A stretch of DNA of 39,087 nucleotides, taken from a virus. The first letter of the stretch is position 1. Every line of letters begins with the position of its first letter. The position numbers and the translations under genes were made by a program. Below the pieces are notes generated by a model, which did no database searches, was not told where the DNA came from, and saw only the letters and a list, made by a program, of their open reading frames with translations. Where the stretch lies: the IMG/VR virus record IMGVR_UViG_3300033148_001649, positions 1 through 39,087 of that record; one strand, 5' to 3'. This document shows positions 1 through 39,087 of the stretch, piece after piece.

Positions 1-329
1 ACCCTGAGCGTTATCGGGGGAAAGTACCTAAATCGGATAGTCCGTTAGGTAATGCCCCTGATCGAATGACGGATGAAGCTAAGGCGATTTGGTTTGAGCT
101 TGAATCGTATGCAATACCTGGCGTGCTGACTTGTGCAGATCGTTATTTTATGGAATTTGCCAGCAACTTGATTGCTGAATATAGAGAAGACGTTAAAGGA
201 TTCGCGGTTGGCAAATACAATCATATGTATTCAGCGTTAGCGCGGCTTGGTATGTCACCCGCAGATCGTCAGAAGTTGGCAATTGATAAGCCTGCTGAAG
301 ATAATCCTTACATGAATTTAGATGCGTGA
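1..329 (+). CDS. terS: Terminase small subunit, P27-like, 5' partial
   Basis: The frame is open from the left edge (first full codon at 3), so the true start lies outside the window. The small terminase subunit binds phage DNA at the packaging site and recruits the large subunit. The visible part reads GNAPDR then MTDEAKAIWFEL, which matches the 'G.AP..L..EAK..W' signature of P27-type small subunits. An ATG at 66 could be taken as a start, but the signature begins upstream of it, so I treat it as internal. It overlaps the large subunit gene by 8 nt, as terS-terL pairs commonly do. Family assignment is by motif and position. Confidence 0.8.
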   Translation, partial: PERYRGKVPKSDSPLGNAPDRMTDEAKAIWFELESYAIPGVLTCADRYFMEFASNLIAEYREDVKGFAVGKYNHMYSALARLGMSPADRQKLAIDKPAEDNPYMNLDA

Positions 330-2007
330 TAAGAATCCGTTTAAAAAGAGCCATGTACGTGACGCTTGGCAATATGCGCGTGATGTAATAGACAAGGAAA
401 TACCTGCATGTAGATATGTCATTCTTGCGTGTGAGAGGTTTATGCGCGATATAGTCAGGGAAGACTTATATTTTAATGAAAAGGAAGCGCAGAAGGTATG
501 TAACTTTTATGAAACTTTGCCACACGTAAAGGATCATTGGGCGAATACTAAACAGAATCTAAAGCTGGAGGGATGGCAGAAGTTTACTGAATGCAACATA
601 TTTGGATTTTATTGGAAAGGAACGAAAAAGCGCAGGTTCAGGGAATCATTCGAGATCATACCGAGAAAGAATGGGAAGTCTTTCAAGATGGCGGCAAGGG
701 GTGCCTATACTTTTTGCGCTGATGGTGTTTTTGGTTCTGAGGTATACAGTGGGGCCACGACCGAAAAGCAGGCATGGGAAGTATTCGGGCCTATAAAGCA
801 AATATTCAAAAGAACGTCCGTATTAACAAATCATTATAATGTTGAGGTTAATGCAAAAAACCTTAACATAATGACCACCGGATCAAAGTGTGAGCCTATT
901 ATTGGTAATCCAGGCGATGGGTCAAGCCCTAGTCATGCAATAGCAGACGAATATCACGAACACCAAGACGATAAGCAAGTGCAGACCATGATAACCGGCA
1001 TGGGTGCGCGGGCGATGTTTGGCAGTCCTTTGATGTCATATATCACAACGGCGGGGGATAATCTTGGTGGCCCTTGTTACGAAAAGCAACAAGAGTGCAT
1101 AAAGATACTTGAGGGTACGATAGAAGACGATACTATCTTTGCTATTATTTATACGATAGATGATGAAGACGATTGGCAGGATGAATCATCTGTCAAAAAA
1201 GCCAACCCTAATTATGGCATATCAGTTGATCCTGGATTCTTAAAGCAAGAATTAGCAAAAGCAAGACGCTCGGCCACAAAACAAAATGAGTATAAAACCA
1301 AGCATCTGAATATATGGGTAGGAGCCAGAGCCGCATGGATGAACATGTTGCTTTGGCAGAAGCAGAAAAAGAAATTATCAATAGATGATTTTAAAGGGTG
1401 TCAATGTTTTGTCGCTGTGGATTTGTCCTCAAAGAAAGATTTGACATCGGTTTGTATATTATTCAAGCGTGATGGTCAATTCTATACATTCTTTAAATTC
1501 TATGCGCCTGAATCAGCAATCGAAGATAACGACAAATACAGAGAGTTTTTAACAAAAGGCGAGATAATAGAAACGCTTGGCAGTACTACAGATTACGCGT
1601 TTGTGGAAGAAGAACTCAAGAGCCTTGCAAAACAGTTTGACGTTGAATACTTTATCTTTGACCAATGGCAGGCTAACTATCTAATCACCCGTATGCAGGA
1701 AGAACGCTTGCCGGTAATGGAATTACCTATGACAGTTAAAAACTTGTCTGATGCCATGAAAGAAGTAGAGGCGCAGGTTCTGGATGGCAAGTTATGGCAT
1801 GACGGTAACACTTGTATGACTTGGCAAGTAGGCAATGTAACAGCAAAGGCAGACGCGAGAAATAATGTGTATCCACGTAAAGCAAATGACAACGATAAGA
1901 ATTGCCATATTGATGGCCCGGTTACTTTAATCATGGCTATGACTCGCTGGCAAATAGATACCGATACCGGCAGCCTCAGTGATTTCCTTGCGAGTGCAGC
2001 AGAATGA
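322..2007 (+). CDS. terL: Terminase large subunit (HK97-type)
   Basis: 561 aa, normal length for Terminase_1-type large subunits. The protein is the ATP-driven DNA packaging motor and nuclease docked on the portal. The Walker A-like P-loop is PRKNGKS (about residues 114-120) and the Walker B region is AIADEYHEH (about 206-214). The nuclease half starts at VAVDLSSKKD (about 364), where the Asp is a likely metal ligand. A late HIDGPVTLIMAMTRW segment matches the usual C-terminal signature. The start overlaps terS, and the stop overlaps the portal start in an ATGA arrangement. No defects seen. Confidence 0.96.
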   Translation: MRDKNPFKKSHVRDAWQYARDVIDKEIPACRYVILACERFMRDIVREDLYFNEKEAQKVCNFYETLPHVKDHWANTKQNLKLEGWQKFTECNIFGFYWKGTKKRRFRESFEIIPRKNGKSFKMAARGAYTFCADGVFGSEVYSGATTEKQAWEVFGPIKQIFKRTSVLTNHYNVEVNAKNLNIMTTGSKCEPIIGNPGDGSSPSHAIADEYHEHQDDKQVQTMITGMGARAMFGSPLMSYITTAGDNLGGPCYEKQQECIKILEGTIEDDTIFAIIYTIDDEDDWQDESSVKKANPNYGISVDPGFLKQELAKARRSATKQNEYKTKHLNIWVGARAAWMNMLLWQKQKKKLSIDDFKGCQCFVAVDLSSKKDLTSVCILFKRDGQFYTFFKFYAPESAIEDNDKYREFLTKGEIIETLGSTTDYAFVEEELKSLAKQFDVEYFIFDQWQANYLITRMQEERLPVMELPMTVKNLSDAMKEVEAQVLDGKLWHDGNTCMTWQVGNVTAKADARNNVYPRKANDNDKNCHIDGPVTLIMAMTRWQIDTDTGSLSDFLASAAE

Positions 2008-3229
2008 ATCTATTTTCAAGGGCGCTTGCATGGTTCGGTAAAGGCGCTACCTCAAACAATGAAACCGGCGCTCAGCATGGTTCATCTGGGAGTATATCAA
2101 CCGATGCCGGGATATCGGTTAATGATGAGAGGGCTTTGCAGGTATCGTCTGTATGGGCTTGTGTTCAATATATAACCAATTCAGTAGCATCATTGCCGAT
2201 TAATTTCTATGAAAAGACAGAAGACGGACGTAAAGAGTTAGATAGACATTATCTGAAAGACCTGTTTCATGTTTCACCGAATGCGTTAATGAAGCCGAGA
2301 GATTTAAGAAAGGCTTTAACATTACAGCTTTGTATCTGGTCGAACGCTTATGCTGAGATATTCTGGTCTGGCGATAGGCCGATTGCATTAGTTCCCTTAC
2401 GTCCGGGAAGAATGACACCTTATCTGAATAATGGTGAGCTTACTTATCATTACCAGATGTATTCCATCTGAAAGGCTTTGGATCGGATGGCATTGTAGGG
2501 TTTGAGCGTAGCAATTATGCTCGTAAAACACTTGGTATCTCTGTTTCAGCAGACGTTTATGCCTCAAAACAATTCGCTAATGGCGGTAATACAGGTTCGG
2601 GGCATATCAGTTTTGATGAGTTTCTTACCGTAGAGCAACGAGAACAAGCACGAAAGTTATATGAAGGCTTTCATGAAACCGCATACAACAAAGGGAAAGC
2701 GCGAATACTTGAAGGTGGTGCCAAGTGGAACAACGAGGGGCTTAATCCTGACACGATGCAGATGATTGAAACCCGTAAAATGCAGATCGGTGAAATAGCG
2801 AGATTCTACGGGGTTCCTGAAATATTAATCGGTGGCGGCAGTTCGACAAGTGCGTGGCCTGCCTCATTTGAACAACAGCTTTTATCATTTCTTACTTTTA
2901 CCCTACAAGATTATCTGGATGAATGGGAGAGTACGATTAAGGATAGCCTCATCCCAGCAAAAGACAGAGACAAGATATTTGCAGACCATGATGTAAGTGG
3001 ATTCATCAAAATGGATGCGGCCACGAAAGCAGAATTACATAGCAAATGGGTGCAGAACGGGCTTAAGACCCGAAATGAGATCAGAAAGATTAATAATGAC
3101 CCGCCCAAAGAGGGTGGTGATGATTTAACTGTGCAGGTTAATTTAACGCCTGTTCAGGAATTGGAGAAGGTAAATGATTTACAAAATCGACAACAGCCTG
3201 GAACTCTGCCAACTCAAACTAGCCAATGA
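2004..3229 (+). pseudogene. Portal protein, HK97 family, frame-disrupted
   Basis: The portal is a dodecameric ring at the capsid vertex through which DNA passes. The first 155 codons (2004-2471) hold the N-terminal half, including SSVWACVQYITNSVASLPIN and PLRPGRM. The rest continues in another frame from about 2456 (DVFHLKGFGSDGIVG) to 3229, with the typical QIGEIARFYGVPEILIG segment. The switch falls between YHYQ and DVFHLKGF. Family members usually have about ten more residues there, so a short out-of-frame deletion is inferred. I see no slippery heptamer at the junction. This may be a real lesion or an assembly error. The end overlaps the protease gene by 56 nt. Confidence 0.9.
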
Positions 3230-3881
3230 TGAAAAAGGTGAGTTTACTGGATATGCGACCACATATGGCGGTAACGATTTGGCTAATGACACCATAAAGA
3301 ACGGTGCATTTAATGAGTCGATAGCAAAAGGGCTGCCTAAAATGTTCCTTAATCATAGGCATATGGAAATACCAGTTGGTGACTATGTTGAAGCCAAGGA
3401 AGATGATTTCGGTCTTTTGCTTCGTGGTGTAATTGATTTGAATCATAGGGATGGGCCTAGTCTGTACTCTGCGATGCTTCGCAAAGCCATAAGTGCACTT
3501 TCGATAGGTGCGCTAAAATCAACATTGGTATTTGAGAGGAAAAGCGAAGGCGGGAAACTTATAACAAAAGGCGATTTAAAAGAAGTCAGCGCAGTTACAT
3601 TCCCTATGGACGAACGTGCCGAGATATTAACGGTTAAATCAGAGATTAAAAGTATTGAGAATTTTAAAGATGTGGAGTATTTCCTAAGAGAGTTAGGGGT
3701 ATTGCCACGTTCAATGGTGACTGCATTCGTGAGCCAGTTCAAAAACATTACTCAGAGTGAGTCTGATAATGTGATGAAAGAACAAAACACGGAGCTTAAG
3801 GCAAAGATCATGGAATATGAGAAACGTCTTAATATTAAAGGCAAAACCAGTCATCTGGTTGATTTTATTAACAAGCTATAA
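3174..3881 (+). CDS. Prohead maturation protease, HK97/U35-type
   Basis: 235 aa serine protease that cleaves the scaffold-like N-terminus of the capsid protein and itself during head maturation. Candidate catalytic residues sit in the family order: His in FLNHRHME (about 61), Ser in ISALSIGAL (about 110) and Glu in LKEVSAVTFP (about 137). The N-terminal GEFTGYATTYGGNDLANDTI is also typical. A Shine-Dalgarno-like GGAGAAGG precedes the ATG at 3174, inside the end of the portal gene. The C-terminal third is charged and probably linker or scaffold-like. A hairpin terminator separates it from the capsid gene. Confidence 0.92.
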   Translation: MIYKIDNSLELCQLKLANDEKGEFTGYATTYGGNDLANDTIKNGAFNESIAKGLPKMFLNHRHMEIPVGDYVEAKEDDFGLLLRGVIDLNHRDGPSLYSAMLRKAISALSIGALKSTLVFERKSEGGKLITKGDLKEVSAVTFPMDERAEILTVKSEIKSIENFKDVEYFLRELGVLPRSMVTAFVSQFKNITQSESDNVMKEQNTELKAKIMEYEKRLNIKGKTSHLVDFINKL

Positions 3882-3900
3882 ATAAATAGCAATTTAAAGA

Positions 3901-3928
3901 AAGAGCCGCCAACTGAGGCGGTTTTTTT
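3901..3928 (+). terminator. Rho-independent terminator before the capsid gene
   Basis: CCGCC (3906-3910), a 6-nt loop and GGCGG (3917-3921) are followed by seven T. Upstream A residues can extend the stem by pairing with the T run. Lying between protease and capsid, it is likely leaky or sets relative transcript levels. Confidence 0.75.
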
Positions 3929-3942
3929 ATGAGGAAAATAAA

Positions 3943-5142
3943 ATGAGTGAACAGCAAACCGAAGACCTTGTGAATCTCAAGGCTGTCGAAAAAGCCCTTA
4001 CTGAAAAACACGCTGAACTTAAAGAGTACATCGACAAATCTAACGAAGAATTCAAGCACACTGGCGAAGTTGCCACGGAAACCAAGAACGCTATTGATAA
4101 GGTTGCCGAGAACGTCAATGAGCTAACTGACCGTATGATTGCAATGGAGCAGAAAGGTCTTGGTACACAGGAAGACAATGAGCCATATGATCTTGGTGTG
4201 GAGTTCACCAAGTCAGACCAGTTTAAGGCATTGCAGGAAGGTTCGGGCAGTCGTGCAAAAATGGAAATCAAGACAGCAATTATCAACGCTACTGGTCAAA
4301 ATCAGCCTTTAGTGCCTGCTGATCGGTTGGGTGGCATCAATACCACTGCAAATCGGCAGTTGATGATTCGTGACATGATACCAACAAGCGCAACCACTTC
4401 AAATCTGATTGAGTTTGTACGTGAAAATACATTTACGAATAATGCAGGCCCGCAGATTGGTGGATCACCAGAAGCGTATGAAAATGTTACCAAGCCAGAA
4501 TCCGGCATCACATTTACGTTAGTTACTGAGCCGGTTGTCACATTGGCGCACTTCATTCCTGCTTCAAAACAGGTTATCGAAGACTCAGCACAGCTACAGT
4601 CTTTCATTTCAGGCCGACTGACGTATGGGCTGAAACTGTATGAAGACACAGAGCTTTTGGTGGGGTCTGGCGCTAATCATCGACTGAATGGTATCTATAC
4701 ACAAGCAACAGCTTATACGGTTCAATCACCAGAATTGACCAATAAGCTTGATATTGTGCGCGAGATGATCAAACAGGCGCAGATTGCAAATTACACGCCT
4801 GACGCGGTAGTGATGAACCCGCAGGACTGGTATGAAATCGATGTATTGAAAGTCGGTAGTTCTGCTACTGATATTCGTTATGTTGTTGGCAATCCTCGCG
4901 CTTTCTCACAGCCTAGCCTGTGGGGTATTCCTGTTGTCGTAAGTAATGCTATGACAGCCGGAACTGTGTTGGTTGGTGCATTTGCTATGAGTTCTGAAAT
5001 AAAAGACCGCCAGCAGGCATCTGTTGAGGTCAGTTATGAGAACGCATCGAATTTTGAAAAGAATATGGTCACAATTCGTGCAGAAGAACGACTGGCTTTA
5101 TGCGTATTTAGAACCGAGAGCTTCATAAAAGCATCATTCTAA
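3943..5142 (+). CDS. Major capsid protein, HK97 fold
   Basis: 399 aa. The N-terminal ~95 residues are charged and helical (KAVEKALTEKHAELKEYIDK and onward), which fits the delta scaffolding domain removed by the upstream protease. The rest has HK97 capsid features: LVPADRLGGI, RDMIPTSATTSNLIEFVREN, HFIPASKQVIEDS, the DTELLVGSG loop, an AVVMNPQDWYEID stretch, WGIPVVVSNAM, and a C-terminal MVTIRAEERLALCVFRTESF. A good ribosome site (GAGGAA) precedes the start. The gene is flanked by terminators on both sides, suggesting tight control of the most abundant virion protein. Confidence 0.96.
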   Translation: MSEQQTEDLVNLKAVEKALTEKHAELKEYIDKSNEEFKHTGEVATETKNAIDKVAENVNELTDRMIAMEQKGLGTQEDNEPYDLGVEFTKSDQFKALQEGSGSRAKMEIKTAIINATGQNQPLVPADRLGGINTTANRQLMIRDMIPTSATTSNLIEFVRENTFTNNAGPQIGGSPEAYENVTKPESGITFTLVTEPVVTLAHFIPASKQVIEDSAQLQSFISGRLTYGLKLYEDTELLVGSGANHRLNGIYTQATAYTVQSPELTNKLDIVREMIKQAQIANYTPDAVVMNPQDWYEIDVLKVGSSATDIRYVVGNPRAFSQPSLWGIPVVVSNAMTAGTVLVGAFAMSSEIKDRQQASVEVSYENASNFEKNMVTIRAEERLALCVFRTESFIKASF

Positions 5143-5148
5143 GGATAT

Positions 5149-5175
5149 GGGGCTAGGGAAACTTAGCCCCTTTTT
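5149..5175 (+). terminator. Rho-independent terminator after the capsid gene
   Basis: GGGGCTA (5149-5155) and TAGCCCC (5164-5170) form a 7-bp stem with an 8-nt loop, followed by TTTTT. It lies directly after the capsid stop and before the accessory cassette. Confidence 0.85.
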
Positions 5176-5178
5176 ATT

Positions 5179-5439
5179 ATGAAGATAAGAATTATATCAA
5201 ATCCAATTACGCCGTTTGGCGATTTTAGCGTTGGCGATGTATTGGACGATACAAAATACCCTATAAAGTTCTTAAATCATCTTGTGGATGATTGTAATGC
5301 CGCAGAGCGTCTTGATTATTCGACAAAAGTCGATGAAGACTACGAGGCAAAAAAAAAGCCCCTATCTTCACAGTCATTGCCACCGGTCAAAGTCTCACGC
5401 AAGAAGATTGTGAGAAAGCACAAGAAAAAAGCCAGGTAA
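5179..5439 (+). CDS. Small basic-tailed protein, possible N-terminal part of a frameshift fusion
   Basis: 86 aa, unrecognised function. The first ~58 residues (MKIRIISNPITPFGDFSVGD and onward) form a compact, mixed-charge unit of the sort encoded just after phage capsid genes. The C-terminal ~26 residues are Ser/Pro then Lys/Arg-rich (VSRKKIVRKHKKKAR). The frame crosses nine A's at 5349-5357 read as GCA AAA AAA AAG. A -1 slip there joins it to the MptE-like frame at 5358, giving a 250-aa fusion ending at 5930. The start follows the capsid terminator with no strong Shine-Dalgarno visible. It could be a capsid-associated protein; that is inferred from position only. Confidence 0.65.
   Translation: MKIRIISNPITPFGDFSVGDVLDDTKYPIKFLNHLVDDCNAAERLDYSTKVDEDYEAKKKPLSSQSLPPVKVSRKKIVRKHKKKAR
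5352..5358 (+). other. Candidate -1 programmed frameshift heptamer A AAA AAG
   Basis: In the frame of the 86-aa gene, the heptamer reads A AAA AAG, the slippery sequence used in E. coli dnaX. After a -1 slip, decoding continues GCC CCT ATC in the frame of the MptE-like protein. That frame has a stop at 5334-5336 and no ATG, GTG or TTG codon before its first conserved motif. A GAGG lies a few bases upstream (5344-5347). I do not see an obvious strong downstream stem. A one-base undercall of the A run would give the same picture. Confidence 0.55.
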
Positions 5440-5930
5440 TCGTTGTCAATGACGCATGGCGCATGTTGCCGGATGCGCCTTATCACTATGCCTGTGATGG
5501 TAAGTGGTGGGATATTCATTATTCAGACGTTAAGGCTGGCTATAAGGGAGTTTCACACACCATAGACGATGTAGATCATCCTGATCGCAACCCCAAGCCT
5601 GAATATGATCTTATCCGGCTTAAATCGAAGCAAAGCGGGGGATTAGGCAAAGAATACATCCATTATGGTGTATCAGGTGGTGGAAATAGTGGTTTTCAGG
5701 CTGTAAATTTGGCCTATCAGATGGGTGCAGGAACGATTATTTTGCTCGGTTTTGACATGTTTGGCACCCATTACTTTGGTAAACATCCTTTAAAATTGGA
5801 CGTAAATTCGCCTTTTAAGGCATTTATTCAATCATTTGAGTCTATTACACAGGATATAGAGATAATAAATTGCACAAGATCAACCGCTTTAACTTGCTTT
5901 AAAAGACAAAGACTAGAGGATATACTTTAG
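5358..5930 (+). CDS. MptE-like (DUF115-type) Rossmann protein, probably made by -1 frameshift from 5179
   Basis: The frame encodes APIFTVIATGQSLT, then VIVVNDAWRMLPDAPYHYAC, HYGVSGGGNSGFQAVNLAYQ, TIILLGFDMFG and a terminal INCTRSTALTCF. Each segment has a counterpart in the gene at 6925, so the two are paralogs. The family is annotated as 6-hydroxymethylpterin pyrophosphokinase MptE-like; in phages its substrate is unknown. The first usable ATG (5463) lies inside the conserved region and would remove the ATG.SLT motif. The full protein therefore most likely arises by frameshifting from the upstream gene. Convergent with the minus-strand XRE gene across a hairpin. Confidence 0.75.
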   Translation, partial: APIFTVIATGQSLTQEDCEKAQEKSQVIVVNDAWRMLPDAPYHYACDGKWWDIHYSDVKAGYKGVSHTIDDVDHPDRNPKPEYDLIRLKSKQSGGLGKEYIHYGVSGGGNSGFQAVNLAYQMGAGTIILLGFDMFGTHYFGKHPLKLDVNSPFKAFIQSFESITQDIEIINCTRSTALTCFKRQRLEDIL

Positions 5931-5933
5931 GAA

Positions 5934-5962
5934 TACCGCCCCCGAAGGGACGGTAGTTGTTA
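5934..5962. terminator. Bidirectional hairpin between convergent genes
   Basis: TACCG (5934-5938) pairs with CGGTA (5951-5955), with an inner CCC/GGG stem around a GAA loop and a T-rich stretch on the plus-strand side. It lies between a plus gene ending at 5930 and a minus gene ending at 5966, as expected for a shared terminator. The T run is short. Confidence 0.55.
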
Positions 5963-5965
5963 TTT

Positions 5966-6148
5966 TCAGCCGTATGGCTGGGTTTCATTTACAGCAGCCG
6001 CTGCCGCTAATGCAATGGATCGCGGTATTTTGTAGATACCGCTTTCCCAGTTTTGGATAGATCGGATAGAGCAGCCTAATCTTTTTGCTGCTTCCGTCTG
6101 CGTCCATCCTGATTGCTTGCGTAGTAGGATTAGATCGCTAGCGTTCAT
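5966..6148 (-). CDS. XRE-family HTH transcriptional regulator
   Basis: 60 aa, a single helix-turn-helix domain: LRKQSGWTQTEAAKRLGCS is the first helix and turn, and SIRSIQNWESG is the recognition helix region. It probably binds an operator as a dimer. It sits on the minus strand inside an otherwise plus-strand late operon and overlaps the upstream minus gene by 4 nt (ATGA). The short length is normal for Cro-like regulators. Its target is unknown. It may autoregulate the small island or act as a moron-type regulator. Confidence 0.85.
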   Translation of the reverse strand: MNASDLILLRKQSGWTQTEAAKRLGCSIRSIQNWESGIYKIPRSIALAAAAAVNETQPYG

Positions 6149-6399
6149 CGCTTGCCTTTTTTGGCTGCTATTTTTGGCGCATCAGGCTTGTGGTCAATGG
6201 TTGCCCCGCCCTCAAGAAATTCAATACTGGGGCGGTCATTGCGTAAGGCGAAATAGGCAAGCTGCACTTTGGCTGTGTTAATGATCTTACCAGCGGTGTT
6301 GTTGATTTCAGTGGCCTCTTTGATGTCCATTGTTTTATCGCGCAGACCATTAAATACGTTTATTAGGTCATTACGAATATCGTTGATAGAAGTTTTCAT
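6145..6399 (-). CDS. Phage hypothetical protein, helical
   Basis: 84 aa: MKTSINDIRNDLINVFNGLR, then DIKEATEINNTAGKIINTAK, ending in a Lys-rich AAKKGKR tail. Predominantly helical with no catalytic motif. It resembles small phage proteins often found beside HTH regulators and may be a partner of the XRE protein. It is translationally coupled to that gene by a 4-nt overlap. The start has an AGAGG-type ribosome site and begins 2 nt after the stop of the next upstream minus-strand frame. Function unknown. Confidence 0.7.
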   Translation of the reverse strand: MKTSINDIRNDLINVFNGLRDKTMDIKEATEINNTAGKIINTAKVQLAYFALRNDRPSIEFLEGGATIDHKPDAPKIAAKKGKR

Positions 6400-6401
6400 G
6401 A

Positions 6402-6653
6402 TTATGCCTCTTTAAGTTTGCGGGCAATTAGAAGCTGCGCCCGCTTCAGCTTGATTAATTCTTGGGGGATATATTCTCTTTTTATTTTTACGTAAGGATT
6501 TTTGGCAAGTATTTCTTTAACATAAGCGTCATCACGGGAGATGGTTATGCATATAGAACATATTGAGTTGCCGCATAGTAAAGACGAAACCACGCGGGAG
6601 CGTGATATCAGATGGGCAGAAGAAGAAAGGCTCAACGCAATAAGAGCCGACAA
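6402..6653 (-). CDS. Small minus-strand protein, start unclear or lost
   Basis: Only the C-terminal half looks genuine: SRDDAYVKEILAKNPYVKIK and PQELIKLKRAQLLIARKLKEA, a pattern I associate with small phage proteins near HTH regulators. The upstream half (6540-6653) lies opposite a plausible plus-strand gene, is rich in Ser/Cys/Ile and looks non-coding. No ATG or GTG occurs in frame near the genuine part. The gene may therefore have lost its 5' end, perhaps when the neighbouring plus-strand genes arrived. Its stop is 2 nt from the next gene, which supports membership of a three-gene minus operon. Confidence 0.4.
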   Translation of the reverse strand: MSALIALSLSSSAHLISRSRVVSSLLCGNSICSICITISRDDAYVKEILAKNPYVKIKREYIPQELIKLKRAQLLIARKLKEA

Positions 6654-6732
6654 ATATACGGATATATTTCTGGCAGCACATAATCAAACCAGTTTAATAA
6701 AAAAATTGTTTAATTTTTTCTTTAAAAGATGA
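6547..6732 (+). CDS. Small charged hypothetical protein
   Basis: About 61 aa, highly charged N-terminal half (HSKDETTRERDIRWAEEER) and a basic, Phe-rich C-terminus (KKLFNFFFKR). I chose the ATG at 6547 rather than 6541 because GGGAG lies six bases upstream of the former and directly abuts the latter. It overlaps the next gene by 4 nt. The A+T-rich 3' part differs from its neighbours and suggests recent acquisition. Function unknown. Confidence 0.5.
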   Translation: MHIEHIELPHSKDETTRERDIRWAEEERLNAIRADKYTDIFLAAHNQTSLIKKLFNFFFKR

Positions 6733-6932
6733 CTAATCCATGGATCAAATGTACAGAGAGATTGCCCGAAGTTTTTTATAGTAAAAAAATGAACTATTGG
6801 TATTCAAAAACAGTGGAGACAAGAAATGAGGTTATACCAAGAATAAAAAAAAGATGTTTAATGGGGCATACAAAAGAATCCGTCGGATGGGGATCATGCT
6901 TAGGCGGACAGCCTTCAGAGTGGCGTGAATAA
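6729..6932 (+). CDS. DUF551-like small protein, possibly shortened
   Basis: 67 aa. The N-terminal NPWIKCTERLPE matches the 'W..V.ERLP' opening of DUF551-type phage proteins, and the C-terminus SEWRE recalls their 'THWMPLP' end. The middle is basic and A+T-rich, and the usual central part is not evident, so it may be degenerate. Another DUF551-like protein occurs at 29862. It is coupled to both neighbours by short overlaps (4 and 8 nt). Function unknown. Confidence 0.5.
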   Translation: MTNPWIKCTERLPEVFYSKKMNYWYSKTVETRNEVIPRIKKRCLMGHTKESVGWGSCLGGQPSEWRE

Positions 6933-7587
6933 TCAATTTACATTATTTACCAAAGATGAGCCTAGAATCGGCATTGTCATCGGTACTGGCCCATCATTAA
7001 CACCAGAAGTAATTGAACAGTGCAAACAAGCACAAAAGCAGGGTATTAAATTATTTGGCTGTAATTCAGCCTTTTTAGTTTTTGAATTAGATGTATTCCA
7101 CGCTTGTAACCCAGAGTATTACGATCTTTATTGGGATAAGTTAAAAGATTATCCAGCCGATAAGTGGACATGGGATAAAGACTGTGCCGAGAAGTATAAA
7201 ATCAATTATATTGAGGGTATTTGGGCAGATGGATTAAGTACAGACCCTAACAAGATACACTATCACCACGGATCAAACCCTCAATTAGTTAATATTGCTT
7301 ATCACTACGGCGTTAAGAAAATGTTATTAGTTGGGTGGGATATGAGATATCCGGGCAAGATTGGTAATCAATTTTACACAGAAAAACGTCATTTCCATGA
7401 TGAAAACCCATTGACTATAAAACATTATCCACAAACAGGATCGAATGGCGAATTTACCGGATTGATAAAGGAAATGGAGACTATTAAGCCAAAAGACTAT
7501 GGAATAGACATAGTGAATTGTACCCCAAACAGCGCAATGACTTGTTTTCCAATGATGGATTTGGCCGATGCAATTAAAACACCCTGA
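6925..7587 (+). CDS. MptE-like (DUF115-type) Rossmann protein, second copy
   Basis: 220 aa starting at GTG. Motifs are IGIVIGTGPSLT (about 16-26), FGCNSAFLVFELDVFHACNP, HHGSNPQLVNIAYHYG, MLLVGWDM and a terminal DIVNCTPNSAMTCFP. All have counterparts in the product ending at 5930. The family has a Rossmann-like fold and is named after a 6-hydroxymethylpterin pyrophosphokinase; relatives also occur in glycan and flagellin modification loci. A nucleotide-activated substrate is plausible but not shown. It overlaps the radical SAM gene by 20 nt, which suggests co-translation and a shared pathway. Confidence 0.8.
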   Translation: MNNQFTLFTKDEPRIGIVIGTGPSLTPEVIEQCKQAQKQGIKLFGCNSAFLVFELDVFHACNPEYYDLYWDKLKDYPADKWTWDKDCAEKYKINYIEGIWADGLSTDPNKIHYHHGSNPQLVNIAYHYGVKKMLLVGWDMRYPGKIGNQFYTEKRHFHDENPLTIKHYPQTGSNGEFTGLIKEMETIKPKDYGIDIVNCTPNSAMTCFPMMDLADAIKTP

Positions 7588-8503
7588 AGTCCGTTATGAA
7601 GTAACTGACAACTGTAATGCAAATTGCATTATGTGTCCTAGAGAGAAGCACGATCGCGCTCACGGCATCATGGGGCAGGCAAAGTACCAAGCAAGCATTG
7701 ATGAGATTGTTACGCTAGGAGCCGAGAGAGTCGTCCTGACGGGGTTTGGTGAGCCTATGTTAGACAGGAACCTTGAAAAAAAGATTGCCTATGCCAAGCA
7801 AAAGGGATTAAAAACGTACATTATCACCAATGGCTCGGTTCTAACGGTTAAACGAACACAGGCGCTGCTCAGGGCTGGTTTGGACGAAATGCGGGTCAGT
7901 TTCTACGGTATGGGGGAAAACACCTATAACGCGGTTATGCGCGGCCTTGACTACGAAAAGACATCACAGAATATTATTGATTTTCTGACATTCAAAAGGG
8001 CGTTAAAGGCTAAAACGAAAGTACAAATATCCTATTTAGTAATGCCTGAAAATGAAAAGGACGTGGAAGCATTCAAGACTTTCTGGGAACCAAAAGTCGA
8101 TGCTATCGAGATATGGAACCCGCATAACTTCGGTGATGGCAGGGATTATCGGGAAAGAACACCAGAGAAAAGCACTTGCGGAAGACCTGAGCATGGGCCG
8201 TTACAGATTCAGTGGAATGGCGAGGTAATTCCTTGCTGTTACGATTATAATAATCAAATAATTCTTGGTAATGCCTTTGAGGACTCTATTGTTGATATTT
8301 TGAATGGCAAAAAATATCAGGCATTGAGAAAAGCGCATAAGAAAAAACAATTCTATAAATTCCCATATTGTGATCAATGTGATCAGTTGCTTTCCCATGA
8401 AGACGCTTTGATTTACACAAATAGACATAACCTGGATGCATCCGAAGCGGTGAAACTATCTAATACCGACTTATCAAATCTAGTTGATGGTTCATGGCAA
8501 TAA
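7568..8503 (+). CDS. Radical SAM / SPASM domain protein
   Basis: 311 aa. The canonical CNANCIMC cluster (Cys16, 20, 23) binds the [4Fe-4S] centre that cleaves S-adenosylmethionine. GFGEPML (about 59-65) is the SAM-binding 'GGEP'-type motif. The C-terminal third has CGRPEHGPL, QWNGEVIPCCYDYN, the ILGN segment and PYCDQCDQ, a SPASM-like pattern for auxiliary iron-sulphur clusters. Such proteins often modify peptides or act on small polar substrates. It lies between an MptE-like and an FkbM methyltransferase gene, overlapping both. Substrate unknown; capsid, glycan or peptide modification is inferred. Confidence 0.9.
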   Translation: MQLKHPEVRYEVTDNCNANCIMCPREKHDRAHGIMGQAKYQASIDEIVTLGAERVVLTGFGEPMLDRNLEKKIAYAKQKGLKTYIITNGSVLTVKRTQALLRAGLDEMRVSFYGMGENTYNAVMRGLDYEKTSQNIIDFLTFKRALKAKTKVQISYLVMPENEKDVEAFKTFWEPKVDAIEIWNPHNFGDGRDYRERTPEKSTCGRPEHGPLQIQWNGEVIPCCYDYNNQIILGNAFEDSIVDILNGKKYQALRKAHKKKQFYKFPYCDQCDQLLSHEDALIYTNRHNLDASEAVKLSNTDLSNLVDGSWQ

Positions 8504-9114
8504 AAGCTATAGAAAAAAACGGCAGATCATGGGCATGGCCTGCACACGATAAAAAACTATTGCAAGTGTTTGATTATGTTGCTGATATTGATTACATCAT
8601 GCAGTTTGTTGATAAAACCGGCTTATGTATTCAGGCAGGTGGTGCATGTGGTGTGTGGCCTATCAGGTTTAGTGAATTATTCGATGAAGTTGTTACTTTT
8701 GAACCACATCCAGAGAATTATAGGTGTCTTATCTATAATAAAATGAATACAAAGGGCGATATTACACCAATCAATGCAGCTTTGTCTGATCGTGAGGGTA
8801 AAATAAGCATTCAAGTGGATGATTCTGAAGCCAATAACTGCGGAGCTTATTATCTGAAACCGGGTGACGATGTTCCACGTGAAACACTTGATTCATTGAA
8901 TGTAATACCGGATTTGATTCAGCTTGATGTTGAAGGACATGAACATGCAGTGCTTGTAGGTGCCACGAAAACCCTTGAAAGCCGTCCAGTAATTGTTATT
9001 GAAGAAAAACCACTACCGCATATTAATGATCATCTGGCGGCAAGGCGATTGCTTGAGGGATTAGGATATAAGCAAGTTGGAGCGATCCATAGAGATGTAA
9101 TTTTCAAATGCTAA
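8494..9114 (+). CDS. FkbM family SAM-dependent methyltransferase
   Basis: 206 aa. CIQAGGACGVWPIRFSELF (about 45-63) is the glycine-rich SAM site, EPHPENY follows in the motif II position, and LIQLDVEGHEHAVLVGA is the characteristic FkbM 'D.EG.E...L.GA' segment. FkbM enzymes usually O-methylate sugars or polyketide hydroxyls. The gene overlaps the radical SAM gene by 10 nt and the next gene by 7 nt, so it is translationally linked to both. With the two flanking glycosyltransferase-like genes, methylation of a sugar is the simplest guess. The acceptor is unknown. Confidence 0.88.
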   Translation: MAIKAIEKNGRSWAWPAHDKKLLQVFDYVADIDYIMQFVDKTGLCIQAGGACGVWPIRFSELFDEVVTFEPHPENYRCLIYNKMNTKGDITPINAALSDREGKISIQVDDSEANNCGAYYLKPGDDVPRETLDSLNVIPDLIQLDVEGHEHAVLVGATKTLESRPVIVIEEKPLPHINDHLAARRLLEGLGYKQVGAIHRDVIFKC

Positions 9115-9773
9115 CCGTCTGGTGTGTACTCTGGGGTGATAAGTATCATCCAGGTTATGTATACGCGCTCAAGGAAGCGGTTGAACAGAATCTTACCGTG
9201 CCGCACAGGTTTGTATGTATTACCCATCATATATTACCGGGTATAGAAACCCGCAGCCAGCCGGTCACATGGCATGGTTGGTGGCAGAAACTTGGGCTAT
9301 TTGCGCCGAATGTTGCTATAGGCCCCTGTTTATATTTTGATCTGGATGTTGTTATTACGGGTAATCTGGATTATCTGGTTCCATACACAGAAAACAAGTT
9401 TGCAGCGCCATCGAATTGGGCGCAATCAGGCCATGGCGGTATTCAGTCATCTGTAATGGCTTGGCAAGGTGGCTGGTATGAGCCTTTTGAGAAGTTCGAT
9501 TATCAGAAAGACGCTGAAAGGCTTTGGGGAGATCAGGAATTCCTATGGGAATTGTTGGGTGATGATTGGGTCAGGATTCCGCAGGTTGGGTCTTATAAAT
9601 ATCATTGCCGACAAGGTATCCCTGAAGATATGCGCGTTTGTGTATTTCATGGCACACCAAAACCGCATGAGGTTACCGATCCTTGGATATTAAAATACAC
9701 ATCAACCCTGCAATGCCTCATCAAGTCAAACATGGGGAGTATTTCAAGCGCGGATTTAAGAGACACGGGATAA
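9108..9773 (+). CDS. Glycosyltransferase-like protein (GT-A type)
   Basis: 221 aa. It opens with LTVWCVLWGDKYHPGYVYAL, a nucleotide-sugar-binding start seen in GT8-like proteins. The DxD metal site is in LYFDLDVVITGNLDYL, followed by SSVMAWQGG, a WGDQEFL segment and VCVFHGTPKPHE near the C-terminus. It would transfer a sugar from a nucleotide donor; acceptor unknown. It overlaps FkbM by 7 nt and the next gene by 91 nt. The last ~30 residues lie in that overlap and may be non-conserved. Confidence 0.85.
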   Translation: MLTVWCVLWGDKYHPGYVYALKEAVEQNLTVPHRFVCITHHILPGIETRSQPVTWHGWWQKLGLFAPNVAIGPCLYFDLDVVITGNLDYLVPYTENKFAAPSNWAQSGHGGIQSSVMAWQGGWYEPFEKFDYQKDAERLWGDQEFLWELLGDDWVRIPQVGSYKYHCRQGIPEDMRVCVFHGTPKPHEVTDPWILKYTSTLQCLIKSNMGSISSADLRDTG

Positions 9774-10336
9774 ATGCAATTGTTACCTCGGATAGAGACA
9801 TTGACGCTGATATTCATGTCGTATCTGGTAATTGGTATGCTCTGGATCGCTGGCGTGATCATGATCGTGTTATTTGGCTGGATCGCTGTTATTACAAAGG
9901 CGACCCAGATCATACGTCAATTGGATGGTTGAATAAGAATGGCGGCAGAGATTTTACAATTGGCAGTGGACGTATCGCTCCTACGCCCAAAGCTAGACGA
10001 GATCGAGGCGGCAGTATATTCCTTGCAGATTACGATGGCCCAATTGAACAGGCTGACACTATCCGTCTACATCCGGCCAGAGAGAATCACAAGGAAGGGC
10101 TGCATGACGTGTTACGCCGACATGCTATCGCTATCGGATATACAACGACTGCATTAGTCACAGCGGCGCTGGAAGGGCTTGAGGTTGTCTGTAAGGACGA
10201 GAGAAACATCATGTTTCAGCCGAACTGGCTGGAGCTACTACCTTATGCAGATTGGTCGAATTCAGAAATAGAATCAGGGGAAGCATGTCAACACTTACTA
10301 TCATCATTGAGCCAACATCAGAGCCAGTCACGCTAA
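9683..10336 (+). CDS. Glycosyltransferase-like protein (GT-B-like C-terminus)
   Basis: 217 aa. The best start is TTG at 9683, preceded by GAGG at a workable distance, giving MDIKIHINPAMPHQVKHG. The middle has HVVSGNWYALDRW and RVIWLDRCYYKGDPDHTSIGW. The C-terminal IGYTTTALVTAALEGLEVVCKD resembles the 'GxSS.ALEA...G.PVI' donor site of GT-B enzymes and capsule export glycosyltransferases. It is a common companion of FkbM and GT-A genes in phage cassettes, as far as I recall. It overlaps the connector gene by 52 nt, tying the cassette to the structural operon. Confidence 0.6.
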   Translation: MDIKIHINPAMPHQVKHGEYFKRGFKRHGINAIVTSDRDIDADIHVVSGNWYALDRWRDHDRVIWLDRCYYKGDPDHTSIGWLNKNGGRDFTIGSGRIAPTPKARRDRGGSIFLADYDGPIEQADTIRLHPARENHKEGLHDVLRRHAIAIGYTTTALVTAALEGLEVVCKDERNIMFQPNWLELLPYADWSNSEIESGEACQHLLSSLSQHQSQSR

Positions 10337-10827
10337 ACGAGGCAAAGGAATCTATTAAAGTAGAAGATACTGACGATGATGCCCGGATATTAGGCATGAT
10401 TGTCACCGCTAGACGCTTTGCGGAAGCCTTTTGTAATATCAAGATTTTTACACAAGTGGTGGAAAGGTCATATGATCGGTTTCCGTCCAGTGAAATTGAT
10501 CTTGGTGTGTGGCCTTTGCAGTCCATTGATTCGGTTAAATATGACGATACTGCTAGCCCTGTAACTGAACAAACGCTTGTGGCGGATACCGATTATTATG
10601 CGGATACCACGACTATCGGCGGCAGGGTCAGAACTATAACCGGATGGCCGTCAGTGGCCGTAAAACCCAACCCAGTCAGAATACGCATGACAGCAGGTTA
10701 TACTACGGTGCCGGATTATTTTAAGGAAGGCGTTCTCGCTTATGTAGCTTATCTCTTTGACGGTGAATCAGAGATGGCAACCGCTGCAAAAAGTATTCTA
10801 AGCCCATACCGGATATTGAGTCTTTGA
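10285..10827 (+). CDS. Head-tail connector, gp6-like
   Basis: About 180 aa from the ATG at 10285, chosen over an upstream TTG (10252) because AGGGGAAG precedes it. It opens with TLTIIIEPTSEPVTLNEAKE, the standard start of HK97 gp6-like connectors ('P..EPVTL.EAK..L'). Further family features are ARRFAEAFCNIKIFTQ, LGVWPLQSIDSV and a C-terminal YVAYLFDGE segment. It forms the adaptor ring under the portal. The start lies inside the preceding accessory gene. Confidence 0.9.
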   Translation: MSTLTIIIEPTSEPVTLNEAKESIKVEDTDDDARILGMIVTARRFAEAFCNIKIFTQVVERSYDRFPSSEIDLGVWPLQSIDSVKYDDTASPVTEQTLVADTDYYADTTTIGGRVRTITGWPSVAVKPNPVRIRMTAGYTTVPDYFKEGVLAYVAYLFDGESEMATAAKSILSPYRILSL

Positions 10828-10828
10828 A

Positions 10829-11161
10829 ATGAGGCCGCTAAGATCACGATTGCGCCATAAGATAACGATTCAGCAAAAGAGTTCATCACAGGATAGTTAC
10901 GGCGCAGATGATGGAACCTGGTCAGCGCTTTTTACTCGCAGAGCCTCAATACAACCTGTATCGGGCAGGGAGTATTACACTGCTAAACAAACTGAATCAG
11001 AGAACAATGTTACTTTTCTGATTCGCCATGACAATATTAGCGAAACGATCACCACAAAGCATCGAATTAGCTGGAATTCACGGATATTTGATATTGAGTC
11101 TATTATTAATGTAATGGAGAGAGATAAGAAGTTATTAATTACGACAAGAGAAGCTACCTGA
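10829..11161 (+). CDS. Head closure / head-tail joining protein
   Basis: 110 aa. SRLRHKITIQQKSSSQDSYG is the characteristic opening of the SPP1 gp16 / phage head-tail joining family ('L.H.I.I......D..G'), followed by WSALFTRRASIQPVSGREYY, a RHDN segment and HRISWNSRIFDIESIINV. It closes the head after packaging and provides the tail interface. It sits one base after the connector stop and overlaps the next gene by 1 nt. Confidence 0.9.
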   Translation: MRPLRSRLRHKITIQQKSSSQDSYGADDGTWSALFTRRASIQPVSGREYYTAKQTESENNVTFLIRHDNISETITTKHRISWNSRIFDIESIINVMERDKKLLITTREAT

Positions 11162-11673
11162 TGGCAAAAGAGTTTGAGGTAAAAGGCTTGAAGGAAATGG
11201 AGCGGTTATTAAGGAAACTACCTGATAGGGTGGCGGCTAATGCTTTAGCCAGTGCATTAAGGGCAGGAGGCCGACCAATCATCAGGCAGGCACGTAAAAA
11301 TCTTGGCGGTACAAACAGCGCAATAGCCCAAACATTGAAAACGAAAGTATTACGAAAGCGAGGGAAAGGCATAAGAGCTGCATTAGTAGGTGCTGGTGTT
11401 TCAAAAAGAAGAAACAAAGCCACAGGCGAAACAGTTACCCGTGATGGATGGTATGCTCATATTGTTGAATTTGGCACCCTTGCTTCAAGAACCAGACCGC
11501 TATCATCTAAGACGAAACGCAAGAAACATAAATCTCCGTTACCTCGTGGTTTAAAATCAAAGCCATTTTTACGACCTGCTTTTGATACAACGAAAAGCGC
11601 ATCATTAAACGCTATTAGTAAAAAGTTGTGGGCGAATATTAAAAAAGAATTAAGGGGCGGGGTATTGCGGTGA
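11161..11673 (+). CDS. Neck/tail component, HK97 gp10-like
   Basis: 170 aa. Features are the basic N-terminus with LKEMERLLRKLPDRVAANAL, AGGRPIIRQARKNL, WYAHIVEFGTLASRTRPLSS and KPFLRPAFDTTKSA, the last two being the HK97 gp10 signature ('VEFGT....A.PF.RPA'). It acts at the head-tail joining interface during assembly. The ATG overlaps the preceding stop by one base, and the following GTG start overlaps its end by 4 nt. Confidence 0.93.
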   Translation: MAKEFEVKGLKEMERLLRKLPDRVAANALASALRAGGRPIIRQARKNLGGTNSAIAQTLKTKVLRKRGKGIRAALVGAGVSKRRNKATGETVTRDGWYAHIVEFGTLASRTRPLSSKTKRKKHKSPLPRGLKSKPFLRPAFDTTKSASLNAISKKLWANIKKELRGGVLR

Positions 11674-12029
11674 CTATTGAAACCGATATCAAAACAAGAC
11701 TTGATGCTCATGGTGGATTGTCTGCATTGGTATCCGATAGGAATCATGCGATTACATTACCGCAAAACCCTGCTTATCCAGCAACGGTTTACACAAGGAT
11801 AAGCAATAACGCTATTGTCTCATTAGACAGCACTCACAAAGACAATCCAAGATATCAGTTTGATGTGATAGGGAGTAGTTATCCAAACGTAAGGGCGGTA
11901 GTAGTTCAGCTTATTGATGCAATGACCACGGCAAGTACATTTAAGTCAGTTTTTTTGACTGATCAAGACGTTCAATATGATGATGATTTAGAGGTATACA
12001 GGGCAATAGTAGATTTCTCTGTTTGGTAG
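11670..12029 (+). CDS. Tail completion protein, DUF3168
   Basis: 119 aa with a GTG start. TIETDIKTRLDAHGGLSALV opens the protein, then QNPAYPATVYTRISN and RYQFDVIGSSYPNVRAVVVQ, and a C-terminal DDLEVYRAIVDFSVW. This is the DUF3168 / gp17-like pattern of a protein that terminates the tail tube at the head-proximal end. It is followed by a terminator and then the tail tube gene. Confidence 0.9.
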   Translation: MTIETDIKTRLDAHGGLSALVSDRNHAITLPQNPAYPATVYTRISNNAIVSLDSTHKDNPRYQFDVIGSSYPNVRAVVVQLIDAMTTASTFKSVFLTDQDVQYDDDLEVYRAIVDFSVW

Positions 12030-12050
12030 TAATTAATTTTTTTTAACAAC

Positions 12051-12073
12051 AAGCCACCTTCGGGTGGTTTTTT
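12051..12073 (+). terminator. Rho-independent terminator before the tail tube gene
   Basis: CCACC (12054-12058), a UUCG-type tetraloop (TTCG) and GGTGG (12063-12067), followed by six T. Flanking AAG can pair with the T run. Placed just upstream of the highly expressed tail tube gene. Confidence 0.85.
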
Positions 12074-12088
12074 ATTGGGAGCAAAAAA

Positions 12089-12508
12089 ATGTCTTCAAAC
12101 GCATTAGTATCACAAGGTATGACAATCGGAATCGGGGATGGAGCCAGTCCCGAAGTTTACACAACAATCAGCGATGTCACCAACATCGCTGGGCCTGATG
12201 GTGAGGCATCGGAAATTGACACTACTGATCTGAGCAGCACAGCAAAGGAATTCAGGCTAGGTCTTGTGGATAACGGAAGTATTAATCTAGCCATGAGCTT
12301 TATCCCTGCTAATACTCAACATGCTTTATTGAGAACATTAAGCATTTCGGGAGCAGAAAATAATTATCAGCTCGCGTTCACTGATTCACCACAGACATTG
12401 TGGACATTTGCAGCATTCGTGAAAGGCGTGCCTATCGACAATAGTGTGGACGCAGTAACCACCGCATCTATTAATCTTCGCATCACTGGTTCAGTCGCGG
12501 AGACTTAA
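12089..12508 (+). CDS. Major tail tube protein
   Basis: 139 aa. SQGMTIGIGDGASPEVYTTI, then GPDGEASEIDTTDLSS, KEFRLGLVDNGSINLAMSFI, LWTFAAFVKGVP and a closing SINLRITGSV. This is the small beta-sandwich tube subunit pattern (lambda gpV-like fold, siphovirus major tail protein). It polymerises around the tape measure. It is preceded by a terminator and a clear GGGAG ribosome site and followed directly by the tail chaperone pair. Confidence 0.9.
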   Translation: MSSNALVSQGMTIGIGDGASPEVYTTISDVTNIAGPDGEASEIDTTDLSSTAKEFRLGLVDNGSINLAMSFIPANTQHALLRTLSISGAENNYQLAFTDSPQTLWTFAAFVKGVPIDNSVDAVTTASINLRITGSVAET

Positions 12509-12509
12509 T

Positions 12510-12863
12510 ATGCTGGATAAAAAAGCAATCTTGGCTGCCCCTGATTTGGATATAAAAGAGATATCCGTGAAGGCATGGGGCGGCGATATAGTTATTCGCC
12601 AATTATCCGGGAAAGAGCGTGCAGAATTTGAGGACGAAACAAGCGACCTCAATGAAAGTAAAAAACAATCTGATCAGATACGTGCCATGGCGATATTTTG
12701 TACATATATCATCTGTGACGAAAATCAAAAAAGAATTTTTGAGTCTGATGAGGCCGATAGTCTATCCAGTAAATCACTTAAAGCCCTTAAGCATATCTTT
12801 AATGAAGGGCTTGCTTTTAATGCGGCACGTCCAGAGGACATCGATAATCTGGCAAAAAAATAA
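12510..12863 (+). CDS. Tail assembly chaperone, G-like
   Basis: 117 aa. MLDKKAILAAPDLDIKEISV, then WGGDIVIRQLSGKERAEFED, typical of the siphovirus G-type tail assembly chaperone located between tube and tape measure genes. It ends ...DNLAKK at a stop immediately after A AAA AAA, where a -1 slip extends it into the T frame. The chaperone coats the tape measure before tube polymerisation and is absent from the mature tail. Confidence 0.9.
   Translation: MLDKKAILAAPDLDIKEISVKAWGGDIVIRQLSGKERAEFEDETSDLNESKKQSDQIRAMAIFCTYIICDENQKRIFESDEADSLSSKSLKALKHIFNEGLAFNAARPEDIDNLAKK
12854..12860 (+). other. -1 programmed frameshift site A AAA AAA in the G/GT chaperone
   Basis: The G frame reads GCA AAA AAA TAA. 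A -1 slip on A AAA AAA gives ATA AAG GCC AAC and continues in the frame ending at 13180. G/GT frameshifting at this genomic position is a well-established siphovirus mechanism, and the slip occurs directly before the G stop codon. Confidence 0.85.
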
Positions 12864-13180
12864 AGGCCAACCCAAGACGATTATTTGAACATCGGTATGC
12901 CTTGGAGTTGGGGAGAACAAGAGCCGAACTGTTACAAAGTATCTCCAGTTATGATTTATCAGAAGCGATGGCTTATGCCTCAATTGAACCATTTGGCTAT
13001 CACAGAAAAGACCTAAGCATTGCCATTCTGTCTGCATTAACCGCAAACATCAATCGAGGTAAGAATCAAAAAGCGTTTTCGCCTATTGACTTCATGGCTT
13101 ATATGGAAAAACCAAAAGAAGACGAAGAAAAGAAACTGCGTTCAAGTTTATCTCATCTAGTTGTTAAAAAGGAAAAGTAA
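12860..13180 (+). CDS. Tail assembly chaperone GT extension (T domain, made by -1 frameshift)
   Basis: The frame after the slip encodes KANPRRLFEHRYALELGRTR, then SISSYDLSEAMAYASIEPFG and ending in VVKKEK. The product would be a G-T fusion spanning 12510-13180. A TTG at 12902 could be mistaken for an independent start, but conserved-looking sequence lies upstream of it and no ribosome site is evident. The stop overlaps the tape measure start. The T domain would recruit tube subunits to the tape measure. Confidence 0.82.
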   Translation: MKANPRRLFEHRYALELGRTRAELLQSISSYDLSEAMAYASIEPFGYHRKDLSIAILSALTANINRGKNQKAFSPIDFMAYMEKPKEDEEKKLRSSLSHLVVKKEK

Positions 13181-15258
13181 TGGCAAGTATTGGCTCTCTA
13201 TATGCATTATTAAAACTTGATTCTAAAGGTTTTAATCGTGGAATGAAAACCGCGAATAAAAGCATGAAGAATTTCAGTTCTAATGTAAATAGAACAGCGG
13301 TAAGGCTAGCAGGACTATACGGCGTATTTGCATCAAGCCGTGCATTAGTGCGGAGCATTAATACCTATACGGAAATGTCAAACAGGCTGAAGCTGGTAAC
13401 AGCAGATGCCAAGAACCTGGCTGATATCCAAAATGAACTATTCGAGGTAGCGCAAAAAACAAGGGGGGCGCTCAGCACTACGGTTGATCTCTATTCAAGA
13501 CTAGCAAGATCAACGCAGGAATTGGGCATATCTCAGGAAAGATTACTCAGCGTTACGGAGACAATCAATAAAGCAATTACTATTTCTGGCTCGTCTACGC
13601 AGGCATCCAACGCAGCATTAATACAGCTAGGACAAGGACTTGCTGCTGGAGCCTTGAGAGGGCAAGAACTTAACTCAGTAATGGAGCAAACGCCACGACT
13701 TGCTCAGGCTCTTGCTGATGGCTTAAGCGTTACTATTGGCGAGCTAAGGGAAATGGGTAAGGCTGGCAAGATAACAGCTATTAATGTTATTCAGGCTCTC
13801 GAAAGCCAGTCTACCGCAGTTGATAAGGAGTTCGGACAAACCGAGCAAACAATTTCACAAGCAATGCAGCGCATTGAGAATATTGCATTAAGAACATTCG
13901 GATCACTGGATGCTAAGGACTTAGTCAAATCATTAAACGAGTTTGGTGAAACGCTGGAAGACCCCGCTATTATTGATGGATTGCAAACCTTGGCGGCGGC
14001 AATGCTGGCCGTAGGCACATCAACCGTAAAAGCACTGGCTAGTATAAAATCATTTGGGGCTGGTCTTGGTATTAAGGCCGCGCAGTTAATTGACCCTAAT
14101 CTCGAAGACCAATTAATATCATTAGAGGCAAGGCGGGAGCTATTACAAAATGATTTAAATAGATTCTTTTCCGATATTCCACCGCCAACACACTTACTTG
14201 ATGAATGGGTAAGAATCAATCAGCAGATTGACGAAGTAAAAGATAAATTAAAAGTAATTAATAGTATTTCTGTAAAACCTCTGAAACTTATCGGCACAGG
14301 CGGAGCCGGAGCACCGCCAACCGGCATTGATAAGGAATTTATAAAATCACAAGAAAAAGCCAGAGCCAAGATACTCGCGCTTACAAAATCATTAGAACTA
14401 CAAGCGGCAACCTTTGGCAAGACTGATGCAGAAATACTGGAATACAAACTTACTCTTGGACAATACGCAGAATCGTTAAAGATTCTCGGTTTAGAAGGTG
14501 CAGGCGCAAGAGGTAAAATACGCGCACTTGCAGAAGTTATTAAAATAAAAACGGATGTTGTTAAAAATGCCAAGGAAGCACAAGCGCAATACAATAAAGA
14601 TTTAGCCGAAAGCAAACAAATATTTGAAGATACCCGCGAGCCTATCGAGGTACTACAAAGAGAAACTGAGAAATTAAACAGACTGTTAGACCTTGGGGCA
14701 AAGGCAGGCGGAATTAGTTTTGATACCTACGCAAGAAAGCTATTCAAGTTGCAGGATGCGTTTGACGATCTAGGTGAAAAGGTTAAAAAAACTACCTCTA
14801 TCAGTGAAGAACTCGGCTTTACTTTCTCTAGTGCCTTTGAGGATGCCATTGTTGATGGTGGAAAACTCAGTGATGTATTAAAGGGGCTGGAAAAAGACAT
14901 ATTGCGAATTATCACAAGGACGTTAATAACAGAGCCATTAAGTAAATCCATTTCAGGACTACTAAAACCCGCAGGTGGCGGCGGGTTCTTTGAAAACATC
15001 TTCGGTGATATCTTTGGTGGCGCTAGGGCGCGTGGTGGGCCAACAACGGCTGGTGTACCTTATCTGGTTGGTGAAGATGGCCCAGAAATACATGTTCCAG
15101 GAAGGTCAGGAAGCATTATTCCAAATGGTGTAATGGGCGGCGATGTAACTATTAACTTTGCCATTACTACCCCTACCGGAAATATCCCCAGAGAATCACA
15201 GTCACAAATTTCTGCACAGGTAGCCCGCGCAGTTCAGCAAGGCAGACGTAATCTATGA
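13180..15258 (+). CDS. Tail tape measure protein
   Basis: 692 aa. The N-terminal third carries the TIGR02675-type tape measure domain: RLKLVTADAKNLADIQNELF, TRGALSTTVDLYSRLARS, GLAAGALRGQELNSVMEQTP and an EMGKAGKITA segment. The middle is helical and coiled-coil-rich. The C-terminus has ARGGPTTAGVPYLVGEDGPE and HVPGRSGSIIPN, a motif shared by many siphovirus tape measures. By the general rule of about 0.15 nm per residue it predicts a tail of roughly 100 nm. It overlaps the chaperone by 1 nt and DUF2460 by 4 nt. Confidence 0.95.
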   Translation: MASIGSLYALLKLDSKGFNRGMKTANKSMKNFSSNVNRTAVRLAGLYGVFASSRALVRSINTYTEMSNRLKLVTADAKNLADIQNELFEVAQKTRGALSTTVDLYSRLARSTQELGISQERLLSVTETINKAITISGSSTQASNAALIQLGQGLAAGALRGQELNSVMEQTPRLAQALADGLSVTIGELREMGKAGKITAINVIQALESQSTAVDKEFGQTEQTISQAMQRIENIALRTFGSLDAKDLVKSLNEFGETLEDPAIIDGLQTLAAAMLAVGTSTVKALASIKSFGAGLGIKAAQLIDPNLEDQLISLEARRELLQNDLNRFFSDIPPPTHLLDEWVRINQQIDEVKDKLKVINSISVKPLKLIGTGGAGAPPTGIDKEFIKSQEKARAKILALTKSLELQAATFGKTDAEILEYKLTLGQYAESLKILGLEGAGARGKIRALAEVIKIKTDVVKNAKEAQAQYNKDLAESKQIFEDTREPIEVLQRETEKLNRLLDLGAKAGGISFDTYARKLFKLQDAFDDLGEKVKKTTSISEELGFTFSSAFEDAIVDGGKLSDVLKGLEKDILRIITRTLITEPLSKSISGLLKPAGGGGFFENIFGDIFGGARARGGPTTAGVPYLVGEDGPEIHVPGRSGSIIPNGVMGGDVTINFAITTPTGNIPRESQSQISAQVARAVQQGRRNL

Positions 15259-15899
15259 GCTTTTTAGAAACCCCACGGTTTCCAACGGATATATCTTATG
15301 GCTCTGACGGCGGCCCTTCTTATAACACCACAGTTACAGTAGTTAGCTCAGGGCATGAAAAGAGAAATTCAAACTGGACTTACCCCCGCCATAATTTCAA
15401 TGTTGTCTACGGGGTAAAAACTATTGATCTGTTAGAAATCCTGATTGCTTTTTTCCATATAGCCACAGGCAAGGCTAATGGGTTTCGGTATAAAGACTAT
15501 GCTGATTACAAGTCCAGTGGTGTAGATACCGCCATTTCCGATACCGACCAGACTATAGCAATACAAAATTCTGACTCTCCAGCAACTACGGCATTTCAAT
15601 TAATCAAAACATATACATCGGGTGCTACCACAAAGGCTAGAAATATTACCAAACCCGTTGATGGAACAGTTGTAATCGCCCTTGACGGGGTGCCACAAAC
15701 CGCCTCACCGCTGGGATGGTCAGTAGATACCACCACAGGAATTGTGACGTTCTCCACTCCACCCGCAGCAGGCGTTGTAATTACCGCAGGATATGAGTTT
15801 GATGTACCTTGTCGTTTCGATGCAGATACTATTTCTTCTGTCTTTGCTAATTACAAAGTACATAGTGTAAATGTACCAGTCATTGAAATCCGTGTATGA
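15255..15899 (+). CDS. Distal tail protein, DUF2460 (GTA gp12-like)
   Basis: 214 aa. FLETPRFPTDISYGSDGGPS is the near-invariant DUF2460/TIGR02217 start. The protein continues with NWTYPRHNFNVVYGVKTIDL, FHIATGKANGFRYKDYADY and, near the end, VPCRFDADTISSV and IEIRV. In gene transfer agents and related phages this is the distal tail ring. It begins the conserved four-gene tail-tip block (DUF2460, DUF2163, NlpC/P60, central tail protein), all joined by 1-4-nt overlaps. Confidence 0.93.
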   Translation: MSFLETPRFPTDISYGSDGGPSYNTTVTVVSSGHEKRNSNWTYPRHNFNVVYGVKTIDLLEILIAFFHIATGKANGFRYKDYADYKSSGVDTAISDTDQTIAIQNSDSPATTAFQLIKTYTSGATTKARNITKPVDGTVVIALDGVPQTASPLGWSVDTTTGIVTFSTPPAAGVVITAGYEFDVPCRFDADTISSVFANYKVHSVNVPVIEIRV

Positions 15900-16771
15900 A
15901 AACCATAGCAGCGGCATTACAAACCCATCTGGATGGGGATGTCACTACGCTTGCAACTTGCTGGCGTTTGGAGTTACAGGACAGCCCACAGACTATCATG
16001 GGCTTTACCGACCATGATATAGATATCGTCTTTAATGGGGTTACTTACCTTGCAGCCAGCGGATATACCGCATCCGCATATACCGGCACATCCAGTCTTT
16101 CTGTAGATAATCTTGATATTACCGGTGTTCTGGATTCCGCTGGTATTACAGAGGCCGATATATTAGCAAAAAAATATGACAATGCAGATGTTTACATATT
16201 TGCTGTTAATTACAAAGACGATCCAATTACTAATGATATTAAATTATCCAGAGGTAAAATCGGCAATATAGAAGTTCGTGATAATGTCTATGTTGCTGAG
16301 TTTCGATCATTAGCACAATTACTACAGAAAAACCTCACCGAATCATATTCCATCAAGTGTCGAGTAGAATTAGGGTCTACACCATGCGGCGTATCATTAG
16401 CAGGCTCTCCAAGCTACACCTTTTCAGGAACCGTAGCAGGGGTAACGGATAGACGACAATTCACCGATGCGACTTTAACTAATGCCGATGGATACTTTGA
16501 TTACGGACTTTTAACATGGCTCACGGGTAACAACGCTGGCTACTCAATGGAAGTCAAGGAGCATGACTATACTAGCTCACCATTAGTAGCAGCGTTCACT
16601 TTATATGAACCCATGCCCTATGATATACAGATTAATGACACTTATTCAGTGTATGCAGGTTGCGATAAAACACGCGCTACCTGTAAAAGTAAATTCAACA
16701 ATCTGGTTAATATTCGGGACGAGGATTTTATACCGGGGATTGATGAAATACAGAGGTTCGGCGGACAGTGA
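15896..16771 (+). CDS. Tail-tip hub protein, DUF2163 (GTA gp13-like)
   Basis: 291 aa. LQTHLDGDVTTLATCWRLEL, FTDHDIDIVFNGVTYLAASG, SSLSVDNLDITGVLDSAGIT, and the C-terminal YAGCDKTRATCKSKFNNLVN with FGGQ at the end. These are the TIGR02218/DUF2163 signatures. Conserved cysteines (CRVELGSTPCGV, AGCDK, TCKSKF) may bind an iron-sulphur cluster, as reported for the GTA hub homologue. Overlaps both neighbours by 4 nt. Confidence 0.93.
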   Translation: MKTIAAALQTHLDGDVTTLATCWRLELQDSPQTIMGFTDHDIDIVFNGVTYLAASGYTASAYTGTSSLSVDNLDITGVLDSAGITEADILAKKYDNADVYIFAVNYKDDPITNDIKLSRGKIGNIEVRDNVYVAEFRSLAQLLQKNLTESYSIKCRVELGSTPCGVSLAGSPSYTFSGTVAGVTDRRQFTDATLTNADGYFDYGLLTWLTGNNAGYSMEVKEHDYTSSPLVAAFTLYEPMPYDIQINDTYSVYAGCDKTRATCKSKFNNLVNIRDEDFIPGIDEIQRFGGQ

Positions 16772-17151
16772 TAGTAGCAATCGCGAGAACATGGATCGAC
16801 ACACCTTTTCATCATCAGGGCAGAGTAAAGAATGTGGGAGTGGATTGTGCCGGTCTTATTATTAAAGTTGGTCATGAACTGGGATTACTGGATTTCGATG
16901 TAAGTAATTATGGTCGAGAACCCGCAAAAGAAATGATGCAGCATTATTTGAACAAATACTTTGAGCGAATAACAAAACTTGAAGATGGCTGTATTTTATT
17001 AATGAAGTTTGTCACCGAGCCACAACACTTAGCAATCTACACGAAAGACAATACCATTATCCATGCCTATCAGAGCGTAAAAAAATGCGTTGAGCATACC
17101 TTCAATGACAAGTGGGCAAAGCGTGTTGTTGCAATGTACAGGTATCCATAA
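16768..17151 (+). CDS. NlpC/P60 family tail-tip peptidase (GTA gp14-like)
   Basis: 127 aa with a GTG start. The NlpC/P60 core is visible: DTPFHHQGRVKNVGVDCAGL has the catalytic Cys (DCAGL), QHLAIYTKDNTIIHAYQ carries the His (HLAIY), and VEHTFNDKWAKRVVAMYRYP closes the fold as in TIGR02219. It would cut peptidoglycan locally during DNA entry. The position between DUF2163 and the central tail protein is the conserved order. Confidence 0.93.
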   Translation: MIVAIARTWIDTPFHHQGRVKNVGVDCAGLIIKVGHELGLLDFDVSNYGREPAKEMMQHYLNKYFERITKLEDGCILLMKFVTEPQHLAIYTKDNTIIHAYQSVKKCVEHTFNDKWAKRVVAMYRYP

Positions 17152-18962
17152 TGGCAACATTATTACTCGGAGCAGTCGGCTCGGCTATTGGTGGGTCTTT
17201 AATTTCAGGCACGTTTCTTGGATTAAGCGGTAGCGCACTTGGTTGGGCGGCTGGTAGCCTTATAGGTAATACGCTATTCGCCCCATCACTACCTGATCAA
17301 ACTGGGCCACGTCTTGATAATTTAAAAGTAACATCATCGGCTTATGGCGCACCCATTAACATCGTATACGGAGGTTATCGGGTACCAGGTAATATTATAT
17401 GGTCTTCTGGTCTTGAGGAAACCAAGCATACCGAGGAAATCGGCGGGAAGGGTGGGCCATCTTATACGTCAACGACCTATACATACAAAGCTAGTTTTGC
17501 TGTAGGTTTGTGCGAAGGAGAGTTACAAGGCATCAGGAAAATATATGCCGACTCAAAACTAATATACGACATGAGTGATATAGCTGACGCTGAAACATTA
17601 ATTGCCAGTGATCTTGCAGCAGAAAGCATTACTATTTATCTGGGCAGCGAAACGCAAACCGCAGACCCCACTATTGAAAGTTATGAAGGTTCTGGAAATG
17701 TCCCCGGTTATCGAGGGTTAGCTTATATTGTATTTGAGGATTTCCAGCTAGCCGCTTACGGTAATAGAACTCCCAACATTACTGCCGAGGTTTTGAATAA
17801 AGCCAGCAATACTGAGGAATTAGTGGTTGTTGATAATTATGGTTCTGCTCAATGGCCTCTCACAACAAGCGCACTATTCAGTAACACAACAGCGGCACGG
17901 ATAAGCAATAACCTGATAGAAACCCATGAGATTGTGGATAACGGTGGAACCTATACAGGTAATATTTATAAATGGCTGCTTGATGGAACTAAAACTGAAA
18001 CAAGAAGCTATACGTTAAGCGCCCCCATCGGTGGCGATCCTTTTTCGGTCAAGAATTACCCCGGTTGTTATGTTGAATGGCAAGACGGAAGCAAAGTATA
18101 TCTTAACTATTTTAATACAGGAGCCATTACTGATAACAATTTATATCCATGGTTGCGTAATACCGTATGGATGGGTAATTCGTACAGAGACAAGCAGCAT
18201 ATTATCCACTATAAAGGAAAACTTGTTATCGCAGGTGCCGTGTATGCGACACCTAGAATTATGGCCTTAATGGTTTCTCAAGGTGGTTATTTTGGCCCAG
18301 GTTATGAAGGTGCCGAGATTACAGGCTTTGATATGTATAACTTTGGCAGCGACCACGAAATCGGTGTTGATGGCGCTTCGTTGTCAATCGGCACTAATAC
18401 AGATGAAACCGAATTATATTTATTACATACTCATAATGCCTATTCAATCGCCACTACCTATGGAGATGGCAGAGTATTATTAAAAATAGGTGACGATTTT
18501 AGAACCATCGAAGACTATTGGGTGGTTGATGATTTAACCGACGATTCGACAGGTAGATATGATTTTGTAATTAATGGAAGCAAGTTTTATTGCAACAATA
18601 AATATATAACATTAAACAATGACCATACATCTACTTTGGTGGATACCGACGTGACGTGGGATGACCAGAATTATCACAGATTCATTGGTGATAGAGACAT
18701 GGTTTATACTGCTTACGGAGTCATGCATCTGGGTGCGCTGGTAAGTGAGGGTACAGAGTTACTTTCCGATATTGTTACTGATATATGCGCAAAAGCAGGG
18801 CTTACAGCAGACGATATTGACGTGACTGAATTGACCGATACGGTTAATGGTTATCTGATTAATAATTTATCCAGCGGCAGGGGTATGATTGAACCATTAC
18901 GACAAGCATTTTATTTTGATGCCTATGAATCAGATTACAAACTGAAGTTCGCAAAACGGTAA
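17151..18962 (+). CDS. Central tail (tip) protein, N-terminal part, with inserted repeat domain
   Basis: 603 aa from the ATG at 17151, which overlaps the peptidase stop. The N-terminus is Gly/Ala-rich (GAVGSAIGGSLISGTFLGLS), followed by PRLDNLKVTSSAYGAPINIV, YGGYRVPGNIIWSSGLEETK and YRGLAYIVFEDFQLAAYGNR, all typical of the large GTA-like central tail proteins. Residues ~225-540 are a separate aromatic/Gly-rich domain with beta-propeller-like repeats (WLLDGTKTETRSY, IHYKGKLVIAGAVY, HTHNAYSIATTYGDGRVLL). The C-terminus (LSDIVTDICAKAGLTADDID) leads into the next gene. The usual single large protein is here split in two. Confidence 0.85.
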   Translation: MATLLLGAVGSAIGGSLISGTFLGLSGSALGWAAGSLIGNTLFAPSLPDQTGPRLDNLKVTSSAYGAPINIVYGGYRVPGNIIWSSGLEETKHTEEIGGKGGPSYTSTTYTYKASFAVGLCEGELQGIRKIYADSKLIYDMSDIADAETLIASDLAAESITIYLGSETQTADPTIESYEGSGNVPGYRGLAYIVFEDFQLAAYGNRTPNITAEVLNKASNTEELVVVDNYGSAQWPLTTSALFSNTTAARISNNLIETHEIVDNGGTYTGNIYKWLLDGTKTETRSYTLSAPIGGDPFSVKNYPGCYVEWQDGSKVYLNYFNTGAITDNNLYPWLRNTVWMGNSYRDKQHIIHYKGKLVIAGAVYATPRIMALMVSQGGYFGPGYEGAEITGFDMYNFGSDHEIGVDGASLSIGTNTDETELYLLHTHNAYSIATTYGDGRVLLKIGDDFRTIEDYWVVDDLTDDSTGRYDFVINGSKFYCNNKYITLNNDHTSTLVDTDVTWDDQNYHRFIGDRDMVYTAYGVMHLGALVSEGTELLSDIVTDICAKAGLTADDIDVTELTDTVNGYLINNLSSGRGMIEPLRQAFYFDAYESDYKLKFAKR

Positions 18963-20392
18963 TGGCTGATATAACAATAACAGCATCAGATCTTGGCGCA
19001 CATGAATATGGATCAGCCAGGGTGGATTTGCTTACCCAGACCCGGATAGAAGATATTGACCTGCCATCCAAAGTAGTTGTTGCGTTTGCTAATAAGGATA
19101 TTGACTACCAGCAAGGCGCGGAGGAAGCCAGCAGGATTATTGCAAGTCATACCAATATTGAGAATATTGCCTTACCGATTGCAATGGATCAATCAAAGGC
19201 CATTGAAATAGCCGATGTTATTTTGTCGTCTTCATGGAGTGAACGAAAGTTATATAATTTTTCACTTCCGTTTAAATATGTAAGGTTAAACCCAACCAAT
19301 ACCATTGAGCTTACCCATAATGGAACCGTTCATACATTCATAGCAATTAAAGTTGATGTCTACCCACCATCACATATCAAGGTGGAGGCTGTGTCATACG
19401 ATGCGGAAAACTACAGTACAAACCTACCGGGCGGTAGTCCTACCGCTTCACAGCAAAGCATTTCCTTGGTTGGCCCCACTCTTTTTGAGTTAATGGATAT
19501 ACCAATGTTAAGGGATGCCGACGACTCAGCCGGGTTCTATATTGCAGGGGCTGGTTATTATGCCGGGTGGAGTGGATCGGTTTTATATAGATCCACAGAT
19601 AGCGGTGATACCTACAATAGCATAATCGCATTAACTGCGGCAGCGACTATTGGTACCACTACAGATGTACTGGCTGATGCAAACCCCTGGCAATGGGATA
19701 GGACTAATACTGTAAATGTTCGTCTGGTAAATGGTACGTTCTCCAGCACATCAGAAATAAACACGCTGAATAATGCAAATGCAGTATTGATTGGTAGTGA
19801 GATTGTTTTATTTCAAACAGCCACACTTGAGGCTGATGGCACCTACACATTATCTGATTTGATTAGAGCCAGAAGAGGTACAGAATGGGCGACCAGCATT
19901 CACGCAGTAGGTGAGAGAGTTGTATTGCTCAACGCAACAACACTTATCCGATACCAGCATGACAACAGTAATATTGATGCCAGCTATCAATACAAGATGG
20001 TATCTAACGGAACATTCCTGCAAAACACAGCATCGTCGAGCTTTACAAGTACCGGCGTGGCATTAACGCCTTATTCGCCGGTAAACATCAAAGGATCAAG
20101 GGATGGGTCAAATAATTTAACGGTCACGTGGAATAGACGTAGCCGAATAACAGTTCAGGCTTTATGGAACCCGACATTAGGTGAGAGTACAGAGAGCTAT
20201 GAGCTTGAATTCTGGAATGTCGGGGAGACTGTACAGTACGGCACCACCAAGACAGCAACTTCTGAAACCTATAGCTACACGGCCGCAGCACAAACCGCAG
20301 ATGGTGCAACTCCGGGGCAATCTTTTGTAGTAAAGATTTATCAAATATCTGCCGTTGTTGGCAGAGGATACGAGGGTAAGGCAACAATATGA
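18962..20392 (+). CDS. Central tail (tip) protein, C-terminal part
   Basis: 476 aa. It begins ADITITASDLGAHEYGSARV immediately after the previous stop (TAATG). DIDYQQGAEEASRI, LPIAMDQSKAIEIADVIL and WSERKLYNFSLPFKYVRLNP match the mid-to-C-terminal body of GTA-like central tail proteins. ISLVGPTLFELMDIPMLRDA, YYAGWSGSVLYRSTDSG and LSDLIRARRGTEWA match the Rcc01698-like C-terminal region. A fibronectin III-like module closes the protein. The product probably assembles with the upstream 603-aa protein. Confidence 0.85.
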   Translation: MADITITASDLGAHEYGSARVDLLTQTRIEDIDLPSKVVVAFANKDIDYQQGAEEASRIIASHTNIENIALPIAMDQSKAIEIADVILSSSWSERKLYNFSLPFKYVRLNPTNTIELTHNGTVHTFIAIKVDVYPPSHIKVEAVSYDAENYSTNLPGGSPTASQQSISLVGPTLFELMDIPMLRDADDSAGFYIAGAGYYAGWSGSVLYRSTDSGDTYNSIIALTAAATIGTTTDVLADANPWQWDRTNTVNVRLVNGTFSSTSEINTLNNANAVLIGSEIVLFQTATLEADGTYTLSDLIRARRGTEWATSIHAVGERVVLLNATTLIRYQHDNSNIDASYQYKMVSNGTFLQNTASSSFTSTGVALTPYSPVNIKGSRDGSNNLTVTWNRRSRITVQALWNPTLGESTESYELEFWNVGETVQYGTTKTATSETYSYTAAAQTADGATPGQSFVVKIYQISAVVGRGYEGKATI

Positions 20393-20796
20393 CGACCACC
20401 GCTAATTTAACGATTACCCATTTAACGGCCAATCAAAACAATCCTGATGTAACCGAGAACGAGAGTAAGGATATATTTGACGGCGCGATTGCAGGATTGC
20501 TTACTCATAATATGGCAAGTGATGCGGATTATACGTTATTAACAACAGGAACACCGCCCTATGAATGGCAAAACTCGACTATTGAAATTACAGACACTAC
20601 ATCGCCGGAAACGCTTACTACTGGTAGAAATATAATCGTACCGGATAATAATAATGTTTATATCTTTGTAAACAATACCGCACAAACATTGACTTTAAAA
20701 ACATCAGCGGGATCGGGTATCGCAGTTGCTACATTAAAGACTGCATTTTTACGATGCGATGGCACGAATGTTGTACGAGTGACGGCAGACGTGTAA
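20389..20796 (+). CDS. Small tail-associated beta protein
   Basis: 135 aa, rich in Thr, Asn and Asp and predicted largely beta. Visible segments are ESKDIFDGAIAGLLTHN, then DTTSPETLTTGRNIIVPDNN and TLKTSAGSGIAVA. Such proteins often follow the central tail gene and resemble receptor-binding or tail-surface proteins (DUF2793-like pattern in the C-terminus). Coupled to the tail protein by an ATGA overlap. Exact role not known. Confidence 0.55.
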   Translation: MTTTANLTITHLTANQNNPDVTENESKDIFDGAIAGLLTHNMASDADYTLLTTGTPPYEWQNSTIEITDTTSPETLTTGRNIIVPDNNNVYIFVNNTAQTLTLKTSAGSGIAVATLKTAFLRCDGTNVVRVTADV

Positions 20797-20832
20797 TGAT
20801 CGATATTTATTTCACAACAATGGTAATAAAAA

Positions 20833-21132
20833 ATGTCAGAAAAAGAAAGTAGACGCGGCTGGTTCATGGGGTTATCCCCCGGTGAGTATGTGATGTTACT
20901 AATCGTTGCGGGGGGCTGGTTGGTTACTGCTGGCATAGTTTATGGTCAAGTTAATGATAACACGGATGATATAGACGAAAATAAAACCGAAGTGATCTAT
21001 CAGTTTGAAGTATTCAAGAAGGATATTACCAGACAGATTGATGAAGTTAAGGAAGACAGTAACAGGGAAAACACAGAGATAAAAACAGAAATAAGGGAAA
21101 TACGGAACTTCTTGTATGAGAAGCTAAAATGA
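20833..21132 (+). CDS. Membrane-anchored coiled-coil protein, holin-like candidate
   Basis: 99 aa. One transmembrane segment (about residues 16-41, GEYVMLLIVAGGWLVTAGIV) is followed by a long, strongly charged coiled coil to the C-terminus. The position is directly upstream of a peptidase and other envelope genes. Single-TM coiled-coil proteins at this site are often XhlA-like lysis accessories or holins; I cannot tell which. It overlaps the peptidase by 4 nt. Confidence 0.55.
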   Translation: MSEKESRRGWFMGLSPGEYVMLLIVAGGWLVTAGIVYGQVNDNTDDIDENKTEVIYQFEVFKKDITRQIDEVKEDSNRENTEIKTEIREIRNFLYEKLK

Positions 21133-21437
21133 AGATTAAACCCGGCGTTTATGGTTTCCTGCATATCATGATGGCAGTAGCTATTGGTGCTGTAGAGACT
21201 ATCTGGTTACGTCATGGGGCTGAAGCGGTCATTACTTCCTGTATGGACGGTAAGCATTCACCGGGTTCAGATCATTGGGAAGCAAAAGCAATTGATGTAC
21301 GAATTAATAATGTTGACCCGCTGGACTGGAATTCATTGGTATCGGAATTAAGGGCAGTGCTTCCTGAAAAGGACTGGTTCATCTTACTGGAAAAAGATCA
21401 TATACACATATCTTGGCGAGGGAGTATAGAAGTATGA
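21129..21437 (+). CDS. M15-like D-Ala-D-Ala carboxypeptidase / endolysin
   Basis: 102 aa. The metal-site motifs of the M15 peptidase fold are visible: HSPGSDHWEAKAIDVRI (the H...A.D ligand set) and DHIHISWRG (second His pair). It would cut peptide cross-links in peptidoglycan. The N-terminus has a hydrophobic stretch (GFLHIMMAVAIGAVETIWL) that could be part of the fold or a signal-anchor. Short for the family. It lies in the lysis-like module after the coiled-coil membrane protein, coupled by an ATGA overlap. Confidence 0.75.
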   Translation: MKIKPGVYGFLHIMMAVAIGAVETIWLRHGAEAVITSCMDGKHSPGSDHWEAKAIDVRINNVDPLDWNSLVSELRAVLPEKDWFILLEKDHIHISWRGSIEV

Positions 21438-21838
21438 AAAGATTATTTATGGCAATAGTACTGGCATCAATCTCATCAACTGTATGGGCATTACCCGCTG
21501 TCGATGAAGCAACACAAGTTTGCTGGATAACTCCAGACACTAGAGCAGACGGGAACCCTTTATCTGTCAATGAAATTGGTGGATATTTTCTTTACTGGAA
21601 AACCGCGACTTCTGCTTATACTGATAGTAATAAATATGACATTGCCAATAACCAGGCTGTATGTGAATTACTTTCAGTAACCGCATTGCCCGATGGTATC
21701 CATCAATTAACAATGACCGCTTACGATGTTAATGGGATCGAATCTGGGTTCAGTAATGAAGCGGGGGTTATTGTTACCGGGGGAAAGTTTTTAAAAGGGC
21801 TGAACCCGATAAGTGCCACGACATTGCAATTACAATAA
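21434..21838 (+). CDS. Exported fibronectin III-like protein
   Basis: About 134 aa from the ATG at 21434, chosen because a Shine-Dalgarno-like GGGAG precedes it and it overlaps the previous stop in ATGA form. A signal peptide is clear: MKRLFMAIVLASISSTVWA. The mature part has VDEATQVCWITPDTRADGNP, YFLYWKTATSAYTDS and HQLTMTAYDVNGIESGFSNE, a fibronectin III/Ig-like beta fold. Probably periplasmic or surface. Function unknown; lysis accessory or adhesion are possibilities. Confidence 0.65.
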   Translation: MKRLFMAIVLASISSTVWALPAVDEATQVCWITPDTRADGNPLSVNEIGGYFLYWKTATSAYTDSNKYDIANNQAVCELLSVTALPDGIHQLTMTAYDVNGIESGFSNEAGVIVTGGKFLKGLNPISATTLQLQ

Positions 21839-21856
21839 TTATTTCTGGAGGACAGT

Positions 21857-22105
21857 ATGAGCTACACAAAAGCGATATTCCCGGCAATGTTACTGTGCAT
21901 ATTTCTAACGGCAACGATAACCGGGTGTTCAGGAATAGCCATACAAAAGGCTCAGGCTGCATATGACAAGAGTTTGGATAATTCCGTATGGTGGTTATGT
22001 AATGGGGCTAGTGTAGGCTCTATACGCCGCAAATTCGGGGGTACGGCCAATTCTGCTGATCTGTATAAGAGACTATGTTCGGCTAATGGTGATGTTATCC
22101 GATGA
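21857..22105 (+). CDS. Small lipoprotein
   Basis: 82 aa. A lipoprotein signal peptide ends at ITGCSG (Cys about residue 24). The mature part is short with two further cysteines (WWLCNGAS, YKRLCSAN). A GGAGG ribosome site precedes the start. Its place in the lysis cassette makes an outer-membrane spanin-like role conceivable, but I see no paired inner-membrane spanin. It is coupled by an ATGA overlap to the phospholipase-like gene. Confidence 0.65.
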   Translation: MSYTKAIFPAMLLCIFLTATITGCSGIAIQKAQAAYDKSLDNSVWWLCNGASVGSIRRKFGGTANSADLYKRLCSANGDVIR

Positions 22106-22410
22106 AAGGCTGGCGTGAAACCTTCAAAGCCGGTTATGAGGTAGCTGACTGGTCAACCGATGGGTGTTCAAGTGCGCCGGATAAATTCTTTGGGGGGGTT
22201 GACCTATTAGACTGCTGTGAGGAACACGACTTTTATTACCGTAATCCACAGATTAAAGTATCCCGATGGAAGGCTGATAACTGCTTAAGAAAGTGTATCG
22301 CATCAAAAGTAAAAGAGGCTTATGGATTTAAGGGCTGGATACTGGCTACTGTTTACTGGTCAGGGGTCAGGATAGGCGGCGGTAGTTCTTATAAGAAAAG
22401 GATTGCTTGA
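22102..22410 (+). CDS. Phospholipase A2-like protein
   Basis: 102 aa. STDGCSSAPDKFFGGVDLLD holds a calcium-loop-like segment, followed by DCCEEHDFYYRN, the PLA2 active-site pattern CC..HD, and ADNCLRKCI with the paired cysteines. PLA2 enzymes hydrolyse the sn-2 ester of phospholipids. Residues after ~70 (GFKGWILATVYWSGV) are hydrophobic and may bind membrane. It is the last plus-strand gene before the convergent minus-strand operon. A role in envelope disruption at lysis fits the position but is inferred. Confidence 0.75.
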   Translation: MKGWRETFKAGYEVADWSTDGCSSAPDKFFGGVDLLDCCEEHDFYYRNPQIKVSRWKADNCLRKCIASKVKEAYGFKGWILATVYWSGVRIGGGSSYKKRIA

Positions 22411-22444
22411 CATAAGAATATCGTTATATCAAATACTTACATAG

Positions 22445-22681
22445 TTATTGACATACTCCATCTTTCTGCTTTAGTGCCGCCCTTGCTATTGATTTACAAG
22501 TACACCCATTGTAGTTTTCATCTCCCCCTATATCCTCCAGTGCTTCCCGCAGCCGTTCTATCTCGGAGGCATGGGATTTCCACGCGCTCTTAGCCAGATC
22601 ATAAGCCTCTGGAGTTGGTTTCTGGAAACATACGGTTTTCAGCCAGGTATCAAAACTATGAGGGCAGGGTTTAAGGGTCAT
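22445..22681 (-). CDS. Small phage protein (Ea22-like C-terminal pattern)
   Basis: 78 aa, last gene of the minus-strand operon. FDTWLKTVCFQKPTPEAYDL, then EIERLREALEDIGG, a charged helix seen in many phage Ea22-like or hypothetical proteins. Three cysteines near the C-terminus (NGCTCKSIARAAL, VCQ). It overlaps the upstream minus gene by 11 nt. Function unknown. Confidence 0.6.
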   Translation of the reverse strand: MTLKPCPHSFDTWLKTVCFQKPTPEAYDLAKSAWKSHASEIERLREALEDIGGDENYNGCTCKSIARAALKQKDGVCQ

Positions 22682-22976
22682 TTCTTGTGTTCCATTGTTT
22701 TTCCTCTATTTCACGTACTGCATGTTCATATCTTTTTTCGGAGCAGGCATGGCATATCTCGGGGCCAGCATAATATTCCCCAATCTTAATACTTGACGCA
22801 CGTACAACTCCGCTAAGTATGTCAGAATGACAATCGTTACACTCACTCATTCCCTTACCCTCTGCATTTAGGTTATTTTCCTTCCACCTCTTATATTTAA
22901 ACTTACACCAACCATCACAATCATCGATAAGCGGTGCACCTCGTTCATGTTCGTGCCTTGCTGGCTTGCATTCCAT
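22671..22976 (-). CDS. Cys-rich, zinc-ribbon-like protein
   Basis: 101 aa. ECKPARHEHERGAPLIDDCD opens the protein. CNDCHSDIL and ICHACSEKRYEH give two CxxC-type knuckles, suggesting zinc binding. C-terminal residues are charged. No known family recognised. It is one of several small Cys-rich proteins in this operon, a composition typical of phage accessory or host-takeover genes. Confidence 0.55.
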   Translation of the reverse strand: MECKPARHEHERGAPLIDDCDGWCKFKYKRWKENNLNAEGKGMSECNDCHSDILSGVVRASSIKIGEYYAGPEICHACSEKRYEHAVREIEEKQWNTRNDP

Positions 22977-22983
22977 AATCTAC

Positions 22984-23196
22984 TTACTCTGCGTTTGTGG
23001 TTTCATTAAGTATTTCTGGTTTCTTATCTTGCCGAAGAAACATTCTCCATTCTGTGTTACAAACATCATGATAAAAGTCCATATGATCATTTATTGAATT
23101 TAACAATAACCCGCCAGTATTTTGGCAATGAACGAGTTTGCCACACGTTGGACATTGTGCTTGTGAACTTGGGTCGTATGTAGATACTAAAGTCAT
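22984..23196 (-). CDS. Small zinc-finger protein
   Basis: About 70 aa from the ATG at 23196; the longer TTG start (23214) lacks a ribosome site, while AGGAG lies upstream of the ATG. AQCPTCGKLVHCQN is a CxxC...C knuckle, completed by HMDFYHDVC. Acidic C-terminus. Unrecognised function. Confidence 0.55.
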   Translation of the reverse strand: MTLVSTYDPSSQAQCPTCGKLVHCQNTGGLLLNSINDHMDFYHDVCNTEWRMFLRQDKKPEILNETTNAE

Positions 23197-23200
23197 CCCT

Positions 23201-23455
23201 CTATCTCCTATCAATTATCCTGTGTCTGCTGGCGTTAATAATTTCTACCCATTGTTCTATTGCTTGCCAAGTATCTTCATACATAGGCCAGTCATGCTCG
23301 ACTACAACGCATTCTATAGGTGATTTTTCACAAGCTTTTCTTCCTAGTTCTATTTGAAACGCTATACCCTCTAAGAAACTTTGTTGTTCAGGGGTCAAAT
23401 GCTCTAGCATATCTTTGCGTTTAAAAACTAAATATCTATTTTCACGTTTCATCAT
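23201..23455 (-). CDS. Hypothetical protein, DUF-like helical
   Basis: 84 aa. NRYLVFKRKDMLEHLTPEQQ, then FQIELGRKACEKSPIECVVV and WPMYEDTWQAIEQWVE. Similar small proteins, often starting 'RYLV.K..D', occur in many phage early regions, apparently without assigned function. The start is coupled by ATGA overlap to the upstream minus-strand gene; a second ATG three bases on is equally possible. Confidence 0.6.
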   Translation of the reverse strand: MMKRENRYLVFKRKDMLEHLTPEQQSFLEGIAFQIELGRKACEKSPIECVVVEHDWPMYEDTWQAIEQWVEIINASRHRIIDRR

Positions 23456-23646
23456 TCCACCTCTTGTAATGTATCTCGCCAGTTAGGGTTAGGGTCGCCT
23501 TGTCCGGTAAAAGTACGCTGACCACTTGTATTCCAATATTTATTCCCTGCTCTTGGTCTTAATTCAAAACCATGCCAATATCCGTATCTATCCTGAGCCT
23601 TCCAATACACCCAGTCCGGAATTTCCGCTTCAGTGCGCTTGGTCAC
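23452..23646 (-). CDS. Small hypothetical protein, aromatic-rich
   Basis: 64 aa from a GTG start that overlaps the upstream stop by 4 nt (GTGA). WVYWKAQDRYGYWHGFELRP is notable for Trp and Tyr content. It also has GQRTFTGQGDPNPNWRDTLQ. No domain recognised. The coupling supports it as a real gene. Confidence 0.55.
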   Translation of the reverse strand: MTKRTEAEIPDWVYWKAQDRYGYWHGFELRPRAGNKYWNTSGQRTFTGQGDPNPNWRDTLQEVE

Positions 23647-23870
23647 TCTAAAAAATCCTTTACGCTTTCTACAAGACCGCGCATTTCTTTTTTTGTCTTA
23701 GCGACAGCGCGATCATGAACAGTTTGCATGTGTCCACTTAATACTTCTCCTAACCATTCATACCGGCTTTCATCGACGCTTATAAGTGAGAAAGAGTAAT
23801 CCCGACCATTAACAGTAATAGTTATCATGTCTCTAGGATGGTTGTTGGTGTCTATTCTATAAATAACCAT
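23643..23870 (-). CDS. Small hypothetical protein
   Basis: 75 aa. MITITVNGRDYSFSLIS is a beta-like start, then DESRYEWLGEVLSGHMQTVH and a charged helical C-terminus. It recalls small phage proteins of unknown function in early operons. Coupled to the downstream gene by overlap. Confidence 0.55.
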   Translation of the reverse strand: MVIYRIDTNNHPRDMITITVNGRDYSFSLISVDESRYEWLGEVLSGHMQTVHDRAVAKTKKEMRGLVESVKDFLE

Positions 23871-23873
23871 TGG

Positions 23874-24326
23874 TCATTCCAATATCGCGTATTCGATGAT
23901 ACTGTGGTCACAGTTTGACAACTCCCAATTATAACCGGCAGTTAAACTACATCCATACTGACCGCCTTTAAACTTCACCAACACCCACTTACAGTCCGGC
24001 ATTACCCCGGTATTCTCAAGCCAGTTAATTGCGGTTGGTATTTCGGGGGCGGGTTTCCAGAACTTCCAAGGAACAGTTATCCCCTCGCTACGAGTATCAG
24101 TTACGGTAAAGCTGGTACGCCCATTGGGATAACACACTAATTTATTATCCTTAATTTCATTAGCTGAGTAGCGGGAATCCCACGCACAAGACTCATTATC
24201 TCGCACATACACCGGCGTATCCTTCGGCGGTATCCATACTGGTTTCAGTGAGGCAATCGCTTCGTCTATCGTAGTAATGTTCTTTGCCTTGATTTCTTCG
24301 AGTGCTTTAATAATTTCTTCGTTCAT
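23874..24326 (-). CDS. Hypothetical protein, unknown function
   Basis: About 150 aa from the ATG at 24326; AGGTGA lies at the right distance, and the longer GTG start at 24335 overlaps that ribosome site. The N-terminal NEEIIKALEEIKAKNITTID is helical. The rest is Trp- and Pro-rich (KPVWIPPKDTPVYVRDNES, VPWKFWKPAPEIPTAINWLE). CDHSIIEYAIL ends the protein. No family recognised. Larger than its neighbours in the operon. Confidence 0.6.
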   Translation of the reverse strand: MNEEIIKALEEIKAKNITTIDEAIASLKPVWIPPKDTPVYVRDNESCAWDSRYSANEIKDNKLVCYPNGRTSFTVTDTRSEGITVPWKFWKPAPEIPTAINWLENTGVMPDCKWVLVKFKGGQYGCSLTAGYNWELSNCDHSIIEYAILE

Positions 24327-24422
24327 ATCACTCACCTGTTAATTGTTATGCTTAGCAACCGGAAAAGATTACAATCAACTCAGTCCACCCAGAACTAATA
24401 AGTACGTCAGCTATGAGGGTCA

Positions 24423-24785
24423 TTAGTATTTACTAAAGTACACAGATTCAGAATAATAACCATTAGATTCTCCGTACCATCGTAATGTTACGCCACCTTT
24501 AGCTGTATCTATTTTGTAAAATGTCCATGTGAAACTATCCTGATATTCTGGTATATTTACGCCTTCGGGGTTTTTGTTTTCGCTTACCGATTCCTCGGCT
24601 ACAAGAATAGGGGAGCCAACTAAATCAATTAAATCGCCAGCAATATCCTCTATCTCAACGCTCTCACAACAATCTTGACTGTGATACAACTTATACTGCT
24701 CACCTTTATCTGTAGTAAAAGCTATCTCATCCCCCATCTGCACTACCTTGGTTAAGGTTTTACCTATTAGTTCACTTATATTCAT
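24423..24785 (-). CDS. DUF7448-like protein
   Basis: About 120 aa from the ATG at 24785, which has AGGAGG seven bases upstream, better placed than 24791. LYHSQDCCESVEIEDIAGD and DSFTWTFYKIDTAKGGVTL with RWYGESNGYYSESV are characteristic of a widespread phage family I know as DUF7448. Function undefined. The 87 bp to the next minus-strand gene (24336-24422) hold no coding frame that I trust. Confidence 0.75.
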   Translation of the reverse strand: MNISELIGKTLTKVVQMGDEIAFTTDKGEQYKLYHSQDCCESVEIEDIAGDLIDLVGSPILVAEESVSENKNPEGVNIPEYQDSFTWTFYKIDTAKGGVTLRWYGESNGYYSESVYFSKY

Positions 24786-24805
24786 CACCATTCCTCCTGT
24801 TTAGC

Positions 24806-25051
24806 CTATAACTGAAACCCACCAATTGTCTTAATGGTATAAACCTCTTTTTTCCTCTCGCGTTCCCGCTTTTGCTTTTCCTGCCACTTCTTCCTTGCGC
24901 CCTTTGCTCTCTTTGCGTTACAAAATACACATGCTTTCCCTCTCACGAATCGCTTGGTATTTCCACACGTATCACACGTTAACCCCTCAAAGTGGGTATA
25001 GCCTTGTCTGTTGGCTCGGTTACGGTTCTTCTCTGCTTGGGCTGCGTTCAT
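24806..25051 (-). CDS. Basic zinc-finger protein
   Basis: About 81 aa from the ATG at 25051, which overlaps the upstream stop by one base. GLTCDTCGNTKRFVRGKACV has CxxC, and VFCNAKRAK completes a four-cysteine knuckle. The middle is strongly basic. It resembles small DNA- or RNA-binding phage zinc proteins. I see no HNH catalytic motif. Function not known. Confidence 0.6.
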   Translation of the reverse strand: MNAAQAEKNRNRANRQGYTHFEGLTCDTCGNTKRFVRGKACVFCNAKRAKGARKKWQEKQKRERERKKEVYTIKTIGGFQL

Positions 25052-25368
25052 CAATTAAGCTGTATCTTCGTTTTTAACTCATTCTGTACGCTATCCTGTC
25101 CTACCACAGGAATTAACTCTGTCTTAGGTTGATATGGCCTTACCCCATAACAGGAACAGCCCTCATCAGTGCAGAAGGCTATTGTTTCCCTGCAAGCCTT
25201 TGCCCCGTCATTCCCATTTCCGGCGCACATCCAGCAATTACCGTTTATAGCCAACCTTAAACTTTTAGGGTTTTTACGGGCTTTCTCTACAGGGGATAGA
25301 CATTGACGCTTGATGCCCCTTTCCCGCATTTCCTTGAGTTTGGCTTGGGCTGCATTTATGGCTTTCAT
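25051..25368 (-). CDS. Conserved phage Cys-cluster protein next to the annealing-protein genes
   Basis: 105 aa. NPKSLRLAINGNCWMCAGNG with later CTDEGCSCYGVRPYQ is a conserved pattern ('NPKSLR.AI...CW.C', '.C.LYPVRPY') in phage proteins encoded beside ssDNA-annealing genes. A metal-binding fold is likely. It overlaps the downstream-strand neighbour by 1 nt and the SSB-like gene by 4 nt. No activity is known to me. Confidence 0.7.
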   Translation of the reverse strand: MKAINAAQAKLKEMRERGIKRQCLSPVEKARKNPKSLRLAINGNCWMCAGNGNDGAKACRETIAFCTDEGCSCYGVRPYQPKTELIPVVGQDSVQNELKTKIQLN

Positions 25369-25658
25369 CCTATATATTCCACTTTATTGAAGGGGATATC
25401 ATCGTCAAAATCATTACCACCAGCAGGGGCTTGGCTGGCTGGTGCTTCTTTATTCTCGGCTTTCCATGTATTAACCTCCGCGTACCATTTGCCTTTCTTG
25501 GAAACCTTTACATCCAGGTTAATCCATTCTTCCTCTCTACCTCTTAGCCAGTTACCTAGATTCTTGCGCTTGATGGAAATTTTGCACTTTACAAAATCAG
25601 GCGCGTTCTCATGGGGCGGGTCTATATTTAAGCCGTCTACAAATTCTTTATCACTCAT
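25365..25658 (-). CDS. ssDNA-binding-like partner of the annealing protein
   Basis: 97 aa. EFVDGLNIDPPHENAPDFVK, then WINLDVKVSKKGKWYAEVNT and an acidic DDDIPF near the end. DDIPF is the C-terminal tip that SSB proteins use to recruit partners. It is encoded immediately after the annealing protein with a 4-nt overlap, as in many phage recombination modules. I infer ssDNA binding; the fold is not proven by motifs. Confidence 0.6.
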   Translation of the reverse strand: MSDKEFVDGLNIDPPHENAPDFVKCKISIKRKNLGNWLRGREEEWINLDVKVSKKGKWYAEVNTWKAENKEAPASQAPAGGNDFDDDIPFNKVEYIG

Positions 25659-26293
25659 GCTGCTTCTCCCATCATGTCTTTGATTGCCTTTCTTTCGGAT
25701 GAACTAAATAACGCCCAAAACTTCATGCCTTCTTCCGGGTCGCCCTGTGTGTATTCGTCGTGAATCTCTCGCACACCATCCCCATCCCCATCCTGTAAGT
25801 GCTTAAGCATGTTATTCCTGATCTTGTCCTTTTCGTTGGGCTTGAACCTATGGGGTTCTTCCGGTGGCAAGTCTTCACCAGCATAGAGATACAGACCCAA
25901 CCCATGAAGGGCGATAGCCTTCGCTAAACACCTTTGAATCGCCGTGTTAATCTCAAACGTAGTCGGGTTGGCTATCGGCTTGTTCTGGTGATTAAGTACC
26001 GGATGAACCTGTGAACGACAGACGGTATCAATACAGACCTCGACCTCGACAAAGTATCCTGTGTCTGCCCTCATATACGGCACTTGCATTTCAGGGATAG
26101 CCTTTGTGTTTTTTATTGCCTCGCCGTTAATCTCTACTGTCTCGCTTACGATCATCGGGAACCTTTTTACTTCCCAAGATGCACTGGGGTGATGCTCGAT
26201 CAGCTTGTCTACAGCCCATGCCCACGACAGATACGAGAACTTGCCCTTCTGCTCCACATGCTCAGTTACATTCAGATTTCGTAGTTTGTTCAT
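25655..26293 (-). CDS. ssDNA annealing recombinase, Sak3/DUF1071-like
   Basis: About 212 aa from the ATG at 26293, chosen over the upstream 26377 because GAGG precedes it and the first ~28 codons look non-coding. LNVTEHVEQKGKFSYLSWAW with AVDKLIEHHPSASWEVKRFP is the DUF1071/Sak3 signature, and TTFEINTAIQRCLAKAIALH with GLGLYLYAGEDLP is the conserved core. Annealing proteins pair ssDNA ends during phage recombination. It overlaps neighbours on both sides. No RecE- or lambda Exo-like nuclease was recognised in this window. Confidence 0.82.
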   Translation of the reverse strand: MNKLRNLNVTEHVEQKGKFSYLSWAWAVDKLIEHHPSASWEVKRFPMIVSETVEINGEAIKNTKAIPEMQVPYMRADTGYFVEVEVCIDTVCRSQVHPVLNHQNKPIANPTTFEINTAIQRCLAKAIALHGLGLYLYAGEDLPPEEPHRFKPNEKDKIRNNMLKHLQDGDGDGVREIHDEYTQGDPEEGMKFWALFSSSERKAIKDMMGEAA

Positions 26294-26447
26294 TGATAAA
26301 TTCCTCGTCTTGGTCTTGTTGCGCCCACCACTGAGCTTTTTCATACGCTTCTTTATCTGACTCACAATAATAATCATACTGTGAGCTTTCCCATTCCCTT
26401 TGCTCGGACTCCATAGCGTCCATTTGCCCTAGATAGCGATCATTCAT
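26262..26447 (-). CDS. Small acidic hypothetical protein
   Basis: 61 aa. RYLGQMDAMESEQREWESSQ then YDYYCESDKEAYEKAQWWAQ: strongly acidic and Trp/Tyr-rich. It overlaps the annealing protein start by 32 nt and the next minus-strand gene by 8 nt. Acidic composition could suggest a DNA-mimic or inhibitor, but this is only a thought. Unrecognised. Confidence 0.5.
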   Translation of the reverse strand: MNDRYLGQMDAMESEQREWESSQYDYYCESDKEAYEKAQWWAQQDQDEEFINEQTTKSECN

Positions 26448-26565
26448 AGCTCTGTACCGTTGTCATAAACCGCCACATTCGCTTATAGACAGTTCTGGCT
26501 ATTGTCTGTATCCAATACCTGTCAAATAACTCAGGGCAGCAGTAGCGGGTTAGGTAGGGTTTCAT
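26440..26565 (-). CDS. Very small protein (41 aa)
   Basis: MKPYLTRYCCPELFDRYWIQ then TIARTVYKRMWRFMTTVQSY. The start overlaps the upstream stop as ATGA (26562-26565) and the end overlaps the next gene by 8 nt, as expected for a genuine gene in a coupled operon. Basic and aromatic. Function not known. Confidence 0.55.
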   Translation of the reverse strand: MKPYLTRYCCPELFDRYWIQTIARTVYKRMWRFMTTVQSYE

Positions 26566-26801
26566 TTGATTAACCCACAATGAGCCGGAGTGGTGCTAAG
26601 TTCGTTTTCACCAATATCATTAACAATAACTCCGTCTTCTTCAGGAACCCATAGGGCGCAATCAGATGTGGTACAATATGAATTGCTCATTAATTCCTCT
26701 ATTTTAGACAAATCTATATCTGACCCCACTTTTGCTATTATTACTGATAAACTCATAGTCATTAAATGCAGCGGACATTCCTTCTTTTTAGCTTCAGTCA
26801 T
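26562..26801 (-). CDS. Small Cys/His protein, common phage hypothetical
   Basis: 79 aa. ECPLHLMTMSLSV, CTTSDCALWVPEEDGVIV and TTPAHCGLIK: the 'CP.......SDCALW....HCGLI' layout is shared by small phage proteins and suggests a metal-binding knuckle. GGAGG ribosome site. The gene overlaps the 41-aa gene by 4 nt. Confidence 0.6.
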   Translation of the reverse strand: MTEAKKKECPLHLMTMSLSVIIAKVGSDIDLSKIEELMSNSYCTTSDCALWVPEEDGVIVNDIGENELSTTPAHCGLIK

Positions 26802-26802
26802 A

Positions 26803-27090
26803 TCACCCTCCTTCTTCGATCATTGGTATGCCTCTGCGTAAAGCCCCGGAGTTAGAGGCATTCATCGCATCTTTTGCTGACCTATATAAATAAAAATTTC
26901 CATTTTCATAAACATTCGCCCAGCACCGTAATGGCTCTGGCTTTATTCGATAATCTTGCCTGATGAAATCCCAATAAGGTTTGGAAACGGTATGCCACTG
27001 GTTTAGATCACCATTTATTTTTACTTTGGCTTGTATTACCTTCCCATCCTCAAATGCCTGGATCACAGATATCATTTCTTTTGTGTTCAT
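26803..27090 (-). CDS. Conserved phage early protein
   Basis: 95 aa. MISVIQAFEDGKVIQAKVKI, QWHTVSKPYWDFIRQDYRIK and RCWANVYENGNFYLYRSAKD are typical of a small protein family found in many enterobacterial and other phages ('I.AFEDGK.IQ...W....P.WDF...YRIKP'). Function undefined. It is coupled to the upstream gene by an ATGA overlap. Confidence 0.7.
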   Translation of the reverse strand: MNTKEMISVIQAFEDGKVIQAKVKINGDLNQWHTVSKPYWDFIRQDYRIKPEPLRCWANVYENGNFYLYRSAKDAMNASNSGALRRGIPMIEEGG

Positions 27091-27440
27091 ACTTCCCCCT
27101 TAAGCTGCTTTTTTATCTTTTCTATCGCTTCGGATGATAATTGCTTCCTCTTTCTGACACCCAGCACAGGGAGGGTTTCAAGGACTAAGCTAATATCCGG
27201 GGTCTGTGTATGGGCTTCTCCCGTTAATTCTGTAAGACTCAGTTCTACGGGGAGCATTTTCTTAATAAAGGTCAATTTTCGCTTGGTTAATGGCTGCATA
27301 TCAGGCTGTATGAACCAGATATCGAATAAGTCGCCTATTACTGAAATCTGACCCCATTTGCCAAGTATTCTGAGTTCGCCGTCTATTGTCTTGAAAGCAC
27401 CTGACGACACATGATCTTTAAAGGCTTCACGTAGATTCAC
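27087..27440 (-). CDS. Hypothetical protein
   Basis: About 117 aa from the GTG at 27440, which overlaps the upstream stop by four bases (GTGA); the longer start at 27482 lies inside the upstream gene. REAFKDHVSSGAFKTIDGEL, WGQISVIGDLFDIWFIQPDM and LTKRKLTFIKKMLPVELSLT are visible, then a Lys-rich C-terminus. No family recognised. Confidence 0.6.
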   Translation of the reverse strand: MNLREAFKDHVSSGAFKTIDGELRILGKWGQISVIGDLFDIWFIQPDMQPLTKRKLTFIKKMLPVELSLTELTGEAHTQTPDISLVLETLPVLGVRKRKQLSSEAIEKIKKQLKGEV

Positions 27441-27679
27441 GCGATTTCTCCAGACGCTTGCACATAACACCAATCCCACCATGCAGCCTCAAATACCTTA
27501 GTGAATTCTTTTGTGTTTCTGGCCTCAAATACTTTACTAAGAGGTACAGGGTCATATCTCAGGTATTCAACGAACACTCCAAAGTGCTCAACAGATTCCA
27601 TTAACGCGATAGCGTGTTCCTTGATAAGCCTTTCGCGTTCTGGTTCTTCATAATCAGGTCTTGCGGTTATCATGTTCAT
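27437..27679 (-). CDS. Hypothetical protein
   Basis: 80 aa. EPERERLIKEHAIALMESVE then HFGVFVEYLRYDPVPLSKVF and WWDWCYVQASGEIA. Helical with an aromatic C-terminus. It is coupled to both neighbours by 4-nt overlaps. Unrecognised. Confidence 0.55.
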   Translation of the reverse strand: MNMITARPDYEEPERERLIKEHAIALMESVEHFGVFVEYLRYDPVPLSKVFEARNTKEFTKVFEAAWWDWCYVQASGEIA

Positions 27680-27858
27680 GCTGTTCTCTTTATTCGCGTC
27701 ATAGTTACTCTGATTACATATTTATACTTAGGGTGCAATGAAATATCAACTACTTTATGTCGATCTGATATCTCATGCTCATTAAGCGCATCACACAATA
27801 ATATTTTCAGGTCTTCTCTGCTCAATCTCAATTCTGCGTTTTCTTTAAATGCCCTCAT
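27676..27858 (-). CDS. Small hypothetical protein
   Basis: 60 aa. RAFKENAELRLSREDLKILL then CDALNEHEISDRHKVVDISL and a basic beta-like C-terminus. Probably small and two-part (helix then strands). ATGA overlaps on both sides. No function recognised. Confidence 0.55.
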   Translation of the reverse strand: MRAFKENAELRLSREDLKILLCDALNEHEISDRHKVVDISLHPKYKYVIRVTMTRIKRTA

Positions 27859-28154
27859 GATACAGTCCTTAAGTCTTTTGTGGCTTCTTCAAATTCATCC
27901 TTGTAGAAAGTGATATCGCCTACCTTTACGGTTTCACGGTCAGAGCGTAGCCAGTCGATGTTTATTTCTTTAATATGGGCTTTACTCATATTGCCAATAA
28001 AAATTATATTGTCAGAAGCGTATAGAGTACGAGAATTCGTCTCTTTTACGTGTGTAGCACCACTCTGCCACGTATACCCCATCCCAAACAATATATTCTG
28101 TACTTTCTCTGATAATGCAGGGTCTGAGCCTATATTAAACTTCATAGCTTTCAT
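27855..28154 (-). CDS. Phage hypothetical protein
   Basis: 99 aa. KFNIGSDPALSEKVQNILFG then MGYTWQSGATHVKETNSRTL and a charged C-terminus (GDITFYKDEFEEATKDL). Similar layouts ('F.....S...Q..LF..GY.W......') occur in small phage proteins of unknown role. Coupled to the next gene by ATGA overlap. Confidence 0.6.
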   Translation of the reverse strand: MKAMKFNIGSDPALSEKVQNILFGMGYTWQSGATHVKETNSRTLYASDNIIFIGNMSKAHIKEINIDWLRSDRETVKVGDITFYKDEFEEATKDLRTVS

Positions 28155-28336
28155 GTTTGCGCCCCTTTTGCTGTATCATTCTCAGAAGTGAAGCCTTTCA
28201 TCCACTCCTGTAAAATTTCAACAGCTTTTTTTCTGCTAAGATGAAAATATCCTTCTAGGTAAGCTCCCGCACCAAACATATTTATCTCACCGGATGCACG
28301 TAATTCATCTAAATATTCTTTATGTTCCTGTTTCAT
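28151..28336 (-). CDS. Small conserved phage protein
   Basis: 61 aa from the ATG at 28336, preceded by AGGAG. MKQEHKEYLDELRASGEINM then FGAGAYLEGYFHLSRKKAVE and ILQEWMKG. This matches a common small phage family ('E..EYL..LRESG..NMFGA..YL...F.L....A..IL..WM'). An upstream extension to 28411 reads through non-conserved sequence, so I reject it. Confidence 0.75.
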   Translation of the reverse strand: MKQEHKEYLDELRASGEINMFGAGAYLEGYFHLSRKKAVEILQEWMKGFTSENDTAKGAQT

Positions 28337-28437
28337 GTTTGTTCTCCTGTTATTGGGTGGCAGGAAAGGCTGGTCTTGCAAGTAAACAGACGTTGTTGAC
28401 TTACATGCCACACGACTATTACCAACCCTCCCGCCAT
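28333..28437 (-). CDS. Possible 34-aa peptide
   Basis: AGGLVIVVWHVSQQRLFTCK then a short tail. Its stop overlaps the start of the 61-aa gene as ATGA, which is the only strong support. The N-terminus is hydrophobic, so it could be a tiny membrane peptide. The region 28438-28524 contains no other frame I trust. Confidence 0.25.
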   Translation of the reverse strand: MAGGLVIVVWHVSQQRLFTCKTSLSCHPITGEQT

Positions 28438-28524
28438 AATTAATCCCCAGAATATTTCCGCATACACCCTCTGGGGTAGGAGCTATGAATACTGAGTCTA
28501 AGCAGCAATGCGGTATTAACTCGC

Positions 28525-28773
28525 CTAATCCTGTAGTAATGCTGGTAAGTCTTCTTCAGCAGTAAAGAATCTCTGGCCTTTACTAGGCACCGGCTGAACA
28601 GTCATGTGTTTAAAGCCAAGCTCTTTGCCAAGCGATTCCCATGCATGATTAGCGTTCTCTTGTTGTGAACTGCCCAGAGGTCGCCCACCAGACAAATACA
28701 TTACTGGCGTAGGCTTGCTGGCATCAAGCAAAAAATCTAATTGCTGCTGCGTTATTTCAAATTCTTTTCTCAT
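28525..28773 (-). CDS. Small conserved phage protein
   Basis: 82 aa. FEITQQQLDFLLDASKPTPV, SGGRPLGSSQQENANHAWES, LGKELGFKHMTVQPVPSKGQ and RFFTAEE. The pattern ('QL..LL.A.KPTP....GG..P.S..E.AN.AW..LG...GF...TV.P...G.R.F.A') is common in phage early regions. Function not assigned. A GGAGG ribosome site precedes the start; the upstream 149 bp are the structured non-coding stretch described separately. Confidence 0.75.
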   Translation of the reverse strand: MRKEFEITQQQLDFLLDASKPTPVMYLSGGRPLGSSQQENANHAWESLGKELGFKHMTVQPVPSKGQRFFTAEEDLPALLQD

Positions 28774-28809
28774 AACTCCCTCCTGTGGAGGTATGTGGGT
28801 TTTATTGGT

Positions 28810-28925
28810 TGCCCGTTATGTTACGGAAACGGGGCCGAAACCGAGTGCATCCACCGCCTCTAAACTGCCTAGCTGCACTACTTCACAGTCCTCTTTCGAG
28901 TGAGGGACTAAGAATTAGATTCTTA
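28810..28925 (-). ncRNA. Candidate structured RNA on the minus strand
   Basis: The 149 bp between two minus-strand genes hold four consecutive inverted repeats: CCCGTT/AACGGG (28812-28833), AGTGCA/TGCACT (28844-28879), AGTCCTC/GAGGGACT with one bulge (28887-28909) and TAAGAAT/ATTCTTA (28909-28925). No conventional gene fits here. The element sits in the leader of the downstream gene and would be transcribed from the 29.15 kb promoter. It could be a processed regulatory RNA, a leader attenuator or an RNA target. The last hairpin overlaps the stop codon of the preceding gene. Confidence 0.4.
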
Positions 28926-29108
28926 ATCAAACGCGGAAAACTCAACTTCATTGTGTGCGTGTTGCATTGCTTCTTGTTTATTCATGGATTCCGCGCTATC
29001 AATGATTTGATCAACAGTTTGACCATTCAGCGGGGACATAGGATCATTAACCTCAACAGCCATAAGCCAGAAACCCTTGTCCTCGTAAACCTCGATTAAT
29101 GTAAGCAT
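28923..29108 (-). CDS. First gene of the minus-strand operon, hypothetical
   Basis: 61 aa from the ATG at 29108, preceded by CAGGAG; the extension to 29168 runs into the promoter and is rejected. LTLIEVYEDKGFWLMAVEVN then PMSPLNGQTVDQIIDSAESM and an acidic C-terminus (EVEFSAFD). Small acidic protein, no domain recognised. First gene after a consensus-like promoter, so probably the earliest and most highly expressed of the operon. Confidence 0.6.
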   Translation of the reverse strand: MLTLIEVYEDKGFWLMAVEVNDPMSPLNGQTVDQIIDSAESMNKQEAMQHAHNEVEFSAFD

Positions 29109-29144
29109 GTCATTCTCCTGTGCTGTGTTATTGGGCATACACGA

Positions 29145-29173
29145 AGAATAGACGAAGTGTCCTGTCATGTCAA
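29145..29173 (-). promoter_or_regulatory. Sigma70 promoter for the minus-strand operon
   Basis: On the minus strand, TTGACA (29173-29168), a 17-bp spacer and TATTCT (29150-29145). The -35 box is perfect and the -10 box has four of six consensus bases. A start near 29138 gives a ~30-nt leader before the ATG at 29108. Confidence 0.8.
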
Positions 29174-29175
29174 GC

Positions 29176-29203
29176 TTGTAATTAGGACAGATTGTGCTAG
29201 AAT
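29176..29203 (+). promoter_or_regulatory. Divergent promoter for the Cro-like gene, with operator-like repeat
   Basis: TTGTAA (29176-29181), 16 bp, TAGAAT (29198-29203). Transcription would start near 29210, the A of the start codon, so the mRNA may be leaderless, as lambda cI mRNA is from PRM. TGTCCT (29159-29164) and AGGACA (29184-29189) form an inverted repeat across both -35 regions and are a candidate operator. Confidence 0.5.
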
Positions 29204-29209
29204 TAGGGA

Positions 29210-29422
29210 ATGAATAACTTTCAAGAGCTTATAGATGCGTGGCCGAATATGAGAATATTAGCCGAAGACCTTAATATAAACCACAGTACAGTCCTCAAGT
29301 GGAGACAGCGCAATAGTATACCTGCTGATTTCTGGCTAACCCTAATAGAAGCGGCAAGACGCAGAAGAATCAGGCATATTAATGCATTAGTGCTTACTAA
29401 AATAGCGAGTAATGTCGCATGA
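29210..29422 (+). CDS. Cro-like HTH regulator (carph-isopro type)
   Basis: 70 aa. NFQELIDAWPNMRILAEDLN then INHSTVLKWRQRNSIPADFW: a helix-turn-helix with the 'W..RN.IPA.FW..L..AA' ending found in small phage regulators that pair with divergent promoters. C-terminal RRRRIRHINALVLTKIASNV is basic. It probably represses the minus-strand operon and its own promoter. No large CI-type repressor partner is visible. Confidence 0.8.
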   Translation: MNNFQELIDAWPNMRILAEDLNINHSTVLKWRQRNSIPADFWLTLIEAARRRRIRHINALVLTKIASNVA

Positions 29423-29453
29423 CAGGTTCTTTTCATCTTAACGGGTGAACCAG

Positions 29454-29483
29454 CGCACCTCATTTTGGGGTGCGTATTTTTTT
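29454..29483 (+). terminator. Rho-independent terminator after the Cro-like gene
   Basis: CGCACC (29454-29459) and GGTGCG (29469-29474) with a 9-nt loop, followed by TATTTTTTTT. It closes the Cro-like gene transcript and lies directly before the structured RNA element. Confidence 0.8.
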
Positions 29484-29488
29484 ATTAT

Positions 29489-29625
29489 GGTGAGCTGTGT
29501 TGGTTGCAGTGTAGAGAAGCACTTACACCCTCTAACCCTTCGACGGTTGGGCGAGGAACATCGGCTGCCCGTTTAACTACGAACCGGTGGGCTTGAGTAG
29601 CGACAGGCCAATCAACACAGCCACC
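29489..29625 (+). ncRNA. Structured RNA, C4 antisense RNA-like candidate
   Basis: A 137-nt element without coding frames, closed by a long stem: GCTGTGTTGGTTG (29494-29506) pairs with CAATCAACACAGC (29609-29621) with one G-U pair, extended by GGTG/CACC across a bulged A. Inside are GTGTA/TACAC (29509-29528), AACC/GGTT (29534-29548) and GCCC/GGGC (29567-29592) hairpins, plus the unpaired-looking TTTAACTACG. From memory, this layout, these loops and the location after a phage regulator resemble the C4 antisense RNA class of P1/P7-like immunity. I could not check a covariance model. It may control translation of downstream genes. Confidence 0.6.
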
Positions 29626-29645
29626 GCCCTAATGGAGAATGAATA

Positions 29646-29825
29646 ATGCTTGATTGTATAAAAAGAACAGATAAAAATTATCAATATCCGTGGATAGTAT
29701 TTGATGCAGATGAAAAAGAAATAGGGATAGGCGCGACTTGCGAACAGGCATGGACAAATGCCGCTATAAACCTGAATGAAAAATTATGGACTTTAAAACA
29801 GAAAATTAATGAAATAGATTTATAA
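29646..29825 (+). CDS. Small hypothetical protein (59 aa)
   Basis: MLDCIKRTDKNYQYPWIVFD, then IGIGATCEQAWTNAAINLNE and a charged C-terminal helix. GGAG lies at a proper distance before the ATG. The sequence has a folded-protein look, with no low complexity. It follows the structured RNA directly and could be its regulatory target. Function not known. Confidence 0.6.
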   Translation: MLDCIKRTDKNYQYPWIVFDADEKEIGIGATCEQAWTNAAINLNEKLWTLKQKINEIDL

Positions 29826-29861
29826 AGTCAGGCCAGCACAGCATCCTTAACGGAGAGAGTA

Positions 29862-30173
29862 ATGAACAAAGAAGACATAAAGCTAGGCCGTGAGTTCATA
29901 GAGAAGTCTAAAGTTAATACAGGTTATGGTGAAGGGCTTACTGCGGACATGCACTTATTAGAGCAGGCACTTGATTATATCGAAGACCCTTGGGTGCGGG
30001 TAAAAGATAATCTCCCTGATATGGGTCAGCCTGTATTAACGTGTGGTTCACATGAATATCCGATAACCGCATACAGAACAAATAACCCGGATGGGGCAAA
30101 ATGGATTGATTATAGTACAGAAGAATGGATTGTCGGCGTTACCCACTGGATGATACCCAACCCACCCAAATAA
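29862..30173 (+). CDS. DUF551-like phage protein
   Basis: 103 aa. The N-terminus is charged (DIKLGREFIEKSKVNTGYGE). The C-terminal part has WVRVKDNLPDMGQPVLTCGS and VGVTHWMIPNPPK, the DUF551 pattern ('W....D.LP..G..VL......THW..P..P'). GAGAGAG ribosome-site region precedes the start. Widely distributed in phages, function unknown. Confidence 0.75.
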   Translation: MNKEDIKLGREFIEKSKVNTGYGEGLTADMHLLEQALDYIEDPWVRVKDNLPDMGQPVLTCGSHEYPITAYRTNNPDGAKWIDYSTEEWIVGVTHWMIPNPPK

Positions 30174-30193
30174 GAATATAAGGGGATAGTGAT

Positions 30194-30385
30194 ATGGAAT
30201 GGATAGGATTTATTGCAATGGTGATTGTCGGATGCTATTTGATATTCGCAGGGTATGTATTAAATGCAATTACAGTAGGATTCTCAGGTAAATATAATAT
30301 TACAGGTGGAATAATTGCAATACTCGGAATAATCGTGCTTTATCTTGCATGGGCAGATAAGCCCTTTACGATTATTATCGGTTAA
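30194..30385 (+). CDS. Small membrane protein, two TM segments
   Basis: 63 aa. WIGFIAMVIVGCYLIFAGYV is one membrane span and GGIIAILGIIVLYLAW a second, separated by NAITVGFSGKYNIT. AGGGG precedes the start at a workable distance. Superinfection exclusion or another early membrane role are possibilities, not shown. The gap to 30518 holds a hairpin and a promoter. Confidence 0.6.
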   Translation: MEWIGFIAMVIVGCYLIFAGYVLNAITVGFSGKYNITGGIIAILGIIVLYLAWADKPFTIIIG

Positions 30386-30408
30386 ACCACCGGAGCCAGA
30401 AAATGATT

Positions 30409-30440
30409 AAAAAAAACCCTTGCATATCGCTACACAAGGG
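30409..30440 (-). terminator. Minus-strand terminator-like hairpin
   Basis: CCCTTG (30417-30422) and CAAGGG (30435-30440) form a 6-bp stem with a 12-nt loop. On the minus strand it is followed by eight T (A run at 30409-30416). No minus-strand gene is known upstream, so it may stop antisense transcription leaving the replication operon. Confidence 0.4.
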
Positions 30441-30463
30441 CATTAATTCTAAGTTAAGAATAG

Positions 30464-30491
30464 TTGACAATCGTTTACAGTGATGTAATCT
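30464..30491 (+). promoter_or_regulatory. Sigma70 promoter for the replication operon
   Basis: TTGACA (30464-30469), 16 bp, TAATCT (30486-30491). A start near 30498 gives a ~20-nt leader containing AAGGAG (30507-30512) five bases before the ATG at 30518. Confidence 0.75.
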
Positions 30492-30517
30492 AACATAGAT
30501 ACAATTAAGGAGTATTT

Positions 30518-31279
30518 ATGGGGTACACAAAGCTGTTCAACGAAATAATCATGTCAACAGTCTGGCGTGAATCCGATCCGACAAGGCTTCTCTGGATTAC
30601 AATGCTTGCTTTAAAAGACAGGTGGCACATAGTCAACGCCTCAATGCCAGGTCTCGCAGACGCGGCCAGAATCACGATAGAGGAATGCCGGCAATCTCTG
30701 GAGACATTATCACAACCTGACCCACATTCCCGCAGCAAAGAACATGAAGGCCGCAGAATCGAACCTTGTGACGGTGGATGGGTAATACTAAATGGGGAAA
30801 AATACCGGAATAAAATGAGTCTTGACGAAAGGCGAGAATATCAAAGACTTAAGCAAAGGGAGTACCGAGAAAAGAAAAAAGCATCAGATAATAACGTTAA
30901 AAGTTGTCTACAATCGAGTCAACAATTGACACATACAGAAGCAGAAACAAAAGCAGATACAAATAATAAAACCTTTGTCGGGCAAAGCCCAACATTGCCC
31001 ATTAAAAATAATTTCCGAAAAGAAGCAAAAGAAATTATCGTCTTCCTGAACGAAAAAACAGGGAAGGCTTTTCAGCCTGTGGACGCAAACATAAATTTCA
31101 TCGTTGCAAGACTCAAGGAAGGTGCGACCATCACGAACTGCCGACAAGTGATTGCTCGGAAAGTCCGGGAATGGAAAGGCGATGAAGAAAACAATAAATA
31201 TCTCAGGCCAGCGACATTATTCAATAAATCCAAGTTTTGGCAATACGAGGGGGAATGCGTGGTGAAAAACAATGGGTAA
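30518..31279 (+). CDS. Replication initiation protein with phage C-terminal (TIGR02220-like) domain
   Basis: 253 aa. N-terminal ~90 residues (LFNEIIMSTVWRESDPTRLL, ITIEECRQSLETLSQPDPHS) resemble the winged-helix part of O-type phage replication proteins. A basic linker with REYQRLKQREYREKKKA follows. The C-terminal domain has FLNEKTGKAFQPVDANINFI, RKVREWKGDEENNKYLRPAT and LFNKSKFWQYEGE, matching the conserved TIGR02220/Phg_2220_C phage domain. It would open the phage origin and recruit the helicase. No obvious helicase or helicase loader gene follows, so host proteins are probably used. Confidence 0.82.
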   Translation: MGYTKLFNEIIMSTVWRESDPTRLLWITMLALKDRWHIVNASMPGLADAARITIEECRQSLETLSQPDPHSRSKEHEGRRIEPCDGGWVILNGEKYRNKMSLDERREYQRLKQREYREKKKASDNNVKSCLQSSQQLTHTEAETKADTNNKTFVGQSPTLPIKNNFRKEAKEIIVFLNEKTGKAFQPVDANINFIVARLKEGATITNCRQVIARKVREWKGDEENNKYLRPATLFNKSKFWQYEGECVVKNNG

Positions 31280-31583
31280 TAAATACTGCGGTGACTGTGG
31301 TGACGTACTGAGTGGCGATAGCTGTAGTTGCGGATGGGTGGATAAGTCACAACCGAATGCAAGGAATTATATTTGCAGAATCACTGGCTGCAATAATACA
31401 GCCGTCCACCGACAAGAACCTTTTCTGTGTATCCGGCATTTAAGCCAACCTCACATGAAAGAATTTTACGAATACCACAAGGCACATCATAACCACCAGT
31501 ACGAAGATGAAACCAGAGTGGAGTGGATGCAGCGGTTAAAAGAATCGCGGGAAGAAAACATTGGGCGGTTTTTAAGCAGATGA
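31272..31583 (+). CDS. Zinc-finger protein, hypothetical
   Basis: 103 aa. KYCGDCGDVLSGDSCSCGW has four or five closely spaced cysteines, then YICRITGCNNTAVHRQEPFL with CIRHLSQPHMK adds Cys/His ligands. Two small zinc sites are likely. The charged helical C-terminus (ETRVEWMQRLKESREENIGR) may bind a partner. It overlaps the replication gene by 8 nt and the next gene by 4 nt, so it could serve replication. Confidence 0.6.
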   Translation: MGNKYCGDCGDVLSGDSCSCGWVDKSQPNARNYICRITGCNNTAVHRQEPFLCIRHLSQPHMKEFYEYHKAHHNHQYEDETRVEWMQRLKESREENIGRFLSR

Positions 31584-31768
31584 AAAACGCATTTAAAGAC
31601 TTAGGTGATTTATGGGTTAGGGAAGCACTGAAAGAAGCTAAAAGAAAGTATTTGGAAGCGACTAATGCCTATCAGAGCTTGAAAAATAAGGAAACCGACT
31701 ATGCAAAATCTATAAATCGCTTGGTTGGAGCTAGATTAAAAGAGGTAGAAGTATGGGAAAAAGCATAA
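31580..31768 (+). CDS. Small coiled-coil protein
   Basis: 62 aa from the ATG at 31580, which overlaps the previous stop in ATGA form; the extended start at 31523 is inside that gene. DLWVREALKEAKRKYLEATN then YQSLKNKETDYAKSINRLVG: all-helical, highly charged. Unknown role. Confidence 0.55.
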   Translation: MKNAFKDLGDLWVREALKEAKRKYLEATNAYQSLKNKETDYAKSINRLVGARLKEVEVWEKA

Positions 31769-31863
31769 TAGTTGGAGAGAATGACAAGCCCTCAGTATAC
31801 GCGAGAGAGCCTTTTCTATGTGCTGATTGTGTTTGTGCTAAGGGGGTGATAGGTGACATGTGA
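31753..31863 (+). CDS. Possible 36-aa Cys-containing peptide
   Basis: MGKSIIVGENDKPSVYAREP then FLCADCVCAKG. Two overlapping CxxC/CxC knuckles and overlaps with both neighbours (16 and 11 nt) favour a real gene, but length is against certainty. Confidence 0.35.
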   Translation: MGKSIIVGENDKPSVYAREPFLCADCVCAKGVIGDM

Positions 31864-32089
31864 ATGCAAAGTCTGTGAATACGGGAAGCTGGTAGAGCAA
31901 AATATAAATATACTGCCTGAGCCACAACGGAAATTTTTTAATGACATGTACTCTAATTTAGCTCATGCAGAAGAAGACAGGGATTATTACAAGGCTATTG
32001 TGAAGGGAACATGGCCTAATGCCGACGGAATAATAGCATTGATGCGGAGAGTTAAGGAAGTGAAGAATGAAAACCTACCTACACGGTGA
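31853..32089 (+). CDS. Small Cys-containing phage protein
   Basis: 78 aa with a GTG start preceded by AGGGGG. CECKVCEYGKLVEQNINILP then PQRKFFNDMYSNLAHAEEDR and DYYKAIVKGTWPNADGIIA. The 'C.C..C.....', 'R.FF..MY..L...E.D...Y..I..G.WP' pattern recurs in phage early proteins of unknown role. A short frame at 32066-32098 after it is too small to call. Confidence 0.7.
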   Translation: MTCECKVCEYGKLVEQNINILPEPQRKFFNDMYSNLAHAEEDRDYYKAIVKGTWPNADGIIALMRRVKEVKNENLPTR

Positions 32090-32095
32090 CGACAA

Positions 32096-32416
32096 ATGAT
32101 AGACCCGCAAGAATTATATAACAGAGCTATGGAAGCAGCAGAGGATTGGGCTGACAAGGATCATGCCAGCGGAATACTGGAAGACGCTGTTTCCGCAATG
32201 GAAGGGATGCTGGTTGCCGAACTGAAAGCCAAGGGTGAGCCTGTGACGGTTATCCTCAAGTTGGTAAAGAATGATTCACGCTGGAAAGAAGCGGCACAGA
32301 ATTGGCGTACCGCAAGAAAGGAGGCGTTAATCGCACGACTCAAATATGAGCAGGTAAATCGTTTCATGGATAATGTAAGGACAAAGGAATCAACCGAAAG
32401 AGCGTTGGCAAGATGA
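32096..32416 (+). CDS. Helical phage protein
   Basis: 106 aa. YNRAMEAAEDWADKDHASGI then MEGMLVAELKAKGEPVTVIL and KYEQVNRFMDNVRTKESTER. Entirely helical and charged; similar proteins ('A..W..A...A...L...LK..L..EA', 'K..Y......W.....E') are frequent in phage replication operons. Function undefined. Confidence 0.65.
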   Translation: MIDPQELYNRAMEAAEDWADKDHASGILEDAVSAMEGMLVAELKAKGEPVTVILKLVKNDSRWKEAAQNWRTARKEALIARLKYEQVNRFMDNVRTKESTERALAR

Positions 32417-32435
32417 ATTTACCGAGGCCGGAAGA

Positions 32436-32621
32436 ATGACAGTAATTCCGTTTAATTGGTTGAGCGGGTGGGCTTGTGCCGAATGTAGAAAATATGTGAG
32501 CAGTATATTAAATGAAAAAACAGAATTATATGAGCCAACGTCAAAATATTGGAGCGTAGAACATCAAGAGGTGTACTGTTCTGCTGCGTGTGGGTTAAAA
32601 AAACATGAGTCTCGAAAATGA
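32436..32621 (+). CDS. Small zinc-binding protein
   Basis: 61 aa. CAECRKYVSSILNEKTELYE and YCSAACGLKKHESRK give CxxC and CxxxC pairs, as in a small zinc ribbon. Overlaps the NinG start by 4 nt. Probably acts with the neighbouring recombination gene; unproven. Confidence 0.6.
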   Translation: MTVIPFNWLSGWACAECRKYVSSILNEKTELYEPTSKYWSVEHQEVYCSAACGLKKHESRK

Positions 32622-33154
32622 GAAAGAAGAAATGTAAAAACTGCAAGACTGTTTTCCAGCCTGTCAGGCCACTGCAACAGGCATGTAAGCCACGGTGTGC
32701 AATTGAGCTGATCAGAAAAAAACAGGAGAAAATGTACCGAAAGGAAACCCGTGAGCGAAAGAAAAAACTTAAATCAAAATCAGACTGGCTGAAAGAAGCG
32801 CAGACAGTCTGCAATAAATACATTCGCATGAGAGACAAAGGTAAACCATGTATTAGTTGTGGGAAGGAGGATAACGGGCAACATCAACGCCATGCTTCAC
32901 ACTTTAAATCAATGGGAAACTGTAGTCCTTTAAGATTCCATGAGATGAATATTCACGCGAGCTGCATGAGGTGTAATTCGTATTTAAGCGGCAATCTACT
33001 AAAGTATAAAAATAGTCTAATAAAAAAGCACGGAAAAGAGATTGTGGGCTGGATGGAAGCACAAACACAAACTTATTCATGGGATATAGAAGACATAAAA
33101 GAAGTGAAGAAATACTATAAACAAAAAATCACGGTGATGGATAATGAAATATAA
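32618..33154 (+). CDS. ninG: NinG/Rap recombination protein
   Basis: 178 aa. KKKCKNCKTVFQPVRPLQQA with CKPRCA is the N-terminal zinc knuckle. A basic coiled coil (KQEKMYRKETRERKKKLKSK) is followed by the nuclease-like CISCGKEDNGQHQRHASHF with MNIHASCMRCNSYLSGNLL, the NinG/Rap signature. NinG is a structure-specific endonuclease that resolves recombination intermediates (Holliday-junction-like). It probably works with the annealing protein at 25655. Confidence 0.92.
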   Translation: MRKKKCKNCKTVFQPVRPLQQACKPRCAIELIRKKQEKMYRKETRERKKKLKSKSDWLKEAQTVCNKYIRMRDKGKPCISCGKEDNGQHQRHASHFKSMGNCSPLRFHEMNIHASCMRCNSYLSGNLLKYKNSLIKKHGKEIVGWMEAQTQTYSWDIEDIKEVKKYYKQKITVMDNEI

Positions 33155-33172
33155 ATTACTGGAGGATATAAC

Positions 33173-33343
33173 ATGATAGTAGAAACAATAACAAACTACC
33201 TAATTTGGGGTATAGTCGGTCTAATTGTGTTAATCGTTGCATTAGTAGCCGTTTGGATTGCTATTTACTGTCAGTCCGAATTCAAGAAAAGGCAGGAACC
33301 GGACGAACATGAATACCTGGGGGATGAGCGAAGGGTTAAATGA
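33173..33343 (+). CDS. Small single-pass membrane protein (56 aa)
   Basis: MIVETITNYLIWGIVGLIVL continues hydrophobic to about residue 32, then a charged cytosolic tail (FKKRQEPDEHEYLGDERRVK). GGAGG precedes the ATG and the stop overlaps the next start (ATGA). Unknown role. Confidence 0.6.
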   Translation: MIVETITNYLIWGIVGLIVLIVALVAVWIAIYCQSEFKKRQEPDEHEYLGDERRVK

Positions 33344-33540
33344 TGCACAAGTCCGATTATAAAGACCCTTTGGACGTACTATTAACCCGCGAATCATGGA
33401 AAGAGGGGTGTAGGGGCTGCCATGGGAGCGTTTATAGCTTAAAAGACAGAAAGTATATCTGTGACGTAAAGCAAGCAGGGCATCCGAACATGGGGAAGGA
33501 TACTTGTCAGTTCTGGAGGGGGAAGTATAATAAATCATGA
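33340..33540 (+). CDS. Small Cys-rich phage protein
   Basis: 66 aa. CRGCHGSVYSLKDRKYICD and DTCQFWRGKY: four cysteines in a 'C.GC...........C.......G......C..W' layout shared by small phage proteins. Metal-binding is likely. Coupled to both neighbours by 4-nt overlaps. Confidence 0.65.
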   Translation: MMHKSDYKDPLDVLLTRESWKEGCRGCHGSVYSLKDRKYICDVKQAGHPNMGKDTCQFWRGKYNKS

Positions 33541-33632
33541 GTGAAAGCCAAATACAACAAGAAATAATGGCGATGTTAAGTGAGCACCCTCTGGCATGAG
33601 TGATATAATAGGCCAAATGAGGGATAACTAAA
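33537..33632 (+). pseudogene. VRR-NUC nuclease remnant
   Basis: A 20-codon frame (MSESQIQQEIMAMLSEHPLA, then stop) overlapping the preceding gene resembles the N-terminus of phage VRR-NUC nucleases ('ES.IQ.EI...L..HP'). A second short frame from 33597 encodes MSDIIGQMRD, the family's conserved 'G.SDIIG.....G' metal-site segment. The ~40-50 residues normally between and everything after are missing. I read this as a gene reduced by deletion. The homology is from memory and the pieces are short. Confidence 0.45.
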
Positions 33633-34031
33633 ATGGGTATGTATACGGAATTTCATTTTAATGTAGAGCTAAAACAGAATGCACCAAGAAGTGTTATCGA
33701 AGTGCTTGAATACATGCTAGGCACTAGGGAGAAACGGCCGGAGTTACCAGATCATCCATTATTTGCGACAAGTAGATGGCGGATTATGCTGCAAATGGAT
33801 AGTTATTATTTTGATGCGGATACATATAGTACTTTACGTTTTGATGAAATATCAAATGCGTATTATTTATGTGTAAGATGTAATCTTAAGAATTATGATA
33901 ATGAAATAGAATTATTTATTAATTGGATAAATCCTTATATTGATGCTTTTGAAGATGATTTTCTTGGATTTAGCAGATATGAGGAAACGGAAAGCCCAAA
34001 ATTGATATTTTATACGGAGATAAGTCAATGA
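33633..34031 (+). CDS. Conserved phage protein of unknown function
   Basis: 132 aa. MGMYTEFHFNVELKQNAPRS then VIEVLEYMLGTREKRPELPD and WINPYIDAFEDDFLGF. The 'MGMYTE......L......VI..L.YM' opening and the 'IKNY..EI..F..WI.PYI' middle (here LKNYDNEIELFINWINPYI) are shared by a widespread phage and bacterial family of unknown function. Alpha/beta fold likely. An inverted repeat follows. Confidence 0.75.
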   Translation: MGMYTEFHFNVELKQNAPRSVIEVLEYMLGTREKRPELPDHPLFATSRWRIMLQMDSYYFDADTYSTLRFDEISNAYYLCVRCNLKNYDNEIELFINWINPYIDAFEDDFLGFSRYEETESPKLIFYTEISQ

Positions 34032-34049
34032 AAAGAAGAACATTTGAAC

Positions 34050-34068
34050 TGTCCGAAAATAGCGGACA
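34050..34068. repeat. Inverted repeat between genes
   Basis: TGTCCG (34050-34055) and CGGACA (34063-34068) with a 7-nt loop, in the 62-bp gap before the putative late regulator. No T run, so operator or RNA hairpin rather than terminator. Confidence 0.45.
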
Positions 34069-34093
34069 ATTGCCATAGAGCCTTGGGGGCTTA

Positions 34094-34642
34094 ATGATTA
34101 CCAATAACGAGGGTTTATTAGTATTCGACAATGCCCCTTCTGCTGTAGCGTGGGCTGATCAGGTATTAACCCGTAGACACCCTGTAGGGACGCTGGCGGC
34201 GTTCTTCTCCAAGACTGGCATGGATAGGGAGGTTATTGAGGAAACGGCTCTTACAGTCTCTACTTGCTTGGCAGGCATAACACCCAAGATATCAGGCACT
34301 ATGTATCGTTATACCTACGGACATACGGATATTGAGCAGGAGAAGTTCATACTTTACGAGATTATGGGTGGTATCGGCCAAAAGTATCCTAATTTTGCGG
34401 CAGAGAAGCTATGTGTATTAGCAATTGCTACTATACGAGCCATAAGAAGGCAGAAAAGAAGGGGTGAAAATAGAATAAATATCAGGAAGTTATGTAATAG
34501 TATTCACATGAAAAGACAATGGTTTTATAAACGTGGGTATTCGTGGGTTCATAATGATTTAAGAGAAAGAGCCGAGCAATGGATTGATAGCGCGGAACGG
34601 GATTTAACTATAAAGCTGAGTGATATAAACCTATTCGATTGA
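34094..34642 (+). CDS. Putative late regulator (antiterminator Q position), unrecognised family
   Basis: 182 aa. AWADQVLTRRHPVGTLAAFF opens the protein, with FSKTGMDREVIEETALTVST, a central helical LYEIMGGIGQKYPNFAAEKL, and a C-terminal NIRKLCNSIHMKRQWFYKRG then YSWVHNDLRERAEQWIDSAE, a basic helix-turn-helix-like segment. It is the last gene of the early/middle operon, just before a candidate promoter and the fibre genes, where lambdoid phages carry the late antiterminator. I do not recognise the family; the role rests on position and the DNA-binding look. Confidence 0.55.
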   Translation: MITNNEGLLVFDNAPSAVAWADQVLTRRHPVGTLAAFFSKTGMDREVIEETALTVSTCLAGITPKISGTMYRYTYGHTDIEQEKFILYEIMGGIGQKYPNFAAEKLCVLAIATIRAIRRQKRRGENRINIRKLCNSIHMKRQWFYKRGYSWVHNDLRERAEQWIDSAERDLTIKLSDINLFD

Positions 34643-34848
34643 AAACTTGACACTTTTACCTCTATAACCTACCCTATCCATATAGGGTGCAACAATGCCC
34701 CTAGACTAAACACAACCTCGTAATTGGGGTATTTTTATGTCAAAAATGCGTCCCGCAGAACACCACCTCTCGAACACAACAGATAACCAAGGCGAAGGCT
34801 CAACGGGTCTGCGGGGCAATTCATTTATATGTTTTATACGGTAATCAA
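34643..34848 (+). promoter_or_regulatory. Late-region control segment: promoter candidate, perfect palindrome, long-range stem
   Basis: 206 bp without a confident gene. TTGACA (34647-34652) is 17 bp from TACCCT (34670-34675), a weak -10. A perfect 7-bp hairpin, ACCCTAT/ATAGGGT (34671-34688), overlaps that -10 and looks like a regulator site. Further on, CCCGCAGA (34752-34759) pairs with TCTGCGGG (34808-34815). A 35-codon frame (34737-34844) is possible but unconvincing. The segment separates the putative regulator from the fibre genes and may be the late promoter. Confidence 0.5.
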
Positions 34849-35685
34849 ATGTTAGCTAATAGAGTCAAAGAAACCACCACCACAACAGGAACGGGGAATC
34901 TCACAACAGCGGGCGCGGTGACTAATTTCCAGACGTTTAATACTGCGTTTGGAACAGACAGGCGTTTTATCTATTGGCTTGTTGACGCTACGAATAACAT
35001 ATGGGAAACAGGTATAGGCTATTTATCCGCTTCGACTACGTTAGTAAGAGAAACGGTTTTAGATAACTCCAGCAATACGACTTCTGCATTAAGTTTAAGC
35101 GCAGGCACTAAAGATATATTTTGCGCTCAAAGCGAATTAACCGGATACAATGCGTTTTCAGGGGTTTCTTCATCTGCTGGATATTTAGCTTCTGGCTCGC
35201 ATGTAAATGCAACAACAACAAAAGGGTTAACAACCGACAGAGTTTTTTATGTTCCCTATGAGTTTTTATGTTCCGCACCAATAACAGCACTTGCTTTAGA
35301 GGTTACAACTTCCTCCGCGTCTTCCGTAGCCAGAATGGGGCTGTATGAGATTTTAGCTGACGGAGAACCTGGAGAATTAATCGCGGAAGGTAATGGAACA
35401 ATTGATACCTCAACCACAGGGTTTAAAACAATATCTTTAGCCGCAAGTTTATTTACTCCTCCCGGCTGGTATTTTATTGCCGTTGTTGCTGATGCCGCTA
35501 TTACCATCAGAGGCGTACCGAATGCAAATCTTAAGGCTGCCACTCCACTTGGTTCCACTACTGGCGGTACGTTAAATACTCATTGTTATGAGAACATAGG
35601 GTCAAGCTGGTCGGCCATGCCTACCCCCGCAGGCTCAGTGACATTAGCGGGTGGCTCGGTAATGAAAATGGGGGTCATAGTATGA
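34849..35685 (+). CDS. Tail fibre/virion protein
   Basis: 278 aa. ANRVKETTTTTGTGNLTTAG with AVTNFQTFNTAFGTDRRFIY is a common start of phage virion proteins of the tail fibre or decoration group. The middle is Ser/Thr-rich, and the C-terminal ~150 residues form a beta-rich domain (VARMGLYEILADGEPGELIA, FTPPGWYFIAVVADA). First gene after the control segment, and overlapping the next by 4 nt. Probably a tail or fibre component; not an enzyme by motif. Confidence 0.7.
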   Translation: MLANRVKETTTTTGTGNLTTAGAVTNFQTFNTAFGTDRRFIYWLVDATNNIWETGIGYLSASTTLVRETVLDNSSNTTSALSLSAGTKDIFCAQSELTGYNAFSGVSSSAGYLASGSHVNATTTKGLTTDRVFYVPYEFLCSAPITALALEVTTSSASSVARMGLYEILADGEPGELIAEGNGTIDTSTTGFKTISLAASLFTPPGWYFIAVVADAAITIRGVPNANLKAATPLGSTTGGTLNTHCYENIGSSWSAMPTPAGSVTLAGGSVMKMGVIV

Positions 35686-36089
35686 TTACCTATACTGAAA
35701 AAGGCATAGGGCTACATGATGCTATCCATGCAGCGGGGCATTCTTTAAAACATGCTAATGGCGTTTGGGTAAGTTCAGACGATACCGCAGTACAAGCGAT
35801 CATTGATTCTTACGATCCGATTATTAAAGCCAGAGCAGATAAAATTACAGAATTAAAAGCTGAAGGCTTGAGAAGGGCTAATTTAGTCTACGGTGATGAA
35901 GTTTTTGTTAGTGTCGGGGCGATTAAACTATTAATGGATATCGACGACACGTACACAAGACCGGGTGCGCCTGCTGCAAGGCTGGTATCTGTTAATCAAG
36001 TAATCACAATGTTTAATACAAAAAAGGCCGTTATTAACGCCGCTACCTTGGCAGAAGTAGAATCATATGACGTAACAGCAGGCTGGTAA
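35682..36089 (+). CDS. Small tail-associated protein, DUF4376-like
   Basis: 135 aa. HDAIHAAGHSLKHANGVWVS then IIDSYDPIIKARADKITELK with AEGLRRAN is a helix-rich pattern seen in fibre-associated phage proteins (DUF4376-like). The C-terminal half is helical (RLVSVNQVITMFNTKKAVIN). It lies between two fibre genes with overlaps on both sides. Fibre chaperone or structural connector. Confidence 0.55.
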   Translation: MITYTEKGIGLHDAIHAAGHSLKHANGVWVSSDDTAVQAIIDSYDPIIKARADKITELKAEGLRRANLVYGDEVFVSVGAIKLLMDIDDTYTRPGAPAARLVSVNQVITMFNTKKAVINAATLAEVESYDVTAGW

Positions 36090-36616
36090 TGTTTGGAGCC
36101 ATTGGCGAATTTGCAATTGGTGAGCTGGAATCGGGTATTACTGCTGCACTTACCGGAACAGTTACAGCTAGTATTACGGAATCAGACGTAGTAACCGGTA
36201 GTAAAACCATCATATTGACATTAACCGGGGATACCTGGGTAGCCTCTGGTGGAACATTTGACGCACAACGCCAGAATATCATTGATGGACTGGACTCAGC
36301 CCAAGCCGAAGGCACTGGATGGGATGCAGAAGTAAAAGCGAATGAGGTTGTTGGCGCGGTTGTAAGGACTTCAAGCACAGTAGTAACCGTTACTTTGTCT
36401 GCCGCAGCTTCTTACGATATAACAGCCCAAGAGACGATAACAGCAACAATCCCCGCAACCGCACTAGTTACAAGTGCTAGCGCAGTAATAGCTAGTCCGA
36501 CATTTACCGTTGATTTTGTGGCGGCTGGTGGAAGAATTATGAGCAGTTTAGCAAATCATGGCGGGTTGGCAGGTAAGGGTGGAATTGCAGGGCAAGGCGG
36601 GGGTTTGGCGGGTTGA
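36089..36616 (+). CDS. Fibre-associated protein with Gly-rich end
   Basis: 175 aa. EFAIGELESGITAALTGTVT and VTGSKTIILTLTGDTWVASG form a repeat-like beta domain (similar to virion Ig-like or 'SxN..G..T' modules). The end HGGLAGKGGIAGQGGGLAG is a short glycine-rich repeat. The start shares one base with the previous stop. Probably a tail fibre or capsid surface protein. Confidence 0.6.
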   Translation: MFGAIGEFAIGELESGITAALTGTVTASITESDVVTGSKTIILTLTGDTWVASGGTFDAQRQNIIDGLDSAQAEGTGWDAEVKANEVVGAVVRTSSTVVTVTLSAAASYDITAQETITATIPATALVTSASAVIASPTFTVDFVAAGGRIMSSLANHGGLAGKGGIAGQGGGLAG

Positions 36617-36626
36617 TGGATAAATT

Positions 36627-36785
36627 ATGAGAGATATTGTACTAGCAGATACAGTCTATATTGCCTTCACAACTCGCGCCTTTGCTACTGGCATACCAAC
36701 AGCCTTAGCCGGATCACCTGTTGTCTCCGCGTATGAAGACGCTGGCTTAACCCAGATTACCGCAGGCATAACATTTCGGGCTTAA
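36627..36785 (+). pseudogene. 5' fragment of the tail fibre gene
   Basis: 52 aa from the ATG at 36627. RDIVLADTVYIAFTTRAFAT then GSPVVSAYEDAGLTQITAGI matches the N-terminal domain of many phage fibre proteins ('T..ASG.PT.L.G.PVV..Y...S.TQIT.GITL..D'). It stops just after ITAGITFRA. The following frame picks up at GLNMLTIVATGANGFE, which is the expected continuation. I infer a short out-of-frame loss of about eight codons between them. Confidence 0.55.
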
Positions 36786-36786
36786 C

Positions 36787-39087
36787 ATGCTTACCATCGT
36801 TGCCACGGGAGCGAATGGTTTTGAGGACGATAAAGATTACAATTTAGTTATAACCGTTGGAACAGTCGGGGGTGTTTCGGTGGTTGGCGAGGTGGTAGGG
36901 CAGTTTTCTATCCAGAGAGCACCGGTTAATTGGGCAAATGTTTCTAATCCCACAACGGCTAATGACTTATCAGCAACAGATATCCAGCTAGTAGATACAG
37001 CCGCAACCGTTACCGGAGGTGCTACATCAGCAGCCCTTGCCACGGCACAGAGTGATCTTGATACTATTACTGGGTCAGATGGAACAACGCTTGCGACTGC
37101 ACAAGGCAATTATGCGCCTGCTAAAGCAGGGGATTCAATGGATATTCTATCCATTTCTGGAGACGCAACCGCAGCCGATAACCTCGAATCTCAGTATGAT
37201 ACTACAGGATTGAGTGGTGATACTTTCCCGTCAACACAATCACAGTTAAGTGGTATTGCTAATGTAGGGTCGGCAATACACAGACCGGCCGCTTCTTACA
37301 CGCTAACCACGGGAACTCAATCAGCAAATACTTATACGTCTACAGAAGCTTTAGACGGAACAAGACATGAACACACTGATGCTACTGGCGCAATGGAACT
37401 GTATTATGAGTTTTCTATCGGGTCGGGAACTCCAAGCTCTTGTCAAGTCACAGGATATGTGACGGGCAACAACGACGATTTAGACATTTACGGATATGAT
37501 TGGATAGCAACGGCATGGGTGCAAATAGGTAATATTCAAGGAACTAACTCAACTTTAAATTCTGTATACTCATTTGACATGTTTGTTGATATGGTCGGTA
37601 CGGGCGCAAACGCCGGAACGGTTAGAGTAAGATTTTACAAAGCATCCGGGCTTACCACTGCATTACTGGCAGTTGATCAGGTTTTTGTTGCTTTCAGTCA
37701 AAGTGCTGTTAGTTCATTAGATGCTGTATATTTTGATAGCAATGCTTCTAATACAGGTACTACGAGTACTGACGGGGTTCCAGGTAATCCAGTATCTACA
37801 GAGGCCGCCGTAAATACACTGCTTGCGGCTAGAAATCTAGGCAAAGTGAATGTTGCCATAGCCAGTTCAATTACATTAGCAACCACTCATAATGACGAAC
37901 TATGGGAGGGAGATGGCTGGACACTCGCATTAGGAGGTCAAGATATAGGTGGAACTCATTTCCACGGGGCTGATGTTTCAGGTATTGGGTCGGGTTCTTC
38001 GACGGTTATTTTTGACGGGTGCGATATAGCTTCTGCGACATTACCCCCTAGTCATTGGTATTTGTGCGGAATGTCAGGAACGATAACGCTATTAGCAGGG
38101 GATTATATAGGCCACAGATGTTACTCAGAAATAGCGGGAGCGACAACGCCGATAATTGATTTTACTACAGCCGCGAATACGAACCTTTCATTAGGAGACC
38201 AATCTAACGGGATTGAAATAAGTAATTTCAATAACACAGGAACAGATTTATTCAGTATTTCAGGCACAGGACAGATTGTTTATTCAGCAAGTTCCAGCGG
38301 TGCGGTTAATCAGCGTGGAGACTGGAGGGTCACTAATACGGGCGGCGTGACGATCACAGAGGATGATAATACAGCCAATATTGCATCCGTGTTAGTCGAT
38401 ACCAGTACCACATTAGATACAAAAATAGACAACATACAAGGGGCAACTTTCAATACGTCCACGGATTCACTGGAGGCTATACGGGATCGCGGAGACGCAT
38501 CATGGACAACAGGCGCGGGTGGTTCTGATCGGTTATTGTTAGCTGACACGACAATCGCCACATTAGCCACTCAGACCAGCTTTACATTAACAGCCGGAAG
38601 TGCGGATGATGATGCGTACAATAATTGTACTATCGTTGTTGAAGACGTATCTACTGCCACACAGAAAGCAATTGGAATGGTGCTGGATTACACTGGATCA
38701 ACTTTAACAGTTACATTAAAAGAAGCCCTTGCCTTCACCATAGCGACCACAGATAAAGTATATATCCTGGCTGAAAACTCACTCAAATCTACAGTGGCTA
38801 ATCGTCAACTAGACGTAACGGCCACTGGAGCCGCAGGGATTGACTGGGGTAATGTCGAGAACAAAACAACGGCTAACGACTTGTCAGCCACAGATATTCA
38901 GCTAGTTGATACAACCACTACAAACACTGACATGGTATCGGCGGCACCAACAGCCGTAGTCAACGCAACGGCTGTATGGGATAGAATAATAAGTAAGGCG
39001 AATCATAATATTGGTCAATCCGCTGGTAAGATACTCAGACAAAGCGGTGATCTTGTACAAATAGACGGTGCTATTTCTGACGTTTCC
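36787..39087 (+). CDS. Large tail fibre protein, 3' partial
   Basis: The frame is open for 767 codons to the right edge. N-terminal part: TIVATGANGFEDDKDYNLVI, VGGVSVVGEVVGQFSIQRAP, the usual fibre leader. The rest is a long Thr/Ser/Gly-rich beta protein without cysteines clustering or enzyme motifs, including YELYY-like and GTHFHGADVSG stretches. It contains two copies of TTANDLSATDIQLVDT. The ATG at 36787 lies inside the conserved leader, so the gene probably began at 36627 before a small lesion. Receptor binding is the likely role. Confidence 0.75.
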   Translation, partial: MLTIVATGANGFEDDKDYNLVITVGTVGGVSVVGEVVGQFSIQRAPVNWANVSNPTTANDLSATDIQLVDTAATVTGGATSAALATAQSDLDTITGSDGTTLATAQGNYAPAKAGDSMDILSISGDATAADNLESQYDTTGLSGDTFPSTQSQLSGIANVGSAIHRPAASYTLTTGTQSANTYTSTEALDGTRHEHTDATGAMELYYEFSIGSGTPSSCQVTGYVTGNNDDLDIYGYDWIATAWVQIGNIQGTNSTLNSVYSFDMFVDMVGTGANAGTVRVRFYKASGLTTALLAVDQVFVAFSQSAVSSLDAVYFDSNASNTGTTSTDGVPGNPVSTEAAVNTLLAARNLGKVNVAIASSITLATTHNDELWEGDGWTLALGGQDIGGTHFHGADVSGIGSGSSTVIFDGCDIASATLPPSHWYLCGMSGTITLLAGDYIGHRCYSEIAGATTPIIDFTTAANTNLSLGDQSNGIEISNFNNTGTDLFSISGTGQIVYSASSSGAVNQRGDWRVTNTGGVTITEDDNTANIASVLVDTSTTLDTKIDNIQGATFNTSTDSLEAIRDRGDASWTTGAGGSDRLLLADTTIATLATQTSFTLTAGSADDDAYNNCTIVVEDVSTATQKAIGMVLDYTGSTLTVTLKEALAFTIATTDKVYILAENSLKSTVANRQLDVTATGAAGIDWGNVENKTTANDLSATDIQLVDTTTTNTDMVSAAPTAVVNATAVWDRIISKANHNIGQSAGKILRQSGDLVQIDGAISDVS
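36952..36999 (+). repeat. Fibre peptide repeat, copy 1
   Basis: Encodes TTANDLSATDIQLVDT. The second copy (38866-38913) encodes the same 16 residues; the two DNA copies differ only at five third-codon positions. Confidence 0.85.
38866..38913 (+). repeat. Fibre peptide repeat, copy 2
   Basis: Second copy of the 16-residue TTANDLSATDIQLVDT unit, about 1.9 kb downstream in the same frame, preceded by the related WGNVENK (WANVSNP in copy 1). Confidence 0.85.

Follow-up and report, generated by a model that had tools for sequence, protein, structure and literature searches.

Why should a tailed phage carry a run of sugar-modifying genes inside its head operon, between the capsid gene and the head-tail connector gene? 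The question is raised by a viral sequence of 39,087 nt (IMGVR_UViG_3300033148_001649, positions 1–39,087, one strand; hereafter the window), in which such a cassette occupies positions 5,179–10,336. An earlier interpretation made without database searches (hereafter the sequence-only reading) had proposed a coordinated modification pathway expressed with the capsid, which would decorate a virion protein or a host surface glycan and might serve receptor escape or anti-defence. The follow-up analysis described here retains the sugar module, revises several of its parts, and identifies a probable programmed −1 frameshift through which its first enzyme would be made.

Gene content of the cassette

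The cassette is flanked directly upstream by a gene for an HK97-type major capsid protein (3943–5142; PF05065, E = 9e-46) and directly downstream by one for a gp6-like head-tail connector (10285–10827; PF05135 above cut-off; phrog_442, E = 7e-28), with sugar enzymes between them, as the sequence-only reading had placed it. All genes are on the forward strand unless stated. The first is a small post-capsid ORF in the 0 frame (5179–5439), encoding an 86-aa protein with a basic tail, followed in the −1 frame by a 190-aa Maf/CstII-like glycosyltransferase domain, ST1 (5358–5930). Further downstream lie its paralog ST2 (6925–7587), a radical SAM/SPASM enzyme (7568–8503), an FkbM-family methyltransferase (8494–9114), a GT8-like retaining glycosyltransferase (9108–9773) and ORFx (9683–10336; TTG start). 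The claim that these genes overlap was borne out; ORFx overlaps its predecessor by 91 nt and, if the connector starts at ATG 10285, the connector by 52 nt.

The cassette is not continuous as had been supposed, since a reverse-strand island and two small ORFs separate the two paralogs. The island (5966–6653) consists of three small ORFs, at 5966–6148 (HTH; PF01381, E = 3e-10), 6145–6399 (a weak match to phrog_2044) and 6402–6653; it interrupts the cassette and is probably outside the pathway. The two forward ORFs (6541–6732 and 6729–6932, the second near DUF551) are probably passengers. Elsewhere in the window the portal gene is split, whereas contig L002, nearly identical to the window, has it in one piece, and the window assembly is therefore not flawless.

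The split first gene

Two MptE-like paralogs had been called in the sequence-only reading. Both regions do match phrog_4603 (E = 8e-28 and 1e-19), but the first is not a single ORF, and the junction within it had been missed. The small post-capsid ORF and the ST1 domain lie in different frames, and only a −1 shift at 5352–5358 connects them; a slippery heptamer, A AAA AAG (0-frame codons AAA AAG), was recognized there from the sequence and from its conservation among relatives. The −1 frame is open from 5337, and the first in-frame start codon, ATG 5463, comes after strand 1 of the confident ST1 model and after the TVIATGQSL segment with its conserved GxS motif. Two stand-alone relatives, PAJU2 ORF010 and Eowyn 05, have only ∼8 to 15 residues ahead of this motif. 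If the −1 shift occurs, the product is a 250-aa transframe protein, in which the first 60 residues of the small protein form the N-terminal domain and ST1 the remainder. In ST2 a start codon of its own precedes the motif, and there is no heptamer.

Homologs of the small protein were found directly after the capsid gene in relatives; the protein itself has a weak DUF7302 match and its relatives match phrog_2616, phrog_829 or phrog_7993, while a tblastn search of the 0-frame protein against phages gave no match. A possible stimulatory stem-loop (5367–5414, 8 nt past the heptamer) is predicted to be weak (−12 kcal/mol, z −1.4), and no conserved stimulatory RNA was seen after the heptamer among relatives; among the 36 clusters with heptamers described below, few showed an upstream SD-like match. 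A classical A AAA AAA site is also present in the window at 12854, the tail-chaperone position.

Predicted enzymes

Searching solved structures by sequence returned nothing useful for ST1 or ORFx, and fold comparison was needed for both. The AlphaFold model of ST1 (pLDDT 96.4) best matched Maf (5mu5; Z 14.3 over 166 residues, 2.7 Å) and CstII (Z 12.7 over 178 residues, 3.4 Å), with MptE (Z 10.6) and thiamin pyrophosphokinase (Z 9.0) lower. ST1 also falls short of the MptE (6-hydroxymethylpterin diphosphokinase) family by sequence, the paralogs scoring 18.6 and 20.5 bits against a PF01973 gathering score of 34.6, and a Maf/GT42-like label fits both better than the MptE-like one they had been given. 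Although phrog_4603 is named 'alpha-2,3-sialyltransferase', identity between ST1 and the CstII/GT42 sialyltransferases, whose fold it shares, is ∼15%, and sialic acid has no support here. Seven ST1 residues (G11, S13, D48, W51, N111, G113 and N172) were invariant over 51 diverse sequences, and H144 was nearly so.

The radical SAM/SPASM and FkbM assignments were confirmed, the former by PF04055 (56 bits, E = 7e-15) and PF13186 (58 bits, E = 1e-15), both above the Pfam cut-off, and the latter by TIGR01444 (E = 5e-20; score 72.4 bits, cut-off 37.7). The closest solved relatives of the radical SAM protein act on sugars (BtrN, E = 7e-17, then DesII and BlsE), which suggests that it is probably a sugar-modifying enzyme; a role as a peptide maturase is less likely for the same reason. 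Of the two glycosyltransferase-like genes that had been proposed, that at 9108–9773 is supported by family (phrog_1962, E = 2e-22), by a profile match to glycogenin (E = 4e-6), by a DxD motif (D78-L79-D80) invariant in 27 sequences, and by its relation to PmgQ of phage P1 (26% over 210 aa, E = 1e-14). The other, ORFx, has no family match and is a GT-B-like protein, transferase-like by fold. Its AlphaFold model (pLDDT 96.7) best matched KpsC/WbbB/KrkA (Foldseek probability up to 0.99, Z 8.1–9.1); the top 15 matches were all Kdo transferases, aligned over 181–199 of 217 residues, and the next scored 6.7. The ∼90-nt overlap between the GT8-like gene and ORFx is conserved and also lies in the −1 frame. 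A second frameshift there was considered and rejected, based on the start codons just before the ORFx domain and the lack of heptamers. No CMP-sugar synthetase was seen in the cassette.

Recurrence in other phages

A search for the same gene order between capsid and gp6 had been suggested as a check. Of 600 candidate stretches in IMG/VR, at least 562 were confirmed to hold an ST1 relative, and 64 fetched loci spanned the order capsid, ST1, connector, so the arrangement is not due to chance. Relatives carry further GT8 transferases, sugar epimerases and methyltransferases in the same position. The search was less kind to the set as a whole: the radical SAM, FkbM, GT8-like and ORFx genes occurred together in only three of the 64 loci (the window, L006 and L036), on which ground a fixed pathway of exactly this composition was rejected, and the recurrent core was ST1 alone, often with ST2 and with the GT8-like gene and ORFx. 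What survives of the coordinated pathway is a co-located sugar module that occupies the same head-operon place in many phages without a fixed set of genes.

Virion or host surface

Position and resemblance to Maf lead us to infer a virion target rather than the host surface, and we put the chances that the module glycosylates a virion protein at about even. The main competing explanation is that it alters a host surface glycan, with consequences such as seroconversion, superinfection exclusion or receptor hiding. Folds like those of Kdo transferases and CstII are typical of LPS and capsule enzymes, and phrog_1962 is classed under moron/host takeover. However, the genes sit inside the head operon, with ST1 apparently fused to a post-capsid protein, whereas genes for seroconversion are usually separate from the late genes. 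Furthermore, a relative of the radical SAM gene also follows the major head gene in a phage of another type, one with head-closure Hc3, and neither an O-antigen polymerase nor a flippase was found among the annotated cassette genes. We therefore regard a host-surface role as unlikely, though still a serious competitor.

It could also be argued that the transferase domain is no longer catalytic and has become a structural element, either a decoration or a part of the neck, as the putative label 'structural protein' on the PAJU2 and Eowyn relatives might imply. The invariance of residues over 51 diverse sequences and the frequent presence of other sugar enzymes alongside make this improbable.

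Conservation of the probable frameshift arrangement

A total of 117 ST places were examined, 62 of which overlap an upstream 0-frame ORF and collapse into 41 clusters at 80% identity. The −1 overlap arrangement was found in these 41 clusters of relatives, including phage D3 and Tetraselmis virus S20, and also in MAG-derived loci. An X XXY YYZ heptamer in −1 phase was present in 36 of the 41, whereas codon shuffling gave 7.75 on average and never more than 14 (the observed number is ∼4.6 times the shuffled expectation); among ST genes of other types a heptamer was present in 3 of 42. The letters of the heptamer vary (A AAA AAG, A AAC CCN, C CCA AAR, C CCT TTN, T TTT TTG) while its phase is constant. 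No ATG, GTG or TTG precedes the motif in frame in 32 clusters; nine of the 41 have a possible start, and five of those counted as overlapping lack a heptamer. Within the overlap, third-position variation was highest for the −1 frame (0.53 vs. 0.33 and 0.28), matching the downstream domain. For genes with the putative frameshift arrangement, the distance to the capsid gene was at most 150 nt in 32 of the 41 clusters, compared with 4 of 42 for other types. Gene order, the conserved −1 phase and the conserved heptamer are read directly from the sequence, as are, by our account, the domain folds, and on this footing a programmed −1 frameshift appears highly probable.

The heptamer might instead be incidental, with two separate genes present and the transferase starting at an internal or non-canonical codon, coupled to the gene upstream. 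Coupling between overlapping genes is a common feature of this operon, and the GT8-like/ORFx pair overlaps with proper start codons. In D3-like phages an in-frame GTG or TTG lies 24 nt before the heptamer, the PMG1 gene is annotated accordingly, and internal initiation from these codons is possible in that group. Across the clusters, the excess of in-phase heptamers and the general lack of start codons before the motif point the other way, and the GT8-like/ORFx overlap, which is likely coupled, differs in having start codons and no heptamers; two separate genes are thus quite improbable as a general account. Transcriptional slippage could occur at the run of nine A residues at the window's junction. 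That same run and the split portal gene might suggest that the frame is broken at a homopolymer by a mistake in sequencing or assembly, or because the gene is decaying into a pseudogene, but the same ST1 split recurs in L002, in dozens of independent contigs, in prophage-like MAG loci and in the D3 genome, heptamers of differing sequence elsewhere are not homopolymers, and the overlap keeps its −1-frame coding constraint, and conservation of phase in independent genomes already largely refutes what we consider a very remote prospect.

Proposed mechanism and significance

We slightly favor a glycosylation module in the head operon, with a first enzyme that would be made by programmed −1 frameshifting and tethered to a head-associated protein. 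Frameshifting in vivo, docking, donor, acceptor and benefit are the steps that we infer. Most ribosomes on the small post-capsid gene would reach its own stop codon and release the 86-aa basic protein, while a fraction would shift into the −1 frame at A AAA AAG and produce the 250-aa fusion. Judged by position, the N-terminal domain would most likely dock the enzyme on the assembling head, where the fusion would transfer a sugar to the capsid or another virion protein in the cytoplasm, as Maf does on flagellin. The folds of ST1 and ORFx suggest a donor that is probably CMP-activated; its assignment to the nonulosonate or Kdo type is a tentative prediction that we hold with less than even confidence. 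ST2, the GT8-like and Kdo-transferase-like enzymes, the radical SAM enzyme and the methyltransferase may then extend, remodel and cap the glycan, and exchange of these accessory enzymes among phages would diversify the virion surface.

More broadly, these loci may represent a widespread, undescribed class of −1 frameshifts in tailed-phage head operons, in which a small head-associated protein would, in a minority of its copies, carry a catalytic glycosyltransferase domain to the assembling capsid for glycosylation in place, with swappable downstream enzymes diversifying the glycan; we offer this generalization as plausible, though somewhat short of an even bet. No published description of the arrangement was found in the open-access literature, and a report in a subscription journal could exist. 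If the proposal is true, frameshifting both doses an enzyme and directs it to the virion, a use that the frameshift literature examined does not describe, and virion glycosylation is common in environmental siphophages and D3-like Pseudomonas phages. Annotation would also be corrected in the many genomes that label each half 'hypothetical protein' or leave it uncalled (D3, PMG1, phi1), and genetically tractable phages would become available for studying effects of capsid glycosylation on host range, stability and defence.

Comparison with known systems

Phage P1 carries ST-like pmgO and pmgP and a homolog of the window's GT8-like gene, pmgQ, in the order pmgO-pmgP-ppp-pmgQ; unlike those of the window, the P1 genes lie away from the capsid gene and have no frameshift site. 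Plaque formation by P1 is reported not to require pmgO, pmgP or pmgQ (PMC10695390), and the module is therefore accessory at least in P1.

The tail chaperone G/GT frameshift of phages likewise uses an X XXY YYZ heptamer, and the protein, a product of a structural operon, gains a C-terminal extension in a minority of copies. T7 gene 10A/10B is another programmed −1 frameshift in a phage. What sets the present case apart from these, and from the Lactobacillus phage A2 head protein, is that the part added at the C terminus would be an enzymatic domain, one belonging to a glycosyltransferase family. For A2, programmed −1 frameshifting is cited in PMC10885494.

Virion glycosylation in mycobacteriophages (e.g. 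PMC11256854) also involves phage-encoded glycosyltransferases thought to modify the capsid protein; no frameshift-tethered transferase is reported in the account considered here. A parallel in gene arrangement is Pseudomonas phage D3, in which orf6.5 and orf7 occupy the same place after the capsid gene with the same −1 overlap and the heptamer C CCA AAG, shared with five further D3-like records. They are annotated as two hypothetical proteins, and the record does not mention a fusion. The D3 genes downstream (orf12, orf13) differ from those of the window, and the Psp6 gene at the place of orf13 is annotated as a methyltransferase. Lastly, Maf of Magnetospirillum (DUF115/MptE-like clan), the best fold match of ST1, also serves cytoplasmic protein glycosylation beside a self-assembling structural protein; in comparison, ST1 is a bare 190-aa domain, predicted to be fused by frameshift, and linked to the capsid instead of flagellin.

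Layout of the cassette and the two frames of paralog 1

In this single IMG/VR virus record of 39,087 bases, terminase, portal, S78 protease and HK97-type capsid genes lie upstream of the cassette, which directly follows the capsid gene (3943-5142) and is bounded downstream by a gp6-like connector (10285-10827). The genes named in the sequence-only reading were all present; however, the first of its two MptE-like paralogs proved to be two frames rather than one. Frame 0 from 5179 encodes MKIRIISNPITPFG..., ends in a lysine-rich tail and reaches its stop at 5439, while the transferase domain (ST1) lies in the -1 frame, open from 5337 to 5930. The conserved motif TVIATGQSL lies ahead of ATG 5463, the earliest start codon in the -1 frame. 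Since the stand-alone relatives PAJU2 ORF010 and Eowyn 05 have their start codons ~8 to 15 residues ahead of the motif, a protein begun at ATG 5463 would be without both the motif and the first strand, which are part of the fold in a confident model of ST1. The heptamer A AAA AAG, identical to that of E. coli dnaX, occurs at 5352-5358 in the right phase for a -1 shift, and the fusion predicted from the sequence would comprise 250 residues. A stem-loop 8 nt 3' of the heptamer had a z-score of -1.4 and was not common to the relatives.

Several further features of the window were recorded. A probable tail-assembly-chaperone pair (12510-13180), whose genes overlap in the -1 frame and which contains A AAA AAA at 12854, corresponds to the classical G/GT-type frameshift, so the window may use frameshifting twice (ST1 and tail chaperone). 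Between the two paralogs, a small reverse-strand island (5966-6653) with an HTH gene and two small ORFs is inserted inside the forward structural operon; a weak homolog of the HTH protein occupies a similar place (5749-5937) in the related locus L016. Two small forward-strand ORFs (6541-6932) also separate the paralogs. The portal gene (2004-3229) is split in two ORFs and is intact (419 aa) in a near-identical contig, L002; apart from position 6366, this contig matches the window exactly between 2458 and 11766, and it diverges leftwards from 2457. Towards the end of the late genes that run rightwards, a small ORF (22102-22410) matched prokaryotic phospholipase A2 (PF09056, E 7e-8).

Conservation of the predicted frameshift

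Scanning a profile of the ST1 domain against IMG/VR confirmed at least 562 relatives among at least 600 candidate stretches. Within the best 80 loci and the loci collected earlier, 117 places encoding the ST family were counted, 62 of which have an overlapping upstream 0-frame ORF; clustering at 80% identity grouped these 62 into 41 clusters. Of the 41, 36 contain, within the usable overlap, an X XXY YYZ heptamer in the -1 phase, whereas 300 rounds of codon shuffling of those stretches averaged 7.75 and never exceeded 14; no ATG, GTG or TTG stands ahead of the motif in 32 clusters. Same-family genes that lack the overlap, among them second copies (e.g. 6925-7587), carried a heptamer in 3 of 42 cases. 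The heptamers comprised A AAA AAG, A AAA AAA, A AAC CCN, C CCA AAR, C CCT TTN, T TTT TTG and G GGA AAC; their phase is constant while their letters vary, the pattern expected from selection for slippage. Codon-position counts in the overlap track the -1 frame, but are descriptive only, as the pairs are not independent. The arrangement also occurs in D3 (orf6.5/orf7), five D3-like records, Psp6, Tetraselmis virus S20 and several MAG contigs.

Three clusters (L040, L042 and L047) have the overlap and neither a start codon nor a canonical heptamer, and perhaps use other slippery sites. A few of the 41 have their own starts (e.g. L097, L108 and the second place in L085) and may fall outside the frameshift class. 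In the D3-like phages, orf7 could be started at an in-frame GTG or TTG. The in-frame codon at position 856 (L127-L131), ahead of the transferase domain, is GTG in some and TTG in others; this alternation looks as if start function were retained, making a second route to orf7 possible. The A9 run of the window could also cause slippage in transcription. Homopolymer error as a general cause is excluded by the constant phase and varying letters.

Enzymes and gene content

The ST1 model (pLDDT 96) has a Maf/CstII-like transferase fold, matching Maf of Magnetospirillum (Z 14.3), CstII (Z 12.7), MptE (Z 10.6) and thiamin pyrophosphokinase (~9), which explains both the weak MptE call of Pfam and the sialyltransferase label of PHROGs. 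The nearest folds to ORFx (9683-10336; pLDDT 97) are the Kdo transferases KpsC, WbbB and KrkA (Z 8.1-9.1; next matches 6.7). GT (9108-9773) is related to glycogenin/GT8 enzymes, with an invariant DxD, and is homologous to P1 PmgQ. The radical SAM protein (7568-8503) is nearest to BtrN, DesII and BlsE, all sugar-acting, and the FkbM methyltransferase (8494-9114) scores above the curated cut-off. GT and ORFx share a conserved -1 frame overlap of ~90 nt (9683-9773 in the window), and an ORFx start codon (TTG, GTG or ATG) stands 6 nt ahead of the ORFx domain in the window and relatives.

Among 64 loci each spanning capsid, ST1 and connector, two ST genes were found in 16, GT with ORFx in 16, FkbM in 11, radical SAM in five and the full set in three, indicating that ST1 is the core and the accessory part variable. 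GT8 transferases, NAD-dependent epimerases and methyltransferases also occupy the cassette place in relatives. The distance from ST1 to the capsid gene is at most 150 nt in 32 of the 41 frameshift-type clusters, versus 4 of 42 for own-start types. A second phage kind (L008-L014) encodes relatives of the radical SAM protein (60-65% identical); in L010, whose genome has a head-closure Hc3, the radical SAM gene comes after that for a major head protein from another family (phrog_334). There (4013-7637) it lies shortly 3' of the head protein gene, flanked by genes for 161- and 248-aa proteins without known family. P1 (L026, 3332-4615) has two ST-like genes, pmgO and pmgP; the former is overlapped by pmgN, which was scored as essential by CRISPRi and not by deletion (PMC10695390).

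Proposed role and comparison with known systems

Phage frameshifts and phage glycosyltransferases are each already a known kind. Among openly available papers, our literature search met no account of a conserved frameshift joining a post-capsid protein to a glycosyltransferase, and no such fusion is mentioned in the sections examined of a survey of frame transitions in prokaryotes (PMC3711429), a review (PMC5009743) and the PRFect paper (PMC10885494).

Ribosomal frameshifting would attach the transferase domain, in a minority product, to the N-terminal part of a small protein that is produced adjoining, and in step with, the capsid. This N-terminal part would dock on the head, the transferase would modify a virion protein in the cytoplasm, and the other cassette enzymes would elaborate the glycan. 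ST1 and ORFx both resemble enzymes that use CMP-sugars, which suggests a host-derived nonulosonate or Kdo-like donor. Plaque formation by P1 does not require pmgO, pmgP or pmgQ (PMC10695390), as expected of accessory decoration. Action of the cassette on the host surface is possible; position, fusion and Maf resemblance lead us to infer that the target is the virion instead. Maf glycosylates flagellin in the cytoplasm, and provides the model for the proposed cytoplasmic action of ST1 on a virion protein.
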